Positions 1 to 64,000 of a DNA stretch of 64,000 nt are shown piece by piece. Source of the DNA: Fibrobacter sp. UWH4 (GTDB lineage: Bacteria > Fibrobacterota > Fibrobacteria > Fibrobacterales > Fibrobacteraceae); the NCBI RefSeq assembly GCF_900142475.1, contig NZ_FRAY01000007.1, positions 1 to 64,000 on the forward strand, in the 5' to 3' direction. Position 1 is the stretch's first letter. Every line of letters starts with the position of its first letter. The notes beneath the pieces were generated by a model that saw only the letters and a list, made by a program, of their open reading frames with translations, was not told the origin of the DNA and made no database searches. Both the position numbers and the translations under genes were made by a program.

Positions 1-341
1 CCGTCCCCGTTCCGGAGGGGTCGCAGTTCGCCCTCTTGCAGAAGAAGGCCGAATTGAGTAAATTTACGGAAGAATTTCTTGTAAGCGAGGCTATGAAGAT
101 GAGCGACCGTGAATACGAACTCTACGTGGAAAAGAAGCATGCCCGTGCGGAAGGCCTTGAGGAAGGACGTGCTGAAGGTCGCGAAGAGGGACGTGCGGAG
201 GGCCGCGCTGAAGGTGCCGACGCCAAAGCTCGTGAAATGGCAAAGAAAATGCTTGAAAAGAACAAGCCGATCGAGGAAATCATCGAATTCACCGGTTTGA
301 CCGAATCTGACATTCTCACCATCAAGGCAACGCTTTCCTAA
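1..341 (+). CDS. Rpn family PD-(D/E)XK nuclease/putative transposase, C-terminal part
   Basis: The frame is open from base 3 to a stop at 339-341, so only the last roughly 112 residues lie in the window and the true start is upstream. What is visible is a helical segment (EYELYVEKKHARAEG), a charged repeat of the type GREEGRAEGRAEG, and a short tail ending EFTGLTESDILTIKATLS. This Glu/Gly/Arg repeat followed by an 'I..TGLS...I..L' tail is typical of the C-terminus of Rpn/PDDEXK_2 proteins (recombination-promoting nucleases), which are common in Fibrobacter and Bacteroidota. The catalytic domain is outside the window, so the family call rests on the tail alone. A perfect-stem terminator follows the stop. 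Confidence 0.7.
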   Translation, partial: VPVPEGSQFALLQKKAELSKFTEEFLVSEAMKMSDREYELYVEKKHARAEGLEEGRAEGREEGRAEGRAEGADAKAREMAKKMLEKNKPIEEIIEFTGLTESDILTIKATLS

Positions 342-363
342 AACAAACCCTTAGCAAAATTCT

Positions 364-401
364 AAAACGGGCGACTTTTGTACAGCCGCCCGTTTTCTTT
401 A
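364..401 (+). terminator. rho-independent terminator after the Rpn gene
   Basis: Perfect 10-bp stem AAAACGGGCG (364-373) with CGCCCGTTTT (387-396), a 13-nt loop and a T-rich tail. It lies 23 bases after the stop codon of the upstream gene. Confidence 0.85.
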
Positions 402-454
402 AAATTTTCACTTTTGCTTCAACAAGCTCAGCACAGGCTTGGGAAGCCCATGCT

Positions 455-591
455 TTTCATCTTAGTAGATGAAATGGCATTGAGCCGAGCACCTTTGACG
501 CTCGGCTGATGTCGTTTAGTATATAAACGGACATTTGGCCGCACACCTGCGACGTGCGGCCGATGCTGTTTATTAGTATATAAACAACATC
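455..591. repeat. chain of five consecutive hairpins of two alternating types
   Basis: Stems are 455-462/467-474, 483-490/500-507, 513-518/524-529, 537-544/554-561 and 567-572/581-586. The second and fourth have GC-rich stems with related loops ACCTTTGAC and ACCTGCGAC. The third and fifth are AT-rich and share TTAGTATATAAAC. The array overlaps the last codons and stop of glnN. Confidence 0.8.
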
Positions 592-2693
592 TCCCTATAC
601 TTCGGCAGAGGCCACATTTCGTCGGGCACCACCTTTTCGAGGCCATCGACAACCTTGCGCAATGCGGCCATCGCATCGAGAATGCCTTCGTGCAGGCCGT
701 TCAGACTTTCTTCCATCGTTGCGATGGCGGCACTCAAGTTCTTGACGCCTTCACCCAGAGACTTCACGTAGGCATCGACGCCGGGGAAGCCCTGGTTCAA
801 AGCCATCTCGTTTGTCTTGAGGGCGCTAGAGTAAGCCTCGACGACCTTCGGCAAGATGATGTTTTTGGCCATGTCGCGGCAGACTTCGCCTTCGATGTGG
901 ATGCGCTTGTGGAAATCTTCGACGTTGATTTCGTAGCGGGACTCCATTTCGCGGCGGTTCATGACGCCATACTTTTCGAACAACTGAATATTTTCTTCCT
1001 TGGTCAAAGCCTTGAGGGCTTCCACAGAAGTGCGGATGTTCGGAAGGCCGCGGCGTTCAGCTTCGGCAACCCATTCATCGGTGTAGCCGTTGCCGTTGAA
1101 AATCACGCGCTTGTGTTCCTTCACGATCTTCTGCAAAATCTTTTGCAGGCCCGTGTGGAAGTTCTTTTCGTCGAGCTTTTCGAGCTGTTCCGAAATCATG
1201 TCGAACGCTTCGGCCACGATGGTGTTCAGAACCACGTTCGGTTCGGAGCAGCTCTGGCTACTACCCGGTGCACGGAATTCGAACTTGTTGCCGGTGAAGG
1301 CGAACGGAGAAGTTCTGTTGCGGTCGGTGGCGTCGCGCGGGAGGGCCGGGAGCATGTCGGCACCGATGCGGAGTGCACCGGCTTGCTTGCTTGACTTGGG
1401 CACGCCTTGTTCGATCTGTTCGATGACGTCCATGAGCTGGTCGCCGAGGAACATGGAAACGATTGCCGGAGGAGCTTCGTTTGCACCGAGGCGATGGTCG
1501 TTGCCGGCGCCAGCAGTCGTCATGCGGAGCAAGTCAGCGTGGGTGTCGACAGCGTAAATGATGGCGCAGAGCGTGGTGAGGAACACGGCGTTCTGGTGCG
1601 GGTCCTTACCCGGATTGAGCAAGTTACCCTTACCGTAAGACACGGACCAGTTGTTGTGTTTGCCGGAACCGTTCACGCCAGCGAAAGGCTTTTCGTGGAG
1701 CAAGCAAACGAGACCATTCTTGTCGGCCACATTGCGGAGCACTTCCATGATTTGCATATTGTGGTCGCAAGCGAGGTTCACTTCTTCGAACATCGGGGCC
1801 AGTTCGAACTGGGCAGGCGCAACTTCGTTGTGGCGGGTCTTCGCCGGAATGCCGAGCTTCCAAAGTTCGATTTCCACTTCGTTCATGAAGTTCAGAATGC
1901 GAGCCGGGATGCTACCGAAGTAGTGGTCATCCATCTGTTGGTGCTTCGCGGGTGCGGCACCGAACAGCGTGCGGCCTGCCTGGTACAGGTCCGGGCGTTG
2001 CAGGTAAAAGCGCTTGTCGATCAGGAAGTATTCCTGTTCGGCACCGAGCGTGACCGTCGTCTTCTTGGGACCCGCCTTGAAGCAGGTCATAAGGCGGCGG
2101 GTAGATTTAGAAAGAGCTTGCAAACTGCGCAGAAGCGGAGTCTTCTTGTCGAGCGCTTCACCGGTGTAGCTGCAGAACGCCGTCGGAATGCAGAGCGTAG
2201 CCCCGTTGCCGTGACGCTTGAGGAATGCCGGGCTGGTCGGATCCCAGGCGGTATAGCCGCGGGCTTCAAACGTGGAACGGAGTCCCCCGCTCGGGAAGCT
2301 AGAAGCGTCCGGTTCGCCGACAATCAGGTTCTTGCCGCTAAAGGCCATAATGGCGCGGCAACCGTCAGGTTCAAGGAAGGAGTCATGCTTTTCGGCTGTG
2401 GAACCGGTGAGCGGCTGGAACCAGTGGGTAAAGTGCGTGGCACCGCGGTCCATCGCCCACTTCTTCATGGCGTGGGCCACATCGCCTGCGATACTCGGAT
2501 CGAGGGCGGCACCTTCGTTAATGGTTGCAATCAGCTTTTCGCAGACATCCTTGGGCAAGTATTCGCGCATGGCGTCGATGTTGAACACGTCTTCGCCGTA
2601 GAAATCCACATTCACCGGACCGGCCGGCTTGACGGGCGCGGTAGGGGCCTTTGCGATTTCGTTGATGGTCTTTTTGCGGTAGCTTACGCTCAT
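573..2693 (-). CDS. glnN: type III glutamine synthetase
   Basis: A 706-residue GlnN-type glutamine synthetase, which makes glutamine from glutamate and ammonia with ATP in the cytoplasm. The length fits the type III family (about 700 residues) rather than GSI (about 470). It carries the family signature [12 protein letters not shown] and the preceding [10 protein letters not shown] and VGAEQEYF-like segment ([12 protein letters not shown]). Start chosen at 2693 (MSVSYRKK) because GAGG lies 6-7 bases upstream; a start four codons earlier lacks such a site. The last residues after [13 protein letters not shown] run into a hairpin repeat that supplies the stop codon. It is transcribed away from an enhancer-binding-type regulator gene, with a shared 240-bp intergenic region. 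Confidence 0.95.
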
Positions 2694-2812
2694 TTTGAAC
2701 CTCATTTTTTATGCATTGTCATCGCGCACTTGTTGCGCAATCACCGTTTTCGGAAGAAATTAGGAATAAAAACTGGGGTTGGCACCCAAAATTTACAGGT
2801 TTTGAAACAAAA

Positions 2813-2863
2813 TGTTTTACAATATTGTATAATTAAGGTATATTATTACATTATTGTAAAACA
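2813..2863. promoter_or_regulatory. long inverted repeat, likely operator, between glnN and the regulator
   Basis: Perfect 12-bp arms TGTTTTACAATA (2813-2824) and TATTGTAAAACA (2852-2863). The left arm continues into a smaller palindrome ACAATATTGT (2819-2828). It sits 14 bases upstream of an ATG at 2877 and 72 bases upstream of the TTG at 2935, in an AT-rich stretch suited to a promoter. Confidence 0.6.
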
Positions 2864-2888
2864 AGTAAGGCGTTGTATGAGCAAAGGG

Positions 2889-2931
2889 AGATCCTTCGAC
2901 TCCGAGGCTACGCCTCTACGCTCAGGATGAC
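2889..2931. repeat. dispersed repeat (GATCC...GTCAT family) at the regulator start
   Basis: A unit beginning GATCCTTCGACTCCGAGG and ending CTACGCTCAGGATGAC, with inverted ends (ATCCT/AGGAT). Related ends occur at 46152-46191 and 55672-55705. Its last bases AGGATGACAAA lie in Shine-Dalgarno position for the TTG start at 2935. Confidence 0.7.
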
Positions 2932-2934
2932 AAA

Positions 2935-3978
2935 TTGAACGATGCTGAAGAAATAGAGAAGCTGAAAGCGGAGATCCGCGAGCTACGCGACATTATCGAC
3001 GAAAAGCCCGGCAAAATGGTCGGCAACAGCGGCGAAATGCGCGAGGTCTACAAGCAAATTAAGAAGTGCGCCAAGAACGACGCACAGGTGCTTATCTACG
3101 GCAACGACGGCACGGGCAAGGAACTCACGGCCCACACCATCGCAGAACTTTCCGCGCGCAAGGAACACCCCTTTGTCGTGATGGGCTGCGCAAACTTGAG
3201 CGAAGGCTTCGGCAACCCCGCAAATACTTTCGAAAGTGAACTCTTTGGCTACGAACGCGGGGCCTTCATCGGCGCAAGCAGCCGACACCTGGGCAAAGCC
3301 GAAATTGCAAATGGCGGCACACTCTTTCTGGACGACGTCTCGGCACTCAGCCCGAAAAGCCAGGAGATTCTGCTGCGGTTCATGCAAGACCAAAGCTTTT
3401 ACCGCCAAGGAGGCAACATCCACCTGCATAGCGACGTGCGCCTGATTGCCGCATCGAGCAAGAATCTCGAAGATATGATGCTGCAGAAGCTTTTCCGCGA
3501 AGACTTATTCTACCGCCTGAACATCGTGCAGATAACGCTCCCCGACTTGGCGCAGCGCAAAAGCGACATTCTACTTTTGGCAGAACATTTTATTTCGCAA
3601 GTGAATCTCAAGTACGGCACGCATGTGGTGCGACTCTCGACGCCCGCGATCAACATGCTCATGAGTTACCATTGGCCAGGCAACGTGCAAGAGCTCGAGA
3701 ACTGCATCGAGCGCGCAGCCCTCGCCACCAGCGACGACTGCATCCATTCGCACAACCTGCCGCCCACCTTGCAGACCGACGAATCGGCCCGCAAGCCCAT
3801 GCTCCCGAACAAGATTGCGCCGCTCTCGACTCTCATGGACACCTACGAAAAAGAAATCCTGAGCGAGGCCTTAAAAAGAAACGGCGGCAACATGTCTGCT
3901 GCCGCACGCGATTTAAGTATTTCGCCGAGAGTCATGCACTACAAGGTGCACCGATTGAACATTTCTATCACCGAGTAA
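2935..3978 (+). CDS. AAA+ enhancer-binding-type transcriptional regulator, atypical GAFTGA and Walker B
   Basis: A 347-residue protein with a short helical N-terminus (1-25), an AAA+ domain (about 29-260) and a C-terminal Fis-type helix-turn-helix (about 300-345, GGNMSAAARDLSISPRVMHY). Walker A is GNDGTGKE (56-63) and the arginine-finger region FREDLFYRLN is present. Two hallmark positions differ from NtrC-like activators: the sigma-54 contact loop reads GAFIGA (109-114) instead of GAFTGA, and Walker B reads FLDD (131-134) instead of FLDE. It has no receiver or GAF domain. The in-frame start is TTG, with AGGA supplied by a dispersed repeat. An ATG at 2877 is out of frame with the body, so the repeat may have displaced the original start. 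Its position opposite glnN suggests, but does not prove, a link to nitrogen control. Confidence 0.85.
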   Translation: MNDAEEIEKLKAEIRELRDIIDEKPGKMVGNSGEMREVYKQIKKCAKNDAQVLIYGNDGTGKELTAHTIAELSARKEHPFVVMGCANLSEGFGNPANTFESELFGYERGAFIGASSRHLGKAEIANGGTLFLDDVSALSPKSQEILLRFMQDQSFYRQGGNIHLHSDVRLIAASSKNLEDMMLQKLFREDLFYRLNIVQITLPDLAQRKSDILLLAEHFISQVNLKYGTHVVRLSTPAINMLMSYHWPGNVQELENCIERAALATSDDCIHSHNLPPTLQTDESARKPMLPNKIAPLSTLMDTYEKEILSEALKRNGGNMSAAARDLSISPRVMHYKVHRLNISITE

Positions 3979-4092
3979 TGTTCCGTCAGGATCTTTCCCA
4001 TTCGGGGACCACGCGCACTAAGTCAACAAAAGCATATAAGGCGAACGCCGCGACGGAATGTTTACATTCTGGCATGGTTGAGCCGAAATTGC

Positions 4093-4109
4093 GGACGCCA
4101 AAGGCGTCC
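4093..4109. repeat. strong intergenic hairpin
   Basis: GGACGCC (4093-4099), loop AAA, GGCGTCC (4103-4109), with no T-run on either side. The 214-bp gap between the convergent genes (3979-4192) holds this and a second hairpin. No further gene is seen. Confidence 0.6.
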
Positions 4110-4163
4110 ACTTGCCAAGTGCTGTCCGCCGTCACCACTTCATGGCCCCGGAAGACTTGAAAA

Positions 4164-4185
4164 GGCAGAGGCCGTTAATGACGGC
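4164..4185 (-). terminator. possible terminator after the InlB-repeat protein
   Basis: Stem GCCGT (4171-4175) with ACGGC (4181-4185), followed on the minus strand by CTCTGCCTTTTC. The stem is short and the T-run weak. Confidence 0.4.
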
Positions 4186-4192
4186 GCAACCG

Positions 4193-6286
4193 CTACTTCA
4201 CATTCACCTGAGCAGCGTCCTTGCCCACGCGAACCGTATAGCTGCCGGATTCGGGAACTTCCACACGCTGAGACCCATTCGAAATGACGCCGCGTTTCAC
4301 GACACGACCATTCACATCGAGAACCATCAAGCGAGCGCCAAGCTTAGCCTCTTCGATAGTAAATCCGCGAGCACTCGCATACACATTGAAACGGGTTCCA
4401 ACTTCTTTGAAGGTTGCCGTATACACGCCATCCCTCAGCACCCATTTGTCAAAGGCGAAAGTTACCTTGCCCTTGGTGTAGTTCGCCGGAATTACATCGT
4501 CAAGCGCACGGGCAATCGTCACATCGGCACGGTCTGTATAGATGACCTCAATTTCACCCTTAATACCGTTGGCATCGTAGCGAACCGTCTTCTGGAACAG
4601 CGGATACAGACTCTTGTTGCCATAATCCGTTTCGCGCATCGCTCTCACGCGGTCGCCGCGGCCCTTGGCCTTTGTATACCAGCCTTTGAATACCCAAGTC
4701 GTATCCGCCTCCATAACGGCAACAGGCAATTTCGTCACCTCACCATATTTATATCCCGCAAAATCCTCAACCAATTCAGCACCTGCAGGCAAATGGAAGT
4801 TTATCTTGAACAAAAGGTTCCCGACCTTCACAAATAGCGGTTCGTAAACGCCCGTCTCGGCATTTAGAACAAACTTTGCAAATTCGTATTCATACAGAGA
4901 ATCGGCAGCCTTGGTCGGAAGCGGAATGACGGGATCATGACTTGCAAAGGCATCCTTGATCAGCTTCTGCAGTTCTTCATCCGTCTTAAACTTGGAATCC
5001 TTAATGTTAATATGAATGGTATCCTTCGCTCCGGTTCCATAAGCAACGACAATTTCTTTCGGTCGCGCCGTTTCTTCAAAGAACGGTTCGTACACGGCTA
5101 GCGAATCAGACACCCATTTCAAGGAATACAGAACCCTGTCCGTATTGTCCTTAGTCGGCAAGTCAATCGCAGGCTCATGAGACAGCAAAGCCTCACTAAT
5201 GGCATTGCTCACCAACGAATCCGATTCTACGTCGCCCACATTCACCCACAAGGTATCCTTGTCTTCAGATCCATAATGGACCTTAACAAGTTTAGACCAA
5301 TACGGATACAGCATCAAGTCCGCATCGTTTCCATACTTGCCACCAAATTCATATTCCTTAGCTCCCCCTTCGGTTAAGGCCCATCCATCGTGAAGGAAAC
5401 TGACCCTGTAATTTTCGTTATAGTAGGAATACTTGTCCGAGGAAAGCACTAACGTATCGCCATGGGTTTTGTAATCAATTTCCACAGAACCCATGCCACG
5501 AGCACCTGCGGAATAAATCACTTCGTACTGTTTCGGAGTCCATTTCGCATACAAAGTAACCGCACCGAATGAACCTGCTGAAATCTGGGTTGCCAACTGG
5601 GTATATTCGGCATCGTAATACCAACCGTCGAACAGGTAGCCGTTTCTTTCCTTCGCAGAGTCCAGAACGATCGTTTCGCTTTCAATCGTATAATTGCCGG
5701 GATTCGACTCGCTGTTTTCGCCACCGTCCATCTTGTAGGTGATGGCGTAGGATTCCAGATTCCACTTGGCGTACAAGGTAATGTCTTTCGTAATAGCTGT
5801 TTCAAAGTCAAAAGCGTTCTGGCAAGCGGCTTCGGTAAACCATCCTCCAAAGGTATAACCGTTCGCAGTCGGTTCCGGCTTTACCGCCTTGCCGTTCTTT
5901 TTAATCTGCTGGGACTGCAATTCCGCGCCTTTTCCCTGTTCATCAAAAGCAACGGTATAGGTCGCATTGGTCGACCAAACGGCATAATAAGTCAAGCCCT
6001 CATCAGCAACGCCCAACTGAGCCAAAGGTTCCGTTGCCGTCTTGGTTTTTGCCCACCCCGTAAAATAGTACATATCGCTAGAAGCATCAATATAAGCAGC
6101 CGGAGCGGCAACCGCAACGATTGAGTCTCCCAAGCCTATTTTCTTCACGACAACGGTCGAATTCACATCGTTGTTATAGTCGAAGGAAACTTCGACTGCC
6201 TTTTTCCAAACCGCATAAACCGTACCTTGACCATAAACCGTATCGATAACGTTTGATGTCACCGGAGCTGTCGCGGCTGGATCCAA
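4193..6286 (-). CDS. C-terminal half of a secreted InlB/Listeria-Bacteroides repeat protein (downstream of a frameshift)
   Basis: About 697 residues made of repeated units of the Listeria-Bacteroides (Flg_new/InlB B) type. Each ends like GGWFTEAACQ...ITLYAKWN or DGWYYDAEYT...VTLYAKWT, and later units diverge. The C-terminus (LMVLDVNGRVVKRG...GSYTVRVGKDAAQVNVK) resembles type IX secretion sorting modules. There is no signal peptide because this is not a real N-terminus. The nominal TTG at 6286 falls inside a motif (FWGWS) split by the frame change. Reading in the upstream frame joins it to the 6259-7482 gene, making one protein of about 1,096 residues. I therefore regard it as the 3' part of a broken or misread gene. 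Such repeats usually occur on surface proteins; the ligand is unknown. Confidence 0.75.
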   Translation of the reverse strand: MDPAATAPVTSNVIDTVYGQGTVYAVWKKAVEVSFDYNNDVNSTVVVKKIGLGDSIVAVAAPAAYIDASSDMYYFTGWAKTKTATEPLAQLGVADEGLTYYAVWSTNATYTVAFDEQGKGAELQSQQIKKNGKAVKPEPTANGYTFGGWFTEAACQNAFDFETAITKDITLYAKWNLESYAITYKMDGGENSESNPGNYTIESETIVLDSAKERNGYLFDGWYYDAEYTQLATQISAGSFGAVTLYAKWTPKQYEVIYSAGARGMGSVEIDYKTHGDTLVLSSDKYSYYNENYRVSFLHDGWALTEGGAKEYEFGGKYGNDADLMLYPYWSKLVKVHYGSEDKDTLWVNVGDVESDSLVSNAISEALLSHEPAIDLPTKDNTDRVLYSLKWVSDSLAVYEPFFEETARPKEIVVAYGTGAKDTIHINIKDSKFKTDEELQKLIKDAFASHDPVIPLPTKAADSLYEYEFAKFVLNAETGVYEPLFVKVGNLLFKINFHLPAGAELVEDFAGYKYGEVTKLPVAVMEADTTWVFKGWYTKAKGRGDRVRAMRETDYGNKSLYPLFQKTVRYDANGIKGEIEVIYTDRADVTIARALDDVIPANYTKGKVTFAFDKWVLRDGVYTATFKEVGTRFNVYASARGFTIEEAKLGARLMVLDVNGRVVKRGVISNGSQRVEVPESGSYTVRVGKDAAQVNVK

Positions 6287-7482
6287 GGACCATCCCCAAA
6301 AATGCTGTCGCCCTCATAAATCGGAGTCGTAATTTCGGCACTTGTCACCAACTCACCAAAACGAAGGTACTTGACCGTTTTTGCACCTTCCGGGAATTTA
6401 CCGCCATTAGCATTGAACTTAATCGTGAAAATGGTTTCATTCTTGTCGTTTTTCGAAACACCCTGGTTGGTAATGTGGTTACCCGTAGACCACACACCCT
6501 CTTTAGAGCAGCTCGAACCATCCCATTCGCCTTCGTTCAAGATACAGGCAATTTGATTCTCATTTAGAACAGATGCAGAAAAAACTCCGTCTGAAGATCC
6601 CAGAGCGACGCCCTTATCCACATCGTTCTCGTCATAATAGGAGTTCTTTACAAGCGTCGTATTTCCTTCGTAACGGAAACCGATTACGCCTCCATCTCGG
6701 GCAATGGAATCGTTGATAAACTTACCACCATCATAAACGCACGATTCTATTTTGACATCGTTCTTTGCCTGACCGATGATACCTCCCACATAGGCTTCGC
6801 TTCCTGATATCTGAATCGAGATGATACTTAGGTTGTTCTTAATGGTTCCCGCATCTGCGTTGCCGACAATGCCGCCGACAGCCTGGCCCTTACCGCTGTT
6901 ATAGATAATACCCGATGCATAGCAGCCTTCGACCGTTCCTGTCTTCTGCCAGGCGACAACAGTACCCACACTGATTTTATTGTTATCCCCTTTAAGAATC
7001 GATCCAATATCGGTCGTGGCCTTGATGTATACGCTGTCTAGAACCACATCTTTTACGGTTCCACCATTTAAGGCTGCAATAAAGGCAATATTCTGTCCAT
7101 AATCTCTATTAATACTAGAAATATGGTCACTGCTAATGTTCAAATTCCTGATAACCACGTGGTTACCGTCAAATGTACCTTTATAGTTTCTATCGCCTTT
7201 ACCGGCGGCAATAGGAACAAAGGGCTTGTGGTTCATGTCAATATAGTTCGCCACCACTTTGGCATTCAATCCCACGCTGCCATTCAATGAATTCACGGTA
7301 TCCGAAAACCACGCCAGGTTGGCCGCCGATTCAATCAGGAAAAAGTCCTTGCCATCGATTTTTTCCTTTTTGGCAGGAGTCTTGGTTACACCATCCCAAA
7401 CATCTGCCCACGCAGACTGAAAACCCAATAAAAGGACAAGCAGGGAAAGCATTCTAACGAGAGAAATCTTGCCGGTTTTCAT
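6259..7482 (-). CDS. N-terminal half of a secreted GLUG-like beta-helix/InlB-repeat protein (upstream of a frameshift)
   Basis: 407 residues as read. A signal peptide (MKTGKISLVRMLSLLVLLLG...AWA) is followed by a region rich in short beta-helix turns of the GLUG type (for example GGIVGNADAGTIKNNL, GGIIGQAKNDVKIESC). It then enters the first InlB-type repeat (TIKFNANGGKFPEGAKTV) and ends abruptly with GPWIQPRQLR. Just before that end, a run of five T and four G on the coding strand appears to lack one T. Restoring it gives DSIFWGWSLDPAATAPV and joins this frame to 4193-6286. The product should be exported and surface-located. It is transcribed divergently from the outer-membrane protein gene at 7668; the gap contains long T runs but no clear operator. 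Confidence 0.8.
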   Translation of the reverse strand: MKTGKISLVRMLSLLVLLLGFQSAWADVWDGVTKTPAKKEKIDGKDFFLIESAANLAWFSDTVNSLNGSVGLNAKVVANYIDMNHKPFVPIAAGKGDRNYKGTFDGNHVVIRNLNISSDHISSINRDYGQNIAFIAALNGGTVKDVVLDSVYIKATTDIGSILKGDNNKISVGTVVAWQKTGTVEGCYASGIIYNSGKGQAVGGIVGNADAGTIKNNLSIISIQISGSEAYVGGIIGQAKNDVKIESCVYDGGKFINDSIARDGGVIGFRYEGNTTLVKNSYYDENDVDKGVALGSSDGVFSASVLNENQIACILNEGEWDGSSCSKEGVWSTGNHITNQGVSKNDKNETIFTIKFNANGGKFPEGAKTVKYLRFGELVTSAEITTPIYEGDSIFGDGPWIQPRQLR

Positions 7483-7667
7483 AATTATCCTCTTGCACTC
7501 ATTTTTCCGTTCAACAAAAACAAGGAAGACTCAAAATCTCCTTCTTCGCATAAAACTAACTATTTTTTTACATAAAGTTCATTTTTTTTAATTTTTTTTT
7601 GCGCAAGACCTATTTTTTACTTATTTTTTGTAATTGGAACTCTTTTACAGGAGTTGGGTAAACGATT

Positions 7668-8720
7668 ATGAGCATTTTTCGCAAGATTTTGACAACCTGC
7701 AGTCTGTTCGCGGTCATCGGTTTTGCACAGGAAGCCGCACCGGAGTCTGCGCCGACACCCCAGGATTCGGCCGCCACGGAAGCCGCCGATTGGGATTCCA
7801 CCCCGACAACGGTCGACCCGAACGCCACAGCCACCCCCGCACCAAGCGATTCCACTGAAGCGAAACGGCCCGCCGACACAACCGCCGTTGCCGACAGCGC
7901 CGCTACCGATAGCGTGCAAGTTGCCGATTCTACAGCAACCGAAGCTGATACGGCCAAGGTCAAGCCCCGCAATAAGATTACTTATGCCGAATATCAGGCG
8001 AAAGTCAAGGCATCCGCCAAGAAACGCTCCAGGACGCTTCACCACGGTCTGACCGTCATGGACGCCAACTTCCAGGATAAGAGATACGGTCACATGGAAG
8101 AAGACGCCGTATGGGGTTCCGGAGTCGGCCTTTACTATTTCTACCGCCGCTACTTCGGCCACTATCTCGGTTTCCAGGGAAGGCTCGGTGCCAACTACCG
8201 CTATTCCCGCTGGAATTTCGACAAAGATCATATTAAAGGGAAAACTTCTGACGGCACGCCCTACGAAACAGTCCACAACGTAGACCGTAAGTACCACAAC
8301 TTTGCCGCCGACCTTCCGCTCACCCTGAAACTGGGGCACCATATCAAGCAGACGACAGCATTTATCTTCTTGAGTGCGACAGTCGACATCACCAAGCCTA
8401 TCTACGAAATGGTCGATACCGAAAACCGCCTGTACCTTGAATCGTTCGGCGACGCCTCTGCAGAGGAACTGGAAAGAATCACCAAGTACGGCGACAACCC
8501 GTTTCCCCTGTACGAAAGCCACCAGACCAACAAGAGTTTCGGCATCAAGGACTGGGAAACCAGCGCATGGCTCGGAGCAGGTATCGAAAGCAGGCTCATT
8601 TCGGTGGAATTCCAGGTTTACGGTATCGGTGGCGCGACGAGCGACAACCACAGGTACCATCACTTAGGTCACGACTCCAACTTCTCTTGGCGTCTGCTCC
8701 TCGACTTCAGCATCAGGTAA
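7668..8720 (+). CDS. outer-membrane beta-barrel protein with a low-complexity N-terminus
   Basis: 350 residues. It has a signal peptide (MSIFRKILTTCSLFAVIGFA), then a 75-residue Ala/Pro/Ser/Thr/Asp-rich stretch (about 20-95), then a domain of about 240 residues with alternating aromatic/hydrophobic strands (GVGLYYFYRRYFGHYLGFQG, ITKPIYEMVDTENRLYLESF). It ends in a strand with WRLLLDFSIR. This is the pattern of a small beta-barrel outer-membrane protein; I cannot name the family or a substrate. AGGAG lies about 14 bases upstream of the ATG, which is far for a Shine-Dalgarno site, so translation may be weak. A lipoprotein gene follows 13 bases later, probably in the same operon. Confidence 0.8.
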   Translation: MSIFRKILTTCSLFAVIGFAQEAAPESAPTPQDSAATEAADWDSTPTTVDPNATATPAPSDSTEAKRPADTTAVADSAATDSVQVADSTATEADTAKVKPRNKITYAEYQAKVKASAKKRSRTLHHGLTVMDANFQDKRYGHMEEDAVWGSGVGLYYFYRRYFGHYLGFQGRLGANYRYSRWNFDKDHIKGKTSDGTPYETVHNVDRKYHNFAADLPLTLKLGHHIKQTTAFIFLSATVDITKPIYEMVDTENRLYLESFGDASAEELERITKYGDNPFPLYESHQTNKSFGIKDWETSAWLGAGIESRLISVEFQVYGIGGATSDNHRYHHLGHDSNFSWRLLLDFSIR

Positions 8721-8733
8721 TCGGAGTATTTTT

Positions 8734-9522
8734 ATGACACAGAACATGTTGAAAAAAATCGTATTACCGTTAGCCGCAACCGCCGCGCTCTATTTTGGCG
8801 CATGCGGAAGCGAGAACCCCATCGAGATCGAGAACAAGGCCGATGCCAAATTCCATTGGGACTACAAGGTCGCCCTTGACAGCATCGCCCAAAAGCTGGA
8901 CGAATCGGACTACTACGAATGTTACGACAACACTCGCGGTTTTGTGGAAAACAACAAGGAACGTTGCGACACCTTTATTGACCAGTATGTCAAGGACGCG
9001 GGTGACAACGCCCTCAGCATGAAGACCGTCATCACAATGGTTCGTGACAGCATCAACTACAACGACAAGGGAACCTATATCGGTGACGGCAACGATCCGA
9101 AGATTAACTACCTGCGGACCAACAAGATGCTTTCCGTCTCGCTGACAAGTTACAAGCGTACCGCCAAGTCCATCAAGCCTGAAGTTCGCTTTTTAATCAA
9201 GACCTATATCGAACAGGAGCCCTCGGAATACGAACCTCTCTCGGCTCTCGCCCTCGACACAACCGATATCAAGGAATGGACTGGTGAAAAGAATATCGCA
9301 ATCCAGCTGCCTCGCGGTATTGACGGTATGAAGATTTGCCCCGTATTGCGCGACAAGATCGAGCAGGACGAATACTATGACGACGAGGACTTGCTGGACG
9401 AAAAGAACTGCATCGAAGTCAAGAACCTCGGATGGGTCAAGGAAGACAATTCCAAGAGCGAAAAGACTTCCCTGGAAAGTGCCGACATCCAATGGAAATG
9501 GCACTTGTACACCATCAAGTAA
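8734..9522 (+). CDS. lipoprotein of unknown function
   Basis: 262 residues with an N-terminal hydrophobic segment ending LYFGAC (Cys24), a fair lipoprotein signal. The mature part is acidic and contains several cysteines (YECYDN, KERCDTF, ICPVLRDK, EKNCIEV) that may form disulfides. No catalytic motif or known domain was recognised. GGAG precedes the ATG by 7-8 bases. It follows the outer-membrane protein gene closely and is followed by a terminator, so the two probably form a two-gene operon whose products sit in the same membrane. Confidence 0.8.
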   Translation: MTQNMLKKIVLPLAATAALYFGACGSENPIEIENKADAKFHWDYKVALDSIAQKLDESDYYECYDNTRGFVENNKERCDTFIDQYVKDAGDNALSMKTVITMVRDSINYNDKGTYIGDGNDPKINYLRTNKMLSVSLTSYKRTAKSIKPEVRFLIKTYIEQEPSEYEPLSALALDTTDIKEWTGEKNIAIQLPRGIDGMKICPVLRDKIEQDEYYDDEDLLDEKNCIEVKNLGWVKEDNSKSEKTSLESADIQWKWHLYTIK

Positions 9523-9545
9523 TTTATTCTGTTTATAATGAAATG

Positions 9546-9571
9546 AGGCGACCGACAAGGCCGCCTTTTTT
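9546..9571 (+). terminator. terminator after the outer-membrane protein/lipoprotein operon
   Basis: Stem AGGCG...CGCCT (9546-9550/9562-9566) with inner CC/GG pairs, followed by TTTTTT. Confidence 0.75.
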
Positions 9572-9596
9572 GTAGCAAGGAATATGATTGAGTCGC

Positions 9597-9627
9597 AAGA
9601 AAAAGTCACCCCGGGCTGGTCCGGGGT
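9597..9627 (-). terminator. terminator after the GH95 gene
   Basis: ACCCCGG (9608-9614) pairs with CCGGGGT (9621-9627) around a 6-nt loop. On the minus strand it is followed by GACTTTTTC. Confidence 0.8.
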
Positions 9628-9632
9628 AGATG

Positions 9633-12608
9633 CTAGAACGCGCGGAAGCGGAGAGTCTTCTGCTGCCTGCCACTCATGACCACGGCGATGTAACTGCCCT
9701 GCGGAAGGCTTCCGTTACAGCCGAATTCTACGAGGGCATTGCCCGAGCCGCGGCGGATATCGACGAGGTGGCCGTTCACATTGTAGAGGCGGGCTTCGAA
9801 ATCGCTTTCGGCGTGAACCATAAGAGCGACCGAGGCGCGGGACATCGACACGGCGCGCACTTCAAACGCACGGCTTGCCACCGGAGTTTCAGTCGGAATA
9901 AACGACGGGTCGCTTTCGAAATTGAACCAGTCCACGTTCATGAGGAAGTTGCTTTCGCCGGAGTAATTGAAACGGAGCGTCTGCTCTCCCTTTTCAAGTT
10001 TGACTGTCGTAGAAGTTTCGTACCAGTCGTTCCAGCCATTCGTCTTGGCGGAATCCACCGTAAGAGTCGCAAGCGCCTTGCCCATAGAATCAACCACCGT
10101 AATCGTTGACTTTTCTTCGGCATCAGAAGCCACACGAGCAGTCAACTTGTACATTCCCGCCACAGGCACCTTCACGCGGTATTCGGTGTAGTCGCCATCG
10201 TTGATCCAGCCCACATTCAGGTTGCCGCTTTCGTCGGGTTCCACCTGCACGCCGTCCATTCCGGAATAGTCTTCCGCTTCAATCTTTGCAGGGAGCGTTA
10301 CCGCCTCGAACGGCTGATTCGTAATCTTCAGGTTTGCGTCGAATTCGTACTTTGCACCCGCTGCAGCAATAAAGCTTGCGGAGTTACCCTTGTATTCCAC
10401 ATTCAGGAGTTCCTTGTTCGTAGCGCTAATGACAAGGTAAGCGAGGGCGCCGCCCTTCCACGCCATGGAATCGACGGTGAATCCGCCGCGGGCGCGAATT
10501 CCTGTAATGGAACCGTCCTTCCACTGCGACGGAAGCGCCGGAAGAATGCGGATCTTTCCGTTGTGGCTCTGCATGAGCATTTCATTCACACCGGAAACTG
10601 CGCCGAAGTTACCGTCAATCTGGAACGGCGGATGCGCATCGAAAAGGTTGTTGTAGGTCTTGCTCGGAGTCAAGAGCATACGGATCATCTTGTATGCGTG
10701 ATCGCCATCGTGCATACGCGCCCAGAAGTTGATTTTCCACGCGAGAGACCAACCCGTCGCATCGTCGCCGCGCTGTTCCAATGTAACCCCCGCACCCTTG
10801 ATCAGGTCAGGAGTTTCCTCGTGGTTTATCTGAGCACTCGGGAAAAGGCCGTAAAGGTGAGAAATGTGGCGATTGTGGTTGGTCGGGTCGTCCCAGTCAT
10901 CGAACCATTCCATAATCTGGCCGTACTTCCCCGTTCTCGTGGGAGGAAGTCGTTTGACCGTGGCCTGCATCTGCGCCTGCAAATCGGCATCGACTCCGAG
11001 AACCTTCGCCGCCTCGATGGTGTAATTCAGCACATCGCGGATAATCTGATTGTCCATCGTCGGGCCAAAGCACACGTGGTAGCCGCTGTGGTCGTTTTCC
11101 GGAGAATCGCTCGGGGCCGTCACTAGGTACTTCTTGCCGCTCACCGGTTCTTCAACGAGGCTGTTCAGATAAAATAAAGCGGCACCCTTCATGGTCGGGT
11201 AAACATCCTTGAGGTATTCCTTATCCGGGTTGTACAGATAATGTTCCCAGAGATGCGTCGTAAGCCAGCCCGAACCTGTCGGCCACATTCCCCAAGTGCC
11301 ATCGATCGGAGCGGAACGGTTCCAAAGGTCGGTATTGTGGTGCTCCACCCAGCCTTCGTCAACACCCCAATGCACCTTAGCGGTCTTTTCGCCCTGCGGC
11401 ACCATGCTCTTGATTTTGTCAATGAGTGGCCACACGCTTTCGCCGAGGTTCGCCGATTCGGCCAGCCAATAGTTCATTTCGAGGTTAATGTTCGTGGTGT
11501 ACTTGCTGCCCCAAACCGGGTTCGTGTCCTTGTTCCAAATACCCTGCAAATTCGCAGGCTGGCCGCCCTTGCGGGAACTTGCAATCAGCAAGTAACGACC
11601 GTACTGATAATGGAGTTCTACGAGCGAGGGGTCGTTCGTGGAATTAAAATTCTTGACACGCGTCGTCGTGACATCGCCTGCGCTCTGGTCGGGTTCGCCC
11701 AGGTTCAGCGAAACGCGATTGAATATCGTCTGGTAATCTTTGAGGTGCGCCGCGAGCAAGTCGTCGTAAGATTTTTTGGCCACCTTCGACATAATATCAG
11801 AGGCGATCGCGCCCGGGCTGCCCGAGACATCGTTGTACGACTTGAAGTTCGTGGCCGTGGTGAGCACGAGCATTGCCGAGTTTGCGCCCTGCACCGAAAT
11901 GTTCCCGTTCGCAACTGATACCGTACCGCCGTCTGCCACCACGTTCAAGCGATTCTGAAACTTGATGGAATTCACCGTCACATCGTAAACGAGCGTGTTG
12001 CCGTTGCTGGACATGCTGTTGCTACGGTGCGGAGTCGTCATAGTGGCACCGAAACTCACCTTGCCCTTTTCGCTTGCCGTGAGGTGCACCACGATCACGT
12101 GGTCCGGGTAACTCGCAAAATATTCGCGGGTATAATTAACGCCGCCTGCCGTATAAGTCGTCTTTGCAATAGCCGTCTTGAGGTCCAGTTCGCGGCGGTA
12201 ATTGGTAGCGCCCGAATGTGATGTGGTAATCACCAAGTCACCCACCGGCTGGAAACTTGCCGGACCGGGGCCAATCATGTAGTTCGACACGATGGATTCG
12301 GCAGTCCTGTAATCTCCGCGCCACAGGGCATCGCGGGCTTCCTTCAGGTGGCTTGCCGCCCCCTGCTTGTTGTTGTCACCCGGGCCGCCCGACCACACAG
12401 TACCTTCGTTCAGGCCGATAATGTCTTTTGTAACACCACCGTAAACAATGCCTCCCATATAACCGTTGCCAATGGGCAAGGCATCGGTAAACGAGGTACC
12501 CGCATCGGTATTATACCACAATTTCAGCGGATTTTCGGCGGCGAAAGCCATAGGCGCAAACACAGCCGTCCAAACCAACGAACCAAACACTAAGCCCAGC
12601 GTTCTCAT
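9633..12608 (-). CDS. secreted GH95 alpha-L-fucosidase/galactosidase with CBM6 and C-terminal sorting module
   Basis: 991 residues: signal peptide (MRTLGLVFGSLVWTAVFAPMAFA), GH95 catalytic region (about 25-770), CBM6-like module (about 785-920, IEAEDYSGMDGVQVEPDE) and a C-terminal module with ARLYNVNGHLVDIRRGSG. GH95 signatures are clear: LPIGNGYMGG, LNEGTVWSGGP, TTNINLEMNYWLAE (the two Asn of the known active site) and FQIDGNFGA (the Asp that activates water through Asn). The family releases alpha-1,2-linked L-fucose or L-galactose from xyloglucan, pectin or glycans; which one applies here cannot be read from sequence. Start chosen at 12608, where AGGAG lies 5 bases upstream; the open frame runs further upstream without a ribosome site. 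The shared palindrome and core element lie upstream. Confidence 0.93.
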   Translation of the reverse strand: MRTLGLVFGSLVWTAVFAPMAFAAENPLKLWYNTDAGTSFTDALPIGNGYMGGIVYGGVTKDIIGLNEGTVWSGGPGDNNKQGAASHLKEARDALWRGDYRTAESIVSNYMIGPGPASFQPVGDLVITTSHSGATNYRRELDLKTAIAKTTYTAGGVNYTREYFASYPDHVIVVHLTASEKGKVSFGATMTTPHRSNSMSSNGNTLVYDVTVNSIKFQNRLNVVADGGTVSVANGNISVQGANSAMLVLTTATNFKSYNDVSGSPGAIASDIMSKVAKKSYDDLLAAHLKDYQTIFNRVSLNLGEPDQSAGDVTTTRVKNFNSTNDPSLVELHYQYGRYLLIASSRKGGQPANLQGIWNKDTNPVWGSKYTTNINLEMNYWLAESANLGESVWPLIDKIKSMVPQGEKTAKVHWGVDEGWVEHHNTDLWNRSAPIDGTWGMWPTGSGWLTTHLWEHYLYNPDKEYLKDVYPTMKGAALFYLNSLVEEPVSGKKYLVTAPSDSPENDHSGYHVCFGPTMDNQIIRDVLNYTIEAAKVLGVDADLQAQMQATVKRLPPTRTGKYGQIMEWFDDWDDPTNHNRHISHLYGLFPSAQINHEETPDLIKGAGVTLEQRGDDATGWSLAWKINFWARMHDGDHAYKMIRMLLTPSKTYNNLFDAHPPFQIDGNFGAVSGVNEMLMQSHNGKIRILPALPSQWKDGSITGIRARGGFTVDSMAWKGGALAYLVISATNKELLNVEYKGNSASFIAAAGAKYEFDANLKITNQPFEAVTLPAKIEAEDYSGMDGVQVEPDESGNLNVGWINDGDYTEYRVKVPVAGMYKLTARVASDAEEKSTITVVDSMGKALATLTVDSAKTNGWNDWYETSTTVKLEKGEQTLRFNYSGESNFLMNVDWFNFESDPSFIPTETPVASRAFEVRAVSMSRASVALMVHAESDFEARLYNVNGHLVDIRRGSGNALVEFGCNGSLPQGSYIAVVMSGRQQKTLRFRAF

Positions 12609-12634
12609 AACGACTCCTAAAAATTTGCAACCAA

Positions 12635-12706
12635 CCAGTATAAAGTTATACCCATATACACAAAAATGACCGTTTTCGCGGTCACTTTGCATTGATATTT
12701 TATCAA
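12635..12706 (-). promoter_or_regulatory. shared regulon promoter unit, GH95
   Basis: Palindrome TTGATATTTTATCAA at 12692-12706 and core element CCAGTATAAAGTTATACC at 12635-12652 (plus-strand reading). The palindrome begins 84 bases from the GH95 start codon. The terminator of the upstream gene lies between the two elements. Confidence 0.65.
12660..12684 (-). terminator. terminator after the beta-helix hydrolase gene
   Basis: TGACCG (12667-12672) pairs with CGGTCA (12679-12684), followed on the minus strand by TTTTTG. Confidence 0.7.
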
Positions 12707-12709
12707 GGG

Positions 12710-15331
12710 TTATTTCACCTGCACACGGAGCGTCTTGCCGGAGCCGCGCACCAGGTAGATTCCCTTGGCAAGGCCAGCCTGTTTCAGGGTTTCGGTGAGC
12801 GAGAGGCCTGCGCGGTTATTGAAGACACCCATCAGGCGGCCGCTTGCGTTGAACACCTTCAGGGAGCGTTCCGCATTCGGCAAGAAGTTCATGCTGTAGG
12901 AGCGAATTGGGTTGGTCGCGAGTTCTTCCTTGGTGAGCGCGAACTGGATCCAGTCGATATTCACGTAGCTGCCGGTAAACTGCACGCGCAGCACATGGTC
13001 GCCCTTCTCGATTTCGCCAGTTTCGCCGTCCACGAGCGTATAGGTGTTCCAGTCTTCGGTCTGCGGCACCGCAATGGTATCGGTCACGGCCTTGCCGTCA
13101 AGGAACAGGCGGAAACTGCCGCCTTCAAGCCCGGTCGCCACGTTCGCACGGAACACGTACTTGCTTGCAAGAACCACGTTCACGCTGTATTCAAGCCATT
13201 CGCCCGCCTGGGTATAGCCGATAGCGTATCCCTTGCAATCCTGGGTATTGAGCGTGTCGGAACAGCCGAAGCCCACCACGTCCACGCCGTCTTCGCGATA
13301 GGTGTTGCCCTCGTTCACGAAGTCCTTGTCGCTATACGAAACGCTCTGGCCGCCCACATCGTAGTCTTCGGCCTGGATGATACCCGGAAGGGTCGCCACG
13401 ACCTTGAAGGCTTCCTGCGTCACGGTGTTGCTGAAATCAGCCAGCGGGATTTCCTTGATGCCGCGGATGTACCGGAATTCCTTCTCGATACCGGCATTAT
13501 TCACGACATTTTCGCTGTAGTAGTTACCGTCCTGCTGTAAGGTGTTCTGGCCGGCCTGATTTTGCCCCACGCCCGAGGGAGAATTCTTGAACACGTTTTC
13601 TTTCACGGTAAAGCCGCTGGAGCCTTCGTCCAGGTAAATGGGCACATTCCAGTAGTCGGCCCACTTGGAGGTTCCGTTATCATGGATATAGTTATGCTGG
13701 ATTTCACTGCCGGTGCCCTGGTTACTCAGGGTGTAAATCGGGCCGGAGTCGCAAAGCAGGCGGGCAATATGGTGAATCTCGTTCCAGTTCACATGGTTGT
13801 TGGTCATGGCCGTCTGAGCCTTTGTCCAGCCAAAGCCAATGGAAATGCCGGAGTAATACGTGTAAGAGACTTCGTTATGTTCGATTACCACATAGCGCGG
13901 GTAACCGGCGCCAATACCTACGGCACCCTGATGCTCGTTCGTCACGTTGGTGACCAGGTTGTTCTTGACCGTATCGCGGGTGCTGATTTCGTCCTTGTCG
14001 CTCGGGTTGTAGGCGATGTGGATTTCGGTCGTAGAGTCCTGATAGAACTTGCCCAGCATAATGCCCGCAGCACCGATTTCGAAGAAGGCGTTGCCCTGAA
14101 TCATGTCGTCGTTGGTGCCAGAGACAAAGTCGAGGCCCGTAGCTGCAATTTGCGAGAACACGTTGCCCTGCACCAAAAAATGATGCGCATTTTCGACACG
14201 GAACGCCGCATCGGGACGCCACAGCAAATACTTGTTGCTATTCAGTTTTTCCCAGTTTCCGCGGCTAGGATCCGGAAGAACGTCTACGTTGAAGTTTGCG
14301 GCCTGCAAATCCAGGAAGCCTTCTTCGCTGGGGCGGGTATAGTTGGAATGGGCGAAGGTCAAACCTTCAAAAGACATGTAGCCCACCTTGTTCTTGGTAT
14401 CCTTACCCAAGACGCTGAACAAGGTATTAAGGCGGGGAGCAACCACGTGGGCGGTCGCCATGCTTTCGCCTTCACGGGGCTTGTAGTAAAGCGTTTGATT
14501 CTTTTCGTCCAGGTACCATTCACCCGGAGCGTCAATCAAATCGTAGGAGTTTTCGAGATAGAAAACCTGCTGCTTAGGCGGATTGCTCGCAAAAGCGGTG
14601 CCGAGCATCGGGTAAGCGCGATGGAACAGCTTGGTGCGTTCAGGATCCTTGGGAATGAGCTTTGCAGTACCGCCGTTCACCTGGGCCTTCTCCAGGCGCA
14701 AGATGTTTTCGGACCAGGCAATCATCAGGTGAATTTCGACATCCTCGATGTTCTTGATATTCTTGACGTAGTCTGCAGAGACATCGAAGGCGCGGCCCGT
14801 AGAGTCTACCTTCGTGAGGCGCACGAAATCGTGGTCGAAACCGCCGTTGCCTTTTTCCTTTGCGTCAATCACATTAGGGAAGCATGCGCGAACGGCCTTA
14901 CGGTTGTTCACGTAAAGTTGGCGGAAACGGCCGTCGACACCTTCGGCTTTCCAGATGTTGTTCGCTTCGTCGTGCAGAGTCCAGCCGGTAATCTGCATGC
15001 CACCGGTAATCAAGGGTCTTTCACCATCGGCGGCCTTGTAACGCACGTAGTGACCGTCTTTACCGCCGTCGGCTTCGGTGAAGTTGACTGTAGACGGAAG
15101 TACATAGGTACCTTCGCGTAAAATCACCTCGATGTCACCCGTCATGGAGCCGTTAATAGCGCGCACGGCTTTTTGCGCCTGCGTAATCGTCTTGAAGGGA
15201 GCTTCTTTAGTACCCTTGGCGGCATCACTGCCCGAAGGGGAAACATAGAAGGTAGCTTGAGTGGCAGCTGTTGCGGCACCGGCAAAAGCGAGCGTGCCGC
15301 CAAACACCAAAGAAAGAATCTTTGTATCCAT
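12710..15331 (-). CDS. secreted right-handed beta-helix glycoside hydrolase (GH141-like) with CBM6
   Basis: 873 residues. Signal peptide, then a parallel beta-helix domain (about 25-640) opening with FYVSPSGSDAAKGTKEAPF, a common start for pectinase-fold enzymes. This is followed by a sub-domain GGMQITGWTLHDEANNIWKA and RQLYVNNRKAVRACFPN that recalls GH141 enzymes (fucosidase of rhamnogalacturonan II breakdown, or xylanase). A CBM6 module follows (about 655-800, IQAEDYDVGGQSVSYSDKDF), then a C-terminal sorting-type module (LKVFNASGRLMGVF...GIYLVRGSG). Start chosen at the ATG at 15331 with GAGG upstream; a GTG four codons earlier overlaps that site. The family call is tentative; a beta-helix lyase or another polysaccharide hydrolase is possible. 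Confidence 0.8.
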   Translation of the reverse strand: MDTKILSLVFGGTLAFAGAATAATQATFYVSPSGSDAAKGTKEAPFKTITQAQKAVRAINGSMTGDIEVILREGTYVLPSTVNFTEADGGKDGHYVRYKAADGERPLITGGMQITGWTLHDEANNIWKAEGVDGRFRQLYVNNRKAVRACFPNVIDAKEKGNGGFDHDFVRLTKVDSTGRAFDVSADYVKNIKNIEDVEIHLMIAWSENILRLEKAQVNGGTAKLIPKDPERTKLFHRAYPMLGTAFASNPPKQQVFYLENSYDLIDAPGEWYLDEKNQTLYYKPREGESMATAHVVAPRLNTLFSVLGKDTKNKVGYMSFEGLTFAHSNYTRPSEEGFLDLQAANFNVDVLPDPSRGNWEKLNSNKYLLWRPDAAFRVENAHHFLVQGNVFSQIAATGLDFVSGTNDDMIQGNAFFEIGAAGIMLGKFYQDSTTEIHIAYNPSDKDEISTRDTVKNNLVTNVTNEHQGAVGIGAGYPRYVVIEHNEVSYTYYSGISIGFGWTKAQTAMTNNHVNWNEIHHIARLLCDSGPIYTLSNQGTGSEIQHNYIHDNGTSKWADYWNVPIYLDEGSSGFTVKENVFKNSPSGVGQNQAGQNTLQQDGNYYSENVVNNAGIEKEFRYIRGIKEIPLADFSNTVTQEAFKVVATLPGIIQAEDYDVGGQSVSYSDKDFVNEGNTYREDGVDVVGFGCSDTLNTQDCKGYAIGYTQAGEWLEYSVNVVLASKYVFRANVATGLEGGSFRLFLDGKAVTDTIAVPQTEDWNTYTLVDGETGEIEKGDHVLRVQFTGSYVNIDWIQFALTKEELATNPIRSYSMNFLPNAERSLKVFNASGRLMGVFNNRAGLSLTETLKQAGLAKGIYLVRGSGKTLRVQVK

Positions 15332-15355
15332 AAGAAACCTCACGAAAAATCCACA

Positions 15356-15428
15356 CCAGTAAAAAAAATACCTTTTGCAGTCAAAAAAAGAGCTCCCTTT
15401 TCGGGAGTTCTCGTTGACAACTTATCAA
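15356..15428 (-). promoter_or_regulatory. shared regulon promoter unit, beta-helix hydrolase
   Basis: Palindrome TTGACAACTTATCAA at 15414-15428 and core element CCAGTAAAAAAAATACC at 15356-15372. The palindrome begins 83 bases from the start codon. A terminator hairpin lies between the elements and a dispersed repeat lies just upstream. Confidence 0.65.
15383..15412 (-). terminator. terminator after the GH5 gene
   Basis: GAGCTCCC (15390-15397) with GGGAGTTC (15403-15410), followed on the minus strand by seven T. Confidence 0.85.
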
Positions 15429-15440
15429 TGATTCAGCACA

Positions 15441-15463
15441 GGTCACTGAGCCTGCCGAAGTGA
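15441..15463. repeat. dispersed repeat (CACTGAGCCTGCCGAAGTG family)
   Basis: 23 bases identical to 55735-55757, which lies inside the ABC-class ATPase gene. Here it lies between the GH5 stop codon and the shared palindrome. Confidence 0.8.
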
Positions 15464-15474
15464 TCCAACCAGGT

Positions 15475-17139
15475 TTACTTGATGCGGTGTCCGGTCAAGT
15501 CAAAGCGCACGCCATTCTTTTCGACAAACAGCTGGCCGCCCTGCTTGCGGAGGCGCGGGACCGAAGTCTTGGTAACGGATGCGGGCATGACTTCACGGAT
15601 TCCCGTAGGCGCCTCGCAGGCCTCGCCTTCGCAGAACTTGAGCCAATCCACATTCACATAGCTACCTGCAATGGCAAGCCTTAGAATGTGTTCGCCAGCA
15701 GTAAGGTCCACCGCGCCAATATCGACTTCCTTGTACACATTCCAAGTCGTGTCGACCTTTTCGAATGTAATGGTATCGAGAAGCACCTTGCCGTCGACAA
15801 GCAACTGGATTTTCGAAGTCTCTGAAGCCGTCGCCACATTCGCGCGAACGCCGTATTTGCCATCGGCAGCGACCTTCACACTGTATTCAAGCCACTCGCC
15901 CGCCTCGGTGTAGCCAATTGCATAGCCCTTGCAGGCATCGCCGCCACAGGTTGCACCATCGAGGGTAACGACATCTACGGCATCTTCGCGGTAGGTCTCG
16001 CCCTTGTTGGCAGCATCCTTGTCGTAGAAACTGAAGCGGTTTCCGCCCTTGTCGTAATTCTCGGCCTCGATTTTTCCCGGAATCGCCGCAGGTTCGCCGC
16101 TATACGCCTCGCGCACAAGCGGGGTTGTCTCGACCGTATCGGCCCAGGCCATTTTCATGCGGTCCACGCCCGACTGGTTCACGATTTCAAGCTTGATGTT
16201 CGCCCCTTCGCCGCTGCGCTTGGTCATGCTATACCAGTCGCCATCGCGGAGCCCTGGCCAGTAGAAGCTGCCCATTTCCCATTCGCGCAACTGGTCGCTC
16301 ATGCCGCGGATATAGGCCATAAAGTAGTTGGTCGGAGTAGAATTATAGTCCATGTAGTCGTAATGCACGCCCGCCTTGTCGCCAGGGCTCATGGCACCGC
16401 CCCATTCTGTACACACCGTGCGGTCTATGTACTTGCCCACCTTGCCCTTGAAGCTGTTTTTCCAGCCCTGTTCGGTGGTAATGCTCATGTTCCAGAAGGT
16501 GTATTCGTGCACGGCGAAAAGGCAACCTTCGAAACGCGGGTCGTCGGCAATGTCGGGCACATTCCACGCAAGGCCCGAACCATCGAGCAGAATATGGTCG
16601 CGTGGCACATTCGGGAATTTTTCGAGCCATGTGGCATACAAGTTGCGCAGTTCGTCCTTGCTGTACATGTGCGGCTCATTGAAAATTTCAAAATAGGCAT
16701 TCGGGTGGTCGCCGTATTTTTCGACGATTTTTGCCCACATTTTCCACCAGTCATCCATGTTCTTCGGGCCAGAGGGCTGTGCAGGGCCCCAGTAGCCCAT
16801 CACCAGGCGACCATGCTTGAGAGCCACATCCAAGGCGCCGGAATACATATCGAACGCTTTGAGAACCGTCGGTTCGTTCACCGGCATGCGCACGCTGTTC
16901 GTACCGAACAGCTCCTGGAACTGTCCTATGACGCGTTCGGCAACCACCGACGCCGACTGGTAATTGTCCGAAAGGCTTAAGCCCGAAAGCACCAGCACAT
17001 CAGACACGAAATTATCGCGTTTATCCGCCCAGTTGACACCGCGGAACTGACTCGTAACGGCAAAAGAATTTACCGCCGAAATGGCCATTGCAGCCAAAAT
17101 ACCACAGGCAACCTGCCTGACCTTAAAACCAAACATCAT
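15475..17139 (-). CDS. secreted GH5 glycoside hydrolase with CBM6
   Basis: 554 residues: signal peptide (MMFGFKVRQVACGILAAMAI...), GH5 (beta/alpha)8 domain (about 25-345), CBM6 (about 360-505, KIEAENYDKGGNRFSFYDKD) and a C-terminal cassette ending FVEKNGVRFDLTGHRIK. The acid/base Glu is in YFEIFNEPHMY and the nucleophile Glu in CTEWGGAMS. Other GH5 landmarks (FRGVNWAD, VRMPVNEP, AVHEYTFW) are present. GH5 covers endoglucanase, mannanase and xyloglucanase, and the subfamily cannot be assigned here. The start is one of two adjacent ATGs (17139 or 17136), both after GGAAGG; MFG starts are usual for the secreted enzymes in this island. It is followed by its own terminator. Confidence 0.9.
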   Translation of the reverse strand: MMFGFKVRQVACGILAAMAISAVNSFAVTSQFRGVNWADKRDNFVSDVLVLSGLSLSDNYQSASVVAERVIGQFQELFGTNSVRMPVNEPTVLKAFDMYSGALDVALKHGRLVMGYWGPAQPSGPKNMDDWWKMWAKIVEKYGDHPNAYFEIFNEPHMYSKDELRNLYATWLEKFPNVPRDHILLDGSGLAWNVPDIADDPRFEGCLFAVHEYTFWNMSITTEQGWKNSFKGKVGKYIDRTVCTEWGGAMSPGDKAGVHYDYMDYNSTPTNYFMAYIRGMSDQLREWEMGSFYWPGLRDGDWYSMTKRSGEGANIKLEIVNQSGVDRMKMAWADTVETTPLVREAYSGEPAAIPGKIEAENYDKGGNRFSFYDKDAANKGETYREDAVDVVTLDGATCGGDACKGYAIGYTEAGEWLEYSVKVAADGKYGVRANVATASETSKIQLLVDGKVLLDTITFEKVDTTWNVYKEVDIGAVDLTAGEHILRLAIAGSYVNVDWLKFCEGEACEAPTGIREVMPASVTKTSVPRLRKQGGQLFVEKNGVRFDLTGHRIK

Positions 17140-17168
17140 GACACCTTCCTTTCCTCCCACCAAACTAA

Positions 17169-17240
17169 CCTAGCTATAAATTACCTTTTGGGCGAAAAAA
17201 AAGAACCCCCTAAAAGGAGATTCTTTTGACATAATGTCAA
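17169..17240 (-). promoter_or_regulatory. shared regulon promoter unit, GH5
   Basis: Perfect palindrome TTGACATAATGTCAA at 17226-17240 and core element CCTAGCTATAAATTACC at 17169-17185. The palindrome begins 87 bases from the start codon and 8 bases after the stop of the upstream fibro-slime gene. Confidence 0.65.
17195..17226 (-). terminator. terminator after fibro-slime gene 1
   Basis: On the minus strand AGAATCTCC pairs (with two wobble pairs) with GGGGGTTCT around TTTTA, followed by eight T. Confidence 0.75.
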
Positions 17241-17247
17241 TGGGAAG

Positions 17248-20200
17248 TTAAAAACCCGATTTTCCGCGGCGTACGCCCCATAGGTAATCGTGCGAGCGGT
17301 GCACCGTATTCTTGCCGTCTACCACAATTTTGACTTCGAGGCGCGCAATATAGACGCCTGTGCCCACCAACCGCCCGTTTTGGGAGCGCATGTTCCAAGC
17401 AAGGAACACTTTACCCTTGTTTTTGAGGCAGCCTTCGTCGCCGTACACTTCTTTGTCGGAACACCTGATGGAACCCGACGTTCCGCCCACATACTGGCCA
17501 AATTGGCTAAAATAATACGTGCGGTAGTAAAGTTCGACTGCATTGTCGGCCACAACCGTCTTTTCGCCGCTGCGGTATTCTTCGAGGTTGTATTCGGTCA
17601 CATCGCCCCGCTTGATTGCCTCGACCAGTTTTTCGCTCACCCCCGCCTCGACAAGTTCGGCATCCAGTTTTCCGCTACGGATCAATTCGAACATGTCGCC
17701 CTGAGTTACTGTCGTAACCCCGCCTATGGTAATGGTCGTGTCGCGGCTCGCTTCGATATTGGCTTCGGTCATGGTCGCAATCACGCCAAGTTCCTGTTCG
17801 CCCACAAAGGCCTTGTAGTTTTCTTCGGTAATGGAACCGTCCAAAATACCATTGATGGTCTGTTCGCTAAAACCGTACGACGTATCCAACAGATTCACGC
17901 GGATATCGTTGAACAACTGCGCAAGCGCTTCTTGTTCGCTAATGTTCGTAATAGTCGTGTCGTAATCGGTTTCGCTCCCTATGCGCGACTTGATAAAGAT
18001 TTCCAGAGCATCGACTGCGTTTTTCGTCTGTTCCACCATGATTTTTGCGATATCGAAATCGAGAAGAGTCCCTTGCACGCCCAAGGAATCTGCTATCTGC
18101 TGGGCAGTCTGTGTCGTACCCGTAATGAGCTTCGGCTGCGTTACGGAATTGTTCTTGATAATGTCGTACGGGTCTTCGCCAAGAGCGACAACGCCCGGAT
18201 TTTCTACGCCGAGATCCTGGTTTCCGGTAATTACGACCCACGGGTTTTCGGCATGCGGCGCATTGCCGACCAAATCACGTGCGGAGCCGCGAGGCGCAAA
18301 GCGAATCATGTCCCCGGCATTCGGGAGCACCGCATCCATTTCGCTTACGGCATAAACCAGCATCATTTGCGTACCCAAACCGCTCTGCAATACAGGCTTT
18401 TCGGGTACCTGATTCGAGCCCGAACGTATGCAGGTGAGTTCAAACATCTCGGCAAAGGCGGCCCTGGATTCATCCGCAATCGCTTCGCTAAAGGTAATGT
18501 TCAAAAATCTATTCCCGTCTTTGTTTTCGGTTTTCGAAGCCGCAAGAATAATGGGGCCAACGCCATCGGCAACAGGTTCATTTTCGATATAGAAACTGCT
18601 TATTTCGCCTTCGTTTTCGTAGGTGAACCAGTTATTCAAAGTCCCTGTGTAAACACCGGACGCATCGCCCGTAAATTGCCTGCTGCCAAAGCCGCAAACG
18701 CTCTTGCTGCATCCTTCGCCGGTCATGTCTTCAGCCGTGATCACGATATCGGTTTCGTTTATCACCTTGAATTTCGATGTCGGTTGGAACGATTCGCCAA
18801 AGGTAAACTGGATCGAATCAAGTCGGCTATTGCCCATGATAGAGCGCTCAAAATGCACATACAAACTATCTGCACGGCCGTCACCGTTTCTATCTACCAC
18901 AATGGCGCGTTCTACACGGGGTGCAGGCGGTTCGGCAAATTTCAAGTTACTCCACACCGAAACACCCGCTGCAGCGCCCTTGGCCGTAAGGTTCACGCCC
19001 GACACAGGGGAATTCGCATGTACGTAGAACGTGGCGCGACCGTTTTCGTCGAGAGTCACGGCATTGATTTTCTTGCCGCCCACCGTATCTAAAATATCGA
19101 TATCCGGGTTCGAGAAAGAAAGGTTAATCTTGCGGTTGTAATTGTTGACCTTCGCCCATTCTTCAAAGAAGGTAATGTTCACCTGGTAAGTCGCATACGC
19201 CCAGGGGCCAATTTGGGCGGTGTCGCCCGAAACCTCTTTACCGAGAATCGTCCAGTCTTCTTTTGCAAACGCGACACTCGGCACAGAATAAGAGGGCACC
19301 GTAATTTCGACCTTCACCATTTGACTCGGGTCCGCCTTGAGCGTGATCTCTAAAAAGTAATGGCCGGGGGCAAGCGCAAAGCTAGAAACAATCGCCGCAG
19401 AGTCAATGGAGAACGTAGAATCGCTCGTAATCTTGATACCTTCGTAATGGGTGCCAATGCCCAGAATTTCTGGCCCTGCGAGATTTCCGCCCGTAAGCTT
19501 GAAGGTAGACACGCCACCGGTCGTATCGAGCTCGGTAGAATTTGCATCAAAGTTGCAAGAAAGCTTGTTCGTCTTGTTTATCTGCCAGACTTCGTAAGTG
19601 GTGCCGCCGTCACGATTGTCCGACGACAAGAAGATTGACGCATCAACCTGCAAATCAATCGAGGTATGCATGCGGAAATTCGAAGAGCCCGTATGGCGTT
19701 CCACATAGAAAATATGGAAGTCGTAGATTTTGCCGGGAACAAGCATGTCGCCCGTATTCTGCCCGATGGTATCGAGATCCACAGCGCCCGCCACCTGGCC
19801 ATGCTGCCCACCAATGTCTACCGCCAGGCGGTGGTCGATAAACACCCACACATCGTCGTCACCGTAAAAATCAAAATACTGCCCCGGAACGTATTCGAAG
19901 GTCGCCTGGATTTTTGCGGCATAGCCGAAGTTATGCTTTCCGATTTTTGTTCCCTTCAGTTGGTCGTAATAAGGGTTCGGAACCGTCTTCGCTTCGTCGA
20001 GAAATTCAAAATCGTCCAGCAGGAACATACCGTCCGAATTGGCCTCGTTGCCTTTAGAAATCTGGTCTTTGGAAACTTCAGCAAGCCAGAAACCTTCGTC
20101 GTCCATAGACACGTAAAGGTCGCGGCAAGTCATGTTGGTGTACTCGTTGCCTTCGTCGTCTTTGGCAATGACTTCGGGCAAAAACCAACTGTCGAGATGT

Positions 20201-20838
20201 TCCGTAATCTTGCATTTTTCGGGGAACGGATCTGCACGCACAGGGACTCCGTTTTCGCCGAGGTTGTATTCGACCATGCCTGTGACGGCCTTGTCCTTGC
20301 CGGAACATCCGCCCGAACCAAAGTCGGCACTGACTCCGTTTGCGGGGTCACCATTTTTGCCGCTACCGTCGCCGGCGCCTTTGGTACCGTGCAGCCAGTC
20401 GTAAACGGTCACGGGAATTTTCTTGAGCGGGCAATCGCCAAGTACGCCAGGGTAGCCCGAAAACTGCGCAGGAACATCGGTCTTGTAGCCCTGCACCCAA
20501 ATGGTGTCCGAAAGTGTCGCCACGGAATCGAGCGATATTTCGCCCGCGGTCATAGGTTCTTCAGTCACCATGCCCTCGGCGCCCACGTAATTCAGGCCAA
20601 CGGTCTGCTTGAAGTAGACGTTGAAATTCTTTTCGGGAGCGTCGACGGTCGCCTTGAACCAGCCACAATAATTGTCAAGCGCAGTCATTGTCGCCACGGA
20701 ATCACCGTTCATGAACAAGACCGCATTGGTATTCGACCACGGCGTAAAAAACACCACCGTCTTTTCTGCCGAGGCAACGCCTGTGCCCAAAGCGGCGGCC
20801 AAGGCCGCCATTTTGAACTTATTCACCCAATTTACCAT
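17248..20838 (-). CDS. fibro-slime domain surface protein 1
   Basis: 1,196 residues: signal peptide, a short starch-binding-like segment (FFTPWSNTNAVLFMNGDSV), then a fibro-slime domain (TIGR02148, about 110-410). The domain includes VYDWLHG, ADFGSGGCSG, GMFLLDDFEF, FDFYGDDDVWVFID and VDIGGQHGQVAG. Long beta-sandwich regions follow, and the C-terminus reads AWNMRSQNGRLVGTGVYIARLE...YLWGVRRGKSGF, an FlgD-like end shared with the other two copies. Fibro-slime proteins of Fibrobacter are cell-surface proteins linked to cellulose adhesion; no catalytic site is seen. Unlike the other two copies it lacks the extra N-terminal domain. Start at 20838; the leader can fold into a hairpin that includes this ATG. 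It sits inside the enzyme island but lacks the shared palindrome. Confidence 0.93.
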   Translation of the reverse strand: MVNWVNKFKMAALAAALGTGVASAEKTVVFFTPWSNTNAVLFMNGDSVATMTALDNYCGWFKATVDAPEKNFNVYFKQTVGLNYVGAEGMVTEEPMTAGEISLDSVATLSDTIWVQGYKTDVPAQFSGYPGVLGDCPLKKIPVTVYDWLHGTKGAGDGSGKNGDPANGVSADFGSGGCSGKDKAVTGMVEYNLGENGVPVRADPFPEKCKITEHLDSWFLPEVIAKDDEGNEYTNMTCRDLYVSMDDEGFWLAEVSKDQISKGNEANSDGMFLLDDFEFLDEAKTVPNPYYDQLKGTKIGKHNFGYAAKIQATFEYVPGQYFDFYGDDDVWVFIDHRLAVDIGGQHGQVAGAVDLDTIGQNTGDMLVPGKIYDFHIFYVERHTGSSNFRMHTSIDLQVDASIFLSSDNRDGGTTYEVWQINKTNKLSCNFDANSTELDTTGGVSTFKLTGGNLAGPEILGIGTHYEGIKITSDSTFSIDSAAIVSSFALAPGHYFLEITLKADPSQMVKVEITVPSYSVPSVAFAKEDWTILGKEVSGDTAQIGPWAYATYQVNITFFEEWAKVNNYNRKINLSFSNPDIDILDTVGGKKINAVTLDENGRATFYVHANSPVSGVNLTAKGAAAGVSVWSNLKFAEPPAPRVERAIVVDRNGDGRADSLYVHFERSIMGNSRLDSIQFTFGESFQPTSKFKVINETDIVITAEDMTGEGCSKSVCGFGSRQFTGDASGVYTGTLNNWFTYENEGEISSFYIENEPVADGVGPIILAASKTENKDGNRFLNITFSEAIADESRAAFAEMFELTCIRSGSNQVPEKPVLQSGLGTQMMLVYAVSEMDAVLPNAGDMIRFAPRGSARDLVGNAPHAENPWVVITGNQDLGVENPGVVALGEDPYDIIKNNSVTQPKLITGTTQTAQQIADSLGVQGTLLDFDIAKIMVEQTKNAVDALEIFIKSRIGSETDYDTTITNISEQEALAQLFNDIRVNLLDTSYGFSEQTINGILDGSITEENYKAFVGEQELGVIATMTEANIEASRDTTITIGGVTTVTQGDMFELIRSGKLDAELVEAGVSEKLVEAIKRGDVTEYNLEEYRSGEKTVVADNAVELYYRTYYFSQFGQYVGGTSGSIRCSDKEVYGDEGCLKNKGKVFLAWNMRSQNGRLVGTGVYIARLEVKIVVDGKNTVHRSHDYLWGVRRGKSGF

Positions 20839-20889
20839 ATAACCATCCCGGAGAACTTTCAAAATGTTCTCAAATTTTATATGGTAAAT
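20830..20889 (-). promoter_or_regulatory. 5' leader hairpin covering the start codon of fibro-slime gene 1
   Basis: Perfect 13-bp arms ATTTACCATATAA (20830-20842) and TTATATGGTAAAT (20877-20889), with an inner stem GAGAAC (20851-20856)/GTTCTC (20866-20871). The ATG (20836-20838) lies in one arm and the GGGA ribosome-site candidate in the loop region. Confidence 0.6.
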
Positions 20890-21006
20890 ATAGTTCTATA
20901 TTAGCAAAATATCCTAAATTAACTAAAATTTAACAGATTTAAGCATAAAACTCAGCATTTCACAGAATTCATGTTCTCAAATTCTACAAAATGTTCTCAA
21001 TTTTAT
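20861..21006. repeat. three direct copies of ATGTTCTCAA upstream of fibro-slime gene 1
   Basis: Copies start at 20864, 20971 and 20991. The first and last extend to AAAATGTTCTCAA(A)TTTTAT (20861-20880 and 20989-21006), differing by one base. The last overlaps the stop of the GH146 gene. Confidence 0.6.
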
Positions 21007-23687
21007 CGTTTTTTCCTGAAAATCGTTGTGCCGTAGCTGAAACCGTCGCGCTGGATTTTCAAGACATACATGCCGTTTTTCATGTCACCAAGGCCGATGC
21101 TGAAGCTGGACTGCCCCGCAGCAAGCGCCTGCGATTTTACCAAGCGACCGTTCACGCCGTAGATTCGTGCGGTATAGCCCTGCGAAAGCGCCGTACCGGC
21201 ATCAATCTGCAATTCCCCGCCGTAAACGCGGGCCTTCAAATCGGGGCGAGCGGCAGGCTTCGCGGCAATTACCTGCGGAGGTTCCTCTGGCTTCGGCTTG
21301 TTGCGCAGCAGACGCACGCCGTAAATACCGCCCACCATTCCCGAACTTGCCGTAAACGAGATTCGCACAATCTTCTTGTCCTTCACCATGTTGTCCGGAA
21401 TCGGGTAAGTCACGTTCACGAATTCGTCCTTGTTCCACTTGCCCGAGATATTTTCGGTCACAAGCTTTTCATCGTCAATCTTGATGTCGAATTCGCGGGT
21501 GCAGCCTTCGTTACCCCAGTAGCGAACCATGAGGCTCAGGGAATCTTCGCTATTCGTCTCAAATTCATAGCTGATGAGTCCACCGTCGCCGCCGCTGCAC
21601 TTGCCCGCGTCGCGGTAGAACTCACCCTGATGCGTTCCCGTCGAAGAATTTTCCGTTTTCATCTTGTGGTCCACTTCGGGCTGCTGCTCGCCGGGCGCCA
21701 CTTTGTCAACCGTCTTCTCGTCGAGCGCCAAGGCCTCTTCCTGTTCCTTTTTCAGGCGTTCGAGAATCGAAGGGTCCGTAAGCACCATCCAGTACATCAT
21801 GTAGCGAGCATCGTGCACTTCGTAGAACGGCTCCAGCAACAGGTTTGCATCCTTCTTGTTTGCAAACAGGTACGGCGCCTTAAAGTGCATCGGTTCGTCC
21901 TTGACGCGCTCCACCTTCGACGGGATTTCTTCCTTCTTGCTCGCAAGCATCGGCGCCTGATCCAGCGACTGCAACGCGCCCGACGCAATATGGCTCCAGC
22001 GGCCGTCATCGGCCACAAGGCCGTTCAGATTTTCGGTTCCGGTCTTTGCCGAAAGCACGATTGGCCCGTGCAAAATCGCCACATAATCGCTCACGCCCGG
22101 CAAATCTTCAGTGTGCGTGTACATCGGGAACAGCACCTCGATTACATCGCCCGACTTCCACGATTTTCCCGCAGAAACATAGCTGGAGGGCTCCGACTTT
22201 TTCACCACGGTATCGCCGTTCACGACAACCTTGAATTCGCCTTCCTTTACCCAGTAGGGGTGGCGAATTTTCATATCGAAACTGCCACTACCCGTAACGG
22301 TAAACTTCGCCGATTCCCCCTTCGGGAAAGCCGTTTCCTGCTTGATTTTCACCTTCTTGTCTTTCCAGTTCAGAAGCGATGCGGCAAACAGGTTCACATA
22401 TAGTTCATCGCCGTCCTTCGTATAAATAAACTGGCTGTATTTCGTCGGGTTTTCCATTCCGGAACCCACGCAGCACCACATGGCCGCATTCACCTTGGAA
22501 TACACCCGATAATGGCGGGGACGCGCAGGAGTGAAGTACACGTACCCGCCATGTCTCGGATGTATTGTAGATAAAATATGATTAAAGAGAGCACGTTCGT
22601 AGAAATCCGCCTGTTTGGCGTCGTGATCCATATTGAACAGGCGTTCCGTGAGCTTGAGCATGTTATAGGTGTTGCACGATTCCGGTCCTTCGCGTTCCTC
22701 CACATACTTCTTGTGATTGTCGAGCGCCGGGAAATGTTCCGAGATGCTGTTGCCGCCAATTGCAATGCTCCTCTTGTTCACCACACGGTCCCAGAAGAAC
22801 TCGGAGCCCTTTACATAAGTCGCATCGTTCGTGAGTTCCGCGATACGTGCAAAACCTACGACTTTCGGCACCTGCGTATTCGCGTGGATGTTCGTGAGGT
22901 TGTCGTTCCCCGCCGCCATCGCATTTAAAAGCCACTTGTGCGACCAGCGCTTGGCCTCTTTCAGGTACTTCTCGTTTTTCGTCAAGGCGTAGGCATCGGC
23001 GTACACTTCGTCCATGCCGCCATGTTCCGTGCCGAGCATCGATTCCATGGCGTTGTCGTTGAGTCCGCCCGTAATCGTGAGGCCCCAGTCGCAAAGGGCA
23101 AGGAACATCGTCTTCGCCTGTTCATAGCCGCCATAGATATAGGCATCGCGGAGGCCCGCAAAAGTCTTGTGAATGTTGTACCACGGCACCCAATAGCCGT
23201 TCTGCGCGCCCGCGTTTCCATTCTTGAACTTGAGCCACATCTGCTTTCCATTCGGAACGCCGCTCAGGTAACCCTTGAAATTGTTGTCCCTGGAATTGTA
23301 ATCCTGAATTGTCTTGAGTTCGCTCAGCACATACTCCAGCCGTTCCTTGATGAGTTCGTCGCCAGTTGCCGCATACTGCATTGCCAAGGCACTCAGGTAA
23401 TGCCCCAGCACATGGCCATCGAGGCCCGCCCAGTTCGAAAACTTGCTGGCCTTCGGCTTCATCCCCGCTTCTTCGTAAAACGGCGCAATTAATTTATCCG
23501 TATCGTAGGCAAGCAGCGTTTCAACATTCAGGTCCTGGCGCTCCTTCAGCGGACCATCGAGCAGCTGCACATCGCCAAGCGCGAACATGTCGGGGTAAAG
23601 CAGGTCTTGCGCATGCCCCTGAGCACACCAACATCCCATTGCAGCAAGGGCAACGCAAGCCATGCGATTGATTTTGATTCCAAACAT
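21003..23687 (-). CDS. secreted GH146/GH127 (DUF1680) beta-L-arabinofuranosidase
   Basis: 894 residues: signal peptide (MFGIKINRMACVALAAMGCWCAQG), a large (alpha/alpha)6 DUF1680 catalytic domain (about 30-420), beta-sandwich domains including a DUF4986-like and a DUF6805-like region, and a C-terminal module (YTARIYGVNGRLVKSQ). Catalytic residues of the zinc-cysteine type are visible: Glu and Cys in GPESCNTYNML and the Cys pair in MWCCVGSGMENP. GYWVPWYNIHK and GGMDEVYAD are also family landmarks. These enzymes remove beta-L-arabinofuranose from arabinans, extensins or arabinogalactan. GH146 seems likelier than GH127 from the domain layout; I cannot be certain. Start at 23687, with AAGGA upstream. 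The shared palindrome and core precede it. Confidence 0.92.
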   Translation of the reverse strand: MFGIKINRMACVALAAMGCWCAQGHAQDLLYPDMFALGDVQLLDGPLKERQDLNVETLLAYDTDKLIAPFYEEAGMKPKASKFSNWAGLDGHVLGHYLSALAMQYAATGDELIKERLEYVLSELKTIQDYNSRDNNFKGYLSGVPNGKQMWLKFKNGNAGAQNGYWVPWYNIHKTFAGLRDAYIYGGYEQAKTMFLALCDWGLTITGGLNDNAMESMLGTEHGGMDEVYADAYALTKNEKYLKEAKRWSHKWLLNAMAAGNDNLTNIHANTQVPKVVGFARIAELTNDATYVKGSEFFWDRVVNKRSIAIGGNSISEHFPALDNHKKYVEEREGPESCNTYNMLKLTERLFNMDHDAKQADFYERALFNHILSTIHPRHGGYVYFTPARPRHYRVYSKVNAAMWCCVGSGMENPTKYSQFIYTKDGDELYVNLFAASLLNWKDKKVKIKQETAFPKGESAKFTVTGSGSFDMKIRHPYWVKEGEFKVVVNGDTVVKKSEPSSYVSAGKSWKSGDVIEVLFPMYTHTEDLPGVSDYVAILHGPIVLSAKTGTENLNGLVADDGRWSHIASGALQSLDQAPMLASKKEEIPSKVERVKDEPMHFKAPYLFANKKDANLLLEPFYEVHDARYMMYWMVLTDPSILERLKKEQEEALALDEKTVDKVAPGEQQPEVDHKMKTENSSTGTHQGEFYRDAGKCSGGDGGLISYEFETNSEDSLSLMVRYWGNEGCTREFDIKIDDEKLVTENISGKWNKDEFVNVTYPIPDNMVKDKKIVRISFTASSGMVGGIYGVRLLRNKPKPEEPPQVIAAKPAARPDLKARVYGGELQIDAGTALSQGYTARIYGVNGRLVKSQALAAGQSSFSIGLGDMKNGMYVLKIQRDGFSYGTTIFRKKR

Positions 23688-23718
23688 CTCGTACCATCCT
23701 TTTTCCAGCACAAGCCAA

Positions 23719-23789
23719 CCAATCTAAAATTAAATCCTGTAGCACGAAAAAATCCCCTGTTCGGGGATTTAGTTTTGTCAAAATTTCAA
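23719..23789 (-). promoter_or_regulatory. shared regulon promoter unit, GH146
   Basis: Palindrome TTGTCAAAATTTCAA at 23775-23789 (one weaker half) and core element CCAATCTAAAATTAAATCC at 23719-23737. The palindrome begins 88 bases from the start codon. Confidence 0.6.
23745..23769 (-). terminator. terminator after the regulator-lipoprotein operon
   Basis: AATCCCC (23751-23757) with GGGGATT (23763-23769), followed on the minus strand by TTTTCG. Confidence 0.8.
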
Positions 23790-23804
23790 AGGGGTGTCCG
23801 GGAA

Positions 23805-25010
23805 CTAACGCTCAATGAAGTTACTGGGCTTGACGCCGTAGAGCACCACATCGTCTATCCAGAATTCTGTATCGTCGTAAGCGGCAATCGAAATCGTCGT
23901 CGTAGCCTTGCTAATCACATCCCAGCCGAGGTTTCCGTAAAGGTCATCGCGTGGCTTAAAGTTCGAAGGCTTTATCACGCGGCGGCTCCATTCACCATCT
24001 GTGGCAAGGGTGTCGTACGCCAAGGTTTTGCCTTCGACATTTGAACTTCCCAGAGTTTCAAAGGCAATCGAGATGACACCAGTTCCGCGAGCATAAAACA
24101 CGATGGAATCCGTCGCCGAAATATCGCAGGGAGACTCCTCCTTGCAAATCCAGGTACCAAAGAAAGACCACTTGCCCACTGCAGCCGAGGATTTCCAATG
24201 CAACGCTCGGCCTTCGCGTCCAGCGCCCGCATCTTCGATAAAGCTTGCGACACCTGCATCCACATCCGGCGTCGTCACCACGTTCGTATCGGTGACGCGC
24301 ATATAGCCTTCCACCGAGATTCCCAAATCGGTAATGAAAAATTCCTCGCTGTCCGACTCGAAATCAAGAATCTTGACGGAATCCGGCTCGAACGCGTAAA
24401 CATAGGCCGAAGTTTCTTCGGCGGCATCGACCGTAGCCGATCCCTCCACCACGCTATCGCCTACAATGTAACGCAACTCATATTCAAATGGCGGCAACGA
24501 ATCCATCGCATAGAAACCCTGAGCGTCCGTCTTGACAAGACGATCCGAACCGTACACCTGAACCCAGGCATAGTCGACCCCTTCGGGCAAATGCACCTTT
24601 CCGCGTAGACTTCCAGTCTTTTCCAAGACAAACCGCACGGAATCTCCGTCCTTGATGTCTTCGGCTGAAATCTTTTTGAACAGGCCTTCGCCAGCATCCA
24701 CCACTTCAAGAGTCGCCACATCGACGGCAAGGCTGTTGATACGAATGCAGCCCAAGGAATCCGTCACGAATTCGCTGAAAAATTCGGCATCCGCGGAATC
24801 CGCAGCAGCCCCCTCGACGCTTCGGACATATTCCGCAGAACGCACGCGCGCCACCACGTTTGCCGCCGGCAACGAATCTCCGCGGACAACCTGAATCAGG
24901 TAGGCATTTTCCGTCTCCACCGTGCTGATTCCGGCCACATCCTTTTCGCCGGAACACGCCCAGAACGCAAGCGACACAAAAACGGCGAGGAATAAAAGAA
25001 ACTTTTTCAT
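23805..25010 (-). CDS. lipoprotein with carboxypeptidase-regulatory-like and carbohydrate-binding-like domains, partner of a TIGR02147 regulator
   Basis: 401 residues. The N-terminus (MKKFLLFLAVFVSLAFWAC, Cys19) is a lipoprotein signal. Residues about 125-200 form a carboxypeptidase-regulatory-like fold (SLRGKVHLPEGVDYAWVQVY, FYAMDSLPPFEYELRYI). Residues about 215-400 form a jelly-roll like that of CBM11/CBM30-type modules (DAGAGREGRALHWKSSAAVG, SIVFYARGTGVISIAFETLG, FWIDDVVLYG). Its ATG overlaps the stop of the upstream regulator gene (ATGA at 25007-25010), so the two are translationally coupled. I infer a surface or periplasmic sensor that binds sugar or another ligand and informs the regulator, but no membrane-spanning link is visible. 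In Fibrobacter such lipoproteins are, as far as I know, regularly paired with TIGR02147 genes. Confidence 0.85.
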   Translation of the reverse strand: MKKFLLFLAVFVSLAFWACSGEKDVAGISTVETENAYLIQVVRGDSLPAANVVARVRSAEYVRSVEGAAADSADAEFFSEFVTDSLGCIRINSLAVDVATLEVVDAGEGLFKKISAEDIKDGDSVRFVLEKTGSLRGKVHLPEGVDYAWVQVYGSDRLVKTDAQGFYAMDSLPPFEYELRYIVGDSVVEGSATVDAAEETSAYVYAFEPDSVKILDFESDSEEFFITDLGISVEGYMRVTDTNVVTTPDVDAGVASFIEDAGAGREGRALHWKSSAAVGKWSFFGTWICKEESPCDISATDSIVFYARGTGVISIAFETLGSSNVEGKTLAYDTLATDGEWSRRVIKPSNFKPRDDLYGNLGWDVISKATTTISIAAYDDTEFWIDDVVLYGVKPSNFIER

Positions 25011-25870
25011 CTTTTCGCCCCCACTTTTTTAGCCTGTGAACCCTTGGACTCCTTGGCAACTTCGGCGACCGGGTAAAAGGCGAACACGAACTGCATCGCG
25101 CGATTCACGTCCTTCACCTCGGCCACCCTCTTTTGCACCTGTCGTCTAAATTCCAAAGTCATCTCGTTCAGGTCATCAAAGCATTCATCGTCCACACCCA
25201 CCAGCAGCGAAGAGATATTCCGCTTCGCAGGCTCCACGGCGACCAGCGCATTCTGCGCAAGCGCCAAGAGCTGGTTCTGGTAGCTGCGAATGGCAGCGGT
25301 CTTTGTCGGCGACCCCGCCGATGTAAAGTTAGCCGTTGTCGCGGCGTAGCGTTCCGAGGCAAGCGGCGTAATCAGCTTTAAATCCTTGAGAACCGCGATG
25401 GCCTCGCGCACTTGGTCTTCCGAGACAGCGGGCGTAATCTGCTTCACCAAGCGTGAAACCTCGGCATGGCCCCCGTTCATTTCGATTAGCGCCCGCACCA
25501 CCGGAATCCACCACTTGCTTAAAAACAGGTATTCGCTCGCACTGAACTTGCGCAAGTCCACATCCTGCAGCGAAAGCGCCATCTTGTAGAGCTTTTCCTT
25601 TTTCGCCTGCGACTTCGCCTTGGCTGCCGCCACCAGGATTTCAAAAATTTCGCCGCTACGCCCCTTCAGGTCCAACAGGTCCTTCGCCAGGGGAATGCTG
25701 TGGTTCGGCAGATGCAGTTCCTTGTTCAGTACACGGAAAATCTGGCTCGTATCGAGTCCCAGCTTCTGCCCCATCATCTTGTAGGAATACAGGGGCATAT
25801 CCAGCTTTCGCTGGGTATAATAATTCTTGAGCAGGTCCCTGTAATCGCTAATTTCGTTGATATTCAGCAT
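25007..25870 (-). CDS. TIGR02147 (DUF4423) family HTH regulator
   Basis: 287 residues, cytoplasmic, no signal peptide. The N-terminus has a helix-turn-helix of XRE-like character (YSKM-type start YSYKMMGQKLGLDTSQIFRVLN, about 28-50). The body is the DUF4423 region (about 110-260: FLSKWWIPVVRALIEMNGG, VREAIAVLKDLKLITPL, a second winged-helix-like segment). TIGR02147 is a large paralogous family first described in Fibrobacter succinogenes; its targets are not established. Here it overlaps by 4 bases with a lipoprotein gene, and its own upstream region carries the palindrome/core unit shared by six neighbouring enzyme genes. This makes it the best local candidate for the regulator of that set, including itself. 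The basic C-terminal tail (KGSQAKKVGAKR) is unremarkable. Confidence 0.88.
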   Translation of the reverse strand: MLNINEISDYRDLLKNYYTQRKLDMPLYSYKMMGQKLGLDTSQIFRVLNKELHLPNHSIPLAKDLLDLKGRSGEIFEILVAAAKAKSQAKKEKLYKMALSLQDVDLRKFSASEYLFLSKWWIPVVRALIEMNGGHAEVSRLVKQITPAVSEDQVREAIAVLKDLKLITPLASERYAATTANFTSAGSPTKTAAIRSYQNQLLALAQNALVAVEPAKRNISSLLVGVDDECFDDLNEMTLEFRRQVQKRVAEVKDVNRAMQFVFAFYPVAEVAKESKGSQAKKVGAKR

Positions 25871-25895
25871 AGGCGCATTCTCGAAAAAAGGTCTT

Positions 25896-25967
25896 CTAAT
25901 TTATAAAATAACCTGTTCTGCCATTAAAAGCTCATCTATATCGAAAAAGCCTTTGAAAAAATGTCAA
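25896..25967 (-). promoter_or_regulatory. shared regulon promoter unit, TIGR02147 regulator operon
   Basis: Palindrome TTGAAAAAATGTCAA at 25953-25967 and core element CTAATTTATAAAATAACC at 25896-25913. The palindrome begins 83 bases from the start codon. Here it coincides with the stem of the GH27 terminator, so it is one of the two weaker cases. Confidence 0.5.
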
Positions 25968-25974
25968 AGGCTTT
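25943..25974 (-). terminator. terminator after the GH27 gene
   Basis: AAAGCCTTTGA (25946-25956) with TCAAAGGCTTT (25964-25974). The minus-strand tail is TTTTTCG. Confidence 0.75.
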
Positions 25975-25998
25975 AACTCAATAAGAAAGGGCCTTAAA

Positions 25999-27825
25999 CT
26001 ACTTAATCCTATGTCCTGTCAGGTCGAAGCGTTTGCCGTTCTTTTCGATGAAGAGCGTGTTGCCCTTCTTGAGGAGTCGCGGAGCCAAGTCGCGGTTCAT
26101 GGCGGCAGGGAGAGCAGTGCGAATCCCTTGCGGTTCTTCGCAGCTTTCACCCGAGCAGAATTCAATCCAGTCGATATCCATCCAGTCGCCAGTAACCGTG
26201 AAGCGGAGAATGTGTTCGCCTTCGGTCAGGCTGACCTTGGCTTCGACCGTATTGTATTCGTCGTAATTGTCTTCGCCCTCAGTGGCTGCAGGCACGGCGA
26301 TTTCTTCGGTAATGTCCTTGCCGTCCATAGAGAGCTTGAAGCTTGACGTGTTGTTGGCAGAAGCCACAGAAGCGTTCATCGTGTAAGTTCCCGTCGAGGC
26401 CACCTTCACGGTGTATTCGAGCCATTCACCCGCCTGGTTGTAACCCACGATCACGCCGGTCGCCTTCTTGTAAAGGTCTACGCCGGTACCCGGGCGGTAG
26501 TCGCTATCGCCGTGGTTTTCGGTATCGTTTTCGTTGTAGGTGGTGTTGCCCTGGCCCACACCGTTAATGTCGAAATCTTCCACTTCGATCTTGCCCGGAA
26601 TGGCGAGAGCTTCGCCCTTGAACGGAGCGCGCGGAACCGGCTTGAGAACCAAACGGAGAAGTGCCGAGCCATGTGCCGGAAGTTCGATAGAAACATGGGA
26701 TACTGGGCCCAAGTCCTTCTTTTTCCAGGCATCGCGAACTTCCACTTCGCCTTCTACGCCAATGTCTGCAAAGTTGCATTCCACAGTCTGGGTAGAACTG
26801 TTGTTATTGAGAAGTGCCACGGCGATATCGCCATTTTTCAAGGGCTTGGTCCAAATCTGCTTGCCGTTCACGTCGGAGACGCGATGTCCCTGAACGCCCA
26901 GAGAATCCTGGTTAATGGCAATCATATCCTTGTTCAGGTACAGGTCCTTCGTTTCGTTACTCATGTTGCGCACATCGGAACTGATCATGATGGGGGCAGC
27001 CATGATGGACCACATCGTCATCTGGGAGCGCTGTTCTTCGTAAGAGAGGCCCCTATTGCCTACTTCGAGCATATCCGGGTCGTTCCAGTGGCCGGGCTTA
27101 GCGATTTGCCAATACTTGTTGTTGGCATCGATAATTTCGTAGACGCCGCGGTACCAGGAGGTAGAAATCCATTCGGGGCCAATGTCGAAAGTGGTACGCC
27201 AGAGGTTCGCGATTTTCGGCATCCAGTCCTTGTATTCCCACATGCAAATGCTGAACACGATGTCGCGTCCGGAATTGCGGAGGGCCTTGGACATGGCGGT
27301 GTAATCTTTTTCTTGGGTATTCGGGTCAGAATCGCAGTTGTCGTACTTCCAGTAGTCAACGCCCCATTCGGCGAGTTTCTTGGCATCCTGTTCTTCGTGA
27401 CCATTGGAACCGCTCTGGCTATCCCATTTGCTGTTGTAATGGTGGCAGGTGCGCTTGCCGCGGTCGCCGTAAAGGCCGAACTTAAGGCCCTTCGCATGCA
27501 CGTAATCGGCAATGGCTTTCATGCCGCTCGGGAAGGTTTTCGGATTATTCTGGAGGTTGCCTTGCGCATCGCGCTTGGTGTCCATCCAGTTGTCGTCGAG
27601 GTTCAGGTAAATGTAGCCCGCGTCCTTCAAGCCAGAAGACACCATGGCATCGGCAATTTCCTGAATCTGCTTTTCATTGATGTTTTCGTGGAACACGTTC
27701 CAGCTGTTCCATCCCAGCGGAGGCGTAAGCACCAGGCTGTCAGGATGCGCAAAGGCCTGAGAAGCCATACCCAAAAAGGCAAGGGCAACAGCCCCGCCGA
27801 GCGAGCATTTTTTTAAACCAAACAT
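25999..27825 (-). CDS. secreted GH27 alpha-galactosidase with CBM6
   Basis: 608 residues: signal peptide (MFGLKKCSLGGAVALAFLGMASQAFA), GH27 (beta/alpha)8 domain (about 30-310), antiparallel beta domain (about 310-400), CBM6 (about 415-560, KIEVEDFDINGVGQGNTTYN) and the C-terminal cassette LFIEKNGKRFDLTGHRIK. Nucleophile Asp lies in DYWKYDNCD and acid/base Asp in HWNDPDMLE; TPPLGWNSWNVF and LDDNWM are classic GH27 motifs. It removes terminal alpha-1,6-galactose, for example from galactomannan or oligosaccharides. Start chosen at 27825: GGAG lies 6 bases before this ATG but directly abuts the ATG at 27831. The shared palindrome and core lie upstream. Confidence 0.95.
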   Translation of the reverse strand: MFGLKKCSLGGAVALAFLGMASQAFAHPDSLVLTPPLGWNSWNVFHENINEKQIQEIADAMVSSGLKDAGYIYLNLDDNWMDTKRDAQGNLQNNPKTFPSGMKAIADYVHAKGLKFGLYGDRGKRTCHHYNSKWDSQSGSNGHEEQDAKKLAEWGVDYWKYDNCDSDPNTQEKDYTAMSKALRNSGRDIVFSICMWEYKDWMPKIANLWRTTFDIGPEWISTSWYRGVYEIIDANNKYWQIAKPGHWNDPDMLEVGNRGLSYEEQRSQMTMWSIMAAPIMISSDVRNMSNETKDLYLNKDMIAINQDSLGVQGHRVSDVNGKQIWTKPLKNGDIAVALLNNNSSTQTVECNFADIGVEGEVEVRDAWKKKDLGPVSHVSIELPAHGSALLRLVLKPVPRAPFKGEALAIPGKIEVEDFDINGVGQGNTTYNENDTENHGDSDYRPGTGVDLYKKATGVIVGYNQAGEWLEYTVKVASTGTYTMNASVASANNTSSFKLSMDGKDITEEIAVPAATEGEDNYDEYNTVEAKVSLTEGEHILRFTVTGDWMDIDWIEFCSGESCEEPQGIRTALPAAMNRDLAPRLLKKGNTLFIEKNGKRFDLTGHRIK

Positions 27826-27851
27826 CTTCATCTCCACTTTTTTTTGATTTA

Positions 27852-27923
27852 CTGGTTTAAAAATACTCTCCAAAAACGGCAAAATACCCGCCAAAACAGA
27901 AGGCGCCATTGATTATTTGTCAA
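27852..27923 (-). promoter_or_regulatory. shared regulon promoter unit, GH27
   Basis: Palindrome TTGATTATTTGTCAA at 27909-27923 and core element CTGGTTTAAAAATACT at 27852-27867. The palindrome begins 84 bases from the start codon. It overlaps a longer inverted repeat that may terminate the esterase gene. Confidence 0.5.
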
Positions 27924-27928
27924 TGGCG
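27904..27928 (-). terminator. possible terminator after the CE1-type esterase gene
   Basis: CGCCATTGA (27904-27912) with TCAATGGCG (27920-27928). The following minus-strand sequence CCTTCTGTTTT is only moderately T-rich. Confidence 0.5.
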
Positions 27929-28031
27929 TTCTATGGATTCTATCTCCCCAAAGAGGATAACTCTACTATGGCAACAAGTTGCCAAGTATCGTATAGCTTC
28001 GCTCCAGAATGATAATCCGGTTTTGGCTTTT

Positions 28032-29540
28032 TCAGCGGGAAACGGGCACCAGGAGCGACTTTTTGCCCTTCAAGCTCCGCAAAAGATACACACCCTTAGT
28101 GAACCCAGCCTGTTCAAGCGATTCGGCAAAACCCGCATCATGAATTTCAACCAAGCCGAGCCTGCTTCCGTGTATATTGAACACGGCGTACTCCGATGGT
28201 TGCTCACGCATGTACTGTACCCCACGCAAAGTCGACGGATCTTCCTCAGGAATTTGCGCGGCATCGAGTTTTGCAATTTTCACGTTGTCGAGCGTAAGCG
28301 TTCCCGTCACAGCACCGGCATTGAAACTCAGGCGGCTGTTCGTATCGGTCGCGGCCGTCATCTGGAACTTGAACGTGAACGTCTTTGACGTAGTGCCGAG
28401 TTCAAAATTCTGCTTTTCCTTGAGGTAAGATGCCCACGGGTCGTTGTGCTGTTCCACATTCACCTCGAGCGTACGTGCCGCACCCGCGCTCGCGTCAAAA
28501 CTGATTTCGTTCCACTGTCCCTTTTCAAGGTGCAAATCGTGCTGGATAAGTTGCACCTGGTAATTCTCGGTACCGATGGCAGAAATATCCAGCTGGTACT
28601 TGCCGCCCTTGGCCTCGCCCGTCGCCTGCGCGTCACCGTGCACCTGCAGGTCCCAAGACACGGCGCTCGAATCGAAGCCGCCGTTAAAGACTTCATCGCG
28701 GTTCGTAGGCACGACAATCGCAGGTGTCGGCGGCGGAAGAGAGGAACCATCCAGCGAATAGTTCTTCACAAAATTCCAGATTTCCACGCTCGTGTTCACG
28801 CTCACGGCCTCGTCCATAGAATACCAATGACCCTTTCCTTCGATTGTCAGCAGGCGCACCTCGACGCCATCGGTGCAGCCGCTCCAAATTTCAAGAGACG
28901 CGGCAGAGCCCGACTTAGTCGTCGGATACGGCTTAATCTTCTGCGAACTGCTTGAGCACTTTTGCGCATTGACCCAGCCCTTCAGGGTATTCACGGTGCT
29001 GTTATAATTCACCACATCGTCGCTCGTGCCGTGCGTATGCATAATCGGCATCGCACGCTTGGGCGAATTCACGCCGCCACCACCCGAAACAGGCGCAATA
29101 GCCGCAATCATGTCACCCATCTTGTTTGCCGCATGGTAGCTCATCATGCCACCCATCGAAAATCCCGAAACATATACACGGTTTTTATCGATTCCGTATT
29201 TTTGATACATTTCGTTGATGATTGCCTTCAAGAAATTGACATCCTTGTCGCCGCCAATGTCCCAGGCCTTGTTTTCGCCATTCGGGAAAACCACCACGAA
29301 GCGCGCGGTATCGGCAATGGACTCCCACTTCGCCGCATTCTTCTGGTAGGAGGCGTCCTGATTCATGCCGTGCATCTGAATGATGAGCGGGCGATTCTTT
29401 TCGATTCCCGACGGAGCATACACGAGCATGCTACGGGATTTTCCGTCTACAGTTAGGTTGTCTGCAAAAGCATTACCCGTAAACAGCGCAACACTCACGA
29501 GGGCAAGCACCACCTTGCCCAAATTTTTCATACCAAACAT
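28032..29540 (-). CDS. secreted CE1/LpqC-type esterase with CBM4/9-like domain
   Basis: 502 residues: signal peptide (MFGMKNLGKVVLALVSVALFTGNAFA), an alpha/beta-hydrolase of the PHB-depolymerase/feruloyl-esterase (LpqC, CE1) type (about 27-245), a Pro linker (LPPPTPA), a CBM4/9-like jelly roll (about 265-425, NGGFDSSAVSWDLQVHGDAQ) and a C-terminal module (YAVFNIHGSRLGLVEIHD). The nucleophile Ser is in GFSMGG, the oxyanion motif in QMHGMNQD, a His in GKGHWYS and a likely Asp in HGTSDDVV. It probably removes acetyl or feruloyl groups from hemicellulose. AGGAG lies 6 bases upstream of the ATG. Unlike its neighbours it lacks the shared palindrome; a dispersed repeat occupies that position. Confidence 0.88.
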   Translation of the reverse strand: MFGMKNLGKVVLALVSVALFTGNAFADNLTVDGKSRSMLVYAPSGIEKNRPLIIQMHGMNQDASYQKNAAKWESIADTARFVVVFPNGENKAWDIGGDKDVNFLKAIINEMYQKYGIDKNRVYVSGFSMGGMMSYHAANKMGDMIAAIAPVSGGGGVNSPKRAMPIMHTHGTSDDVVNYNSTVNTLKGWVNAQKCSSSSQKIKPYPTTKSGSAASLEIWSGCTDGVEVRLLTIEGKGHWYSMDEAVSVNTSVEIWNFVKNYSLDGSSLPPPTPAIVVPTNRDEVFNGGFDSSAVSWDLQVHGDAQATGEAKGGKYQLDISAIGTENYQVQLIQHDLHLEKGQWNEISFDASAGAARTLEVNVEQHNDPWASYLKEKQNFELGTTSKTFTFKFQMTAATDTNSRLSFNAGAVTGTLTLDNVKIAKLDAAQIPEEDPSTLRGVQYMREQPSEYAVFNIHGSRLGLVEIHDAGFAESLEQAGFTKGVYLLRSLKGKKSLLVPVSR

Positions 29541-29590
29541 CCTTCGCTCCTTATGTTAATTGCACTCTCGCACCACTCAAGCACCTTTAT

Positions 29591-29655
29591 GAATTCGGAA
29601 TTTAGATTTCAGAATTTATAATGAGTTTCTGAATTCTGAAATCCGAAATCTGAAC
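29591..29655. repeat. dispersed GAATTC-rich repeat with inverted arms
   Basis: GATTTCAGAATT (29605-29616) and AATTCTGAAATC (29632-29643) form 12-bp arms. Related sequence occurs at 54276-54308 and 58111-58145. It lies where the neighbouring enzyme genes have the shared palindrome. Confidence 0.7.
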
Positions 29656-29667
29656 TAGCCCGAAGGG

Positions 29668-31992
29668 CTATTTCGTTACCGTAAAGCGATAAACCATCCC
29701 ATTCTTCGCTCTAATCAGGTAGATTCCTTTTTCCGAAACCATGGCGCGAACTTTAGACTGGGCTTCGCTTGCACTTGCGGCAAACACGGCGCCCACAAAG
29801 CTTCCGTTCAGGCCGTACACGCGGTAAACCTGTTCAGCCTGCACATCGTAACGAACCGCATTGGCAATCCCCATCGGATCAATCGGTTCCGGATCCGTAG
29901 CATCCTTGCCCTTCACGAACGTAAAGTAGTCGATATCAAGCCAAGAGCCAACCACCGTGAAGCGGAGCACATGTTCGCCAGCAGGGAGCGTCACATTAGC
30001 CTGCACCTTGTTGTAGTCGTCGTAATTCTCTTCGCCGGAACTTGCCGCCGGCACCGCAATTTCTTCGGTGATGTCCTTGCCATCCAAGGAGAGCTTGAAA
30101 CTCGAGGTGTTGCCTGCAGCAGCGACAGCCGCGAACATGGTGTAGTCCCCCGCTTCCTTCACGTTCACGGTGTATTCAAGCCAGTCACCTTCGCTATTGT
30201 AGCCCACAATAATTCCAGTCGCCTTCTTGTAAAGGTCAACACCGGTACCTGCGCGGTAGTCGCTGTCGCCGTGGTTCTCGGAATCGCCGTCGTAGTAAGA
30301 GGTACCGTCCTTGCCCTTGCCCGGCACGTCGAAGTTTTCTGCCTCAATCTTGCCCGGGAGCGCAATGGCGGGGCAATTTTCACCAGCAGCACAGAACGGA
30401 GTCTGCGGGACAGGTTCAGAACCTGCGCCATCGAGATAAATTTCATCGTTCACGTCAACACCGACCTTGAACCAGTCAAAGTCCGCATAGCCGCCCGCCT
30501 GCTTTGTTGCAAAGTTGAAGAGGCCCCAGCGCACTCCCACAAACATGTGGAGGTCGTAATTGAGCTTCACGTCGCTACCAATCTTTGTCCAGGTATTGCC
30601 ATCGGTGCTGTAGTAGAAGTATGCGGTACCGCGGTCAATCGGCAAGTCGAAATCAATTCGCAGGTAAACCTTGGAACCCGAAATCGCCTTGTTGTCCTTC
30701 AGGCTTTCACCATCCTTGTTTCCGGTGTACATCACCACCTTGTAGCTGTCGCCATCCTTGGCGAGTGCCACAAAACCCTTGTCGTCCTGCAGGGCAACGA
30801 GGCCCGCCATGTCGCCATCCTTCATGCCGGTGCCATCCACAAGCGTACGGCCAGAACTCTTAGGGCCAAAGGATCGCTGGGTCAGCGTATTCTTCGCACT
30901 CACCACGCGGCTATCGGTGCGGCTCGTAGTAATGCGGTAGAATCCCGGATTTGCAGACAAACTCCAGTTCTTGTTATCGGGATTGTGGTTGAACTGCCAT
31001 TCAAGAGCAAGTTCGCTGGATTCAAAATCATCGCTGGTGACCATGCCATAGCCCGGAAGCGGGGATTCCGGCAGGTCAATCGTGGAGGGAGCCTTGCTTC
31101 CGCTGGTCGGAACCGGCCAGCCGTCCTTCCATTCCATCGGCACCAGGTGCGACATACGGCCGACCGGGCCGGAATCGCGGAACAGGAGGGCATACCACTT
31201 GCCATCGGGAGTATCAAAGATGCCACCCTGCGCAACACCGTTATCAGCCAAAAACACTCTGCCGGTATAGCCCGAAAGCAGGCTCTTGGAGCGGTAAACC
31301 ACTTCAGTACGGCAAGAACCATTCGGCCAAGAAATCGTGAACAGGTAGTATTCACCGTTCACCTTTTCCATGTGCGAGCCTTCCTGCTGTACAATATAGC
31401 CGCTCTTGCCGGTAGCCTGGTTCACGCTCACGCCGCCGAGCTTACCGCTCCTGCCGCCAGCCTTCACACCGCTTGCATCGTCGTTTAGCTGCACATAGCC
31501 AATCTGGTCGCCGCTGCCGTAGAACACCCACACGGTGCCGTCGTCATCGAAGAACAAAGAAGGGTCGTGGTAGAACGGGAGCTGCACTTCGCTCCACTGG
31601 CCGCTTTCCACATCGGCAGTTTTGTACAAATGCGTCTTGCCAGTCGTGTAAGACGGTGTCAGCACGTAGAAAAATCCCTTGTGGTAGCGAATGCTCGAAG
31701 CCCACGAGCCCTTACCGTAGGCGTCCTTGCCGCCATTCAAGTTCTGCTGGTCGTTGTTGGTGAGCGTCTGGTAGGCGTATCCCACTGTGCGCCACTGGGC
31801 CAAATCCGTGCTCTTGAATACGGGCACGCCCGGGGCAAAGTGCATGGTCGTCGTCACCATGTAGTAAGCATCGTCGACACGGACAATGGAAGGGTCCGGG
31901 CTATCGACGTACATAATCGGGTTATTGACCGTCGCCGCGTAAACGGCACAAGAACTAGCGAGGGCAATGCCCAAACCTTTAAGCCATCCCAT
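29668..31992 (-). CDS. secreted GH43 beta-xylosidase/alpha-L-arabinofuranosidase with CBM6
   Basis: 774 residues: signal peptide (MGWLKGLGIALASSCAVYA), five-bladed GH43 propeller (about 22-310), a concanavalin-like GH43 C-terminal domain (about 320-515, DDFESSELALEWQFNHNPDN), CBM6 (about 545-690, KIEAENFDVPGKGKDGTSYY) and a C-terminal module (VYRVYGLNGSFVGAVF). The three acidic catalytic positions are visible: Asp in VDSPDPSIV, Asp in YHDPSLFFDDDG and Glu in QEGSHMEK. The opening DDAYYMVTTTMHFAPGVPVF resembles GH43 subfamily 12-like enzymes acting on arabinoxylan or arabinan; the precise activity is unknown. AAGGAG lies upstream of the ATG. The palindrome lies 103 bases upstream, farther than in the other genes, but the palindrome-to-core spacing is the same. 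Confidence 0.93.
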   Translation of the reverse strand: MGWLKGLGIALASSCAVYAATVNNPIMYVDSPDPSIVRVDDAYYMVTTTMHFAPGVPVFKSTDLAQWRTVGYAYQTLTNNDQQNLNGGKDAYGKGSWASSIRYHKGFFYVLTPSYTTGKTHLYKTADVESGQWSEVQLPFYHDPSLFFDDDGTVWVFYGSGDQIGYVQLNDDASGVKAGGRSGKLGGVSVNQATGKSGYIVQQEGSHMEKVNGEYYLFTISWPNGSCRTEVVYRSKSLLSGYTGRVFLADNGVAQGGIFDTPDGKWYALLFRDSGPVGRMSHLVPMEWKDGWPVPTSGSKAPSTIDLPESPLPGYGMVTSDDFESSELALEWQFNHNPDNKNWSLSANPGFYRITTSRTDSRVVSAKNTLTQRSFGPKSSGRTLVDGTGMKDGDMAGLVALQDDKGFVALAKDGDSYKVVMYTGNKDGESLKDNKAISGSKVYLRIDFDLPIDRGTAYFYYSTDGNTWTKIGSDVKLNYDLHMFVGVRWGLFNFATKQAGGYADFDWFKVGVDVNDEIYLDGAGSEPVPQTPFCAAGENCPAIALPGKIEAENFDVPGKGKDGTSYYDGDSENHGDSDYRAGTGVDLYKKATGIIVGYNSEGDWLEYTVNVKEAGDYTMFAAVAAAGNTSSFKLSLDGKDITEEIAVPAASSGEENYDDYNKVQANVTLPAGEHVLRFTVVGSWLDIDYFTFVKGKDATDPEPIDPMGIANAVRYDVQAEQVYRVYGLNGSFVGAVFAASASEAQSKVRAMVSEKGIYLIRAKNGMVYRFTVTK

Positions 31993-32038
31993 ATTTAACT
32001 CCTTTATTCGAGCGCACCACCGCCCGTATATAATCTTT

Positions 32039-32109
32039 CAACTTAAAATTACCCTTAAAATGGCTAAATAGGCCTCACGCGCGAGCATGTTCCATTGACA
32101 AATTGTCAA
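32039..32109 (-). promoter_or_regulatory. shared regulon promoter unit, GH43
   Basis: Palindrome TTGACAAATTGTCAA at 32095-32109 (perfect) and core element CAACTTAAAATTACCC at 32039-32054. The leader to the start codon is about 20 bases longer than in the other six. Confidence 0.6.
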
Positions 32110-32180
32110 GTTTGGGTAAACATTCCGTTACATCTAGTCGCCAGCAAACAATTCCATCTTACTCACCCCGCACACTTTTC

Positions 32181-32188
32181 TATCTTTG
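32181..32188 (+). promoter_or_regulatory. possible TAnnTTTG promoter core of folD
   Basis: TATCTTTG matches the -7 element of Bacteroidota-type promoters, 38 bases upstream of the folD ATG. A similar TATATTTG precedes pgi. The corresponding upstream TTG element is not obvious. Confidence 0.4.
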
Positions 32189-32225
32189 CAGCAAACAACC
32201 GCGCATCTGCGCACCGGAGACACTT

Positions 32226-33065
32226 ATGGCAGCACTCATCCTCGACGGCAAGGCCCTTGCCAAGACCACTGAAGAAGAACTCAGCGCCCGCGTGGCCAAG
32301 CTCAAGGAAAAGACGGGCAAGACCCCCATCCTTGCAACAATCCTCGTCGGTGATGACCCGGCCAGCGCCACCTACGTCAAGATGAAGGGCAACGCCTGCG
32401 CCCGCGTGGGTATGGAAAGCATCCGCGTGGTTCTCCCCAAGAACACCACCACCGAAGAACTCCTGAACAAAATCCAGGAACTCAACGAGAACCGCGACGT
32501 GCACGGCATCTTGCTGCAGCACCCAGTTCCGCGCCACATCGACGAACGCGCCGCCTTCGAAGCCATTGACGCCCGCAAGGACGTAGACGGCGTGACCTGC
32601 CTCGGCTTTGGACGTATGGCCATGGGCGAACCCGCTTACGGTTGCGCAACGCCAGCCGGCATTATGCGTCTTCTCAAGGCTTACAACATTCCTCTCAAGG
32701 GTAAGCACGCCGTGGTCGTAGGCCGCAGCGCCATTCTCGGAAAGCCGATGGCCCTAATGCTTTTAAATGCAGACTGCACCGTAACCATTTGCCACAGCAA
32801 GACCGAGAACCTTCCCGAATTCGTGAAGCAGGCCGACATCCTCGTGGGTGCTGTCGGCAAGCCGGAATTCATCAAGAAGGAATGGATCAAGCAGGGCGCC
32901 GTCGTGGTTGACGCCGGCTACCATCCGGGTGGCGTGGGCGATATCGAAAAGGGTCTCGACGACGTGGCATCGGCCTACACTCCGGTTCCGGGCGGCGTGG
33001 GCCCCATGACCATCAACACGCTCATCTACCAGAGCGTAGAATCCGGCGAAAAATATTTGGGATAA
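32226..33065 (+). CDS. folD: bifunctional methylenetetrahydrofolate dehydrogenase/cyclohydrolase
   Basis: 279 residues, cytoplasmic. FolD interconverts 5,10-methylene-, methenyl- and 10-formyl-tetrahydrofolate with NADP. The N-terminal catalytic domain has [15 protein letters not shown] with the family lysine, and [11 protein letters not shown]. The Rossmann domain has [14 protein letters not shown], and the C-terminal signature is [11 protein letters not shown]. Length and motif order are normal. Start chosen at 32226, where GGAG lies 6 bases upstream; the open frame extends 41 codons further without a ribosome site. It is divergent from GH43 and appears monocistronic. A housekeeping gene marking the edge of the enzyme island. 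Confidence 0.97.
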
Positions 33066-33085
33066 CAGAGCCTTCGGCAGAGCTT

Positions 33086-33120
33086 AGAACTTAGAGCTCA
33101 GTAAACATCTTCTAAGTTCT
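33086..33120. repeat. inverted repeat of a dispersed type (AGAACTTAGA)
   Basis: AGAACTTAGA (33086-33095) and TCTAAGTTCT (33111-33120), followed by AGCGAAGCGC and AGCGCAAAGCGCT. It lies between the convergent folD and small-protein genes and could serve as a terminator, but no T-run is present. Confidence 0.6.
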
Positions 33121-33160
33121 GTAGCGAAGCGCACTAAGTTCTACCAACTAGCGCAAAGCG

Positions 33161-33484
33161 CTACCGTCTCGTGCGTTCCAGTTCGACGGCGTCTGTTTCG
33201 GGAGAATTCGGCGAAAGCATGCCTTTCACCATATCGCCGACAAATTCCGCACCGACACCGATCAGCGTTCCGACGGTAGAATCGTTCGAATATTCGCGAC
33301 TGTCCATCTTGGCAGTCGCATCTTTTATGGCAGACTTTTCGTTCTCTTTAGGGTCCGCATAAACAACCGGCCCTTTCTTGTTGCCCAAATCAATAGAGTC
33401 GGCGGCAGTAGGCGCTTTCTTTTGCACCAGCTGGGCGCAGGCAATGCCCGCAAGCATAAATATGGCCAATCCAAGAAATTTCAT
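33161..33484 (-). CDS. small secreted protein of unknown function
   Basis: 107 residues. A signal peptide (MKFLGLAIFMLAGIACAQ) is followed by a charged, low-complexity mature part with a hydrophobic stretch VGTLIGVGAEFVGDMVKGM, which may be an amphipathic or membrane-associated helix. The cleavage region contains a Cys (GIACAQ), so a lipoprotein cannot be excluded, although the residues around it fit poorly. Start chosen at 33484 with AAGG 8 bases upstream. No homologous family is recognised. The upstream neighbour is the SIR2-like gene, 68 bases away on the same strand; a functional link is not evident. Confidence 0.6.
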   Translation of the reverse strand: MKFLGLAIFMLAGIACAQLVQKKAPTAADSIDLGNKKGPVVYADPKENEKSAIKDATAKMDSREYSNDSTVGTLIGVGAEFVGDMVKGMLSPNSPETDAVELERTRR

Positions 33485-33552
33485 TTTCACACCCTTCGGT
33501 GCAAAATATAGCAAGACAAAAGACTGCCGGGCAGGTTTCCCAGTAGCGAGTA

Positions 33553-34533
33553 CTAGAACTTCGCCAAGAATTCCTTCGCGTCGCAACTGACGACGATTTC
33601 ACCGAGCAACTCACGCAGGCGTTCCAGATCTGGGTGGCCTTCGCGTTCAAACACCACCACCTTCTTGAAGCGGTCACGGTGGCGAAGCAGGAATTCCAGA
33701 TTGTTCATGTCGGACTTCGGGAAACCATAACCCAAGAAGAAAATTTCTTGGGCATTCTTGAGGTAGTAATCGGCCTTACTCCACAACAAATTAAACAGGC
33801 TCCCGCGCAAGAAAGATTCCTTCGTATGCGCCATCGGAATATAAATCGGAGTATCCTCGCGATAAATCGGGAAACTGCGATCGCAAGGTTCCACCTGGCA
33901 CACGTTCTTCAAATCAAGCGGGTCTGACGCACCCTTGACCGGATACCAGTTCAGCGATCCATGCAACTTAATCAAATCCACCGAATGGGTACGCGGCGCA
34001 CGAACCGCGCTGCGGTCAGCCGGGTCTATACGCACCCCGTAATCCACCGCTACACGCGCATTCATCTTGGCATCATCCGTAATCACGTCCTCGATCAGCG
34101 TGTCATAATTAAAGGACAGCAGCAAGGTGTCGCGCACGCCTTCACTCGGGCAATTCACGCAACCCGTCAAGAACTTGCGGAGAATGGCCGCCGACTGTGA
34201 ATCCACCGCATGATCATGGCGAATGGCTCCCGCAATAAATCGCAACAGTTCAAAACGCAAGCTGGAATGATAAAGGCTCTCGCGCACCCCGGGGAAAATC
34301 TGCGCCGACAGAATCGAAGTCGAAAGCGTTTCGATATTCAGGTATTCCGCCTGGTTATTGCAAAGTTCTAGGAAACGCCTGCAGTAGTCACGCAGGTGCG
34401 GGAACTCGTCCGATATTCCGAAGGGAATCAGCTCGTTCAGGTCGCGGAGCGTGGGCATTTGCGGGCAAAACGACTTGCTGAACCCGGAACCCAACACAAA
34501 AATCCGCCGGTATGTACTCGATGCGATATCCAT
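33553..34533 (-). CDS. SIR2-like domain protein, possible NAD-hydrolysing defence effector
   Basis: 326 residues with SIR2-type motifs in order: nucleotide-binding FVLGSGFSKSF near the N-terminus (about 12-22), SFNYDTLIE (about 158-166), DLIKLHGSLNW (about 195-205) with the catalytic-type His, and FFLGYGFPKSD (about 270-280). The Asn in FNYD and His in KLHG match the pair needed for NAD hydrolysis in defence SIR2 proteins such as ThsA. No zinc-finger cysteines of protein deacylases are seen. It stands alone, with no Argonaute, HerA or TIR partner gene nearby. Start at 34533 is chosen because the nucleotide motif should be near the N-terminus; the ribosome site (AGGGGT abutting the ATG) is poor, and 34596 is possible. 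Confidence 0.75.
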   Translation of the reverse strand: MDIASSTYRRIFVLGSGFSKSFCPQMPTLRDLNELIPFGISDEFPHLRDYCRRFLELCNNQAEYLNIETLSTSILSAQIFPGVRESLYHSSLRFELLRFIAGAIRHDHAVDSQSAAILRKFLTGCVNCPSEGVRDTLLLSFNYDTLIEDVITDDAKMNARVAVDYGVRIDPADRSAVRAPRTHSVDLIKLHGSLNWYPVKGASDPLDLKNVCQVEPCDRSFPIYREDTPIYIPMAHTKESFLRGSLFNLLWSKADYYLKNAQEIFFLGYGFPKSDMNNLEFLLRHRDRFKKVVVFEREGHPDLERLRELLGEIVVSCDAKEFLAKF

Positions 34534-34805
34534 ACCCCTAATGTATATTAATTCGTTAGAAATGGACCTTAAAAAGATCAAAGAAATGCCGCCCATCCTT
34601 ATTTTTTTGTATTTCAGTCCACTTTTCGCCCAAATCCCGCAAACTTCTTACTTTCTACTTATTATATTTAGGCTCCCTAGACTTTACGCCGTGGAAATGC
34701 GGTACTTTCCGTAAAAGAAGCGCGTGGGTTCGGAAGCGTTCCATACTTTTGGACTGCTTCTTAGGGAATCAACCATCAAGTTTTGTCTACCTTTTAGGAG
34801 CTTTA

Positions 34806-36341
34806 ATGGCAAATAAGTGCAAGCGTGGAATTTTGATTAGCAAGACGCCTTACGAAAAGCGCATCGCCATCATGGAAGACGGCGAACTCGTTGAACTTGT
34901 CGTCGAAGGCGTTTCTTCTAATCGAGTTCTGGGCAATATTTACAAGGGCGTGGTCCAGAAGGTGCTTCCGGCACTCAAGGCTGCGTTCATTGATATTGGC
35001 CTTGAAAAGGCAGGCTTTTTGCATCAAGAAGACGCCATGGACAGAAACGAACTCCTCCGCCGCGAATATGGCGACGACGATGACGAGGGCGGTTCTTCCA
35101 AGGAAGTCTCTATTGACGAAATTCTGCAAGAAGGCCAAGAAATCATGGTTCAGGTGGTCAAGGAACCGATCAGCACCAAGGGTGCCCGTCTGACCACTCA
35201 CCTGAGCTTTGCGGGTCGTTTCCTCGTGTGCATGCCGGGCACCAACTTCATTGGGGTGTCCAAGCGTGAACGCGACCCGGCCAAGCGCCGCGAATTCAAG
35301 AAGGTGGTCCGCCGCCTCAAGGGTCGCGACGTGGGCTACATCGTTCGTACCAACGGTCTGAACGAATCCGAATTCGAAATCAACAAGCAGATGCGCGAAC
35401 TCGAAAGCAAGTGGGAACAGACGAAGTACAACTTCGAAAACCAGCCTGCCGAAACCTGCATCTACGAAGAATCCGATTCGATTGAACAGACCGTCCGCGA
35501 ATACTTCAGCGACAACACCGACTACGTGTATATCGACAACCGCGACGAATACTTCGCCCTGCGCGAATACCTCAAGGTACTCTCGCCGGACAAGCTCGAC
35601 AAGGTGAAGCTCTGGAGCAGCAACGAAAGCCTGTTCGAATACTTCAAGATCGAAAACGACTACGCACGTTCCCTGCAGCGTCAGGTACCGCTCCCGCGTG
35701 GCGGCAACCTCGTCATCGAACAGACCGAAGCACTCGTCTCTATCGACGTGAACACCGGACCGAAGGTGCACGGCAAGGACCAGGGCAAGATCATCCTCGA
35801 AACGAACATCGACGCCTGCTACGAGATTGCAAAGCAGCTTAGGCTCCGCGATGTGGGTGGCCTGATTATTATCGACTTTATCGATATGGAATCCGAAGAA
35901 GACAACGAAAAGGTCTACCAGGAATTCCGCAAGGCAATCCGCCGCGACAAGGCCCCGATCAGCCCCGCCCCCATCAGCCAGTTCGGCCTCATGGAAGTCA
36001 CCCGTAAGCGCGTCCGCGTGAATCTGATGACCGAAAAGACCGAACGTTGCCCGGTGTGCGACGGCGGCGGACGCATCGCGACGCTTGAATCCACGCTCGG
36101 CATGATCGACCGCTGGATGGCCCGCGCGAAGGCAAAGGGCAAGCTCCGCGAAGTGACCCTCGTGGTAAGCCCGCAGGTGATCGACGTGCTCTGCAAGGAC
36201 CACAACCGCATGTTCAACTACTTGGAATACAAGCACAGCATGAACATCAGCCTCGTGGAAGACGAGCACGCCCACATCAACCAGTTCTGGTTCTACGACA
36301 AGAACAACGAAGACATTACCGACCTCTACAAGTTCGTGTAA
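34806..36341 (+). CDS. rng: ribonuclease G/E family endoribonuclease
   Basis: 511 residues, cytoplasmic. RNase G/E enzymes cleave single-stranded AU-rich RNA and mature 16S rRNA. The N-terminal S1 region includes GNIYKGVVQKVLPALKAAFIDIG, then the RNase-H/5'-sensor core. Magnesium-binding acidic residues are in VSIDVNTGP and IIIDFIDMESEEDN, and the zinc-link cysteines in CPVCDGGGR. The length fits RNase G rather than RNase E, which has a long C-terminal scaffold. AGGAG lies 5 bases before the ATG; the open frame continues 19 codons upstream without a site. A hairpin and a strong terminator follow. The upstream region (34597-34748) holds only AT-rich promoter-like sequence. Confidence 0.95.
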   Translation: MANKCKRGILISKTPYEKRIAIMEDGELVELVVEGVSSNRVLGNIYKGVVQKVLPALKAAFIDIGLEKAGFLHQEDAMDRNELLRREYGDDDDEGGSSKEVSIDEILQEGQEIMVQVVKEPISTKGARLTTHLSFAGRFLVCMPGTNFIGVSKRERDPAKRREFKKVVRRLKGRDVGYIVRTNGLNESEFEINKQMRELESKWEQTKYNFENQPAETCIYEESDSIEQTVREYFSDNTDYVYIDNRDEYFALREYLKVLSPDKLDKVKLWSSNESLFEYFKIENDYARSLQRQVPLPRGGNLVIEQTEALVSIDVNTGPKVHGKDQGKIILETNIDACYEIAKQLRLRDVGGLIIIDFIDMESEEDNEKVYQEFRKAIRRDKAPISPAPISQFGLMEVTRKRVRVNLMTEKTERCPVCDGGGRIATLESTLGMIDRWMARAKAKGKLREVTLVVSPQVIDVLCKDHNRMFNYLEYKHSMNISLVEDEHAHINQFWFYDKNNEDITDLYKFV

Positions 36342-36391
36342 TGCTTCGTACTCGCGGCCTCACCGCGAGTCGTTCTTGCAAGGCATATAAG

Positions 36392-36424
36392 GAAGGCCGC
36401 ACCCAAGGTGCGGCCCTTCTTTTT
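36392..36424 (+). terminator. terminator after rng
   Basis: GGCCGCACC (36395-36403), loop CAA, GGTGCGGCC (36407-36415), then CTTCTTTTTAA. A second hairpin ACTCGCGG/CCGCGAGT (36350-36370) precedes it. Confidence 0.9.
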
Positions 36425-36447
36425 AACGAGAGAGAAATTTAAACAAA

Positions 36448-39400
36448 CTAGAGACCTAAGTCGATCGCATTCGCCTTGCCGCGACGCACACCCCACAGGA
36501 AGTCCTGCGTACGGTCCACCATGGTCTTGCTTCCGACCTTGATTCGGTATTCCAGTCTTGCGATGTAGACACCCGTCGAAGCGAGACGACCGTTTTTCGC
36601 GCGCATATTCCAAGCAAGGAACAGTTTGCCGTTATTGTCAAGACAGGTTCCCCGTCCATTTTCCTTGAAGATGTCGCCGTTGCAAGTAATCACACCGGAA
36701 TTACTGTTCACAAATTCACCCAGGCTGGAGTAGTAGGTCGCCTCGTAGCGCAGTTCCGTATTTTCAGCAACGGATTCGACAATCTGCCTGATATCGGCTT
36801 CCGTGCCGCGGGCGTACTTACGGACATTCTCAGCCGTAAGCATTCCGTTCTTGTAAGCATCCACAATGACCGGATCCAGACCGAAACGTTTTTTCGCATC
36901 GCCAAGGGACATTTGCCCAGCCGCCACCATAGAGATGATTTGTTCGATCGTGTAGGTCTGCGCAACCTCATTCTTTCCGGCCTTCTTGTCGGTGTAGCTA
37001 GGCGTTCCCTGGACAGCCTTCATAATGTCGGCAATCTGGTTTTCTACCAGTTCGGCCATATTGAGGTCACCCAGGAAATGTCCCTGCGTTCCGTAAGCGG
37101 TAGCCGCCTGTTCTGCAGTAAGAATCGATTCATCCTTCACGAGTTTCGGCACCGTCGCGCTGTCGCTACGGATAATCACCTTGGCACTGTCAAACGCCGG
37201 CGAATCCGGATTCAGCGTCACCACACCGGGGCTCGTAATCGTCACCTTCTGTTCGCCGGTCACGCGCACCCACTGGTTATACTCATGCGTTCCCACATCC
37301 ACAAGGTCCAGCGCCGCGCCCAACTGAGATGGCGGAACAAAACGGACTGAATCACCGACAGCAGGCACAATATCAGAATCGCCACCTTTCGGGAAAACCA
37401 GCTTCCACTGAGACGCGGAGGTCTTCGAAACATCGCTTGCCGCCTTCACCAGGGAATCCATCTGACCGTCCTTCCAACAGTGGAAACGGAACAGATCCGA
37501 AGACGCATTATCGCCATTGAGGCCTTCGCTAAAGGTCAGCTGCAGCACCGCATTACCGTCGCTCATGTACGAAACTTCGGCTGCAGTCACCACAGGGCCA
37601 ATCTTGTCCACCAGCGGGCCTTCCGCCGGGAATACAGATGTTTTGCCATTATCGGTATAGGTGTACCACACGACAATCTTTCCAGAATAAGGCTTGTCGA
37701 GTCCGCCAGTAAAGATTCCGGAGCCGAATGAGCCGTCATTCGCCACGATGGATGCCGTGTTATCGCCTCTCTTGTAGGTAGGCTTATAGGTATCGTTGAA
37801 AAGGACTCCGAACGTCATCCTGGAAGAATCCAGCGTATTCTTTCCGCCAAGTTCACCGTTGAACTGAATCCATACGCTGTCGCCACGACCGTCACCGTCG
37901 CGGTCATAAATGTAGGCAGTCTCGATCTGCGGTACAGGAGGCAAGGCGAAGTTGATTCCCTTCCAAGCCGCCGTATTTCCTGCCGCCTGGCCCTTCACAT
38001 ACAAGCTAGCACCCCAAGTTTCACCGACAGCCTTCACATAGAACATCGCTCGGCCCGAATCCAGCTTGATTTCGGTAATGGGGTTGCCCAAGGAATCGCA
38101 AGGAATCAGGGCGTCATCGTCCGTCGACGGATAGACAATATCGCTACCCTTCGCCCATTCATCGGCATACTGCACATAAACCTTGTAGGACTGGCCCACC
38201 CACATGGTAACGTTCTTATTCATGTTCAGCGGCAGCGTGTCGCTCAAGATGGTCGAACCTAAGGCGTTTCCGACAGAGTCGGCATAAGTCAGGTCCGGCA
38301 ACTTATAGGCGCCAACGACAAAGTAAATGTCCTTGTACTGACTGTTGTCCGAAACAAGCGCCACGCGCAGGTAGTAGACACCCGGAGCAAGGCCATGGGC
38401 ATCCTTGATGGCTTCCTTGTCGATCGTGAACTCATCAAAGCTAGCGGAAATTTTAATGCCACCAAAGTAATTGCCGGCAGTATCAAGCGCGATACCTTCC
38501 GAAGGCAGGTTTCCGCCATAAAGCACATATGTCGATGCGCCACGTTCAAACGATAGTTCCTTGCCGTTTTCGGAGAAGTCGCAAGCCAGCTTGTTCCTGC
38601 GAACCTTCTGCCAGACTTCCCTAGAGATAACGTCCGAATTGTCGGAGATGTTCTTCAGCAGCAGGCTTGCCTCGGTCTTCAAGTCAATCGAGGTATGCAT
38701 GCGGAAGTTCGACTCGCTCGTATGACGTTCCGCATAGAAAATGTGGAAGTTGTAGGTGCTGTCGGGAATAAGGCCGAGCGTATCCAGGTCGACGGCTCCC
38801 GCCACCTGACCATGCTGACCACCGATATCCACCACCAGTTTGTTGTTGATGAACACCCACACGTCGTCGTCACCGTAGAAGTCAAAGTACTGGCCAGGCA
38901 AATACTCAAAGGTTGCCTGAATCTTCATGGTAAAGCCGAAGTTGTGGCCTCTTATATTATCGTAATAGGGGTTAGGGATGGTCTCGGTGCCTTCATCCAG
39001 GTACTTGAAGTCGTCCAACAGGAACATGCCGCCCTTGTCCTTACTAGATTCGTTACCCGCAGACACACCGTTCTTCGAGACCTCGGCAAGCCAGAAACCT
39101 TCTTCGTCCATGGAAACATAAAGGTCGCGGCAAGTCATATTGGTAAGCGTATTGCCTTGAGCATCGACAGCCAGCGATTCCGGGAGGAACCAGTAGGCCA
39201 GGTGTTCGGTAATCTTGCAGTCCGTCGGGAACGGATCGGCCGGCACAGGAACGCCATTGGGACCGAGTTCCTTCTCGACCATACCACGCATCGGGCTTCC
39301 GCTACAGCCGCCAGAACCGAAGTCCGCACTGACGCCATATTCGGGATTGCCGTTGCCACGGGTACCGTCACCCTTGTTGCCATGCAACCAGTCAAACATC

Positions 39401-40242
39401 ATCACCGGAAGTTTCTTCACGGGGCAGTCTCCCAACACACCGTTCGGATGCTTGGAATAGACAACCGGAGCACCTTCCTGGCTGCCACGGACCCAGATCG
39501 TGTCGCTCAAGGCCGCCACGGAGTCCAACGAAATTTCAGTTGCGGTAGTCGGCTCGGTCGTTGTCAAACCTTCGGAGCCCACGAAATTCGGGCCGATGGT
39601 CTGCTTGAAATAGACATTGAAACCTTCGGCAGGAGCATCGACCGCAGCGATAAACCAGCCGCAATACTTTTCTGCCACCGGAATCATCGCGACACTTTCA
39701 CCATCCATAAACATCTGGGCATTGGTATTGGTCCACGGCGTAAAGAAGGCCACGATCTTCATCCCACCCTTTGCAGGAATGTCGTTGCCGGGTTCATCCG
39801 GATCCTTGGGATCATCCTGACCGGGGCCAACCGGTCCCTCGGGATCCTTGGGTTCTTCGGGGTCTTCGGCAGGCTTTTGTCCATTGGTAAATTGCCAGGA
39901 ACCGTCTTCATTAACGGTGATTTTCGCCTGCTGTGAGGTCGGGAACAAATCCTTCAAGGGAATGGCGCCATCAGAAAGACGAGTGTAGCAGGTTTCGTCG
40001 GTATAGAAATTCAGCTCATACTTGTCCAAATCTCTGCTACTCAGGTTAAAGCGGAGCACATTAGTGGCTTGAAAGCAATCAGCCTCCCCATCGGTGTACC
40101 AAGTACCATCGCCCCTATTGTAAATGGCATAATAAAGGCCGTCACCTTCATAAGTAACCGTAACAGAATAATTTGCCGCAAATACTGCAGGCACAACTAG
40201 AGCGAGCAACCAGATTGCTCTCTTCAAAAATCCACACCTCAT
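36448..40242 (-). CDS. fibro-slime domain surface protein 2
   Basis: 1,264 residues: signal peptide (MRCGFLKRAIWLLALVVPAVFA), an extra N-terminal beta domain (about 23-120), an acidic Pro-rich linker (EDPEEPKDPEGPVGPG), a carbohydrate-binding-like segment (FFTPWTNTNAQMFMDGESV) and the fibro-slime domain (about 260-560, with FDFYGDDDVWVFIN and VDIGGQHGQVAG). Beta-sandwich regions follow, then a C-terminal FlgD-like end (AWNMRAKNGRLASTGVYIARLE...LWGVRRGKANAIDLGL). Start chosen at 40242: AGGAG lies 6 bases upstream, but it abuts the ATG at 40248. It forms a tandem with fibro-slime 3 on the same strand, and the two share most of their C-terminal halves, so they arose by duplication. No catalytic residues are recognised; adhesion to cellulose or a matrix role is inferred from the family. 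Confidence 0.93.
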   Translation of the reverse strand: MRCGFLKRAIWLLALVVPAVFAANYSVTVTYEGDGLYYAIYNRGDGTWYTDGEADCFQATNVLRFNLSSRDLDKYELNFYTDETCYTRLSDGAIPLKDLFPTSQQAKITVNEDGSWQFTNGQKPAEDPEEPKDPEGPVGPGQDDPKDPDEPGNDIPAKGGMKIVAFFTPWTNTNAQMFMDGESVAMIPVAEKYCGWFIAAVDAPAEGFNVYFKQTIGPNFVGSEGLTTTEPTTATEISLDSVAALSDTIWVRGSQEGAPVVYSKHPNGVLGDCPVKKLPVMMFDWLHGNKGDGTRGNGNPEYGVSADFGSGGCSGSPMRGMVEKELGPNGVPVPADPFPTDCKITEHLAYWFLPESLAVDAQGNTLTNMTCRDLYVSMDEEGFWLAEVSKNGVSAGNESSKDKGGMFLLDDFKYLDEGTETIPNPYYDNIRGHNFGFTMKIQATFEYLPGQYFDFYGDDDVWVFINNKLVVDIGGQHGQVAGAVDLDTLGLIPDSTYNFHIFYAERHTSESNFRMHTSIDLKTEASLLLKNISDNSDVISREVWQKVRRNKLACDFSENGKELSFERGASTYVLYGGNLPSEGIALDTAGNYFGGIKISASFDEFTIDKEAIKDAHGLAPGVYYLRVALVSDNSQYKDIYFVVGAYKLPDLTYADSVGNALGSTILSDTLPLNMNKNVTMWVGQSYKVYVQYADEWAKGSDIVYPSTDDDALIPCDSLGNPITEIKLDSGRAMFYVKAVGETWGASLYVKGQAAGNTAAWKGINFALPPVPQIETAYIYDRDGDGRGDSVWIQFNGELGGKNTLDSSRMTFGVLFNDTYKPTYKRGDNTASIVANDGSFGSGIFTGGLDKPYSGKIVVWYTYTDNGKTSVFPAEGPLVDKIGPVVTAAEVSYMSDGNAVLQLTFSEGLNGDNASSDLFRFHCWKDGQMDSLVKAASDVSKTSASQWKLVFPKGGDSDIVPAVGDSVRFVPPSQLGAALDLVDVGTHEYNQWVRVTGEQKVTITSPGVVTLNPDSPAFDSAKVIIRSDSATVPKLVKDESILTAEQAATAYGTQGHFLGDLNMAELVENQIADIMKAVQGTPSYTDKKAGKNEVAQTYTIEQIISMVAAGQMSLGDAKKRFGLDPVIVDAYKNGMLTAENVRKYARGTEADIRQIVESVAENTELRYEATYYSSLGEFVNSNSGVITCNGDIFKENGRGTCLDNNGKLFLAWNMRAKNGRLASTGVYIARLEYRIKVGSKTMVDRTQDFLWGVRRGKANAIDLGL

Positions 40243-40311
40243 CCACATCTCCTAGGGCAAACGCCCAATGCGCATTAAAAACGTTTTAATATAGAAATAA
40301 TTTTTTTTCTC

Positions 40312-40343
40312 AAAAAATCAACACGGCAATGTGGAAAATGCCG
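40312..40343 (-). terminator. terminator after fibro-slime gene 3
   Basis: CGGCA (40324-40328) with TGCCG (40339-40343) and a 10-nt loop, followed on the minus strand by TGTTGATTTTTT. Confidence 0.6.
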
Positions 40344-40404
40344 TTAATTCTAGTTAACAAACGTGTAAATGTCGTGTTTTCGGGGTTTTTGTTCTCAAAA
40401 AAAC

Positions 40405-43400
40405 TTAAAGACCCAGGTCGATGGCGTTCACCTTGCCGCGTCGAACACCCCACAGGAAGTCCTGGGTGCGGTCGATGATCACCTTGGTGTTCACCTTGAT
40501 CTTGACCTGCAGGCGGGCGATATAGACGCCCGTAGCGGCAAGACGACCTTTTTCTGCACGCATATTCCAGGCCAGGAACAGGCGACCGTCGTTCTCGAGA
40601 CAGTTCTTGGAGCCATTTTCCGTGAAGATATCGCTATTGCAGGTGATCGTTCCGGAGTGGCTGTTCACGTAGTGACCAAGGCTAGAGTAGTAAATCGCCT
40701 CGTAGCGAAGTTCCGTCTTGTCGGCGACTGCACTCACGATCTTCTTCACATCCGCATCGGTTCCGCGGGCATAGTTGTGCACGTTTTCTGCATTCAGGAG
40801 GCCGTTCTTGTAGGCATCCACAATCACAGGACTCAGGCCGAAACGCTTCTTGGCATCGCCAATGGACATATCACCGTTGCTCACCGCCGCGATGATATCC
40901 TCAATCGTGTAAGTCTTCGTCGGAGAACCGTCCTCGTTCACCGGATCCTTCTTGTCGGTGTAGAGTGCGGTCGACTGCACCGCCTTCACGATTTCGGCAA
41001 TTTCGTTTTCAACCAGTTCGGCCATGTCGAGGTCTCCCAAGTAATGGCCCTGCGTGCCGTAAACTTCTGCCACCTGATCTGCCGAAAGAACCTTGTCGCC
41101 ACCCACCAGCTTGGGCACGGTCGCGTTCGGGTTCTTGATAATCACACTAGCACTATCGAACATTTCCGTTCCCGGTTCCAGAGTCACGACCTTCGGGCTA
41201 GTCACCGTCACCTTCTGCTCACCCGTAATGCGAACCCAGGGGTTCATCTCGTGCGGGAGGACTCCCTGCAGATCCTTCGCTTCGCCCAGCTGAGAAGGCG
41301 GCCTGAAACGAACGGAATCGCCCACGGCAGGAACAATGTCGGCATCGCTACCCTTGGGGAAAATCAGTTTCCAGACATTGGCAGGCATCGTTCCGATGTC
41401 GCCTGCGGCCTTCACCGCGGAATCCAGCACATCGTTTTTCCAGCAGTGGAAACGGAAGAGTTCGACACCGGCATTGCTCTCATCGATACCTTCACTAAAG
41501 TTGAGCATCAGCTGCGTGTTGCCGTCCTTAAGGTACTTGACCTCGGCCGCAACGATTACGGGGCCGACCATATCCGTAAGAGAGCCTTCAACCGGGAATA
41601 TCGCAGTCTTGCCGTCTTCGGGGTCGGTATAGGTATACCAGATATTGACCTTGCCGTTGTAGGCCTTGGTGTCTCCACCCGTAAAGATGCCTGAACCGAA
41701 GCCATCTCCCGCAGCAACAAGACTTATGTCCATGTCGCCCTCCTGATACGCCACATGGAAGGCATCGTCAAAACTTTCACCGAAAATGAACTTGAGCGAG
41801 TCGAGTACGCTCTGTCCGCCGAGCGGCTTGTTGAACTTGATCCAGATACTGTCGGCGCGACCGTCACCGGTACGGTCGTAAATATAGGCGGCTTCAATCT
41901 GCGGAACCGGCGGAACCTTGATATTGATCTTGGTCCAATTTACCGTCTTGTTCTTTGCTCCGGGAGTAGAAACGGTAAGCGTTCCGTCAACCACCTCGTC
42001 AGTAGCCTTCACGTAGAAATTCGCATGGCCACCCATGAGCAAAATTTCATCGATGGGGTTTCCCATGGAATCGCAAGCGACCAGGTTCGGCGTCGATGTC
42101 GTAATCTTCACTGCAATGCCGCTATAAATCGTAGCCCATTCTTCGGCATACATGATGTTCACCGGATAAGAGCGGCCGGCCCACATCTTTTCGCCTTTCA
42201 CCTGGCTAATAGGCAAGGTGTCACTCACGACATCGCGACTCACCGTATCTCCGAAAGGATTCCAGAACTGTTCGTAGAAAGTCGTGTCGGGATTTTCGGG
42301 ATCCTCGTAATTTACGACAAAGTAAGAGGAATCCTTGACGCTTGCAAAGGCGAGATTCGGCAGTTCATACGGATCGATGGTAAAGGGGACATCCTTGTAT
42401 TCGTCCGGATTACTCTTGAGACGAACGCGGATGTAGTAGTTGCCAGGAGGCAGAGCCTGAGCCTTGCCAATTTCCCTGACATCAACAGTCACTATCGTAA
42501 AATCGTTGCTCACGATGATGCCTGCATAGTAAATCGAATCAAGAACCTTGAGTGCCACGCCACCCTTGCCAAGACTGCGCCCAAACAGGACGAAGTCAGA
42601 CGGGCCGCGTTCCAAAGTCGTATCAGTTGATGTATTCAGGAAATCACAAGAGAGCGCCTTCTTGCGCACGATCTGCCAGACTTCCTTCTGGATAAGCTTC
42701 GGGTCGTTCGAGAGGTCTGCCAGGAACATGCTCGCCTCGGCCTTCAGGTCCATCGAGGTGCGCATCTTGAAATTTGACTGGTTCTTGTGGCGTTCCGCAT
42801 AGAAGATTCGGAACGGATAAGTTTCGCCTTCTGTCAGTCCGAGAGTGTCCAGCTTGACCTTTCCTTCCTTGGCCTCATGCTGGCCACCGATATCCACCAC
42901 AAGCTTATTGTTAATAAACACCCACACATCGTCGTCGCCCAGGAATTCGAAGTACTGCCCCTTCACATATTCGAACTGGGCCTGAAGTGCCATGGTAAAG
43001 CCGTAGTTGTGGGTTCCGTACTTTTCGGAATTGATGTTGTCGTACATCGGGTTCGGGATCTTGCTCGAAGAATCCGCCGTATAAAGATACTCGAAATCGT
43101 CCAGGAAGAACAGACCCTTTTCGGGGCTATCGGTATTCTTCTGACCAAGCCAGAAACCGTCTTCGGTCAAGTTGAGTTCCAACTCACGGCAAGTGGCGTT
43201 GGTGTAGGTATTGCCGGCGGCATCCTGGGCAACCACTTCGGGAACGAACCAGTTATCAAGGTGGTCGGTCAACTTACAGTCGCTCGGGAAATTGGCGGAA
43301 CGGACAGGAACCCCGTTCGGGCCCAGCTGCGATTCGACCATTCCCTTCATGATGCCGTATCCGTCATTCTTTTTGCATCCGCCTGTACCGAAGTCCTGGC

Positions 43401-44286
43401 TAGTCGTACCGGCCTGGATTGCGGCATTCTTTTCGTCGCTTTCGCTACCGTGCAACCAGTCGAACATCATAACCGGAAGTTTCTTGACAGGGCAGTCTCC
43501 CAGTTCTCCCGGGAACTCCGCAAAAAGTTCGGGATCGCCATACATGGTCGCAAGAATCCATACGGTATCGGAAATGGCGAGAACGGAATCGAGCTTGATT
43601 TCGTCTTCTACAGAAATCTCTTCCTTGGTGACACCATTCTTACCGACATTGTTGCCGCCAATCGTCTGATTGAAATAAACATAGGCGTCCTTGGGAGTAA
43701 GGACAGCCTGGTACTCGAACCATCCACAATAAGTTTCGGTGATGGGGGTCATATAATCGGTTTTGCCACCCAGCACAATCGTAACACCCGTATTGGTCCA
43801 CGGGGCTAGGAACCTGATCGTTTTCGGCGAAGGAACTGCGATGACAGGCTTGGTGGTTTCGTCATACAGAGTCACCTTTCCATCTTCGCCAATTTCTACC
43901 CAGACTTCGTAGATGGGCTGGTCTTCCTTACCCTGCTCGTATTCAGGGAACAAATCCTTAAGGAGCGGCTTGTTCTCTATTTCCGGATTCAGGTAGGTTT
44001 CGCAGTTTGGGGTTCCCTCGGTGCACATCAGGCCGAAACGCAACCGACGCTTGTCAATGGCGCTCGCCTTAAGGCGTTCTTCGGTAAACTTGATGTCGAA
44101 TGTACCGCTGTCCCCCTTGGTGAGCGGTTTATATTTAAGGTCATCGTCCTTTTCGTTGTCGGCATAATAAAGGATATTGCCGTCATAAATCACGTGAGCT
44201 ATGGCGACATAACTCTGGGCAAAAGTGTTCGTTGCTAGTAGGGTCAGGAATAAAACCAAACCCCGGAAAAAGTTATTGCACTTCAT
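40405..44286 (-). CDS. fibro-slime domain surface protein 3
   Basis: 1,293 residues: signal peptide (MKCNNFFRGLVLFLTLLATNTFA), N-terminal beta domain related to that of protein 2 (about 24-140), a segment FLAPWTNTGVTIVLGGKTDY, a fibro-slime domain (about 235-540, FEFLGDDDVWVFIN, VDIGGQHEAKEG), further beta-sandwich repeats, and the same C-terminal end LWGVRRGKVNAIDLGL. It differs from protein 2 by lacking the Pro-rich linker and by extra residues around the middle (DPENPDTTFYEQFWNPFGDT). GGAGAG lies upstream of the ATG. Probably exported to the outer surface like its neighbour; the gap of 160 bases to gene 2 contains a terminator, so the two are likely transcribed separately. Confidence 0.93.
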   Translation of the reverse strand: MKCNNFFRGLVLFLTLLATNTFAQSYVAIAHVIYDGNILYYADNEKDDDLKYKPLTKGDSGTFDIKFTEERLKASAIDKRRLRFGLMCTEGTPNCETYLNPEIENKPLLKDLFPEYEQGKEDQPIYEVWVEIGEDGKVTLYDETTKPVIAVPSPKTIRFLAPWTNTGVTIVLGGKTDYMTPITETYCGWFEYQAVLTPKDAYVYFNQTIGGNNVGKNGVTKEEISVEDEIKLDSVLAISDTVWILATMYGDPELFAEFPGELGDCPVKKLPVMMFDWLHGSESDEKNAAIQAGTTSQDFGTGGCKKNDGYGIMKGMVESQLGPNGVPVRSANFPSDCKLTDHLDNWFVPEVVAQDAAGNTYTNATCRELELNLTEDGFWLGQKNTDSPEKGLFFLDDFEYLYTADSSSKIPNPMYDNINSEKYGTHNYGFTMALQAQFEYVKGQYFEFLGDDDVWVFINNKLVVDIGGQHEAKEGKVKLDTLGLTEGETYPFRIFYAERHKNQSNFKMRTSMDLKAEASMFLADLSNDPKLIQKEVWQIVRKKALSCDFLNTSTDTTLERGPSDFVLFGRSLGKGGVALKVLDSIYYAGIIVSNDFTIVTVDVREIGKAQALPPGNYYIRVRLKSNPDEYKDVPFTIDPYELPNLAFASVKDSSYFVVNYEDPENPDTTFYEQFWNPFGDTVSRDVVSDTLPISQVKGEKMWAGRSYPVNIMYAEEWATIYSGIAVKITTSTPNLVACDSMGNPIDEILLMGGHANFYVKATDEVVDGTLTVSTPGAKNKTVNWTKINIKVPPVPQIEAAYIYDRTGDGRADSIWIKFNKPLGGQSVLDSLKFIFGESFDDAFHVAYQEGDMDISLVAAGDGFGSGIFTGGDTKAYNGKVNIWYTYTDPEDGKTAIFPVEGSLTDMVGPVIVAAEVKYLKDGNTQLMLNFSEGIDESNAGVELFRFHCWKNDVLDSAVKAAGDIGTMPANVWKLIFPKGSDADIVPAVGDSVRFRPPSQLGEAKDLQGVLPHEMNPWVRITGEQKVTVTSPKVVTLEPGTEMFDSASVIIKNPNATVPKLVGGDKVLSADQVAEVYGTQGHYLGDLDMAELVENEIAEIVKAVQSTALYTDKKDPVNEDGSPTKTYTIEDIIAAVSNGDMSIGDAKKRFGLSPVIVDAYKNGLLNAENVHNYARGTDADVKKIVSAVADKTELRYEAIYYSSLGHYVNSHSGTITCNSDIFTENGSKNCLENDGRLFLAWNMRAEKGRLAATGVYIARLQVKIKVNTKVIIDRTQDFLWGVRRGKVNAIDLGL

Positions 44287-44515
44287 CCGCTCTCTCCATA
44301 ATTATCCCAAACACATTTCAACCAGGCGTAAAAATAGGTTATTTTCGCAATTTCATCTGCAAATCTTACTTTACAATGTATTGTTTTTATAAGTTCTGCG
44401 GGGAACGTGGGGAAAATTGCAACATTTAAGCCCCTTTTATCCGAAAAAAGCATACCCTACGGGGGTTCAAAAACCTAATTTTAAAGGCGAAATTTAAAAT
44501 CAACAGGAGTTTTCT

Positions 44516-45904
44516 ATGAATCGAGTTTATCTGGTCGCCTCCGCCAATATGGAAGCGAAAGTCAAGGAAGTCATGGACGCAGTTGCCGGTGCCGGCCTGA
44601 TTGCCGCCGCTTACAAGCCCTGCGTGAACGGGGCAGACGCCGTGAAGGAACTCAAGGCCCACAATTCCGCCGTACTCATGGAAAAGATTGCCGCCGACTT
44701 TCTTTCGCAGGACTTTGATTCCGTGGATGCCGTGGTGGTCGAAGGCGCCCAGGGCATGAGCGACGTAATGGCCCAGAAGTACAACGATACGCTCGCAACC
44801 GCCCTCGACGCAAAGATTTATTCCGATGGCGAAGATGCCGACCTGTTCTGCCCGAACCGCATTCTTTTCTGCCCCAAGTGCCTCGCCAAGGATTTGGCTG
44901 CCGAACCTGCAGAACGCAAGACCAGCCAGGCCATGTTCCGCGCAGGCCTTCTCCTCAAGGCGTCCAAGGCCAAGAAGCGCATCGTGCTCCCCGAAGGTTC
45001 CGAACCGCGCACCGTGCAGGCCGCGAAGCTCGTGATCGACCGCGGCATCGCAGTACCCGTGCTCATCGGCAAAAAGAACGAAATCCTTGCCGTCGCCAAG
45101 GAACAGGGTGTCGCCCTCCCGGCTGACATCGAAATTATCGAACCGTCTGCAGAACTTGCCGAAAAGTACGTGCCGACTCTCGTGGAACTCCGCAAGTCGA
45201 AGGGCATGACCGAAGACCAGGCCCGCGCAGCCCTCGCCGACAACGTGATGCTCGGCACCATGATGCTCAAGATGGGCGAAGTGGACGGCCTCGTTTCCGG
45301 CGCCATCCACTCCACCGCCGACACCTTGCGCCCTGCCTTGCAGGTAATCAAGTGCGCTCCGGGCGTAAAGTCCGTGAGCTCCGTGTTCTTCATGTGCATG
45401 CCGGACAAGACTTACATTTACGGCGACTGCGCCATTAACCTGAACCCGACCGCCGAAGAACTCGCCGGTATCGCCCAGCAGTGCGACGATACCGCCAAGG
45501 CATTTGGTTTGCCCAGCCGTGTCGCCCTCCTCAGCTACAGCACCATGAACAGCGGCAAGGGCCCGGATGCAGACCTCGTCCGCGAAGCCACCAAGATTGT
45601 GAAGGAAGCCCGCCCCGAAATGCTGGTGGATGGTCCGCTGCAGTATGACGCTGCGACCGTGCCGAGCGTCGGTTCCCTGAAGGCGCCGGGCAGCACCGTC
45701 GCCGGCAAGGCAACAGTGTTCGTGTTCCCGAGCCTCTCTGCCGGTAACATCGGTTACAAGGCCGTGCAGCGCAGTGCCCATGGCACGATTGCCATCGGCC
45801 CGATGTTGCAGGGTCTTGCAAAGCCGGTGAACGACCTCAGCCGCGGCGCCCTCGTGGAAGACATCGTCTACACGATTGCGCTGACCGCTGTCCAGGCTAA
45901 TTAA
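44516..45904 (+). CDS. pta: phosphate acetyltransferase with a shortened N-terminal region
   Basis: 462 residues, cytoplasmic. Pta makes acetyl phosphate from acetyl-CoA, leading to acetate. Residues about 155-460 are the full catalytic PTA_PTB domain ([94 protein letters not shown]). The first 115 residues align with the dethiobiotin-synthetase-like N-terminus of long Pta ([36 protein letters not shown]), but the P-loop is missing and the DRTGG regulatory domain is absent. This makes it intermediate between long (about 714) and short (about 330) Pta. AGGAG lies 6 bases upstream. Acetate kinase is not adjacent. A terminator follows at 46056. Confidence 0.95.
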
Positions 45905-46055
45905 GACCGCTCGGCTCTATCGCATTAACAAGAATGTGATATCGCCTCGCTCTCGCCGACACGACTCGTTAATACGAGTCGCTTACGGCTCACGGGAAGA
46001 CCGAACCGGCTAAACTCAGCAGAATCCTTGCGCTGAAGCCGGTTCTCTCGCAACC

Positions 46056-46082
46056 GCCCCAGTTTAAACAACTGGGGCTTTG
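46056..46082 (+). terminator. terminator after pta
   Basis: GCCCCAGTT (46056-46064) pairs with AACTGGGGC (46070-46078), followed by TTTGTT. Confidence 0.8.
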
Positions 46083-46151
46083 TTGCTCACGGTAAGACCG
46101 CTCGCGGCCAATCGTACTAAGTACGTATCCAAAACGCGCGTGCCCACCCCC

Positions 46152-46191
46152 GTCATCCTCCACGGCGGGCGAAGCACGCTGTGGAGGATCC
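46152..46191. repeat. dispersed repeat (GTCATCCT...GGATCC family)
   Basis: Inverted ends ATCCTCCAC (46155-46163) and GTGGAGGAT (46181-46189) around a GC-rich centre; same family as 2889-2931 and 55672-55705. Confidence 0.7.
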
Positions 46192-46204
46192 AGGCACTCA
46201 TTTT

Positions 46205-46230
46205 AAAAGCACCGCTACAGCGGTGCTTTT
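46205..46230. terminator. bidirectional terminator between pta and the TPR gene
   Basis: AAAAGCACCGC (46205-46215) with GCGGTGCTTTT (46220-46230) around TACA. T-runs form on either strand, and the flanking genes converge. Confidence 0.8.
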
Positions 46231-46251
46231 GGCTTTACTATCAGCAACAAT

Positions 46252-47010
46252 CTATTTCTTGTCGAGTTTAGCGTTGATTTTCTTCTGGAGTTCCTTAAGC
46301 TCCCAACGGCCTCGTTTGTCTTCAAGGAAGTAATTGGTGCGGATTCCCCGCGAAAGCCCTCGGTCAATCAAGTCAAGGGCATCGGCGTAGCGCTTCTGGT
46401 CAAAGCGCAACTCCGCCAAGAAAAAATAGTTGTAAAGATCCCGCGGATCATTTTGCAGGGCCATATTCAGGTACTTGTCGGCCAGTTTCTTGTCGGGCCA
46501 AGAAAGAATTAGCGGCACATAAGGCAGCACGAAATGCGCACGTCCCAGCACCTGGTAGTCCTCGGCGGCTGTTGCCACGTCACGCACCTTCGCAGCAATC
46601 CCGTCCTTCACCGAAGTAAGCGCTCCGCGTTCATTCCCCCACATCGAAAGGGCGCTTGCGTACACATGCGCTATTTCCTTATTCTTGGGGAACTGCTTGT
46701 AGGCGGTCTCGCTAATCGTCTTTAGACTGTCAAGCTTCGCCTTGCGATGGTTCTTTTCGAAATGAACGAATCTGAACGAGAAGAAAAGGCTCTTTACATA
46801 GCCTTCAGTAGCACGCTCCCAGACAGACGAATCACCCATCGCCTTCAGGTAATGCTCTATCATAATCTTCGCGTTCCTGGCATCCGCCTTGTCGCCCTTG
46901 GCCCGTTCTGCGCGAGCCGCATAGCAGGAATCCGCCACACGAAGGTCTTCGTTGGCATACCCCACACAGTACACGGCAAAAAGCAGAAACAAAACCAAAA
47001 AGCGTTTCAT
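46252..47010 (-). CDS. secreted tetratricopeptide-like protein
   Basis: 252 residues with a signal peptide (MKRFLVLFLLFAVYCVGYA). The mature part is all-helical with TPR-like segments (AYKQFPKNKEIAHVYASALS, DKYLNMALQNDPRDLYNYFF, LAELRFDQKRYADALDLIDRGL). It probably acts as a periplasmic scaffold or protein-interaction module; no partner can be named. GAGGA lies close upstream of the ATG. A gene for a 47-residue protein ends 13 bases upstream of the ATG, so the two are likely co-transcribed. Confidence 0.8.
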   Translation of the reverse strand: MKRFLVLFLLFAVYCVGYANEDLRVADSCYAARAERAKGDKADARNAKIMIEHYLKAMGDSSVWERATEGYVKSLFFSFRFVHFEKNHRKAKLDSLKTISETAYKQFPKNKEIAHVYASALSMWGNERGALTSVKDGIAAKVRDVATAAEDYQVLGRAHFVLPYVPLILSWPDKKLADKYLNMALQNDPRDLYNYFFLAELRFDQKRYADALDLIDRGLSRGIRTNYFLEDKRGRWELKELQKKINAKLDKK

Positions 47011-47023
47011 CGTTCCTCGAAAT

Positions 47024-47167
47024 CTACACTTTCCAACCCTGCAGCACCTTATTCACGTGGGCAATCTGTTCCTTTTCGTCCTCGGTACCGTGATACGTCT
47101 TGAACAACAGATAACGATACTCCATAAGGGCAGTTCGAATCAAAACTTTGTCTTCGTGCTTCAACAT
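47024..47167 (-). CDS. 47-residue cytoplasmic protein of unknown function
   Basis: A small open frame with a near-consensus Shine-Dalgarno AGGAGG 8 bases before the ATG at 47167. It starts MLKHEDKVLIRTALMEYRYL and ends VNKVLQGWKV, with the stop at 47024-47026. The composition is ordinary for a soluble helical protein (basic and acidic residues mixed, aromatic cluster YRYLLFKTYHG), with no signal peptide and no transmembrane segment. The next gene starts 13 bases downstream, which suggests an operon. The strong ribosome site, sensible codon use and tight spacing argue that it is real. No family is recognised. Confidence 0.65.
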   Translation of the reverse strand: MLKHEDKVLIRTALMEYRYLLFKTYHGTEDEKEQIAHVNKVLQGWKV

Positions 47168-47234
47168 AAAACAATCCTCCTAAAAACAATTTTTTTCAAA
47201 AGACCTTCCCCTCCTATTTCAAGCCGGAGAAAAT

Positions 47235-48572
47235 CTACTTCTTGCCCTTACCCTTGCCAGAGAAGTAATCCTGCTGACGGGTAATTCCGAGCACGGCGTG
47301 CCACAAGGCTCCGTTCGGGTTGATTTTCTTGCGTTCGTTGACGGCGTATTCGATAGGCACATGCGAGAAAGCGTTGTTCATGCTACCCACGACCATATCC
47401 GTCTTGCCGGCCATGCCTGCGTGTACGGCGGCTTCGGCAAGCTGGAAGCAGAAAATGGCGTCGGTGCCCTGAGCGGGAATGCTCCTCACCATGTAGCTCG
47501 GGTCAAAGTACTTGATGTTGATTTCCTTGCCGACCTGGTCGAAATGTTCCTTGATCTTTCTTGTCAGGAATTCGCCGATGTCGTTCTTCAGGATATTGCC
47601 GCTTGCATCCCTACGTTCGGGCTGCCCCTTGAATAGTTCCTGACCAGCGCCTTCAGCGACGACCACCACGGCGTGCGTCTTGCCGCTGCTGTAGCGGCTT
47701 TCGAGAGCCTTGAAGAGCCCGTCGAGCGTAAAGGGCACTTCGGGAACAAGGCAGATGTTCACGACCGTCGTCGCAAGAGCTGCGTAAGCGGCGATAAAGC
47801 CGGAATCGCGGCCCATCAGCTTCACGAGGCCAAGACCATTGAAGGCGCCATTCGCTTCGTTGTGCGCGCTGGTGATGACATCGGTAGCGGAAAGCACGGC
47901 GGTTTCGAAACCGAAGGTGCGGTCAATCAGGTTCAAGTCGTTGTCGATCGTCTTCGGGATGCCGATGACAGAAATCGGCTGCTTTCTCTTCTGGACTTCC
48001 TTCGCGATATCGTGCGCTCCACGGAGCGTGCCGTCTCCGCCGATGCAGAACAGCACGTTGATGTTCAGGCGCATCAGGGTGTCGACCATGACCTTCGCGT
48101 CCTGGTTACCGCGGGAACTTCCGAGAATGGTACCGCCGTCTTCCTGGATGGCGTCCACCACATCGGGATTCAGGATGATAGGAGAATAACCGTAAGCGGG
48201 ATTCAAGCCGCGATAGCCGTACGGGATACCGAAAATGTTCCTTACACCGTAGTCGAACCACAGCACCTGCACAAGGCCCTTGATAACGTTGTTAAGGCCC
48301 GGGCAAAGACCGCCGCAGGTCACGATGCCAGCACGCGTCCAGGCGGGGTCGTGGAAAATCGTTTCACGAGGACCGGCCGCCTCAAGCGACGGAATTTCGA
48401 CGCCACGCTTGCAGAAATCCTGAATACGGCCAACGTCCGCCGTAAGGCTTACGCGTTCAGACTCCGACACAAAAGGGACGCCCTTCATGGGAGACTTGAG
48501 CGTTCCCGTTCCGACAGTTTCGATAGAAAGATCGTATTTTTCCGGATTATTCAAGATATCTTCTTGAGTCAT
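47235..48572 (-). CDS. 6-phosphofructokinase (ATP-dependent type by motif)
   Basis: 445 residues, cytoplasmic glycolytic enzyme phosphorylating fructose 6-phosphate. Motifs: VTCGGLCPGLNNVI (about 84-97), IPYGYRGL, GGDGTLRGA (about 178-186) and GIPKTIDNDL (about 205-214), with LVKLMGRDSGFIA for the substrate site. Glycine in GGDGT with lysine in PKTIDND is the combination seen in plant and trypanosome ATP-dependent enzymes; pyrophosphate-dependent ones usually have GGDD. The longer N- and C-termini also fit that clade, not the 320-residue bacterial PfkA. A PPi role is not excluded. GAGGA precedes the ATG. The C-terminal tail is basic (GKGKGKK). Confidence 0.93.
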   Translation of the reverse strand: MTQEDILNNPEKYDLSIETVGTGTLKSPMKGVPFVSESERVSLTADVGRIQDFCKRGVEIPSLEAAGPRETIFHDPAWTRAGIVTCGGLCPGLNNVIKGLVQVLWFDYGVRNIFGIPYGYRGLNPAYGYSPIILNPDVVDAIQEDGGTILGSSRGNQDAKVMVDTLMRLNINVLFCIGGDGTLRGAHDIAKEVQKRKQPISVIGIPKTIDNDLNLIDRTFGFETAVLSATDVITSAHNEANGAFNGLGLVKLMGRDSGFIAAYAALATTVVNICLVPEVPFTLDGLFKALESRYSSGKTHAVVVVAEGAGQELFKGQPERRDASGNILKNDIGEFLTRKIKEHFDQVGKEINIKYFDPSYMVRSIPAQGTDAIFCFQLAEAAVHAGMAGKTDMVVGSMNNAFSHVPIEYAVNERKKINPNGALWHAVLGITRQQDYFSGKGKGKK

Positions 48573-48656
48573 GGTTTGTTCCTCGTTTTGCCTTCAGCAA
48601 TACATCTAGGCACTCTAAAAATACTAAAAATAAGGTCGCCAGTGCGCCAAATACGC

Positions 48657-50528
48657 TTAGATATCCAGCGGCGGGAAATGGATTTTCGTTCGAAGCCCCG
48701 GATTCGTATTTTCGATTTCAATCTTCATATTGGTAAGAGCGCACAGTTTCTTCACCATCGAAAGGCCAATACCCGTACCGCTCGTGGAACGCGTCATCTC
48801 GTTCTCGACTCGGTAAAACTCCTGGAACACCTTCTTCATTTCGGCAGGAGGGATTCCCGGACCGTAGTCACGCACGGCAAGGTACATATCGCCCCCGCTC
48901 ACACGGAGTTCGATGCTAATCATCTTGTAGCTTGCGTTCTTCGAGAACTTGAGGGAGTTGTCCACCAGGTTCATCAGGATCTGCATCACGGCATCCCGGT
49001 CAATCAGGATCGCGACATTGTTCGCATCCGTATCAATCGACACCGTCAGTTCAAAGCCCTGTTTCTCGATATTCTTGCTGTAAGTCGCCACGAAGTCGTC
49101 CAGCACCGCCTTGGGACGTTCCTTGCGGAGCTGCACGTTCCAGCGGTTTCCGTCGAGCTTCGACAAGTTCAACACATTCTGGATCAGGCGCGAAAGGCGG
49201 TCCGCCTCGCTCGCAATTTGTCCGTAATAGCGTTGTTTCTTTTCTTCGTTTGCCACCCAGGAATTCTGCAACAGTTCCGCATACATCTTGATGGCCGTCA
49301 GCGGAGTCTTCAGTTCGTGCGTAATGGCCGACACAAAGTCCTGACGCTTGGCTGCAAGCGCGAGCCTGCTGCGCGTAAACCGGTAAATCGTCACCAGGCA
49401 CACCGCAACGACCACCAGAAGAATCAGGCCGCTGAACAGCATCGTGAGCCCCGCCGAATTGGCTGTCGGGCCGGCATACATCTTGAACGAAATCTTCTCG
49501 TACGGGGGCGCCAGCTGCCTATTGGTCCGCACCTCGTAGGAGTCGTTATACTTACCAATGGTCAGCAGCACCTTGTCTTCGTAAACGAGTTCAATGGCAT
49601 ACGGAAGCTCGGCATAAGCCAACTGCTCTTCTTGCGTCATGTAATTCAGGTAAATGCCCTTGTCGACCACAAACCCTTGCACAATCGGCAACATACCAAT
49701 GTATATCGTGCGGAAAAACACCATGTAGTCGGAAGTCATCCGGATTTTCAGGTCCGTGATGTTCACGTTGGTATTGCTTCCGTTAAAAATCGGAATGTCG
49801 GGCGCAATAGTCGTGTCGTTCTTCGCCGTTTCCGCCATATAGGTCAGCGCTTCTTCTTCGGAAGTCAGTTCCACGCGGGTCGGAATCTGCAGATCGGGAA
49901 TCTCGTCGTACAGTTGGTCAATCGCCTCGGTGGAGTCGAGTGTCTGGACTGTGCGTTTGGGGAGCCCGTTCTTAATATCCAACACATCAAGCAGGTGCTG
50001 GATCAGGTCGCGCGTCTTCTTGCGCTGTTCCTGGTCGTCGAACGAGAAGTTATCCCACATCGACTTGCCGATACCCGTGCTGGTGTCCGGGTAGAAAGGC
50101 GTCAGGAGTTCGCCACTGTGCGAAATCTGAAAATGCCCTACGAGTCCCTTGCGGCACTGCCTGTACAGCGAGTCAAAATCGCAATAAGGGCCGCTTGAAT
50201 CCGGGTAAGAGAAGAACTCCGAGAAAAGACGGCTGTTGCCGCCAATCACCGTAATGGAGTTCAATATGCCGTAATCCTTGTAGGAACGGCTGTTTTCCAA
50301 GTTGAAGTCAGAAGAAAGACGCAAACGGAGGCTTTCGTATGCGGCGTCAATGCGTTCCTCGATCTTTTTTTCTTCAAGGGCTGTAGACTGTTCATACGTC
50401 TTGAAGAAAAGGATGGTCAACGGAATGGCTATGACCAGGAATATGGAAACAAACACCAGGCGTTCTTTCAGGACAGCCTGGTGCTTTTTAATGTACGATA
50501 CGACCGATTTCAAGTTTACTTGTCGCAT
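48657..50528 (-). CDS. sensor histidine kinase with a large extracytoplasmic domain
   Basis: 623 residues. Membrane segment 1 (about 24-44, LVFVSIFLVIAIPLTILFF), a periplasmic region of about 310 residues (45-360), membrane segment 2 (about 365-388, TMLFSGLILLVVVAVCLVTIY), a HisKA dimerisation/phosphoacceptor domain with SAITHELKTPLTAIK (about 407-421), and an HATPase_c domain with NLVDNSLKFS, DYGPGIPP and TGIGLSMVKKL. There is no HAMP or PAS domain. The sensory domain is unfamiliar to me; it has two Cys (PYCDFDSLYRQC) that could be redox or structural. It overlaps the upstream response regulator gene by 13 bases, so the two form a translationally coupled pair. Confidence 0.93.
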   Translation of the reverse strand: MRQVNLKSVVSYIKKHQAVLKERLVFVSIFLVIAIPLTILFFKTYEQSTALEEKKIEERIDAAYESLRLRLSSDFNLENSRSYKDYGILNSITVIGGNSRLFSEFFSYPDSSGPYCDFDSLYRQCRKGLVGHFQISHSGELLTPFYPDTSTGIGKSMWDNFSFDDQEQRKKTRDLIQHLLDVLDIKNGLPKRTVQTLDSTEAIDQLYDEIPDLQIPTRVELTSEEEALTYMAETAKNDTTIAPDIPIFNGSNTNVNITDLKIRMTSDYMVFFRTIYIGMLPIVQGFVVDKGIYLNYMTQEEQLAYAELPYAIELVYEDKVLLTIGKYNDSYEVRTNRQLAPPYEKISFKMYAGPTANSAGLTMLFSGLILLVVVAVCLVTIYRFTRSRLALAAKRQDFVSAITHELKTPLTAIKMYAELLQNSWVANEEKKQRYYGQIASEADRLSRLIQNVLNLSKLDGNRWNVQLRKERPKAVLDDFVATYSKNIEKQGFELTVSIDTDANNVAILIDRDAVMQILMNLVDNSLKFSKNASYKMISIELRVSGGDMYLAVRDYGPGIPPAEMKKVFQEFYRVENEMTRSTSGTGIGLSMVKKLCALTNMKIEIENTNPGLRTKIHFPPLDI

Positions 50529-51238
50529 TCCGGAGCAGAACGCATCTGGTAGCCTTCACCGCGGAAAGTCACCAGAAGTTTCGGATGGGACGGATCGTCT
50601 TCGATCTTCTTGCGGAGCTTGGTAATGTGGATATCCACCGTACGGGTGTCCACGGAATCCGCGTTTTCGTAGCCCCAAACCTTGCGCAGGAGTTCAGAAC
50701 GAGGAACGGCATGATCGCGGTTGTTCCACAGGTATTCAAGAATTTCGATTTCCTTACGGGTAAAGGCGAGTTCTTCCGTGCCACGAACACCGGTGTATTC
50801 GCGGAAGTTCACGCGCAGGCTACCGGCAACAAGCTTACCTTCGTTCTCCATGGTCTGACGGCTGCGACGGAGCACAGCATCAATACGAGCGAGCAACATG
50901 GGAACCGAGAACGGCTTCGGAATGTAGTCGTCGGCACCGAACTTAAGACCGTTGATGATATCGTCATCCGCATTCTTTGCAGACAAGATAATAATCGGAA
51001 GGGAACGGTCCTTCTCGCGGATCTTGTCGCAAACGGTGAAGCCATCCATACCCGGGAGCATCAGGTCCAGAAGAACCAGGTTGTACTGACCCGTGAGGGC
51101 TTCGGCGAGGCCAGACTCGCCATCGGCGCAATGCTTGACCACATAACCATTCACATTGCAGAGGTCGATGAGGCCTTCGGCAATGGCGATTTCATCTTCG
51201 ATAATAAGGATTTTGGTGCTGCTTGTATTTTCAGTCAT
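50516..51238 (-). CDS. OmpR/PhoB-family response regulator
   Basis: 240 residues: receiver domain (about 9-122) with acidic pocket IIEDE, phosphoacceptor Asp in VLLDLMLPGMDG, Thr/Ser position in ILSAKN and Lys in DDYIPKPFS. A winged-helix Trans_reg_C domain follows (about 138-235) with TRKEIEILEYLWNN, RSELLRKVWGYE, RTVDIHITKLRKKIE and VTFRGEGYQM. It is partnered with the overlapping histidine kinase. A gene for a beta-barrel outer-membrane protein ends 20 bases upstream on the same strand, so the three may be one operon and the barrel may be a target or part of the sensed envelope state. AGG lies upstream of the ATG. Confidence 0.95.
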   Translation of the reverse strand: MTENTSSTKILIIEDEIAIAEGLIDLCNVNGYVVKHCADGESGLAEALTGQYNLVLLDLMLPGMDGFTVCDKIREKDRSLPIIILSAKNADDDIINGLKFGADDYIPKPFSVPMLLARIDAVLRRSRQTMENEGKLVAGSLRVNFREYTGVRGTEELAFTRKEIEILEYLWNNRDHAVPRSELLRKVWGYENADSVDTRTVDIHITKLRKKIEDDPSHPKLLVTFRGEGYQMRSAPECDK

Positions 51239-51258
51239 TGATTTACCTAGGAGTGTAA

Positions 51259-52080
51259 TTAAATAGCGAGGCCTACGCCCAATTCAACAGTCATGTTTCC
51301 GGCATCGATTTCGCTCGGATAATCGCCACCGATGTAGTACTTGAAGTTACCGTACGCGGCAATCGGGATAATCGGCAGTTTGGCGCGGAGACCCACCAGA
51401 ATGTGGCCACCGAGGCTTTTCTTGAGACCTTCGTCGAGAGCGGCGTCCTGGACCTTCTGTTTCATCGTTTCGCCCAACTGCTTCGTTTTTTCCTCGGCTA
51501 CAGCAATCGAATTGGGGTCAGTCGGATCCACCTGAGCAAGAACAGTAATCATTTCCTGTGTCGTTCCATCAATAACGCTAGAAACGAACTTCTGGTTCAG
51601 GACGAAGCTGTTCAGGTGATAAGAAAGACCGCCACCGATGTAAGGACGGATAATCGGCAGGAATGTAATCGGGTAGGTGATAGAAAGGTCACCGGTCATG
51701 GCAACGAACTTCGGATTGGCCTTGCCAAACGGGGTACCGCCCAGTTCAATTTCAAGCGGGACTTCCGTCACAATGGAGGGGTCATTCGGATTCACGACAA
51801 AGAGGGATGCGTCGTAAGACCCCATCTGGAAGTTCATGGTCGCTTCGATATCGATAATCGGGAGCAGGTCGATCCACAGTTTGAAACCGAAGCCCTGCAT
51901 CGTGCCGTCAAAACCGTTGTGCATTATAGATACGGTCTTGTCTTCAGTTACGGGAGCAGGTTCTGACATCCCCTCCATCTTGGTGCCAAAGCCGGGGGCA
52001 TAGTGACCACCGATGCCTATGATGGCGAAGGATTGCGTAGCAAGCAGAGCGCCTGCGGCAACTAAAGCTTTAATATTCAT
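51259..52080 (-). CDS. outer-membrane beta-barrel protein
   Basis: 273 residues with a signal peptide (MNIKALVAAGALLATQSFA). The mature protein has alternating amphipathic strands (GFGFKLWIDLLPIIDIEATM, SITYPITFLPIIRPYIGGGL, AAYGNFKYYIGGDY) and ends in a strand NMTVELGVGLAI, as in small outer-membrane barrels. A helical insert (about 185-220, EEKTKQLGETMKQKVQDAAL) would form an extramembrane loop. The function is unknown. AAGGAG lies 5 bases upstream of the ATG, and a 9-bp inverted repeat lies just upstream of that. It is likely the first gene of an operon with the two-component system. Confidence 0.8.
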   Translation of the reverse strand: MNIKALVAAGALLATQSFAIIGIGGHYAPGFGTKMEGMSEPAPVTEDKTVSIMHNGFDGTMQGFGFKLWIDLLPIIDIEATMNFQMGSYDASLFVVNPNDPSIVTEVPLEIELGGTPFGKANPKFVAMTGDLSITYPITFLPIIRPYIGGGLSYHLNSFVLNQKFVSSVIDGTTQEMITVLAQVDPTDPNSIAVAEEKTKQLGETMKQKVQDAALDEGLKKSLGGHILVGLRAKLPIIPIAAYGNFKYYIGGDYPSEIDAGNMTVELGVGLAI

Positions 52081-52101
52081 AAGGACTCCTTAACGTTTGC
52101 C

Positions 52102-52126
52102 TTTGAAATTACATAAAAATTTCAAA
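52102..52126. promoter_or_regulatory. 9-bp inverted repeat upstream of the outer-membrane protein gene
   Basis: TTTGAAATT (52102-52110) and AATTTCAAA (52118-52126), starting 22 bases from the ATG at 52080. It may be an operator; with no minus-strand T-run it is a poor terminator. Confidence 0.4.
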
Positions 52127-52160
52127 AAAAGATACTATTATTTTCATAAAATACTTAAAA

Positions 52161-53558
52161 TCACTGGATCGCAGGGATGATTATAATTTTTTTCTGGCCT
52201 TTTGCGACCGAAACCTGGTCCAGGCGATAATCCCCGACAATCTGGCCATGCGCTCCTAGGGCCGAAACTGTAACCTGATGTTTACCAACATCCACCGGAA
52301 AGCGCGTCACGCAGATGGAATTAGGCATAAAGAGCCCTACACGCAAGTCGGCCTGTTCCAGCTGGCTCTGGCCCACATCTACGGCAATATTCTTTACCAG
52401 GTCCAGAAGGCCGTTACCGGTATTGGTGGCCGATTTCGCCTTCTGCGCCGCCACGGTGCGAATCACGACACGGGTCGCCGTACGAACCATCGTCGTCGCA
52501 TTTTCGTCCTTCATGTTCCGTTCCAGTTCCGCATCGATATCGGAGACCTTTTCCGGAGAAAGACGCAGCTTGCTATCCAAGTTCACGTTGAAGAGGCTCA
52601 CCCGCTGGGGCAAGGTTTTCTTCTGCGGCAAGGAAAAGCCGACATGGAACGTGCCGCTGCCCGCTCCAGCGACCGGAGGCGCAATCAGGGTAAACGTATT
52701 GATTTTCCCGGTCTTTCCATCCTTGTGGGTCAGGTTCAGGGCTCCCGCGCTCACGAACGTTCCCGACAAATACATTTCACCCAGAATAGGGCTATGTCCC
52801 GCATAGCCGATAACGATAATTTCCTGACCCTTGGTATGCGCATCTCTTGCCTGCAAGGTCTGCTGCGGGAGCGGGGTCCTAAATTTTTTCAGTTCATCGG
52901 CACGGTCCATCCGGACTAGGCTTTCTGTGATGAACTCCCAAACTTCACGCGGCACCTGACCGCCACTTTCCTCGAACGCCTTGGCCGCCTGCATATAGGA
53001 AATGGCGGCATCGTCGTATTCGCCAGACATTTCGTAGACAATTGCACTCAAGTAACGCAACCAGCCGCTATCGTTCACCTTGTCCTTGTCTTTCTGGTAC
53101 AGGCGCTCCATGGCTAGCTGCGCACGGCGCACCTCGACCAAGGCCCCGTCCAAGTCTCCGACGGCAAGGTAATTCAGGATCTGGTACTGGTACATCAACA
53201 AAATTTCGAAGGGGCGAGCCCTGTACGGACGAACATTGTCATTTGTCAGAATCGCCGCCGTCTCGTTGGTCACCGACTTGGTATACAGGTCTTCGTAAAC
53301 CTGCTCCGCCAACTCAAAGTGCTTGATACTTTCCTTGTTCTTGCCGTTGTAGTGGTAAAGCGCCCCCTGGTCGAAATGGTAGAGAAAGACGCTGTTGTCT
53401 CCGTAGATATCTTCCTTTTCTTCTTCGATTTTCTTGATGGTCGCCTCGAAGCCCTCCTTTTCGAGAACCGGGGCAAGCGTCTCGTAGCGAGTCAAGGACT
53501 TATTCGCGCAGGAACAAAGCAACAAAGCCGATAAGGCAAGCAGGATAAAATGTTTCAT
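52161..53558 (-). CDS. TPR-containing lipoprotein (COG3014-like)
   Basis: 465 residues. A lipoprotein signal (MKHFILLALSALLLCSCAN) is followed by helical TPR-like repeats (about 30-215: YHFDQGALYHYNGKNKESIK, MYQYQILNYLAVGDLDGALV, LSAIVYEMSGEYDDAAISYM). A C-terminal beta-rich domain (about 240-465) contains EIIVIGYAGHSPILGEMYLSG and ends QVSVAKGQKKIIIIPAIQ. The layout resembles the COG3014 family of uncharacterised lipoproteins. It is probably an envelope assembly or stress protein. GGAG lies 5 bases before the ATG at 53558; a GTG two codons earlier overlaps that site. The next gene upstream, with a terminator between, encodes a PEGA protein. Confidence 0.82.
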   Translation of the reverse strand: MKHFILLALSALLLCSCANKSLTRYETLAPVLEKEGFEATIKKIEEEKEDIYGDNSVFLYHFDQGALYHYNGKNKESIKHFELAEQVYEDLYTKSVTNETAAILTNDNVRPYRARPFEILLMYQYQILNYLAVGDLDGALVEVRRAQLAMERLYQKDKDKVNDSGWLRYLSAIVYEMSGEYDDAAISYMQAAKAFEESGGQVPREVWEFITESLVRMDRADELKKFRTPLPQQTLQARDAHTKGQEIIVIGYAGHSPILGEMYLSGTFVSAGALNLTHKDGKTGKINTFTLIAPPVAGAGSGTFHVGFSLPQKKTLPQRVSLFNVNLDSKLRLSPEKVSDIDAELERNMKDENATTMVRTATRVVIRTVAAQKAKSATNTGNGLLDLVKNIAVDVGQSQLEQADLRVGLFMPNSICVTRFPVDVGKHQVTVSALGAHGQIVGDYRLDQVSVAKGQKKIIIIPAIQ

Positions 53559-53591
53559 GAGCACTCCGTGATGACGGTAGTGGAAATATAA

Positions 53592-53622
53592 CTAAAAGAA
53601 AAGCCTCCGGCGGAACCGGAGG
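53592..53622 (-). terminator. terminator after the PEGA protein gene
   Basis: CCTCCGG (53604-53610) with CCGGAGG (53616-53622), followed on the minus strand by CTTTTCTTTTAG. Confidence 0.85.
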
Positions 53623-53649
53623 ACTTCTCAAAAACTTGAAGGCGAAAAA

Positions 53650-54186
53650 TTACTTTTTCTTCTTCTTGCCCGATGCATCGAGAGTCACTTCGACAGTCTC
53701 TTCACCCTTCACGGTCACGAGAGCTTCGGCGGACTTACGGTTGGAGCATTCGGCGCGGACCACGTGGTCGCCCGCATCGAGGTTGTTGATGGTGAGAGCG
53801 GCGCCATCGGTCTTGTCGGCATTGTCGCCGTCAATATAGATGATGCACTTGCCCGGAATCGTCGTCACCTTGATGTTGCCCTTCGGAATCTTGGTACCGA
53901 AGTCAAACACGTTACGCTTGTCGTTGCCCGGCCAAATGTTCACGCGCTGGTTCACGAGTTCGTAACCCTGGTCAATCACCACGAGGGTCTGACGGCCGGA
54001 CTTGACGCTCATGTTTTCGATGGGGCTCTTGCCGAGGGGTTCGCCACCAAGGAACACGTCGCTGTTAGGCGGGTTGGTGATAATGGTGATGGTAGCAGCC
54101 TTGCCGCGCGGAGGTGGATCGTCGTCTGCGACGGCGGAAGTGACGAGGAATGCGACCATAAGCGCAAAGATATACAGCTTCTTCAT
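53650..54186 (-). CDS. secreted PEGA-domain protein
   Basis: 178 residues: signal peptide (MKKLYIFALMVAFLVTSAVA), an acidic/proline start (DDDPPPRG), and two PEGA-type beta domains (about 30-90, ITIITNPPNSDVFLGGEPLG; about 98-165, IKVTTIPGKCIIYIDGDNAD), ending in a lysine run. PEGA domains are found in surface-layer and envelope proteins and are thought to be structural. A role in the cell envelope is the only inference possible. AGGAG lies 6 bases upstream of the ATG, and a clear terminator follows. Confidence 0.85.
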   Translation of the reverse strand: MKKLYIFALMVAFLVTSAVADDDPPPRGKAATITIITNPPNSDVFLGGEPLGKSPIENMSVKSGRQTLVVIDQGYELVNQRVNIWPGNDKRNVFDFGTKIPKGNIKVTTIPGKCIIYIDGDNADKTDGAALTINNLDAGDHVVRAECSNRKSAEALVTVKGEETVEVTLDASGKKKKK

Positions 54187-54275
54187 GGATTACTCCTATT
54201 TGTTTATTCTAAAAATATAAAGTTTTTGATGAATTTAATTTTTTTTTGTGCAAAAGTTTGGATACCTATAAGAAA

Positions 54276-54308
54276 AATTCAGAATTCGGAGTTCTGATTT
54301 CGGAATTA
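54276..54308. repeat. dispersed GAATTC-rich repeat
   Basis: AATTCAGAATTCGGAGTTCTGA, similar to 29591-29655 and 58111-58145. The remainder of the gap to 54409 holds GC-rich palindromic fragments (GGCGCC...) and no gene. Confidence 0.6.
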
Positions 54309-54409
54309 GGCGCCATTGCGAGAAACGCAGCAAGCCTCTCCTGAGTATGACGAAGGGAAGTATCCATTTTTTAGGGATATTCCCCGTTGTAATTACTATT
54401 TTCACCGAC

Positions 54410-56143
54410 ATGAAAGCCCTTTACCAGAAAATTCGCACTTTAAACGGCAAGAACTACGGCCTCTACAAGTCGCTTGCAGACAAGCCTTGGGATTTTGGCG
54501 ATTTCGTCCTGGAATTTTTGCACATACAGGGGGATCCGTACGCCCCCGCCTCGCGCGTGACGATTCGCGCCAAGCTCCAGATTCTAGGCTATGCCACGGA
54601 ATGGGGCAGTTCTTTCGAACGTAGGCTCGCCCTGAGCGATTTCTTGCACCGCAAGCTTTCCCACCTGGTGCAGGAGAAATACCCCGACAAGGATGCAGCC
54701 GTCATTTTCGACGTGGCTGGACCCGAGATGCTGGTGCGGAATTCGCTGTGGATTGACAACGGAGAACTCCGTGCGTGCCTACAGGTAAAGCTCCCCGGCG
54801 AAGGTCGCAAGATCCAGGCGGAACTCGCCGCCGAAATTTTGACGATGGTCTTGCCGGACCTGGTATCGGCCGGGCTTTATTACGACAAGTCCGACGAAGG
54901 CGCTTTGCAAGAGCATTACCGCGTACTCGCCGAACGCAAGGAAATCCTGTCGCAGATCGATGCATGCGGACTTTGCGCCTTCGTTCCCGACGGAGCGGAA
55001 CTTCCGCGAGCCTCCGGCCTGAGCGAAATGCCGCTTGAAAAGGCAATTCCTTTTGTAGCACCCGAAGAGATGGCGGTGACTTTGAATGTATGCGGTCGCG
55101 AAATTCGTGGCATGGGTATCCCCAAGGGAATCTCCGTGATTACAGGAGGAGCCTTCCACGGGAAATCCACCTTGTTGCAAGCTTTGACGCGCTCCGTCTA
55201 CCCGCACATTCCAAGAGACGGCCGCGAAGGGATCGTCATCAACGAGACTGCACTGCGTATCGGAGTCGAAGACGGACGCAGCGTCCGCGGCACCGACCTT
55301 TCGATGTTCGTGCGTGACCTGCCGGGCGGTGTAAGCACCAAGAACTTCAACACACTTTCGGCTTCGGGTTCCACGAGCGAAGCCGCCAACCTCCTCGAAG
55401 CCATGGAAGCGGGTTCACGGACGTTCCTCATTGACGAGGATTCCTCAGCTGTGAACTTTTTGATCCGCGACGTACGCGTGCGCAAGCTCCTGGGCGACGA
55501 TCGTGAGCCGCTCATTCCGCTGACGGACCGCATCAAGGAACTTGCCGCCGCAGGCTTCAGCTTTATTCTTGTGGCGGGCGCCTGCGGCGATTACCTCGAC
55601 CTTGCAGACAACATTATCGTCATGGCGAATTACAAAGCCGAATGTGCGAAATTCACACCTGCACCGTCCACGTCATCCTGGAGGGGCGACGCCCCGACGG
55701 GATCCACTGAGCCTGCCGAAGCGCCGCAAGCCAAGGTCACTGAGCCTGCCGAAGTGACGCAACCGCGCTCTTTTGTCACCTACATGCAGCCCCTACAGAA
55801 ATCAGTCCGCCCGACTTCCGCCGTAGAGCGCCAGGTCAAGGTGAAGCTCTCCGGCGATACTTTGTTACAAATCGGCTTCCTCGTATCCGATACCTCAAGG
55901 CTCAACACGCTCGTCGATAAGCAGCAAAGATTCGGTGCGGGATTCATCTTATTGAACCTGCTGCAGAATGCCGCAAGCAATAACGACGCAGCCCAATCCG
56001 TCGCAGGAGTCGCACAAAAGCTCTGCGAAAACATCAAGAACGTCGGTTTTCGCAACCTGCCCCAAGGCATGAGTCGCGAGATGAGTCTCCCCCGCCCCGT
56101 CGACATCGCCTGCGTCGCCTTTAGGTTAAGAGAAGGGAAATAA
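54410..56143 (+). CDS. predicted ABC-class ATPase (PF09818/COG3044) carrying an in-frame repeat insertion
   Basis: 577 residues, cytoplasmic, no membrane segments. The family N-terminus (MKALYQKIRTLNGKNYGLYK) sets the start at 54410, although no good ribosome site is seen; the upstream ATG at 54347 lies in repeat sequence. Walker A is GGAFHGKSTLLQAL (about 263-276), followed by a signature-like SASGSTSEAANLLEAME and Walker B-like TFLIDEDSSAVNF. The family's function is unknown. Residues about 421-452 are encoded by intergenic-type palindromic repeats: two STEPAEAP/VTEPAEVT peptides come from the CACTGAGCCTGCCGAAGTG repeat. The insertion lies between the ATPase core and the C-terminal domain and keeps the frame. 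A terminator follows at 56162. Confidence 0.88.
   Translation: MKALYQKIRTLNGKNYGLYKSLADKPWDFGDFVLEFLHIQGDPYAPASRVTIRAKLQILGYATEWGSSFERRLALSDFLHRKLSHLVQEKYPDKDAAVIFDVAGPEMLVRNSLWIDNGELRACLQVKLPGEGRKIQAELAAEILTMVLPDLVSAGLYYDKSDEGALQEHYRVLAERKEILSQIDACGLCAFVPDGAELPRASGLSEMPLEKAIPFVAPEEMAVTLNVCGREIRGMGIPKGISVITGGAFHGKSTLLQALTRSVYPHIPRDGREGIVINETALRIGVEDGRSVRGTDLSMFVRDLPGGVSTKNFNTLSASGSTSEAANLLEAMEAGSRTFLIDEDSSAVNFLIRDVRVRKLLGDDREPLIPLTDRIKELAAAGFSFILVAGACGDYLDLADNIIVMANYKAECAKFTPAPSTSSWRGDAPTGSTEPAEAPQAKVTEPAEVTQPRSFVTYMQPLQKSVRPTSAVERQVKVKLSGDTLLQIGFLVSDTSRLNTLVDKQQRFGAGFILLNLLQNAASNNDAAQSVAGVAQKLCENIKNVGFRNLPQGMSREMSLPRPVDIACVAFRLREGK
55672..55764. repeat. dispersed palindromic repeats inside the ATPase coding sequence
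   Basis: A GTCATCCTGGAGGGGCGACG...GGGATCC unit at 55672-55705, then CACTGAGCCTGCCGAAG at 55705-55721 and again within 55735-55757. The last is identical over 23 bases to intergenic 15441-15463. Confidence 0.85.
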
Positions 56144-56161
56144 AATTTAAACAACATAACG

Positions 56162-56196
56162 AAAAAGGCTGCATCCTTACAGATGCAGCCTTTTAA
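56162..56196 (+). terminator. terminator after the ATPase gene
   Basis: Perfect 13-bp stem AAAAGGCTGCATC (56163-56175) with GATGCAGCCTTTT (56182-56194). Confidence 0.9.
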
Positions 56197-56370
56197 GTTC
56201 CAGGATTCTATCGGCTCTGCGAGCCTCCAGAATGACATGCTAGGTTATACAGCGCGGGTACTTGCACACGCATTGGATAACCGACGCAGTCATGCACGAA
56301 GTGCAATGACATGTCACCCTGGAGTGCAAAGCGCGAGCTAGCCGAACCACGTTTAGAAAGACATAGTAGC

Positions 56371-56387
56371 GCGGGGCAGAACCCCGC
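56371..56387 (-). terminator. weak hairpin after pgi
   Basis: GCGGGG (56371-56376) with CCCCGC (56382-56387). No T-run follows, so function is uncertain. The rest of the 56197-56396 gap contains repeat fragments such as CTCCAGAATGACATG and CAATGACATGTCACCCTGG. Confidence 0.4.
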
Positions 56388-56396
56388 CACACTAGA

Positions 56397-58061
56397 TTAC
56401 TTCTGGTGAGCCTTGAACCAGCGGATAAGACCGTTGGTGGAACTGTCGTGGTTCAGTTCGGCGTCGGCCTTGGCAAGTTCCGGAAGGATCTTCTTGGCGA
56501 GCTGCTTACCGAGTTCAACACCCCACTGGTCGTAGCTGTTGATGTTCCAGATAACGCCCTGGGTGAAGATCTTGTGTTCGTACATGGCGATGAGGGCGCC
56601 GAGCGTTTCCGGAGAAACGTAGTCCATCATGATGGAGTTGGTCGGCTTGTTGCCTTCGAACACCTTGTGCGGGGCGAGGAATGCGATTTCTTCTTCGCTC
56701 TTGCCATCCTTGCGGAGTTCTTCCTGGGCCTGGGCGAGGGTCTTGCCGTTCATCAAGGCTTCGGGCTGCGCAAAGAAGTTGGAGAGCAGCTTCTGGTGAT
56801 GGTCGCCGACCTTGTTGTGGCTGTTGGCCGGGGCGATGAAGTCGCAAGGAATCATCTTGGTGCCCTGGTGGATCAGCTGGTAGAAGGCGTGCTGGCCGTT
56901 CGTACCCGGTTCGCCCCAGAGGATCGGACCCGTCTGGTAGTTCACGCGCTTGGAGTCGCGGTCAACGGTTTTGCCGTTGGATTCCATGTCGGCCTGCTGG
57001 AAGTAGGCGGCAAGGCGGTGCAAGTACTGGTCGTACGGGAGCATGGCGTAGCTAGAAGCGCCAAAGAAGTTGTTGTACCAAACGCCGATGAGGGCGAGGA
57101 TCACGGGGAGGTTCTTGTCGACCGGAGCGGTCTTGAAATGCTGATCCATTTCGTAGGCGCCCTGGTGGAGCTTCATGTAGTTGTCGAAACCGATGCGGAG
57201 AGCGATCGAAAGACCGATGGCAGACCACAGGGAGTAACGGCCACCCACCCAGTTCCAGAATTCAAACATGTTGGCGGTGTCGATACCGAAGGCGGACACG
57301 GCTTCGGTGTTGGTGGAAAGCGCCACAAAGTGCTTGGCGATGGACTTTTCGTCACCGTTGAAGGCCTTAAGGACTGCGGCCTTTGCAGTTTCGGCGTTCG
57401 TCATGGTTTCAAGAGTGGTGAAGGTCTTGGAAGCCACGATGAAGAGCGTTTCTTCGATGTTCACCTTCTTGAGGGTTTCGGCCATGTGGGTGCCGTCGAT
57501 GTTGGAAACGAAGTAGACTTCCGGAGAGTATTCGCCAGCAGCCGGCTTGTCGGCATACGGCTTCAAGGCTTCGGTGACCATCACGGGGCCCAGGTCGGAA
57601 CCGCCGATACCGATGTTCACCACGTACTTGATGGACTTGCCGGTGTGGCCCTTCCACTTGCCGGTGCGCACGAGCTTGGTGAATTCTTCCATGTGCTTGA
57701 GCACGGCGCGAACTTCGGGCATCACGTCCTTGCCGTCGACGCAAATCGGATCGTTGCCCTTGTAGCGGAGTGCGGTGTGGAGCACGGCGCGCTTTTCGGT
57801 GGTGTTAATCTTTTCGCCGGCAAAGTACTTACGGCGCATGTCTTCGAAACCGGCTGACTTCAGGAGATCCTGGAGCTTGGCCATGGTTTCGTCGGTGATG
57901 ATGTTCTTGGAGTAGTCCAGGAAGAGGCCGCAGGCTTCGGCGCTGAACTTTTCGGCGCGAGCCGGGTCCTTTGCGAAGAGTTCCTTCATGTGCCAGGTCT
58001 TTGCGACTTCGGCGTGGGCCTCAAGGGCCTTCCATTCCTGAGAATCAGTCAGTTTCGACAT
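56397..58061 (-). CDS. pgi: glucose-6-phosphate isomerase
   Basis: 554 residues, cytoplasmic, interconverts glucose 6-phosphate and fructose 6-phosphate. Family motifs are intact: [18 protein letters not shown] (about 150-167), [52 protein letters not shown] (with the catalytic Glu and His) and [26 protein letters not shown] with the catalytic Lys. The length is that of the long Pgi form (about 550). AAGGA lies 7 bases upstream of the ATG. A TATATTTG promoter-like element lies 41 bases upstream. Transcribed divergently from the alarmone-hydrolase-like gene. Confidence 0.97.
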
Positions 58062-58101
58062 AGATTAATCCTTTCCGCTGCGCGGGTGTTTGTTTCGGGT
58101 G

Positions 58102-58109
58102 CAAATATA
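58102..58109 (-). promoter_or_regulatory. possible TAnnTTTG promoter core of pgi
   Basis: TATATTTG on the minus strand matches the Bacteroidota-type -7 element, as at folD (32181-32188). Confidence 0.4.
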
Positions 58110-58110
58110 G

Positions 58111-58145
58111 GAAATTCGGAGTTCGGAATTCGGAATTCAGAATTG
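58111..58145. repeat. dispersed GAATTC-rich repeat
   Basis: Tandem AATTCGGAGTTCGGAATTCG-type sequence in the pgi/hydrolase divergent region; related to 29591-29655 and 54276-54308. Confidence 0.65.
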
Positions 58146-58165
58146 AAAATGCTACATTCAAAAGT

Positions 58166-58729
58166 ATGGATACATCAATTCTTGACAAGGCAATCGTATT
58201 TGCGGTTAAGGCGCACCAGGGAGCAGAACGCAAGGGAAAAGGCTTCCCTTACATCGTTCACCCGATGGAGGCAGTCGCGATCGCAGCCACCATGACGAAC
58301 GACCAGGAACTTTTGGCCGCGGCAGCACTTCACGACACGGTCGAAGACACCGAAATCACCCTGAAGGATGTCGAACGCGAATTCGGCAAGAGGGTGGCAG
58401 AACTTGTTGAAGCAGAATCCGATATCGAATTCGAGGGCAAGAGCCGTCAGGAAAGTTGGAGACTTCGCAAGGAAGAAGCCATTGAGCGATTGTCTTCAGC
58501 TACAAACGAAGTCAAGATTGTAGCACTTTCAGATAAATTAAGCAACATCCGAGCCATCTACCGCGACTACCAGGCAATAGGCGACAAGGTATGGGACTTG
58601 TTCTGCGTCAAGGACAAGGCTTCGCACGAATGGCATTTCCGCGGGCTTGCGCGAGCACTTTCTAGTCTCAAGGGGACATTCGCATACGACGAATTTGCAG
58701 AAACAATCAACAAAGTCTTTGGGAAATAG
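58166..58729 (+). CDS. small HD-domain alarmone hydrolase (SAH/MESH1-like)
   Basis: 187 residues, a single HD domain of the RelA/SpoT hydrolase type, expected to remove the 3'-pyrophosphate from (p)ppGpp or a related product. Metal-binding residues match MESH1: His32 (PYIVHPMEA), His56-Asp57 (ALHDTVEDT) and Asp123 with Asn127 (ALSDKLSN). No synthetase, TGS or ACT domain is attached. The next gene, 7 bases downstream, encodes a separate synthetase-type protein, so together they look like the two catalytic halves of SpoT on separate chains. It could also be the antitoxin of a toxSAS-type module. No strong ribosome site is visible before the ATG; the upstream gap holds a GAATTC-type repeat. Confidence 0.88.
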   Translation: MDTSILDKAIVFAVKAHQGAERKGKGFPYIVHPMEAVAIAATMTNDQELLAAAALHDTVEDTEITLKDVEREFGKRVAELVEAESDIEFEGKSRQESWRLRKEEAIERLSSATNEVKIVALSDKLSNIRAIYRDYQAIGDKVWDLFCVKDKASHEWHFRGLARALSSLKGTFAYDEFAETINKVFGK

Positions 58730-58736
58730 ACACGAC

Positions 58737-59846
58737 ATGGAACAGGTAACCAACAAGGACTACGGCCTGCCCCCCAAGGAAACGCTTATCCTGGAGGAGT
58801 ACCGCGAACAACGCATTGTCTTCGAGAAGCTACTACGCATCGTCAAGCGAATTCTTCGCGAGAGCATCCAAGAAAACAAGATATACATCAACGCCATCGA
58901 AGGGCGCGTCAAGGCAGAAGACAGCCTTGCGGGTAAACTCGAACGTAAGTCGGGCAAGTACAATTCCCTTTCGGACTTAACGGATATTTTGGGTGTCCGC
59001 GTCATCACATTCTACAGCGACGAAGTGGATAAAATTGCAGCCCTTGTCGGACGCACTTTTACTATTGACTGGGAAAACAGTATCGACAAACGCAAGATGC
59101 ACGAAATACACAGTTTCGGCTACAATTCACTACATTACATTTGCAAGCTTCCCAAGGAAAAATACTTTGACCCCAACTACCCCCAACTAAACGAAATCCG
59201 TTTCGAAGTGCAGATGCGAACCGCCCTGCAGCATGTGTGGTCGGTACTCGATCACGATACGGGTTACAAGTCGGGTTTCGAAGTTCCCAGGGAATACCTA
59301 CGTAACCTGAACCGACTTGCAGGAATGCTGGAACTAGTCGACGAACAGTTCTGCCTCATCCGTTCGGGAATCAACGATTACCGTCGTCAGGTTCAGTCCC
59401 TGGTAAGTTCGGGAAGTTTCGACGAGATCGAACTGAATGGAGACTCCTTCAGCAACTATCTGGAATTACGCCCGTTTGATGCACTGAACAAGCGAATCGC
59501 TTCCATCAACCAGGCGGAAATCCACGAAACCTCACTCTCCCGCTTCCTGAGCGTATTTGTCTCCTTCGGATTCAAGACGCTAGGCGACATCGACCGACTC
59601 ATCAAGAGAGATTCCGAAGACGCCTACCAGCTAGCCGCCTTCCAGCTTGCCAACACGGATCTTGACATCATCAACTCGTCTCTCGGCGTCATTTCCCTTT
59701 GCGCCGTCCATGTGCTCAAGCAGGGCGGGGGGATGCTAGAACTGACAAGATTCCTAGAAGACCTCAACGGAGCGTCTGCCAACAACAAGCACCGCGCAGA
59801 AGGGCTCCTCCGTGTCGCACAGAACCTGTCGTTTATGAAGAAATGA
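58737..59846 (+). CDS. RelA/SpoT-type nucleotide pyrophosphokinase with an unknown C-terminal domain
   Basis: 369 residues. Residues about 20-200 are a RelA/SpoT synthetase domain: GRVKAEDSLAGKLERKSGK, DLTDILGVRVITFYSDEV, HSFGYNSLHYICKLP and RFEVQMRTALQHVWSVLDHD match the substrate and catalytic motifs. Residues about 200-369 are a helical region I do not recognise; it contains no TGS, ACT or HD. Small synthetases are normally 200-250 residues, so this is longer. Start at 58737, 7 bases after the hydrolase stop, giving tight coupling. It may make (p)ppGpp, or it may modify tRNA as toxSAS enzymes do. The open frame extends 30 codons into the upstream gene but without support. Confidence 0.88.
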   Translation: MEQVTNKDYGLPPKETLILEEYREQRIVFEKLLRIVKRILRESIQENKIYINAIEGRVKAEDSLAGKLERKSGKYNSLSDLTDILGVRVITFYSDEVDKIAALVGRTFTIDWENSIDKRKMHEIHSFGYNSLHYICKLPKEKYFDPNYPQLNEIRFEVQMRTALQHVWSVLDHDTGYKSGFEVPREYLRNLNRLAGMLELVDEQFCLIRSGINDYRRQVQSLVSSGSFDEIELNGDSFSNYLELRPFDALNKRIASINQAEIHETSLSRFLSVFVSFGFKTLGDIDRLIKRDSEDAYQLAAFQLANTDLDIINSSLGVISLCAVHVLKQGGGMLELTRFLEDLNGASANNKHRAEGLLRVAQNLSFMKK

Positions 59847-59875
59847 CTTGTTGACCGTAGGAAGTAAACTAAAAA

Positions 59876-59908
59876 CAGAAAGTCCCCGGCACGACTGCCG
59901 AGGACTTG
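59876..59908. terminator. bidirectional terminator between the synthetase and Cys-rich protein genes
   Basis: AGTCCCCGGC (59881-59890) with GCCGAGGACT (59897-59906), one mismatch. The minus-strand tail TTTCTGTTTTTAG is T-rich. Confidence 0.8.
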
Positions 59909-59925
59909 TTGCTTATCAAGGAAAG

Positions 59926-60585
59926 TTAATTGTGATGGGGACCGTGCTCACCGTGCGGGCCATGACCTTTAGGTCCGTTTTTCATACGCTCCCTAAAGTT
60001 TCTCATTTGCTCCTTGTGAAAGTTGTTGAACTTTTCGAGCTGTTCGGCAGTCAAGATACCGGCAAGGGCCTGCATTCCGTTGATGCGGTGTTCCAGCAGG
60101 GACTTGTCTACATCGAGAACGCGAGCCTTGGCGGCATCGATTCCGGCAGAATCCTTACTTTCGAGAGCCTCGCCCAGAGCCCTTTCGGCATCATGTTTCT
60201 GCTGACGGAGGACCTTGAAAATGGAATCGCCTTTCACGCGGCTAGCCTCGATGGCAGATTTCTGTTCCGGTGTCACCTGCAGCAAGGAATCCATGGCGGC
60301 AAAGTCCATCTTGCCCCTGAATTTCGGACCCTTTTCAAAATCACCGTGCGGGCCCATGTGCTTGTGTTCGCCATTTTCATGCTTGGCGCAGCTCGGGCAG
60401 TGGCAAGGCTGTCCATTCTTTTCGCAAGAGCACGGTAGACCTTGCGAGCATGCGCAAGGACCTCCCTTTTGGCAACAGGTTGCGGTACTAGAGCAGCAAT
60501 TGAAATTGCAGAACCTGCCGGCGAAAAAGCCTAAGGCGAGAGCAAGCACTATAATGCTTGCAATAAAGAGCTTTGATCCTTTCAT
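59926..60585 (-). CDS. Cys-rich membrane-anchored LTxxQ (ZraP/CnrX/Spy-like) protein
   Basis: 219 residues. N-terminal membrane anchor (about 6-23), then 12 cysteines between residues 26 and 66, including three PCxC motifs (PCAC, PCSC, PCHC). A His-rich linker follows (HENGEHKHMGPHG), then a helical hairpin with the LTxxQ signature (TAEQLEKFNNFHKEQ) and a His-rich tail (GHGPHGEHGPHH). The fold is that of periplasmic metal or stress proteins (ZraP, CpxP, Spy, CnrX). The cysteine cluster suggests binding of a thiophilic metal. It is the third gene of an operon after an ECF sigma factor and a membrane anti-sigma, the same set of parts as cnrYXH, so a sensor role is plausible. The gap to the anti-sigma gene is 3 bases. 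Confidence 0.85.
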   Translation of the reverse strand: MKGSKLFIASIIVLALALGFFAGRFCNFNCCSSTATCCQKGGPCACSQGLPCSCEKNGQPCHCPSCAKHENGEHKHMGPHGDFEKGPKFRGKMDFAAMDSLLQVTPEQKSAIEASRVKGDSIFKVLRQQKHDAERALGEALESKDSAGIDAAKARVLDVDKSLLEHRINGMQALAGILTAEQLEKFNNFHKEQMRNFRERMKNGPKGHGPHGEHGPHHN

Positions 60586-60588
60586 GGT

Positions 60589-60948
60589 TTACTCCTTGGT
60601 TAAATAATTAAAGCCCACCGTTTCTTCCAATGTTTCGAACTCGTCGCTGGTGGAATTCCCGAGGTTTTCATACCAGCTCAGGAGTTCGGACGGTGCGGAA
60701 TTGTTGATCGAAACGTATTCGGTAGAAGCGGAATTTTCCTGTTCAATGTCGCTGGTGAAAGACGGCAAAATCGCAGTCAGGCTCACAAGCACAAAACTTG
60801 CGGCCAGCGGAATCGCGCTGTACCAGCTCTTGATAGAGACAACCTTGCCCTTCGCGCTTTCGGCATCAAGTCTTGCGCAGACCTTGCTCCACGAGTCAGC
60901 CCGGGGAGTGAGCCGCTCCATTTTCGAAAAGTCAATTTTTGTAGACAT
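60589..60948 (-). CDS. single-pass membrane anti-sigma factor
   Basis: 119 residues: cytoplasmic N-terminus (1-42, MSTKIDFSKMERLTPRADSW), one membrane segment (about 43-62, WYSAIPLAASFVLVSLTAIL) and a periplasmic acidic part (63-119). There is no HxxxCxxC zinc motif, so it is not a classical ZAS anti-sigma; the short sigma-binding region recalls CnrY-like proteins. The role is assigned mainly from context: it starts 2 bases after the sigma-factor stop and ends 3 bases before the LTxxQ protein gene. AGGAG 7 bases before the ATG lies within the end of the sigma gene. Confidence 0.8.
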   Translation of the reverse strand: MSTKIDFSKMERLTPRADSWSKVCARLDAESAKGKVVSIKSWYSAIPLAASFVLVSLTAILPSFTSDIEQENSASTEYVSINNSAPSELLSWYENLGNSTSDEFETLEETVGFNYLTKE

Positions 60949-60950
60949 GG

Positions 60951-61508
60951 TTAAGCTCCTTTTTTAAAGTTTGTCTTGCGTTCGTTCAGGTAGTTGCGAA
61001 CAAAAGTTCTTGCACGGCTGAGGCGCGCCTTGATGGTTCCTTCGGGCATCTTGTAGATTTCCGCCAGGTCCTTCACGTCTAAATCTTCGGCATCCTTGAG
61101 CCAGAGCATGCTTCGCGTTTCGGCCTGGAGAGCATTCAGTCCCATTTCCAAAAGTTCCGGATCAAAGTTTTCATCGGAACTTTCTTCTTTGCCGAGTGCC
61201 GACTCCACGATCACGTCGAGGTGTTCCTCTTCAAGTTCGCGATGCCGTTTGTCGCCTCGCAACTTCATAAGGCAGGCGTTTACCGTGAGCCTGTAAAGCC
61301 ATGTTGCAATAGCGGACTGTCCGCGAAAGCCCTGGATGGCCTTCGGGACCTGCACAAAAACATCCATCAGGATATCTTCGGCCTCGTCGCGATTTTTCAA
61401 CATCCGGAAGGCGAGATTCAGCACATGTCCGCTGTGGGCCTCCCACAGCATGGCGAGCGCTTCGCGGCTACCTTCCCGCAGATATTGAAATATCACTTTT
61501 TCGTCCAT
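60951..61508 (-). CDS. ECF sigma-70 family RNA polymerase sigma factor
   Basis: 185 residues with region 2 (about 8-85: EALAMLWEAHSGHVLNLAFR, DEAEDILMDVFVQV, GQSAIATWLYRLTVNACL) and region 4 (about 120-175: ALQAETRSMLWLKDAEDLDV, LAEIYKMPEGTIKARLSRAR). Region 3 is absent, as usual for ECF factors. Start chosen at 61508 (MDEKVIF) because AAGG lies 5 bases upstream; an ATG 13 codons earlier has no ribosome site, and the frame is open well into the divergent gene. It heads the sigma/anti-sigma/Cys-rich operon. ECF factors usually activate their own promoter; the 100-bp divergent gap is AT-rich, but I see no certain -35/-10 pair. Confidence 0.95.
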   Translation of the reverse strand: MDEKVIFQYLREGSREALAMLWEAHSGHVLNLAFRMLKNRDEAEDILMDVFVQVPKAIQGFRGQSAIATWLYRLTVNACLMKLRGDKRHRELEEEHLDVIVESALGKEESSDENFDPELLEMGLNALQAETRSMLWLKDAEDLDVKDLAEIYKMPEGTIKARLSRARTFVRNYLNERKTNFKKGA

Positions 61509-61608
61509 TGTACCCTTTAGATGCACCTGAATGTCCGCCGGTTGCATCTTTTGTGAAAAATAATTATAAAAAAGAGTTTTTTCCTGCGTTTTTCTATATT
61601 TTCCGAAG

Positions 61609-63141
61609 ATGTTCAAGATTCTCTGGGATAAGTTGCAAGAGGCTTTTGCCTCGGTTTTGCCCGTGACGCTGATTGTGCTCGCGGTGTCGTTTACGCCGCT
61701 TGTCCAATTTACCCCCAAGCAGCTGATTGTCTTTGGCATTTGCGCCGTGTTCCTGATCGGGGGCATCGGGCTTTTTAACCTGGGTGCCGACCTCGCCATG
61801 ACCCCGATGGGCGAACATGTGGGATCCGGCCTCGCCAAATCACGGCGTCTGCAGTTGCTAGTTTCGGTGTGTTTCGTAATGGGCGTGCTCATTACCGTAG
61901 CAGAACCCGACTTGTCGGTGCTTGCCGAACAGGTTCGAGCCGCCGTGGAACCGACTCTCCTGATAGCAACCATCGGCGTCGGCGTCGGCGGATTCCTCGC
62001 CCTTTCCATCATCAAGATCGTTTTCAAGCGCGACCTTTCGACAATTATCATCTTCTTTTACCTGATGCTGTTCATGCTCGGTATGCTGATGCTTTCTTTC
62101 GGAAAAGAAATGTTCGTTCCCCTTGCATTCGATTCAGGTGGCGTGACGACAGGGCCGATTACTGTACCCTTCATCATGGCACTCGGCGTCGGTGTGGCAG
62201 GGGCCATTGGCGGCAAGAACGCGAACGAGAACAGCTTCGGCCTGATTGCACTCTGCTCGGTGGGTCCAATTATCGCCCTCATGGGACTCGTGATTTTTTC
62301 GAAAGGCGACCTGAGTTACCAACTTACGGAATCGGCCTACTCTATTGATGCAAGCCTCGGTCTGAATTTTCTGCCCACCATCATCGGAATCGCCAAGGAA
62401 GTTGTCATCGCCCTCGGTCTTATCGTGATTTTCTTTATGCTCCTACAGCTGACCGTTCTTCGGCTTTCGTGGAGCAAGCTCATCCCGATGGCATTCGGCA
62501 TCGTTTACACGTTCGTAGGGTTGGTGGTTTTCTTGACGGCCGTCGCCGTCGGGTTTATGCCAATCGGTTTCGAACTGGGCAAGCAGCTGAGTGCCATGCC
62601 AAAGGCACTCGTAATAGCAGGATTTGTTCTCGGAATGGTGGTGGTGCTCGCGGAACCGGCCGTACACGTGCTCAACAAGCAAGTCGAAGAGATTACGGGA
62701 GGCCTCGTGACCAAGCGTTCGATGCTAATCGCCCTCTCGGTCGGTGTAGGGCTTTCTATCGGGCTCTCGATGATCCGCATCATTGTCGGCTTCCCCATTA
62801 TCTACTACCTAATTCCCGGCTACTTTATTTCTCTCGGACTTTCGTTCTTTGTGCCGAAACTTTATACGGCAATCGCATTTGACTCCGGTGGCGTGGCGAG
62901 CGGCCCGTTGACCTCCAGTTTCATTCTGCCACTAGCCATTGGCGCTTGTGCAGGCCTCCGCGACGGTGGCGATTCCATTTTGAACTACGCTTTCGGCATT
63001 GTCGCGATGGTCGCGATGACACCATTGATTACCATCCAGGTACTCGGTTTCAGGGCCACCGTTTCAACGGCACTCCGTAACCGCATGATGATGCGTCGCA
63101 TCCAGGATGCCGACGACGAACAGATTATCGACTTTATGTAG
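61609..63141 (+). CDS. DUF1538 membrane protein, internally duplicated, probable transporter
   Basis: 510 residues with about 12 hydrophobic segments. The protein is a tandem duplication: FVPLAFDSGGVTTGPITVPF in the first half returns as YTAIAFDSGGVASGPLTSSF in the second, and VAEPDLSVLAEQV as LAEPAVHVLNKQVEEIT. The conserved FDSGGV(T/A)(T/S)GP in mid-membrane looks like a substrate or ion site, as in inverted-repeat transporters. DUF1538 is, to my knowledge, uncharacterised. Two PII-like genes follow, 8 bases away and then overlapping, and PII proteins usually control transporters by direct binding. No clear Shine-Dalgarno precedes the ATG at 61609. Confidence 0.88.
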   Translation: MFKILWDKLQEAFASVLPVTLIVLAVSFTPLVQFTPKQLIVFGICAVFLIGGIGLFNLGADLAMTPMGEHVGSGLAKSRRLQLLVSVCFVMGVLITVAEPDLSVLAEQVRAAVEPTLLIATIGVGVGGFLALSIIKIVFKRDLSTIIIFFYLMLFMLGMLMLSFGKEMFVPLAFDSGGVTTGPITVPFIMALGVGVAGAIGGKNANENSFGLIALCSVGPIIALMGLVIFSKGDLSYQLTESAYSIDASLGLNFLPTIIGIAKEVVIALGLIVIFFMLLQLTVLRLSWSKLIPMAFGIVYTFVGLVVFLTAVAVGFMPIGFELGKQLSAMPKALVIAGFVLGMVVVLAEPAVHVLNKQVEEITGGLVTKRSMLIALSVGVGLSIGLSMIRIIVGFPIIYYLIPGYFISLGLSFFVPKLYTAIAFDSGGVASGPLTSSFILPLAIGACAGLRDGGDSILNYAFGIVAMVAMTPLITIQVLGFRATVSTALRNRMMMRRIQDADDEQIIDFM

Positions 63142-63149
63142 GGGGCGCT

Positions 63150-63563
63150 GTGGAAATCGATAAAAAAATCCGGAACAGAATCGTGCGCGGCACCCGAGCC
63201 AAAGTCTCGATGAACCGTCTCAAGATTTTGATTACGGTGGTGAGTCGTGCCAAGGCGGATTTTTACATGGACCACATCCAGTCCTTTGGCGTGAACATGC
63301 AGATGGTGCTGTTCGGGCAAGGGACAGCCCCCCGCGAAATTGCAACGGCAATGGGCCTTGCGGATTCCGACCGCGCCGTCATCATCAGCATCATCGGCGA
63401 AAACCAGCTTGCCGCGGCACTCGACAGCCTAGCCGAAAAGTTCAACACCATCGTGGGCGGCAAGGGCATCGCCTACACCATCCCCATGGCAAGTGTTATC
63501 GGCAAGTCCATTTTCAACTTTTTAAGCGACAACCGCGACGCGGTACGGAGAAATGAAAAATGA
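63150..63563 (+). CDS. PII-like signalling protein 1
   Basis: 137 residues. A basic N-terminal extension (about 1-22) precedes a PII-type alpha/beta fold (about 23-125): RLKILITVVSRAKADFYMDH, MQMVLFGQGTAPREIATAMG, RAVIISIIGENQLAAALDSL, and a glycine-rich TIVGGKGIAYTIPM. The uridylylation loop of classical GlnB (YRGAEY) is absent, so this is a divergent family member. Start is GTG at 63150, after GGGGG 4 bases upstream. It lies 8 bases after the DUF1538 gene and overlaps the next PII-like gene by 4 bases (ATGA), so all three are probably one operon. It likely binds a nucleotide and docks on the membrane protein. Confidence 0.85.
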   Translation: MEIDKKIRNRIVRGTRAKVSMNRLKILITVVSRAKADFYMDHIQSFGVNMQMVLFGQGTAPREIATAMGLADSDRAVIISIIGENQLAAALDSLAEKFNTIVGGKGIAYTIPMASVIGKSIFNFLSDNRDAVRRNEK

Positions 63564-63967
63564 GCGGATTCAATCACGAAGTCATCTTTTGTATTGTAAA
63601 TACCGGATTCTCTGAAACCGTGATGGATGCGGCCAAAGACGCCGGAGCCCGCGGCGGTACGATCCTGAACGCCCGCGGTACGGCAAACAAGGAAGCCGAA
63701 TCGTTTTTCCATATCGCCATCCAGCCCGAAAAGGAAATCGTGATGATCCTGGTCGACGCGAAAATCAAGGACGCCGTGCTGCACGCCCTTTACCAGAAGG
63801 CGGGGCTTGACACCATGGGCCAGGGAATCGCCTTTTCGCTCCCCGTAGACAACGTGGTAGGCCTTACCCCGTGGAAGGCCGAAATCAAGGCTGCCGAAGC
63901 CGCCGCTGAAAAAGCTGCAGAAAAAGCGGAAAGCGCCATCGAAAACGCCGAAAAAAAGGCAAACTAA
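63560..63967 (+). CDS. PII-like signalling protein 2 with an Ala/Glu-rich tail
   Basis: 135 residues. Residues about 5-105 form a second PII-type fold: HEVIFCIVNTGFSETVMDAA, ARGGTILNARGTANKEAESF, KEIVMILVDAKIKDAVLHAL, GQGIAFSLPVDNVVGL. The tail (about 110-135, AAEAAAEKAAEKAESAIENA) is a charged helix not usual in PII proteins. It differs strongly from PII-like protein 1, so the pair may form a hetero-oligomer or bind different ligands. ATGA overlap with the upstream gene. The last 33 bases of the window after it show no feature. Confidence 0.88.
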   Translation: MSGFNHEVIFCIVNTGFSETVMDAAKDAGARGGTILNARGTANKEAESFFHIAIQPEKEIVMILVDAKIKDAVLHALYQKAGLDTMGQGIAFSLPVDNVVGLTPWKAEIKAAEAAAEKAAEKAESAIENAEKKAN

Positions 63968-64000
63968 AATCTACTTGTTTCTACTTGCCGAAAGCGGACA

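Follow-up and report, generated by a model that had tools for sequence, protein, structure and literature searches.

The locus examined here raises a simple question: do two neighbouring genes for the making and breaking of alarmones represent the cell's own stringent-response enzyme in two pieces, a toxin with its antidote, or a dedicated signalling pair? The genes lie near one end of the window, by which we mean the whole 64,000-nucleotide stretch of Fibrobacter sp. UWH4 DNA analysed (contig NZ_FRAY01000007.1). Both open reading frames are intact and on the forward strand, the hydrolase gene at 58166-58729 and the synthetase gene at 58737-59846, separated by 7 bp (58730-58736). This spacing, already pointed out in the first-pass annotation, is consistent with co-transcription. 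Since both frames are kept in dozens of genomes, mostly adjoining, their association is not a chance one, and a pseudogene reading is ruled out by the intact frames and the conserved active-site residues. A recent mobile island is not supported either: the locus adjoins pgi in many Fibrobacter genomes, an old chromosomal position common across the genus, and the GC content of the two genes (0.505 and 0.507) is near the window average of 0.527. Short repeats of the type GGAATTCGGAATTC are found in the intergenic stretch upstream of the hydrolase gene (58108-58150), and a scan for promoters at the locus found none. A terminator-like hairpin with a 12-bp stem follows the synthetase gene (59880-59907), its T tail reading on the minus strand, at the end of the opposing gene; such hairpins are no more numerous in the region than expected from shuffled sequence.

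The 187-aa product of 58166-58729 is a predicted alarmone pyrophosphohydrolase of the Mesh1-L type. A profile search matches it to HD_4 (PF13328, E 1e-21), and its closest solved structures, 7qoe, 4yf1 (Lmo0812) and the C. glutamicum-type hydrolase 7qoc, are small alarmone hydrolases or HD-domain proteins. H32, H56, D57 and D123 are all in place, as the first-pass annotation had stated for the MESH1 metal residues, and together with R22, K25, E60, D61 and N127 they are invariant across 34 homologues. The protein is thus a stand-alone HD domain with the full set of metal and nucleotide-site residues that marks Mesh1-L sequences. RelH of Corynebacterium glutamicum (PMC5954133), to which 7qoc is a solved counterpart, falls in the same subgroup according to the accessible part of the RSH survey of Atkinson et al. 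2011 (PMC3153485). The accessible part of the RelH report makes no mention of an adjacent synthetase, unlike the pair in the window.

The 369-aa product of 58737-59846 resembles a RelQ-like small alarmone synthetase carrying a private C-terminal domain. PF04607 (RelA_SpoT) matches residues 56-180 (E 2e-16), and the catalytic-type residues R57, K59, S63, K67, D83, Y129, H133, E157, Q159 and R161 are invariant among 54 homologues. Neither TGS nor ACT was found, in agreement with the earlier reading, and HD is absent too; a SYNTH domain with its catalytic residues and without HD, TGS or ACT places the protein among the small alarmone synthetases. In its AlphaFold model (mean pLDDT 87.8) the top Foldseek match is Bacillus subtilis SAS1/RelQ (5ded, E 6e-10), and the TM-score, normalised to the target, reaches 0.84 against 5dec compared with about 0.40 for CapRel. 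Sequence scores against solved relatives run the same way, at 46-48 bits for RelQ/RelP-type proteins and 19 bits for CapRel. By sequence and by fold, the catalytic domain is therefore nearer RelQ/RelP than CapRel. It shares both fold and catalytic residues with RelQ/SAS1 of B. subtilis; to our knowledge, RelQ has no 144-residue C-terminal domain and no paired hydrolase. PADLOC offers PDC-S33 as a candidate identity, and we rejected it as unspecific: the match to the catalytic domain is weak and is common to all relatives tested.

Beyond the catalytic domain, the model shows by DSSP a long linker helix of 41 residues (185-225; 59289-59411), which leads into a mostly helical C-terminal domain (residues 226-369; 59412-59843). 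The first-pass annotation had described a helical domain of about 170 residues without known relatives. Its helical and unmatched character holds, and the length is revised to about 144 residues plus the helix. Modelled alone, the domain reaches a pLDDT of 93.1 and a pTM of 0.88. A fold search of the PDB and of viral models returned no match below E 1. The domain is likewise without a match in Pfam and NCBIfam, and scans of viral contigs with alignments of the synthetase and of the C-terminal domain found no relatives. Among 168 Fibrobacterota genomes, the domain is confined to synthetase loci. Provisionally, the modelled structure may be regarded as a new fold relative to the PDB and the viral models. 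A docking or regulatory role can be proposed for it, although docking is a guess, since the domain has no known relative.

Does the pair represent SpoT divided into two genes? The arrangement, a hydrolase followed by a synthetase and both intact, is what such a division would look like. However, a full-length RelA/SpoT is present elsewhere in the genome, a 3.7-Mb assembly in 22 contigs scored as 100% complete: contig C3 carries a 715-aa bifunctional Rel with HD, SYNTH, TGS, AH-RIS and ACT domains, which scores 699 bits against a RelA/SpoT family cut-off of 499. Because this Rel is intact, the split-SpoT reading is refuted, and the suggestion that the two genes are the cell's regular (p)ppGpp switch in two parts is not supported. 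Moreover, both products resemble stand-alone families and not halves of the genome's Rel, and the gene order is flipped in relatives; we consider a divided SpoT so improbable that it can be set aside. What survives of the earlier interpretation is the coupling of a stand-alone hydrolase with a stand-alone synthetase. The accessible part of the survey of Atkinson et al. 2011 (PMC3153485) assigns to Fibrobacteres one Rel, two divRel and one Mesh1-L, a set equal to that of the genome examined here. Since divRel and Mesh1-L are counted there, both proteins were known individually; in that part of the survey their adjacency, the C-terminal domain and the link to a partner switch are not described. 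The same genome encodes a third RelA_SpoT-domain protein, of 350 aa and without hydrolase or TGS domain, on the minus strand of contig C2 (L003:1270-2322).

The distribution of the two genes speaks for a functional unit. In 80 genomes of the genus Fibrobacter, a tally that includes some incomplete genomes and one distant, interrupted copy (G133), both genes occur in 49, the hydrolase only in 10 and neither in 21, and a full synthetase is never found without the hydrolase (Fisher p 4e-12, uncorrected for relatedness). The hydrolase comes first in 28 of 29 Fibrobacter loci. The opposite order prevails in loci labelled Bacteroidales (43 of 51), with the hydrolase not adjacent in the other 8. That the genes stay together despite the swapped order argues for a functional pair. 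Five of these eight genomes encode the hydrolase elsewhere; in the remaining three, which are incomplete (L070, L087 and L107), the hydrolase domain was found in Rel only. Thus, unless the missing genes are simply unassembled, the synthetase is not strictly dependent on the hydrolase. Locus architectures were assigned by homology, and several of the Fibrobacter genes carry long antisense frames.

Several variations on the pair were observed. Three Fibrobacter loci (L046, L047 and L048) and three Bacteroidales-labelled ones (L063, L064 and L067) encode the hydrolase as a fusion with an APH-like kinase domain of family TIGR02172, and in most other Bacteroidales loci this kinase is a separate gene directly after the hydrolase. 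Distant synthetases of 336-378 aa without an adjoining hydrolase are present in a Vibrio filamentous phage (L147:6571-7581), a Bacteroides plasmid with phage capsid genes (L148:4989-6062) and a 3.5-kb Klebsiella plasmid (L149:436-1572). Residues 18-291 of the synthetase in the window match PHROG family 9640 (E 4e-64).

What is new here is the genomic context, which appears to tie the synthetase to a partner switch in relatives. The recurring neighbours of these loci are a Cache-sensor SpoIIE phosphatase (often with HAMP), an RsbW-like HATPase (a separate gene or fused to the phosphatase, depending on the locus), an RsbV-like STAS protein and the TIGR02172 APH-like kinase, with an NMT1-type binding protein as an occasional member. 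At least one partner-switch gene lies within 6 kb of the synthetase in each of the 27 Bacteroidales loci whose flanks are complete (STAS in 27, RsbW in 27, SpoIIE in 24), these and the following counts of synthetase and cassette co-occurrence being uncorrected for phylogeny. SpoIIE genes are rare, at 1-3 per genome in the 20 Bacteroidales genomes checked, yet 18 of these genomes have one no farther than about 6 kb from the synthetase. This is far above chance, which we estimate at roughly 1% from the number of genes, the length of the locus and the size of the genome. Even in loci without the hydrolase, a STAS gene adjoins the synthetase with gaps of 9-58 bp (L066, L068, L107 and L113). The STAS proteins retain the phosphorylatable Ser and the kinases their N- and G-boxes; judged by these residues, the switch proteins look functional.

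The linkage recurs in several Fibrobacter relatives. The cassette lies directly 3' of the pair in L043 and L044 and beside it in L065, L042, L074 and G062. No cassette adjoins the pair in the window itself, and none is nearby in 24 of the 29 Fibrobacter loci. The branching of the synthetases provides a clue to the polarity of this difference. In G088, with the order synthetase-hydrolase-APH-RsbW-STAS, the synthetase is the first branch among those of the genus (support 94/97), suggesting that linkage is the old condition and its absence in the window a derived one. A phosphatase directly follows the hydrolase in G078, G123 and G129, where the synthetase is missing. At L042:7063-9438 the SpoIIE phosphatase and its STAS partner are fused in one polypeptide.

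The genome of the window encodes just two SpoIIE proteins. At a separate locus on contig C5 (128.8-131.6 kb) it has an orthologous phosphatase-STAS pair, with a Cache-HAMP-SpoIIE-HATPase protein (129152-131599) and an adjoining STAS gene. Close relatives of this phosphatase (>1000 bits) are found in 31 of the 49 synthetase-positive genomes and in none of the 31 synthetase-negative ones, and in G062 and G082 they adjoin the synthetase. A partner-switch role in trans is thus plausible in this genome, given that relatives of the C5 phosphatase track the synthetase and in two genomes sit beside it. Three genomes have the synthetase without a close relative of this phosphatase (G086, G088 and G121), and one of them, G088, has the adjoining kinase and STAS genes.

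In this context, we put forward that the two genes form a dedicated pair for making and breaking an alarmone beside the housekeeping Rel, and that the synthetase would be the output enzyme of a partner switch comparable to SiaABCD. From gene context and by analogy, we hold this to be somewhat more probable than its negation. In SiaABCD of Pseudomonas aeruginosa, the phosphorylation state of SiaC, which resembles an anti-sigma antagonist, is governed by a PP2C phosphatase and a kinase; in its unphosphorylated form SiaC activates SiaD, a diguanylate cyclase, by binding to its helical stalk (PMC7647112, PMC8457831). The systems have in common a PP2C sensor phosphatase, a kinase, a STAS-like protein and, as output, a synthetase of a nucleotide second messenger with a long helix; the phosphatase of L043 scores against the SiaA model. 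They differ in the output, which here is a predicted alarmone synthetase that has a hydrolase of its own and whose C-terminal domain is unrelated, and in the phosphatase of relatives, which is often fused to the kinase.

By this analogy, a membrane Cache-sensor SpoIIE (PP2C) phosphatase would dephosphorylate the STAS protein and the RsbW-like kinase would rephosphorylate it, with one of the switch proteins binding the C-terminal domain or the linker helix of the synthetase and so setting its activity. The enzyme itself would move pyrophosphate from ATP onto a guanosine nucleotide (less likely an adenosine one), and the adjoining MESH1-like hydrolase would remove the pyrophosphate and reset the signal. 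In the window's lineage, the cassette would act in trans from elsewhere in the genome. The more specific proposal, in which the C-terminal domain is the point where the Cache-SpoIIE/RsbW/STAS switch exerts direct control over a (p)ppGpp-type synthetase, with the private and sometimes APH-fused hydrolase as the reset, seems to us to have an even chance; the product, the physical docking and the direction of control are what we infer, as is the action in trans in the window's species. The linkage could instead reflect co-regulation.

Two other explanations compete with the proposed switch output. The nearby switch might control something else, a sigma factor for example, and be a mere neighbour of an ordinary extra synthetase and hydrolase, proteins whose stand-alone forms are common according to the accessible part of the 2011 survey (PMC3153485). 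The window locus itself consists of nothing more than the pair and an ECF sigma module on the opposite strand, and an ECF sigma gene accompanies the cluster in Fibrobacter, both of which would suit such a neighbour. However, the linkage spans two phyla and differing gene orders, loci without a hydrolase keep STAS beside the synthetase, and we noticed no gene for a sigma factor in those Bacteroidales clusters that were inspected; we regard mere proximity as rather unlikely.

The toxSAS reading would make the synthetase a growth-stopping toxin, either a maker of (p)ppApp or a tRNA pyrophosphokinase, and the hydrolase its enzymatic antitoxin. Such an analogy is possible because FaRel has a known hydrolase antitoxin: this small synthetase is neutralised by ATfaRel, a small alarmone hydrolase of its own operon (PMC11782079), and here too a small synthetase and a small alarmone hydrolase are encoded together. 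That a Fibrobacter synthetase is never without the hydrolase, which in turn survives alone, would be expected of a toxin, and the hydrolase-less distant relatives carried by a phage and by two plasmids, one phage-like and one small, point the same way, as does, for what a match common to all tested relatives is worth, the weak similarity to PDC-S33. In contrast to FaRel/ATfaRel, the window synthetase is nearer RelQ, with CapRel far lower among solved relatives (47 vs 19 bits), no second antitoxin is recognised (neither a pZFD nor a Tis1-like one was noticed next to the synthetase), and the constant associate in relatives is a sensor phosphatase switch. The eight Bacteroidales loci without an adjacent hydrolase, including three incomplete genomes with none except that of Rel, and the old chromosomal site beside pgi in many Fibrobacter genomes also speak against a toxin. 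The resemblance noted in the first-pass annotation thus has a precedent, but that annotation could not take in the switch linkage, which is visible only in relatives. A toxSAS module is unlikely and fits less well than a synthetase controlled by the switch.

Rather than a split SpoT, the locus is best classed as a pair of small alarmone synthetase and hydrolase whose relatives are tied to a partner switch. The known controls on alarmone synthetases are ribosomes, ligands, binding proteins and antitoxins. Our search of the open-access literature found no paper that joins partner switching to an alarmone synthetase. Should the proposed control be true, major fibre-degrading gut bacteria could adjust their alarmone levels to an external signal, perceived by a Cache domain, whether or not amino acids are scarce, and gut Bacteroidales and Fibrobacter would have a second entry to the stringent response that responds to the outside. 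The rule exemplified by SiaABCD, that partner switches drive nucleotide second-messenger enzymes, would then extend from c-di-GMP to alarmones, and a new protein domain would gain a testable role.

The surroundings of the pair show further recurrent features. In the window, a module on the minus strand (59926-61508) comprises the ECF sigma factor (60951-61508), a protein of 119 aa and one that is LTXXQ/Spy-like. In relatives this module is placed at the junction of hydrolase and synthetase (G062), at that of synthetase and phosphatase (L042 and L074), or upstream of the hydrolase (L044 and L045). The module may represent a second output, or no more than a common neighbour. Finally, in some Fibrobacter loci a translational GTPase similar to EF-G and tetracycline-protection proteins begins about 18 bp after the synthetase (L050:3213-5237, also L053 and L060).
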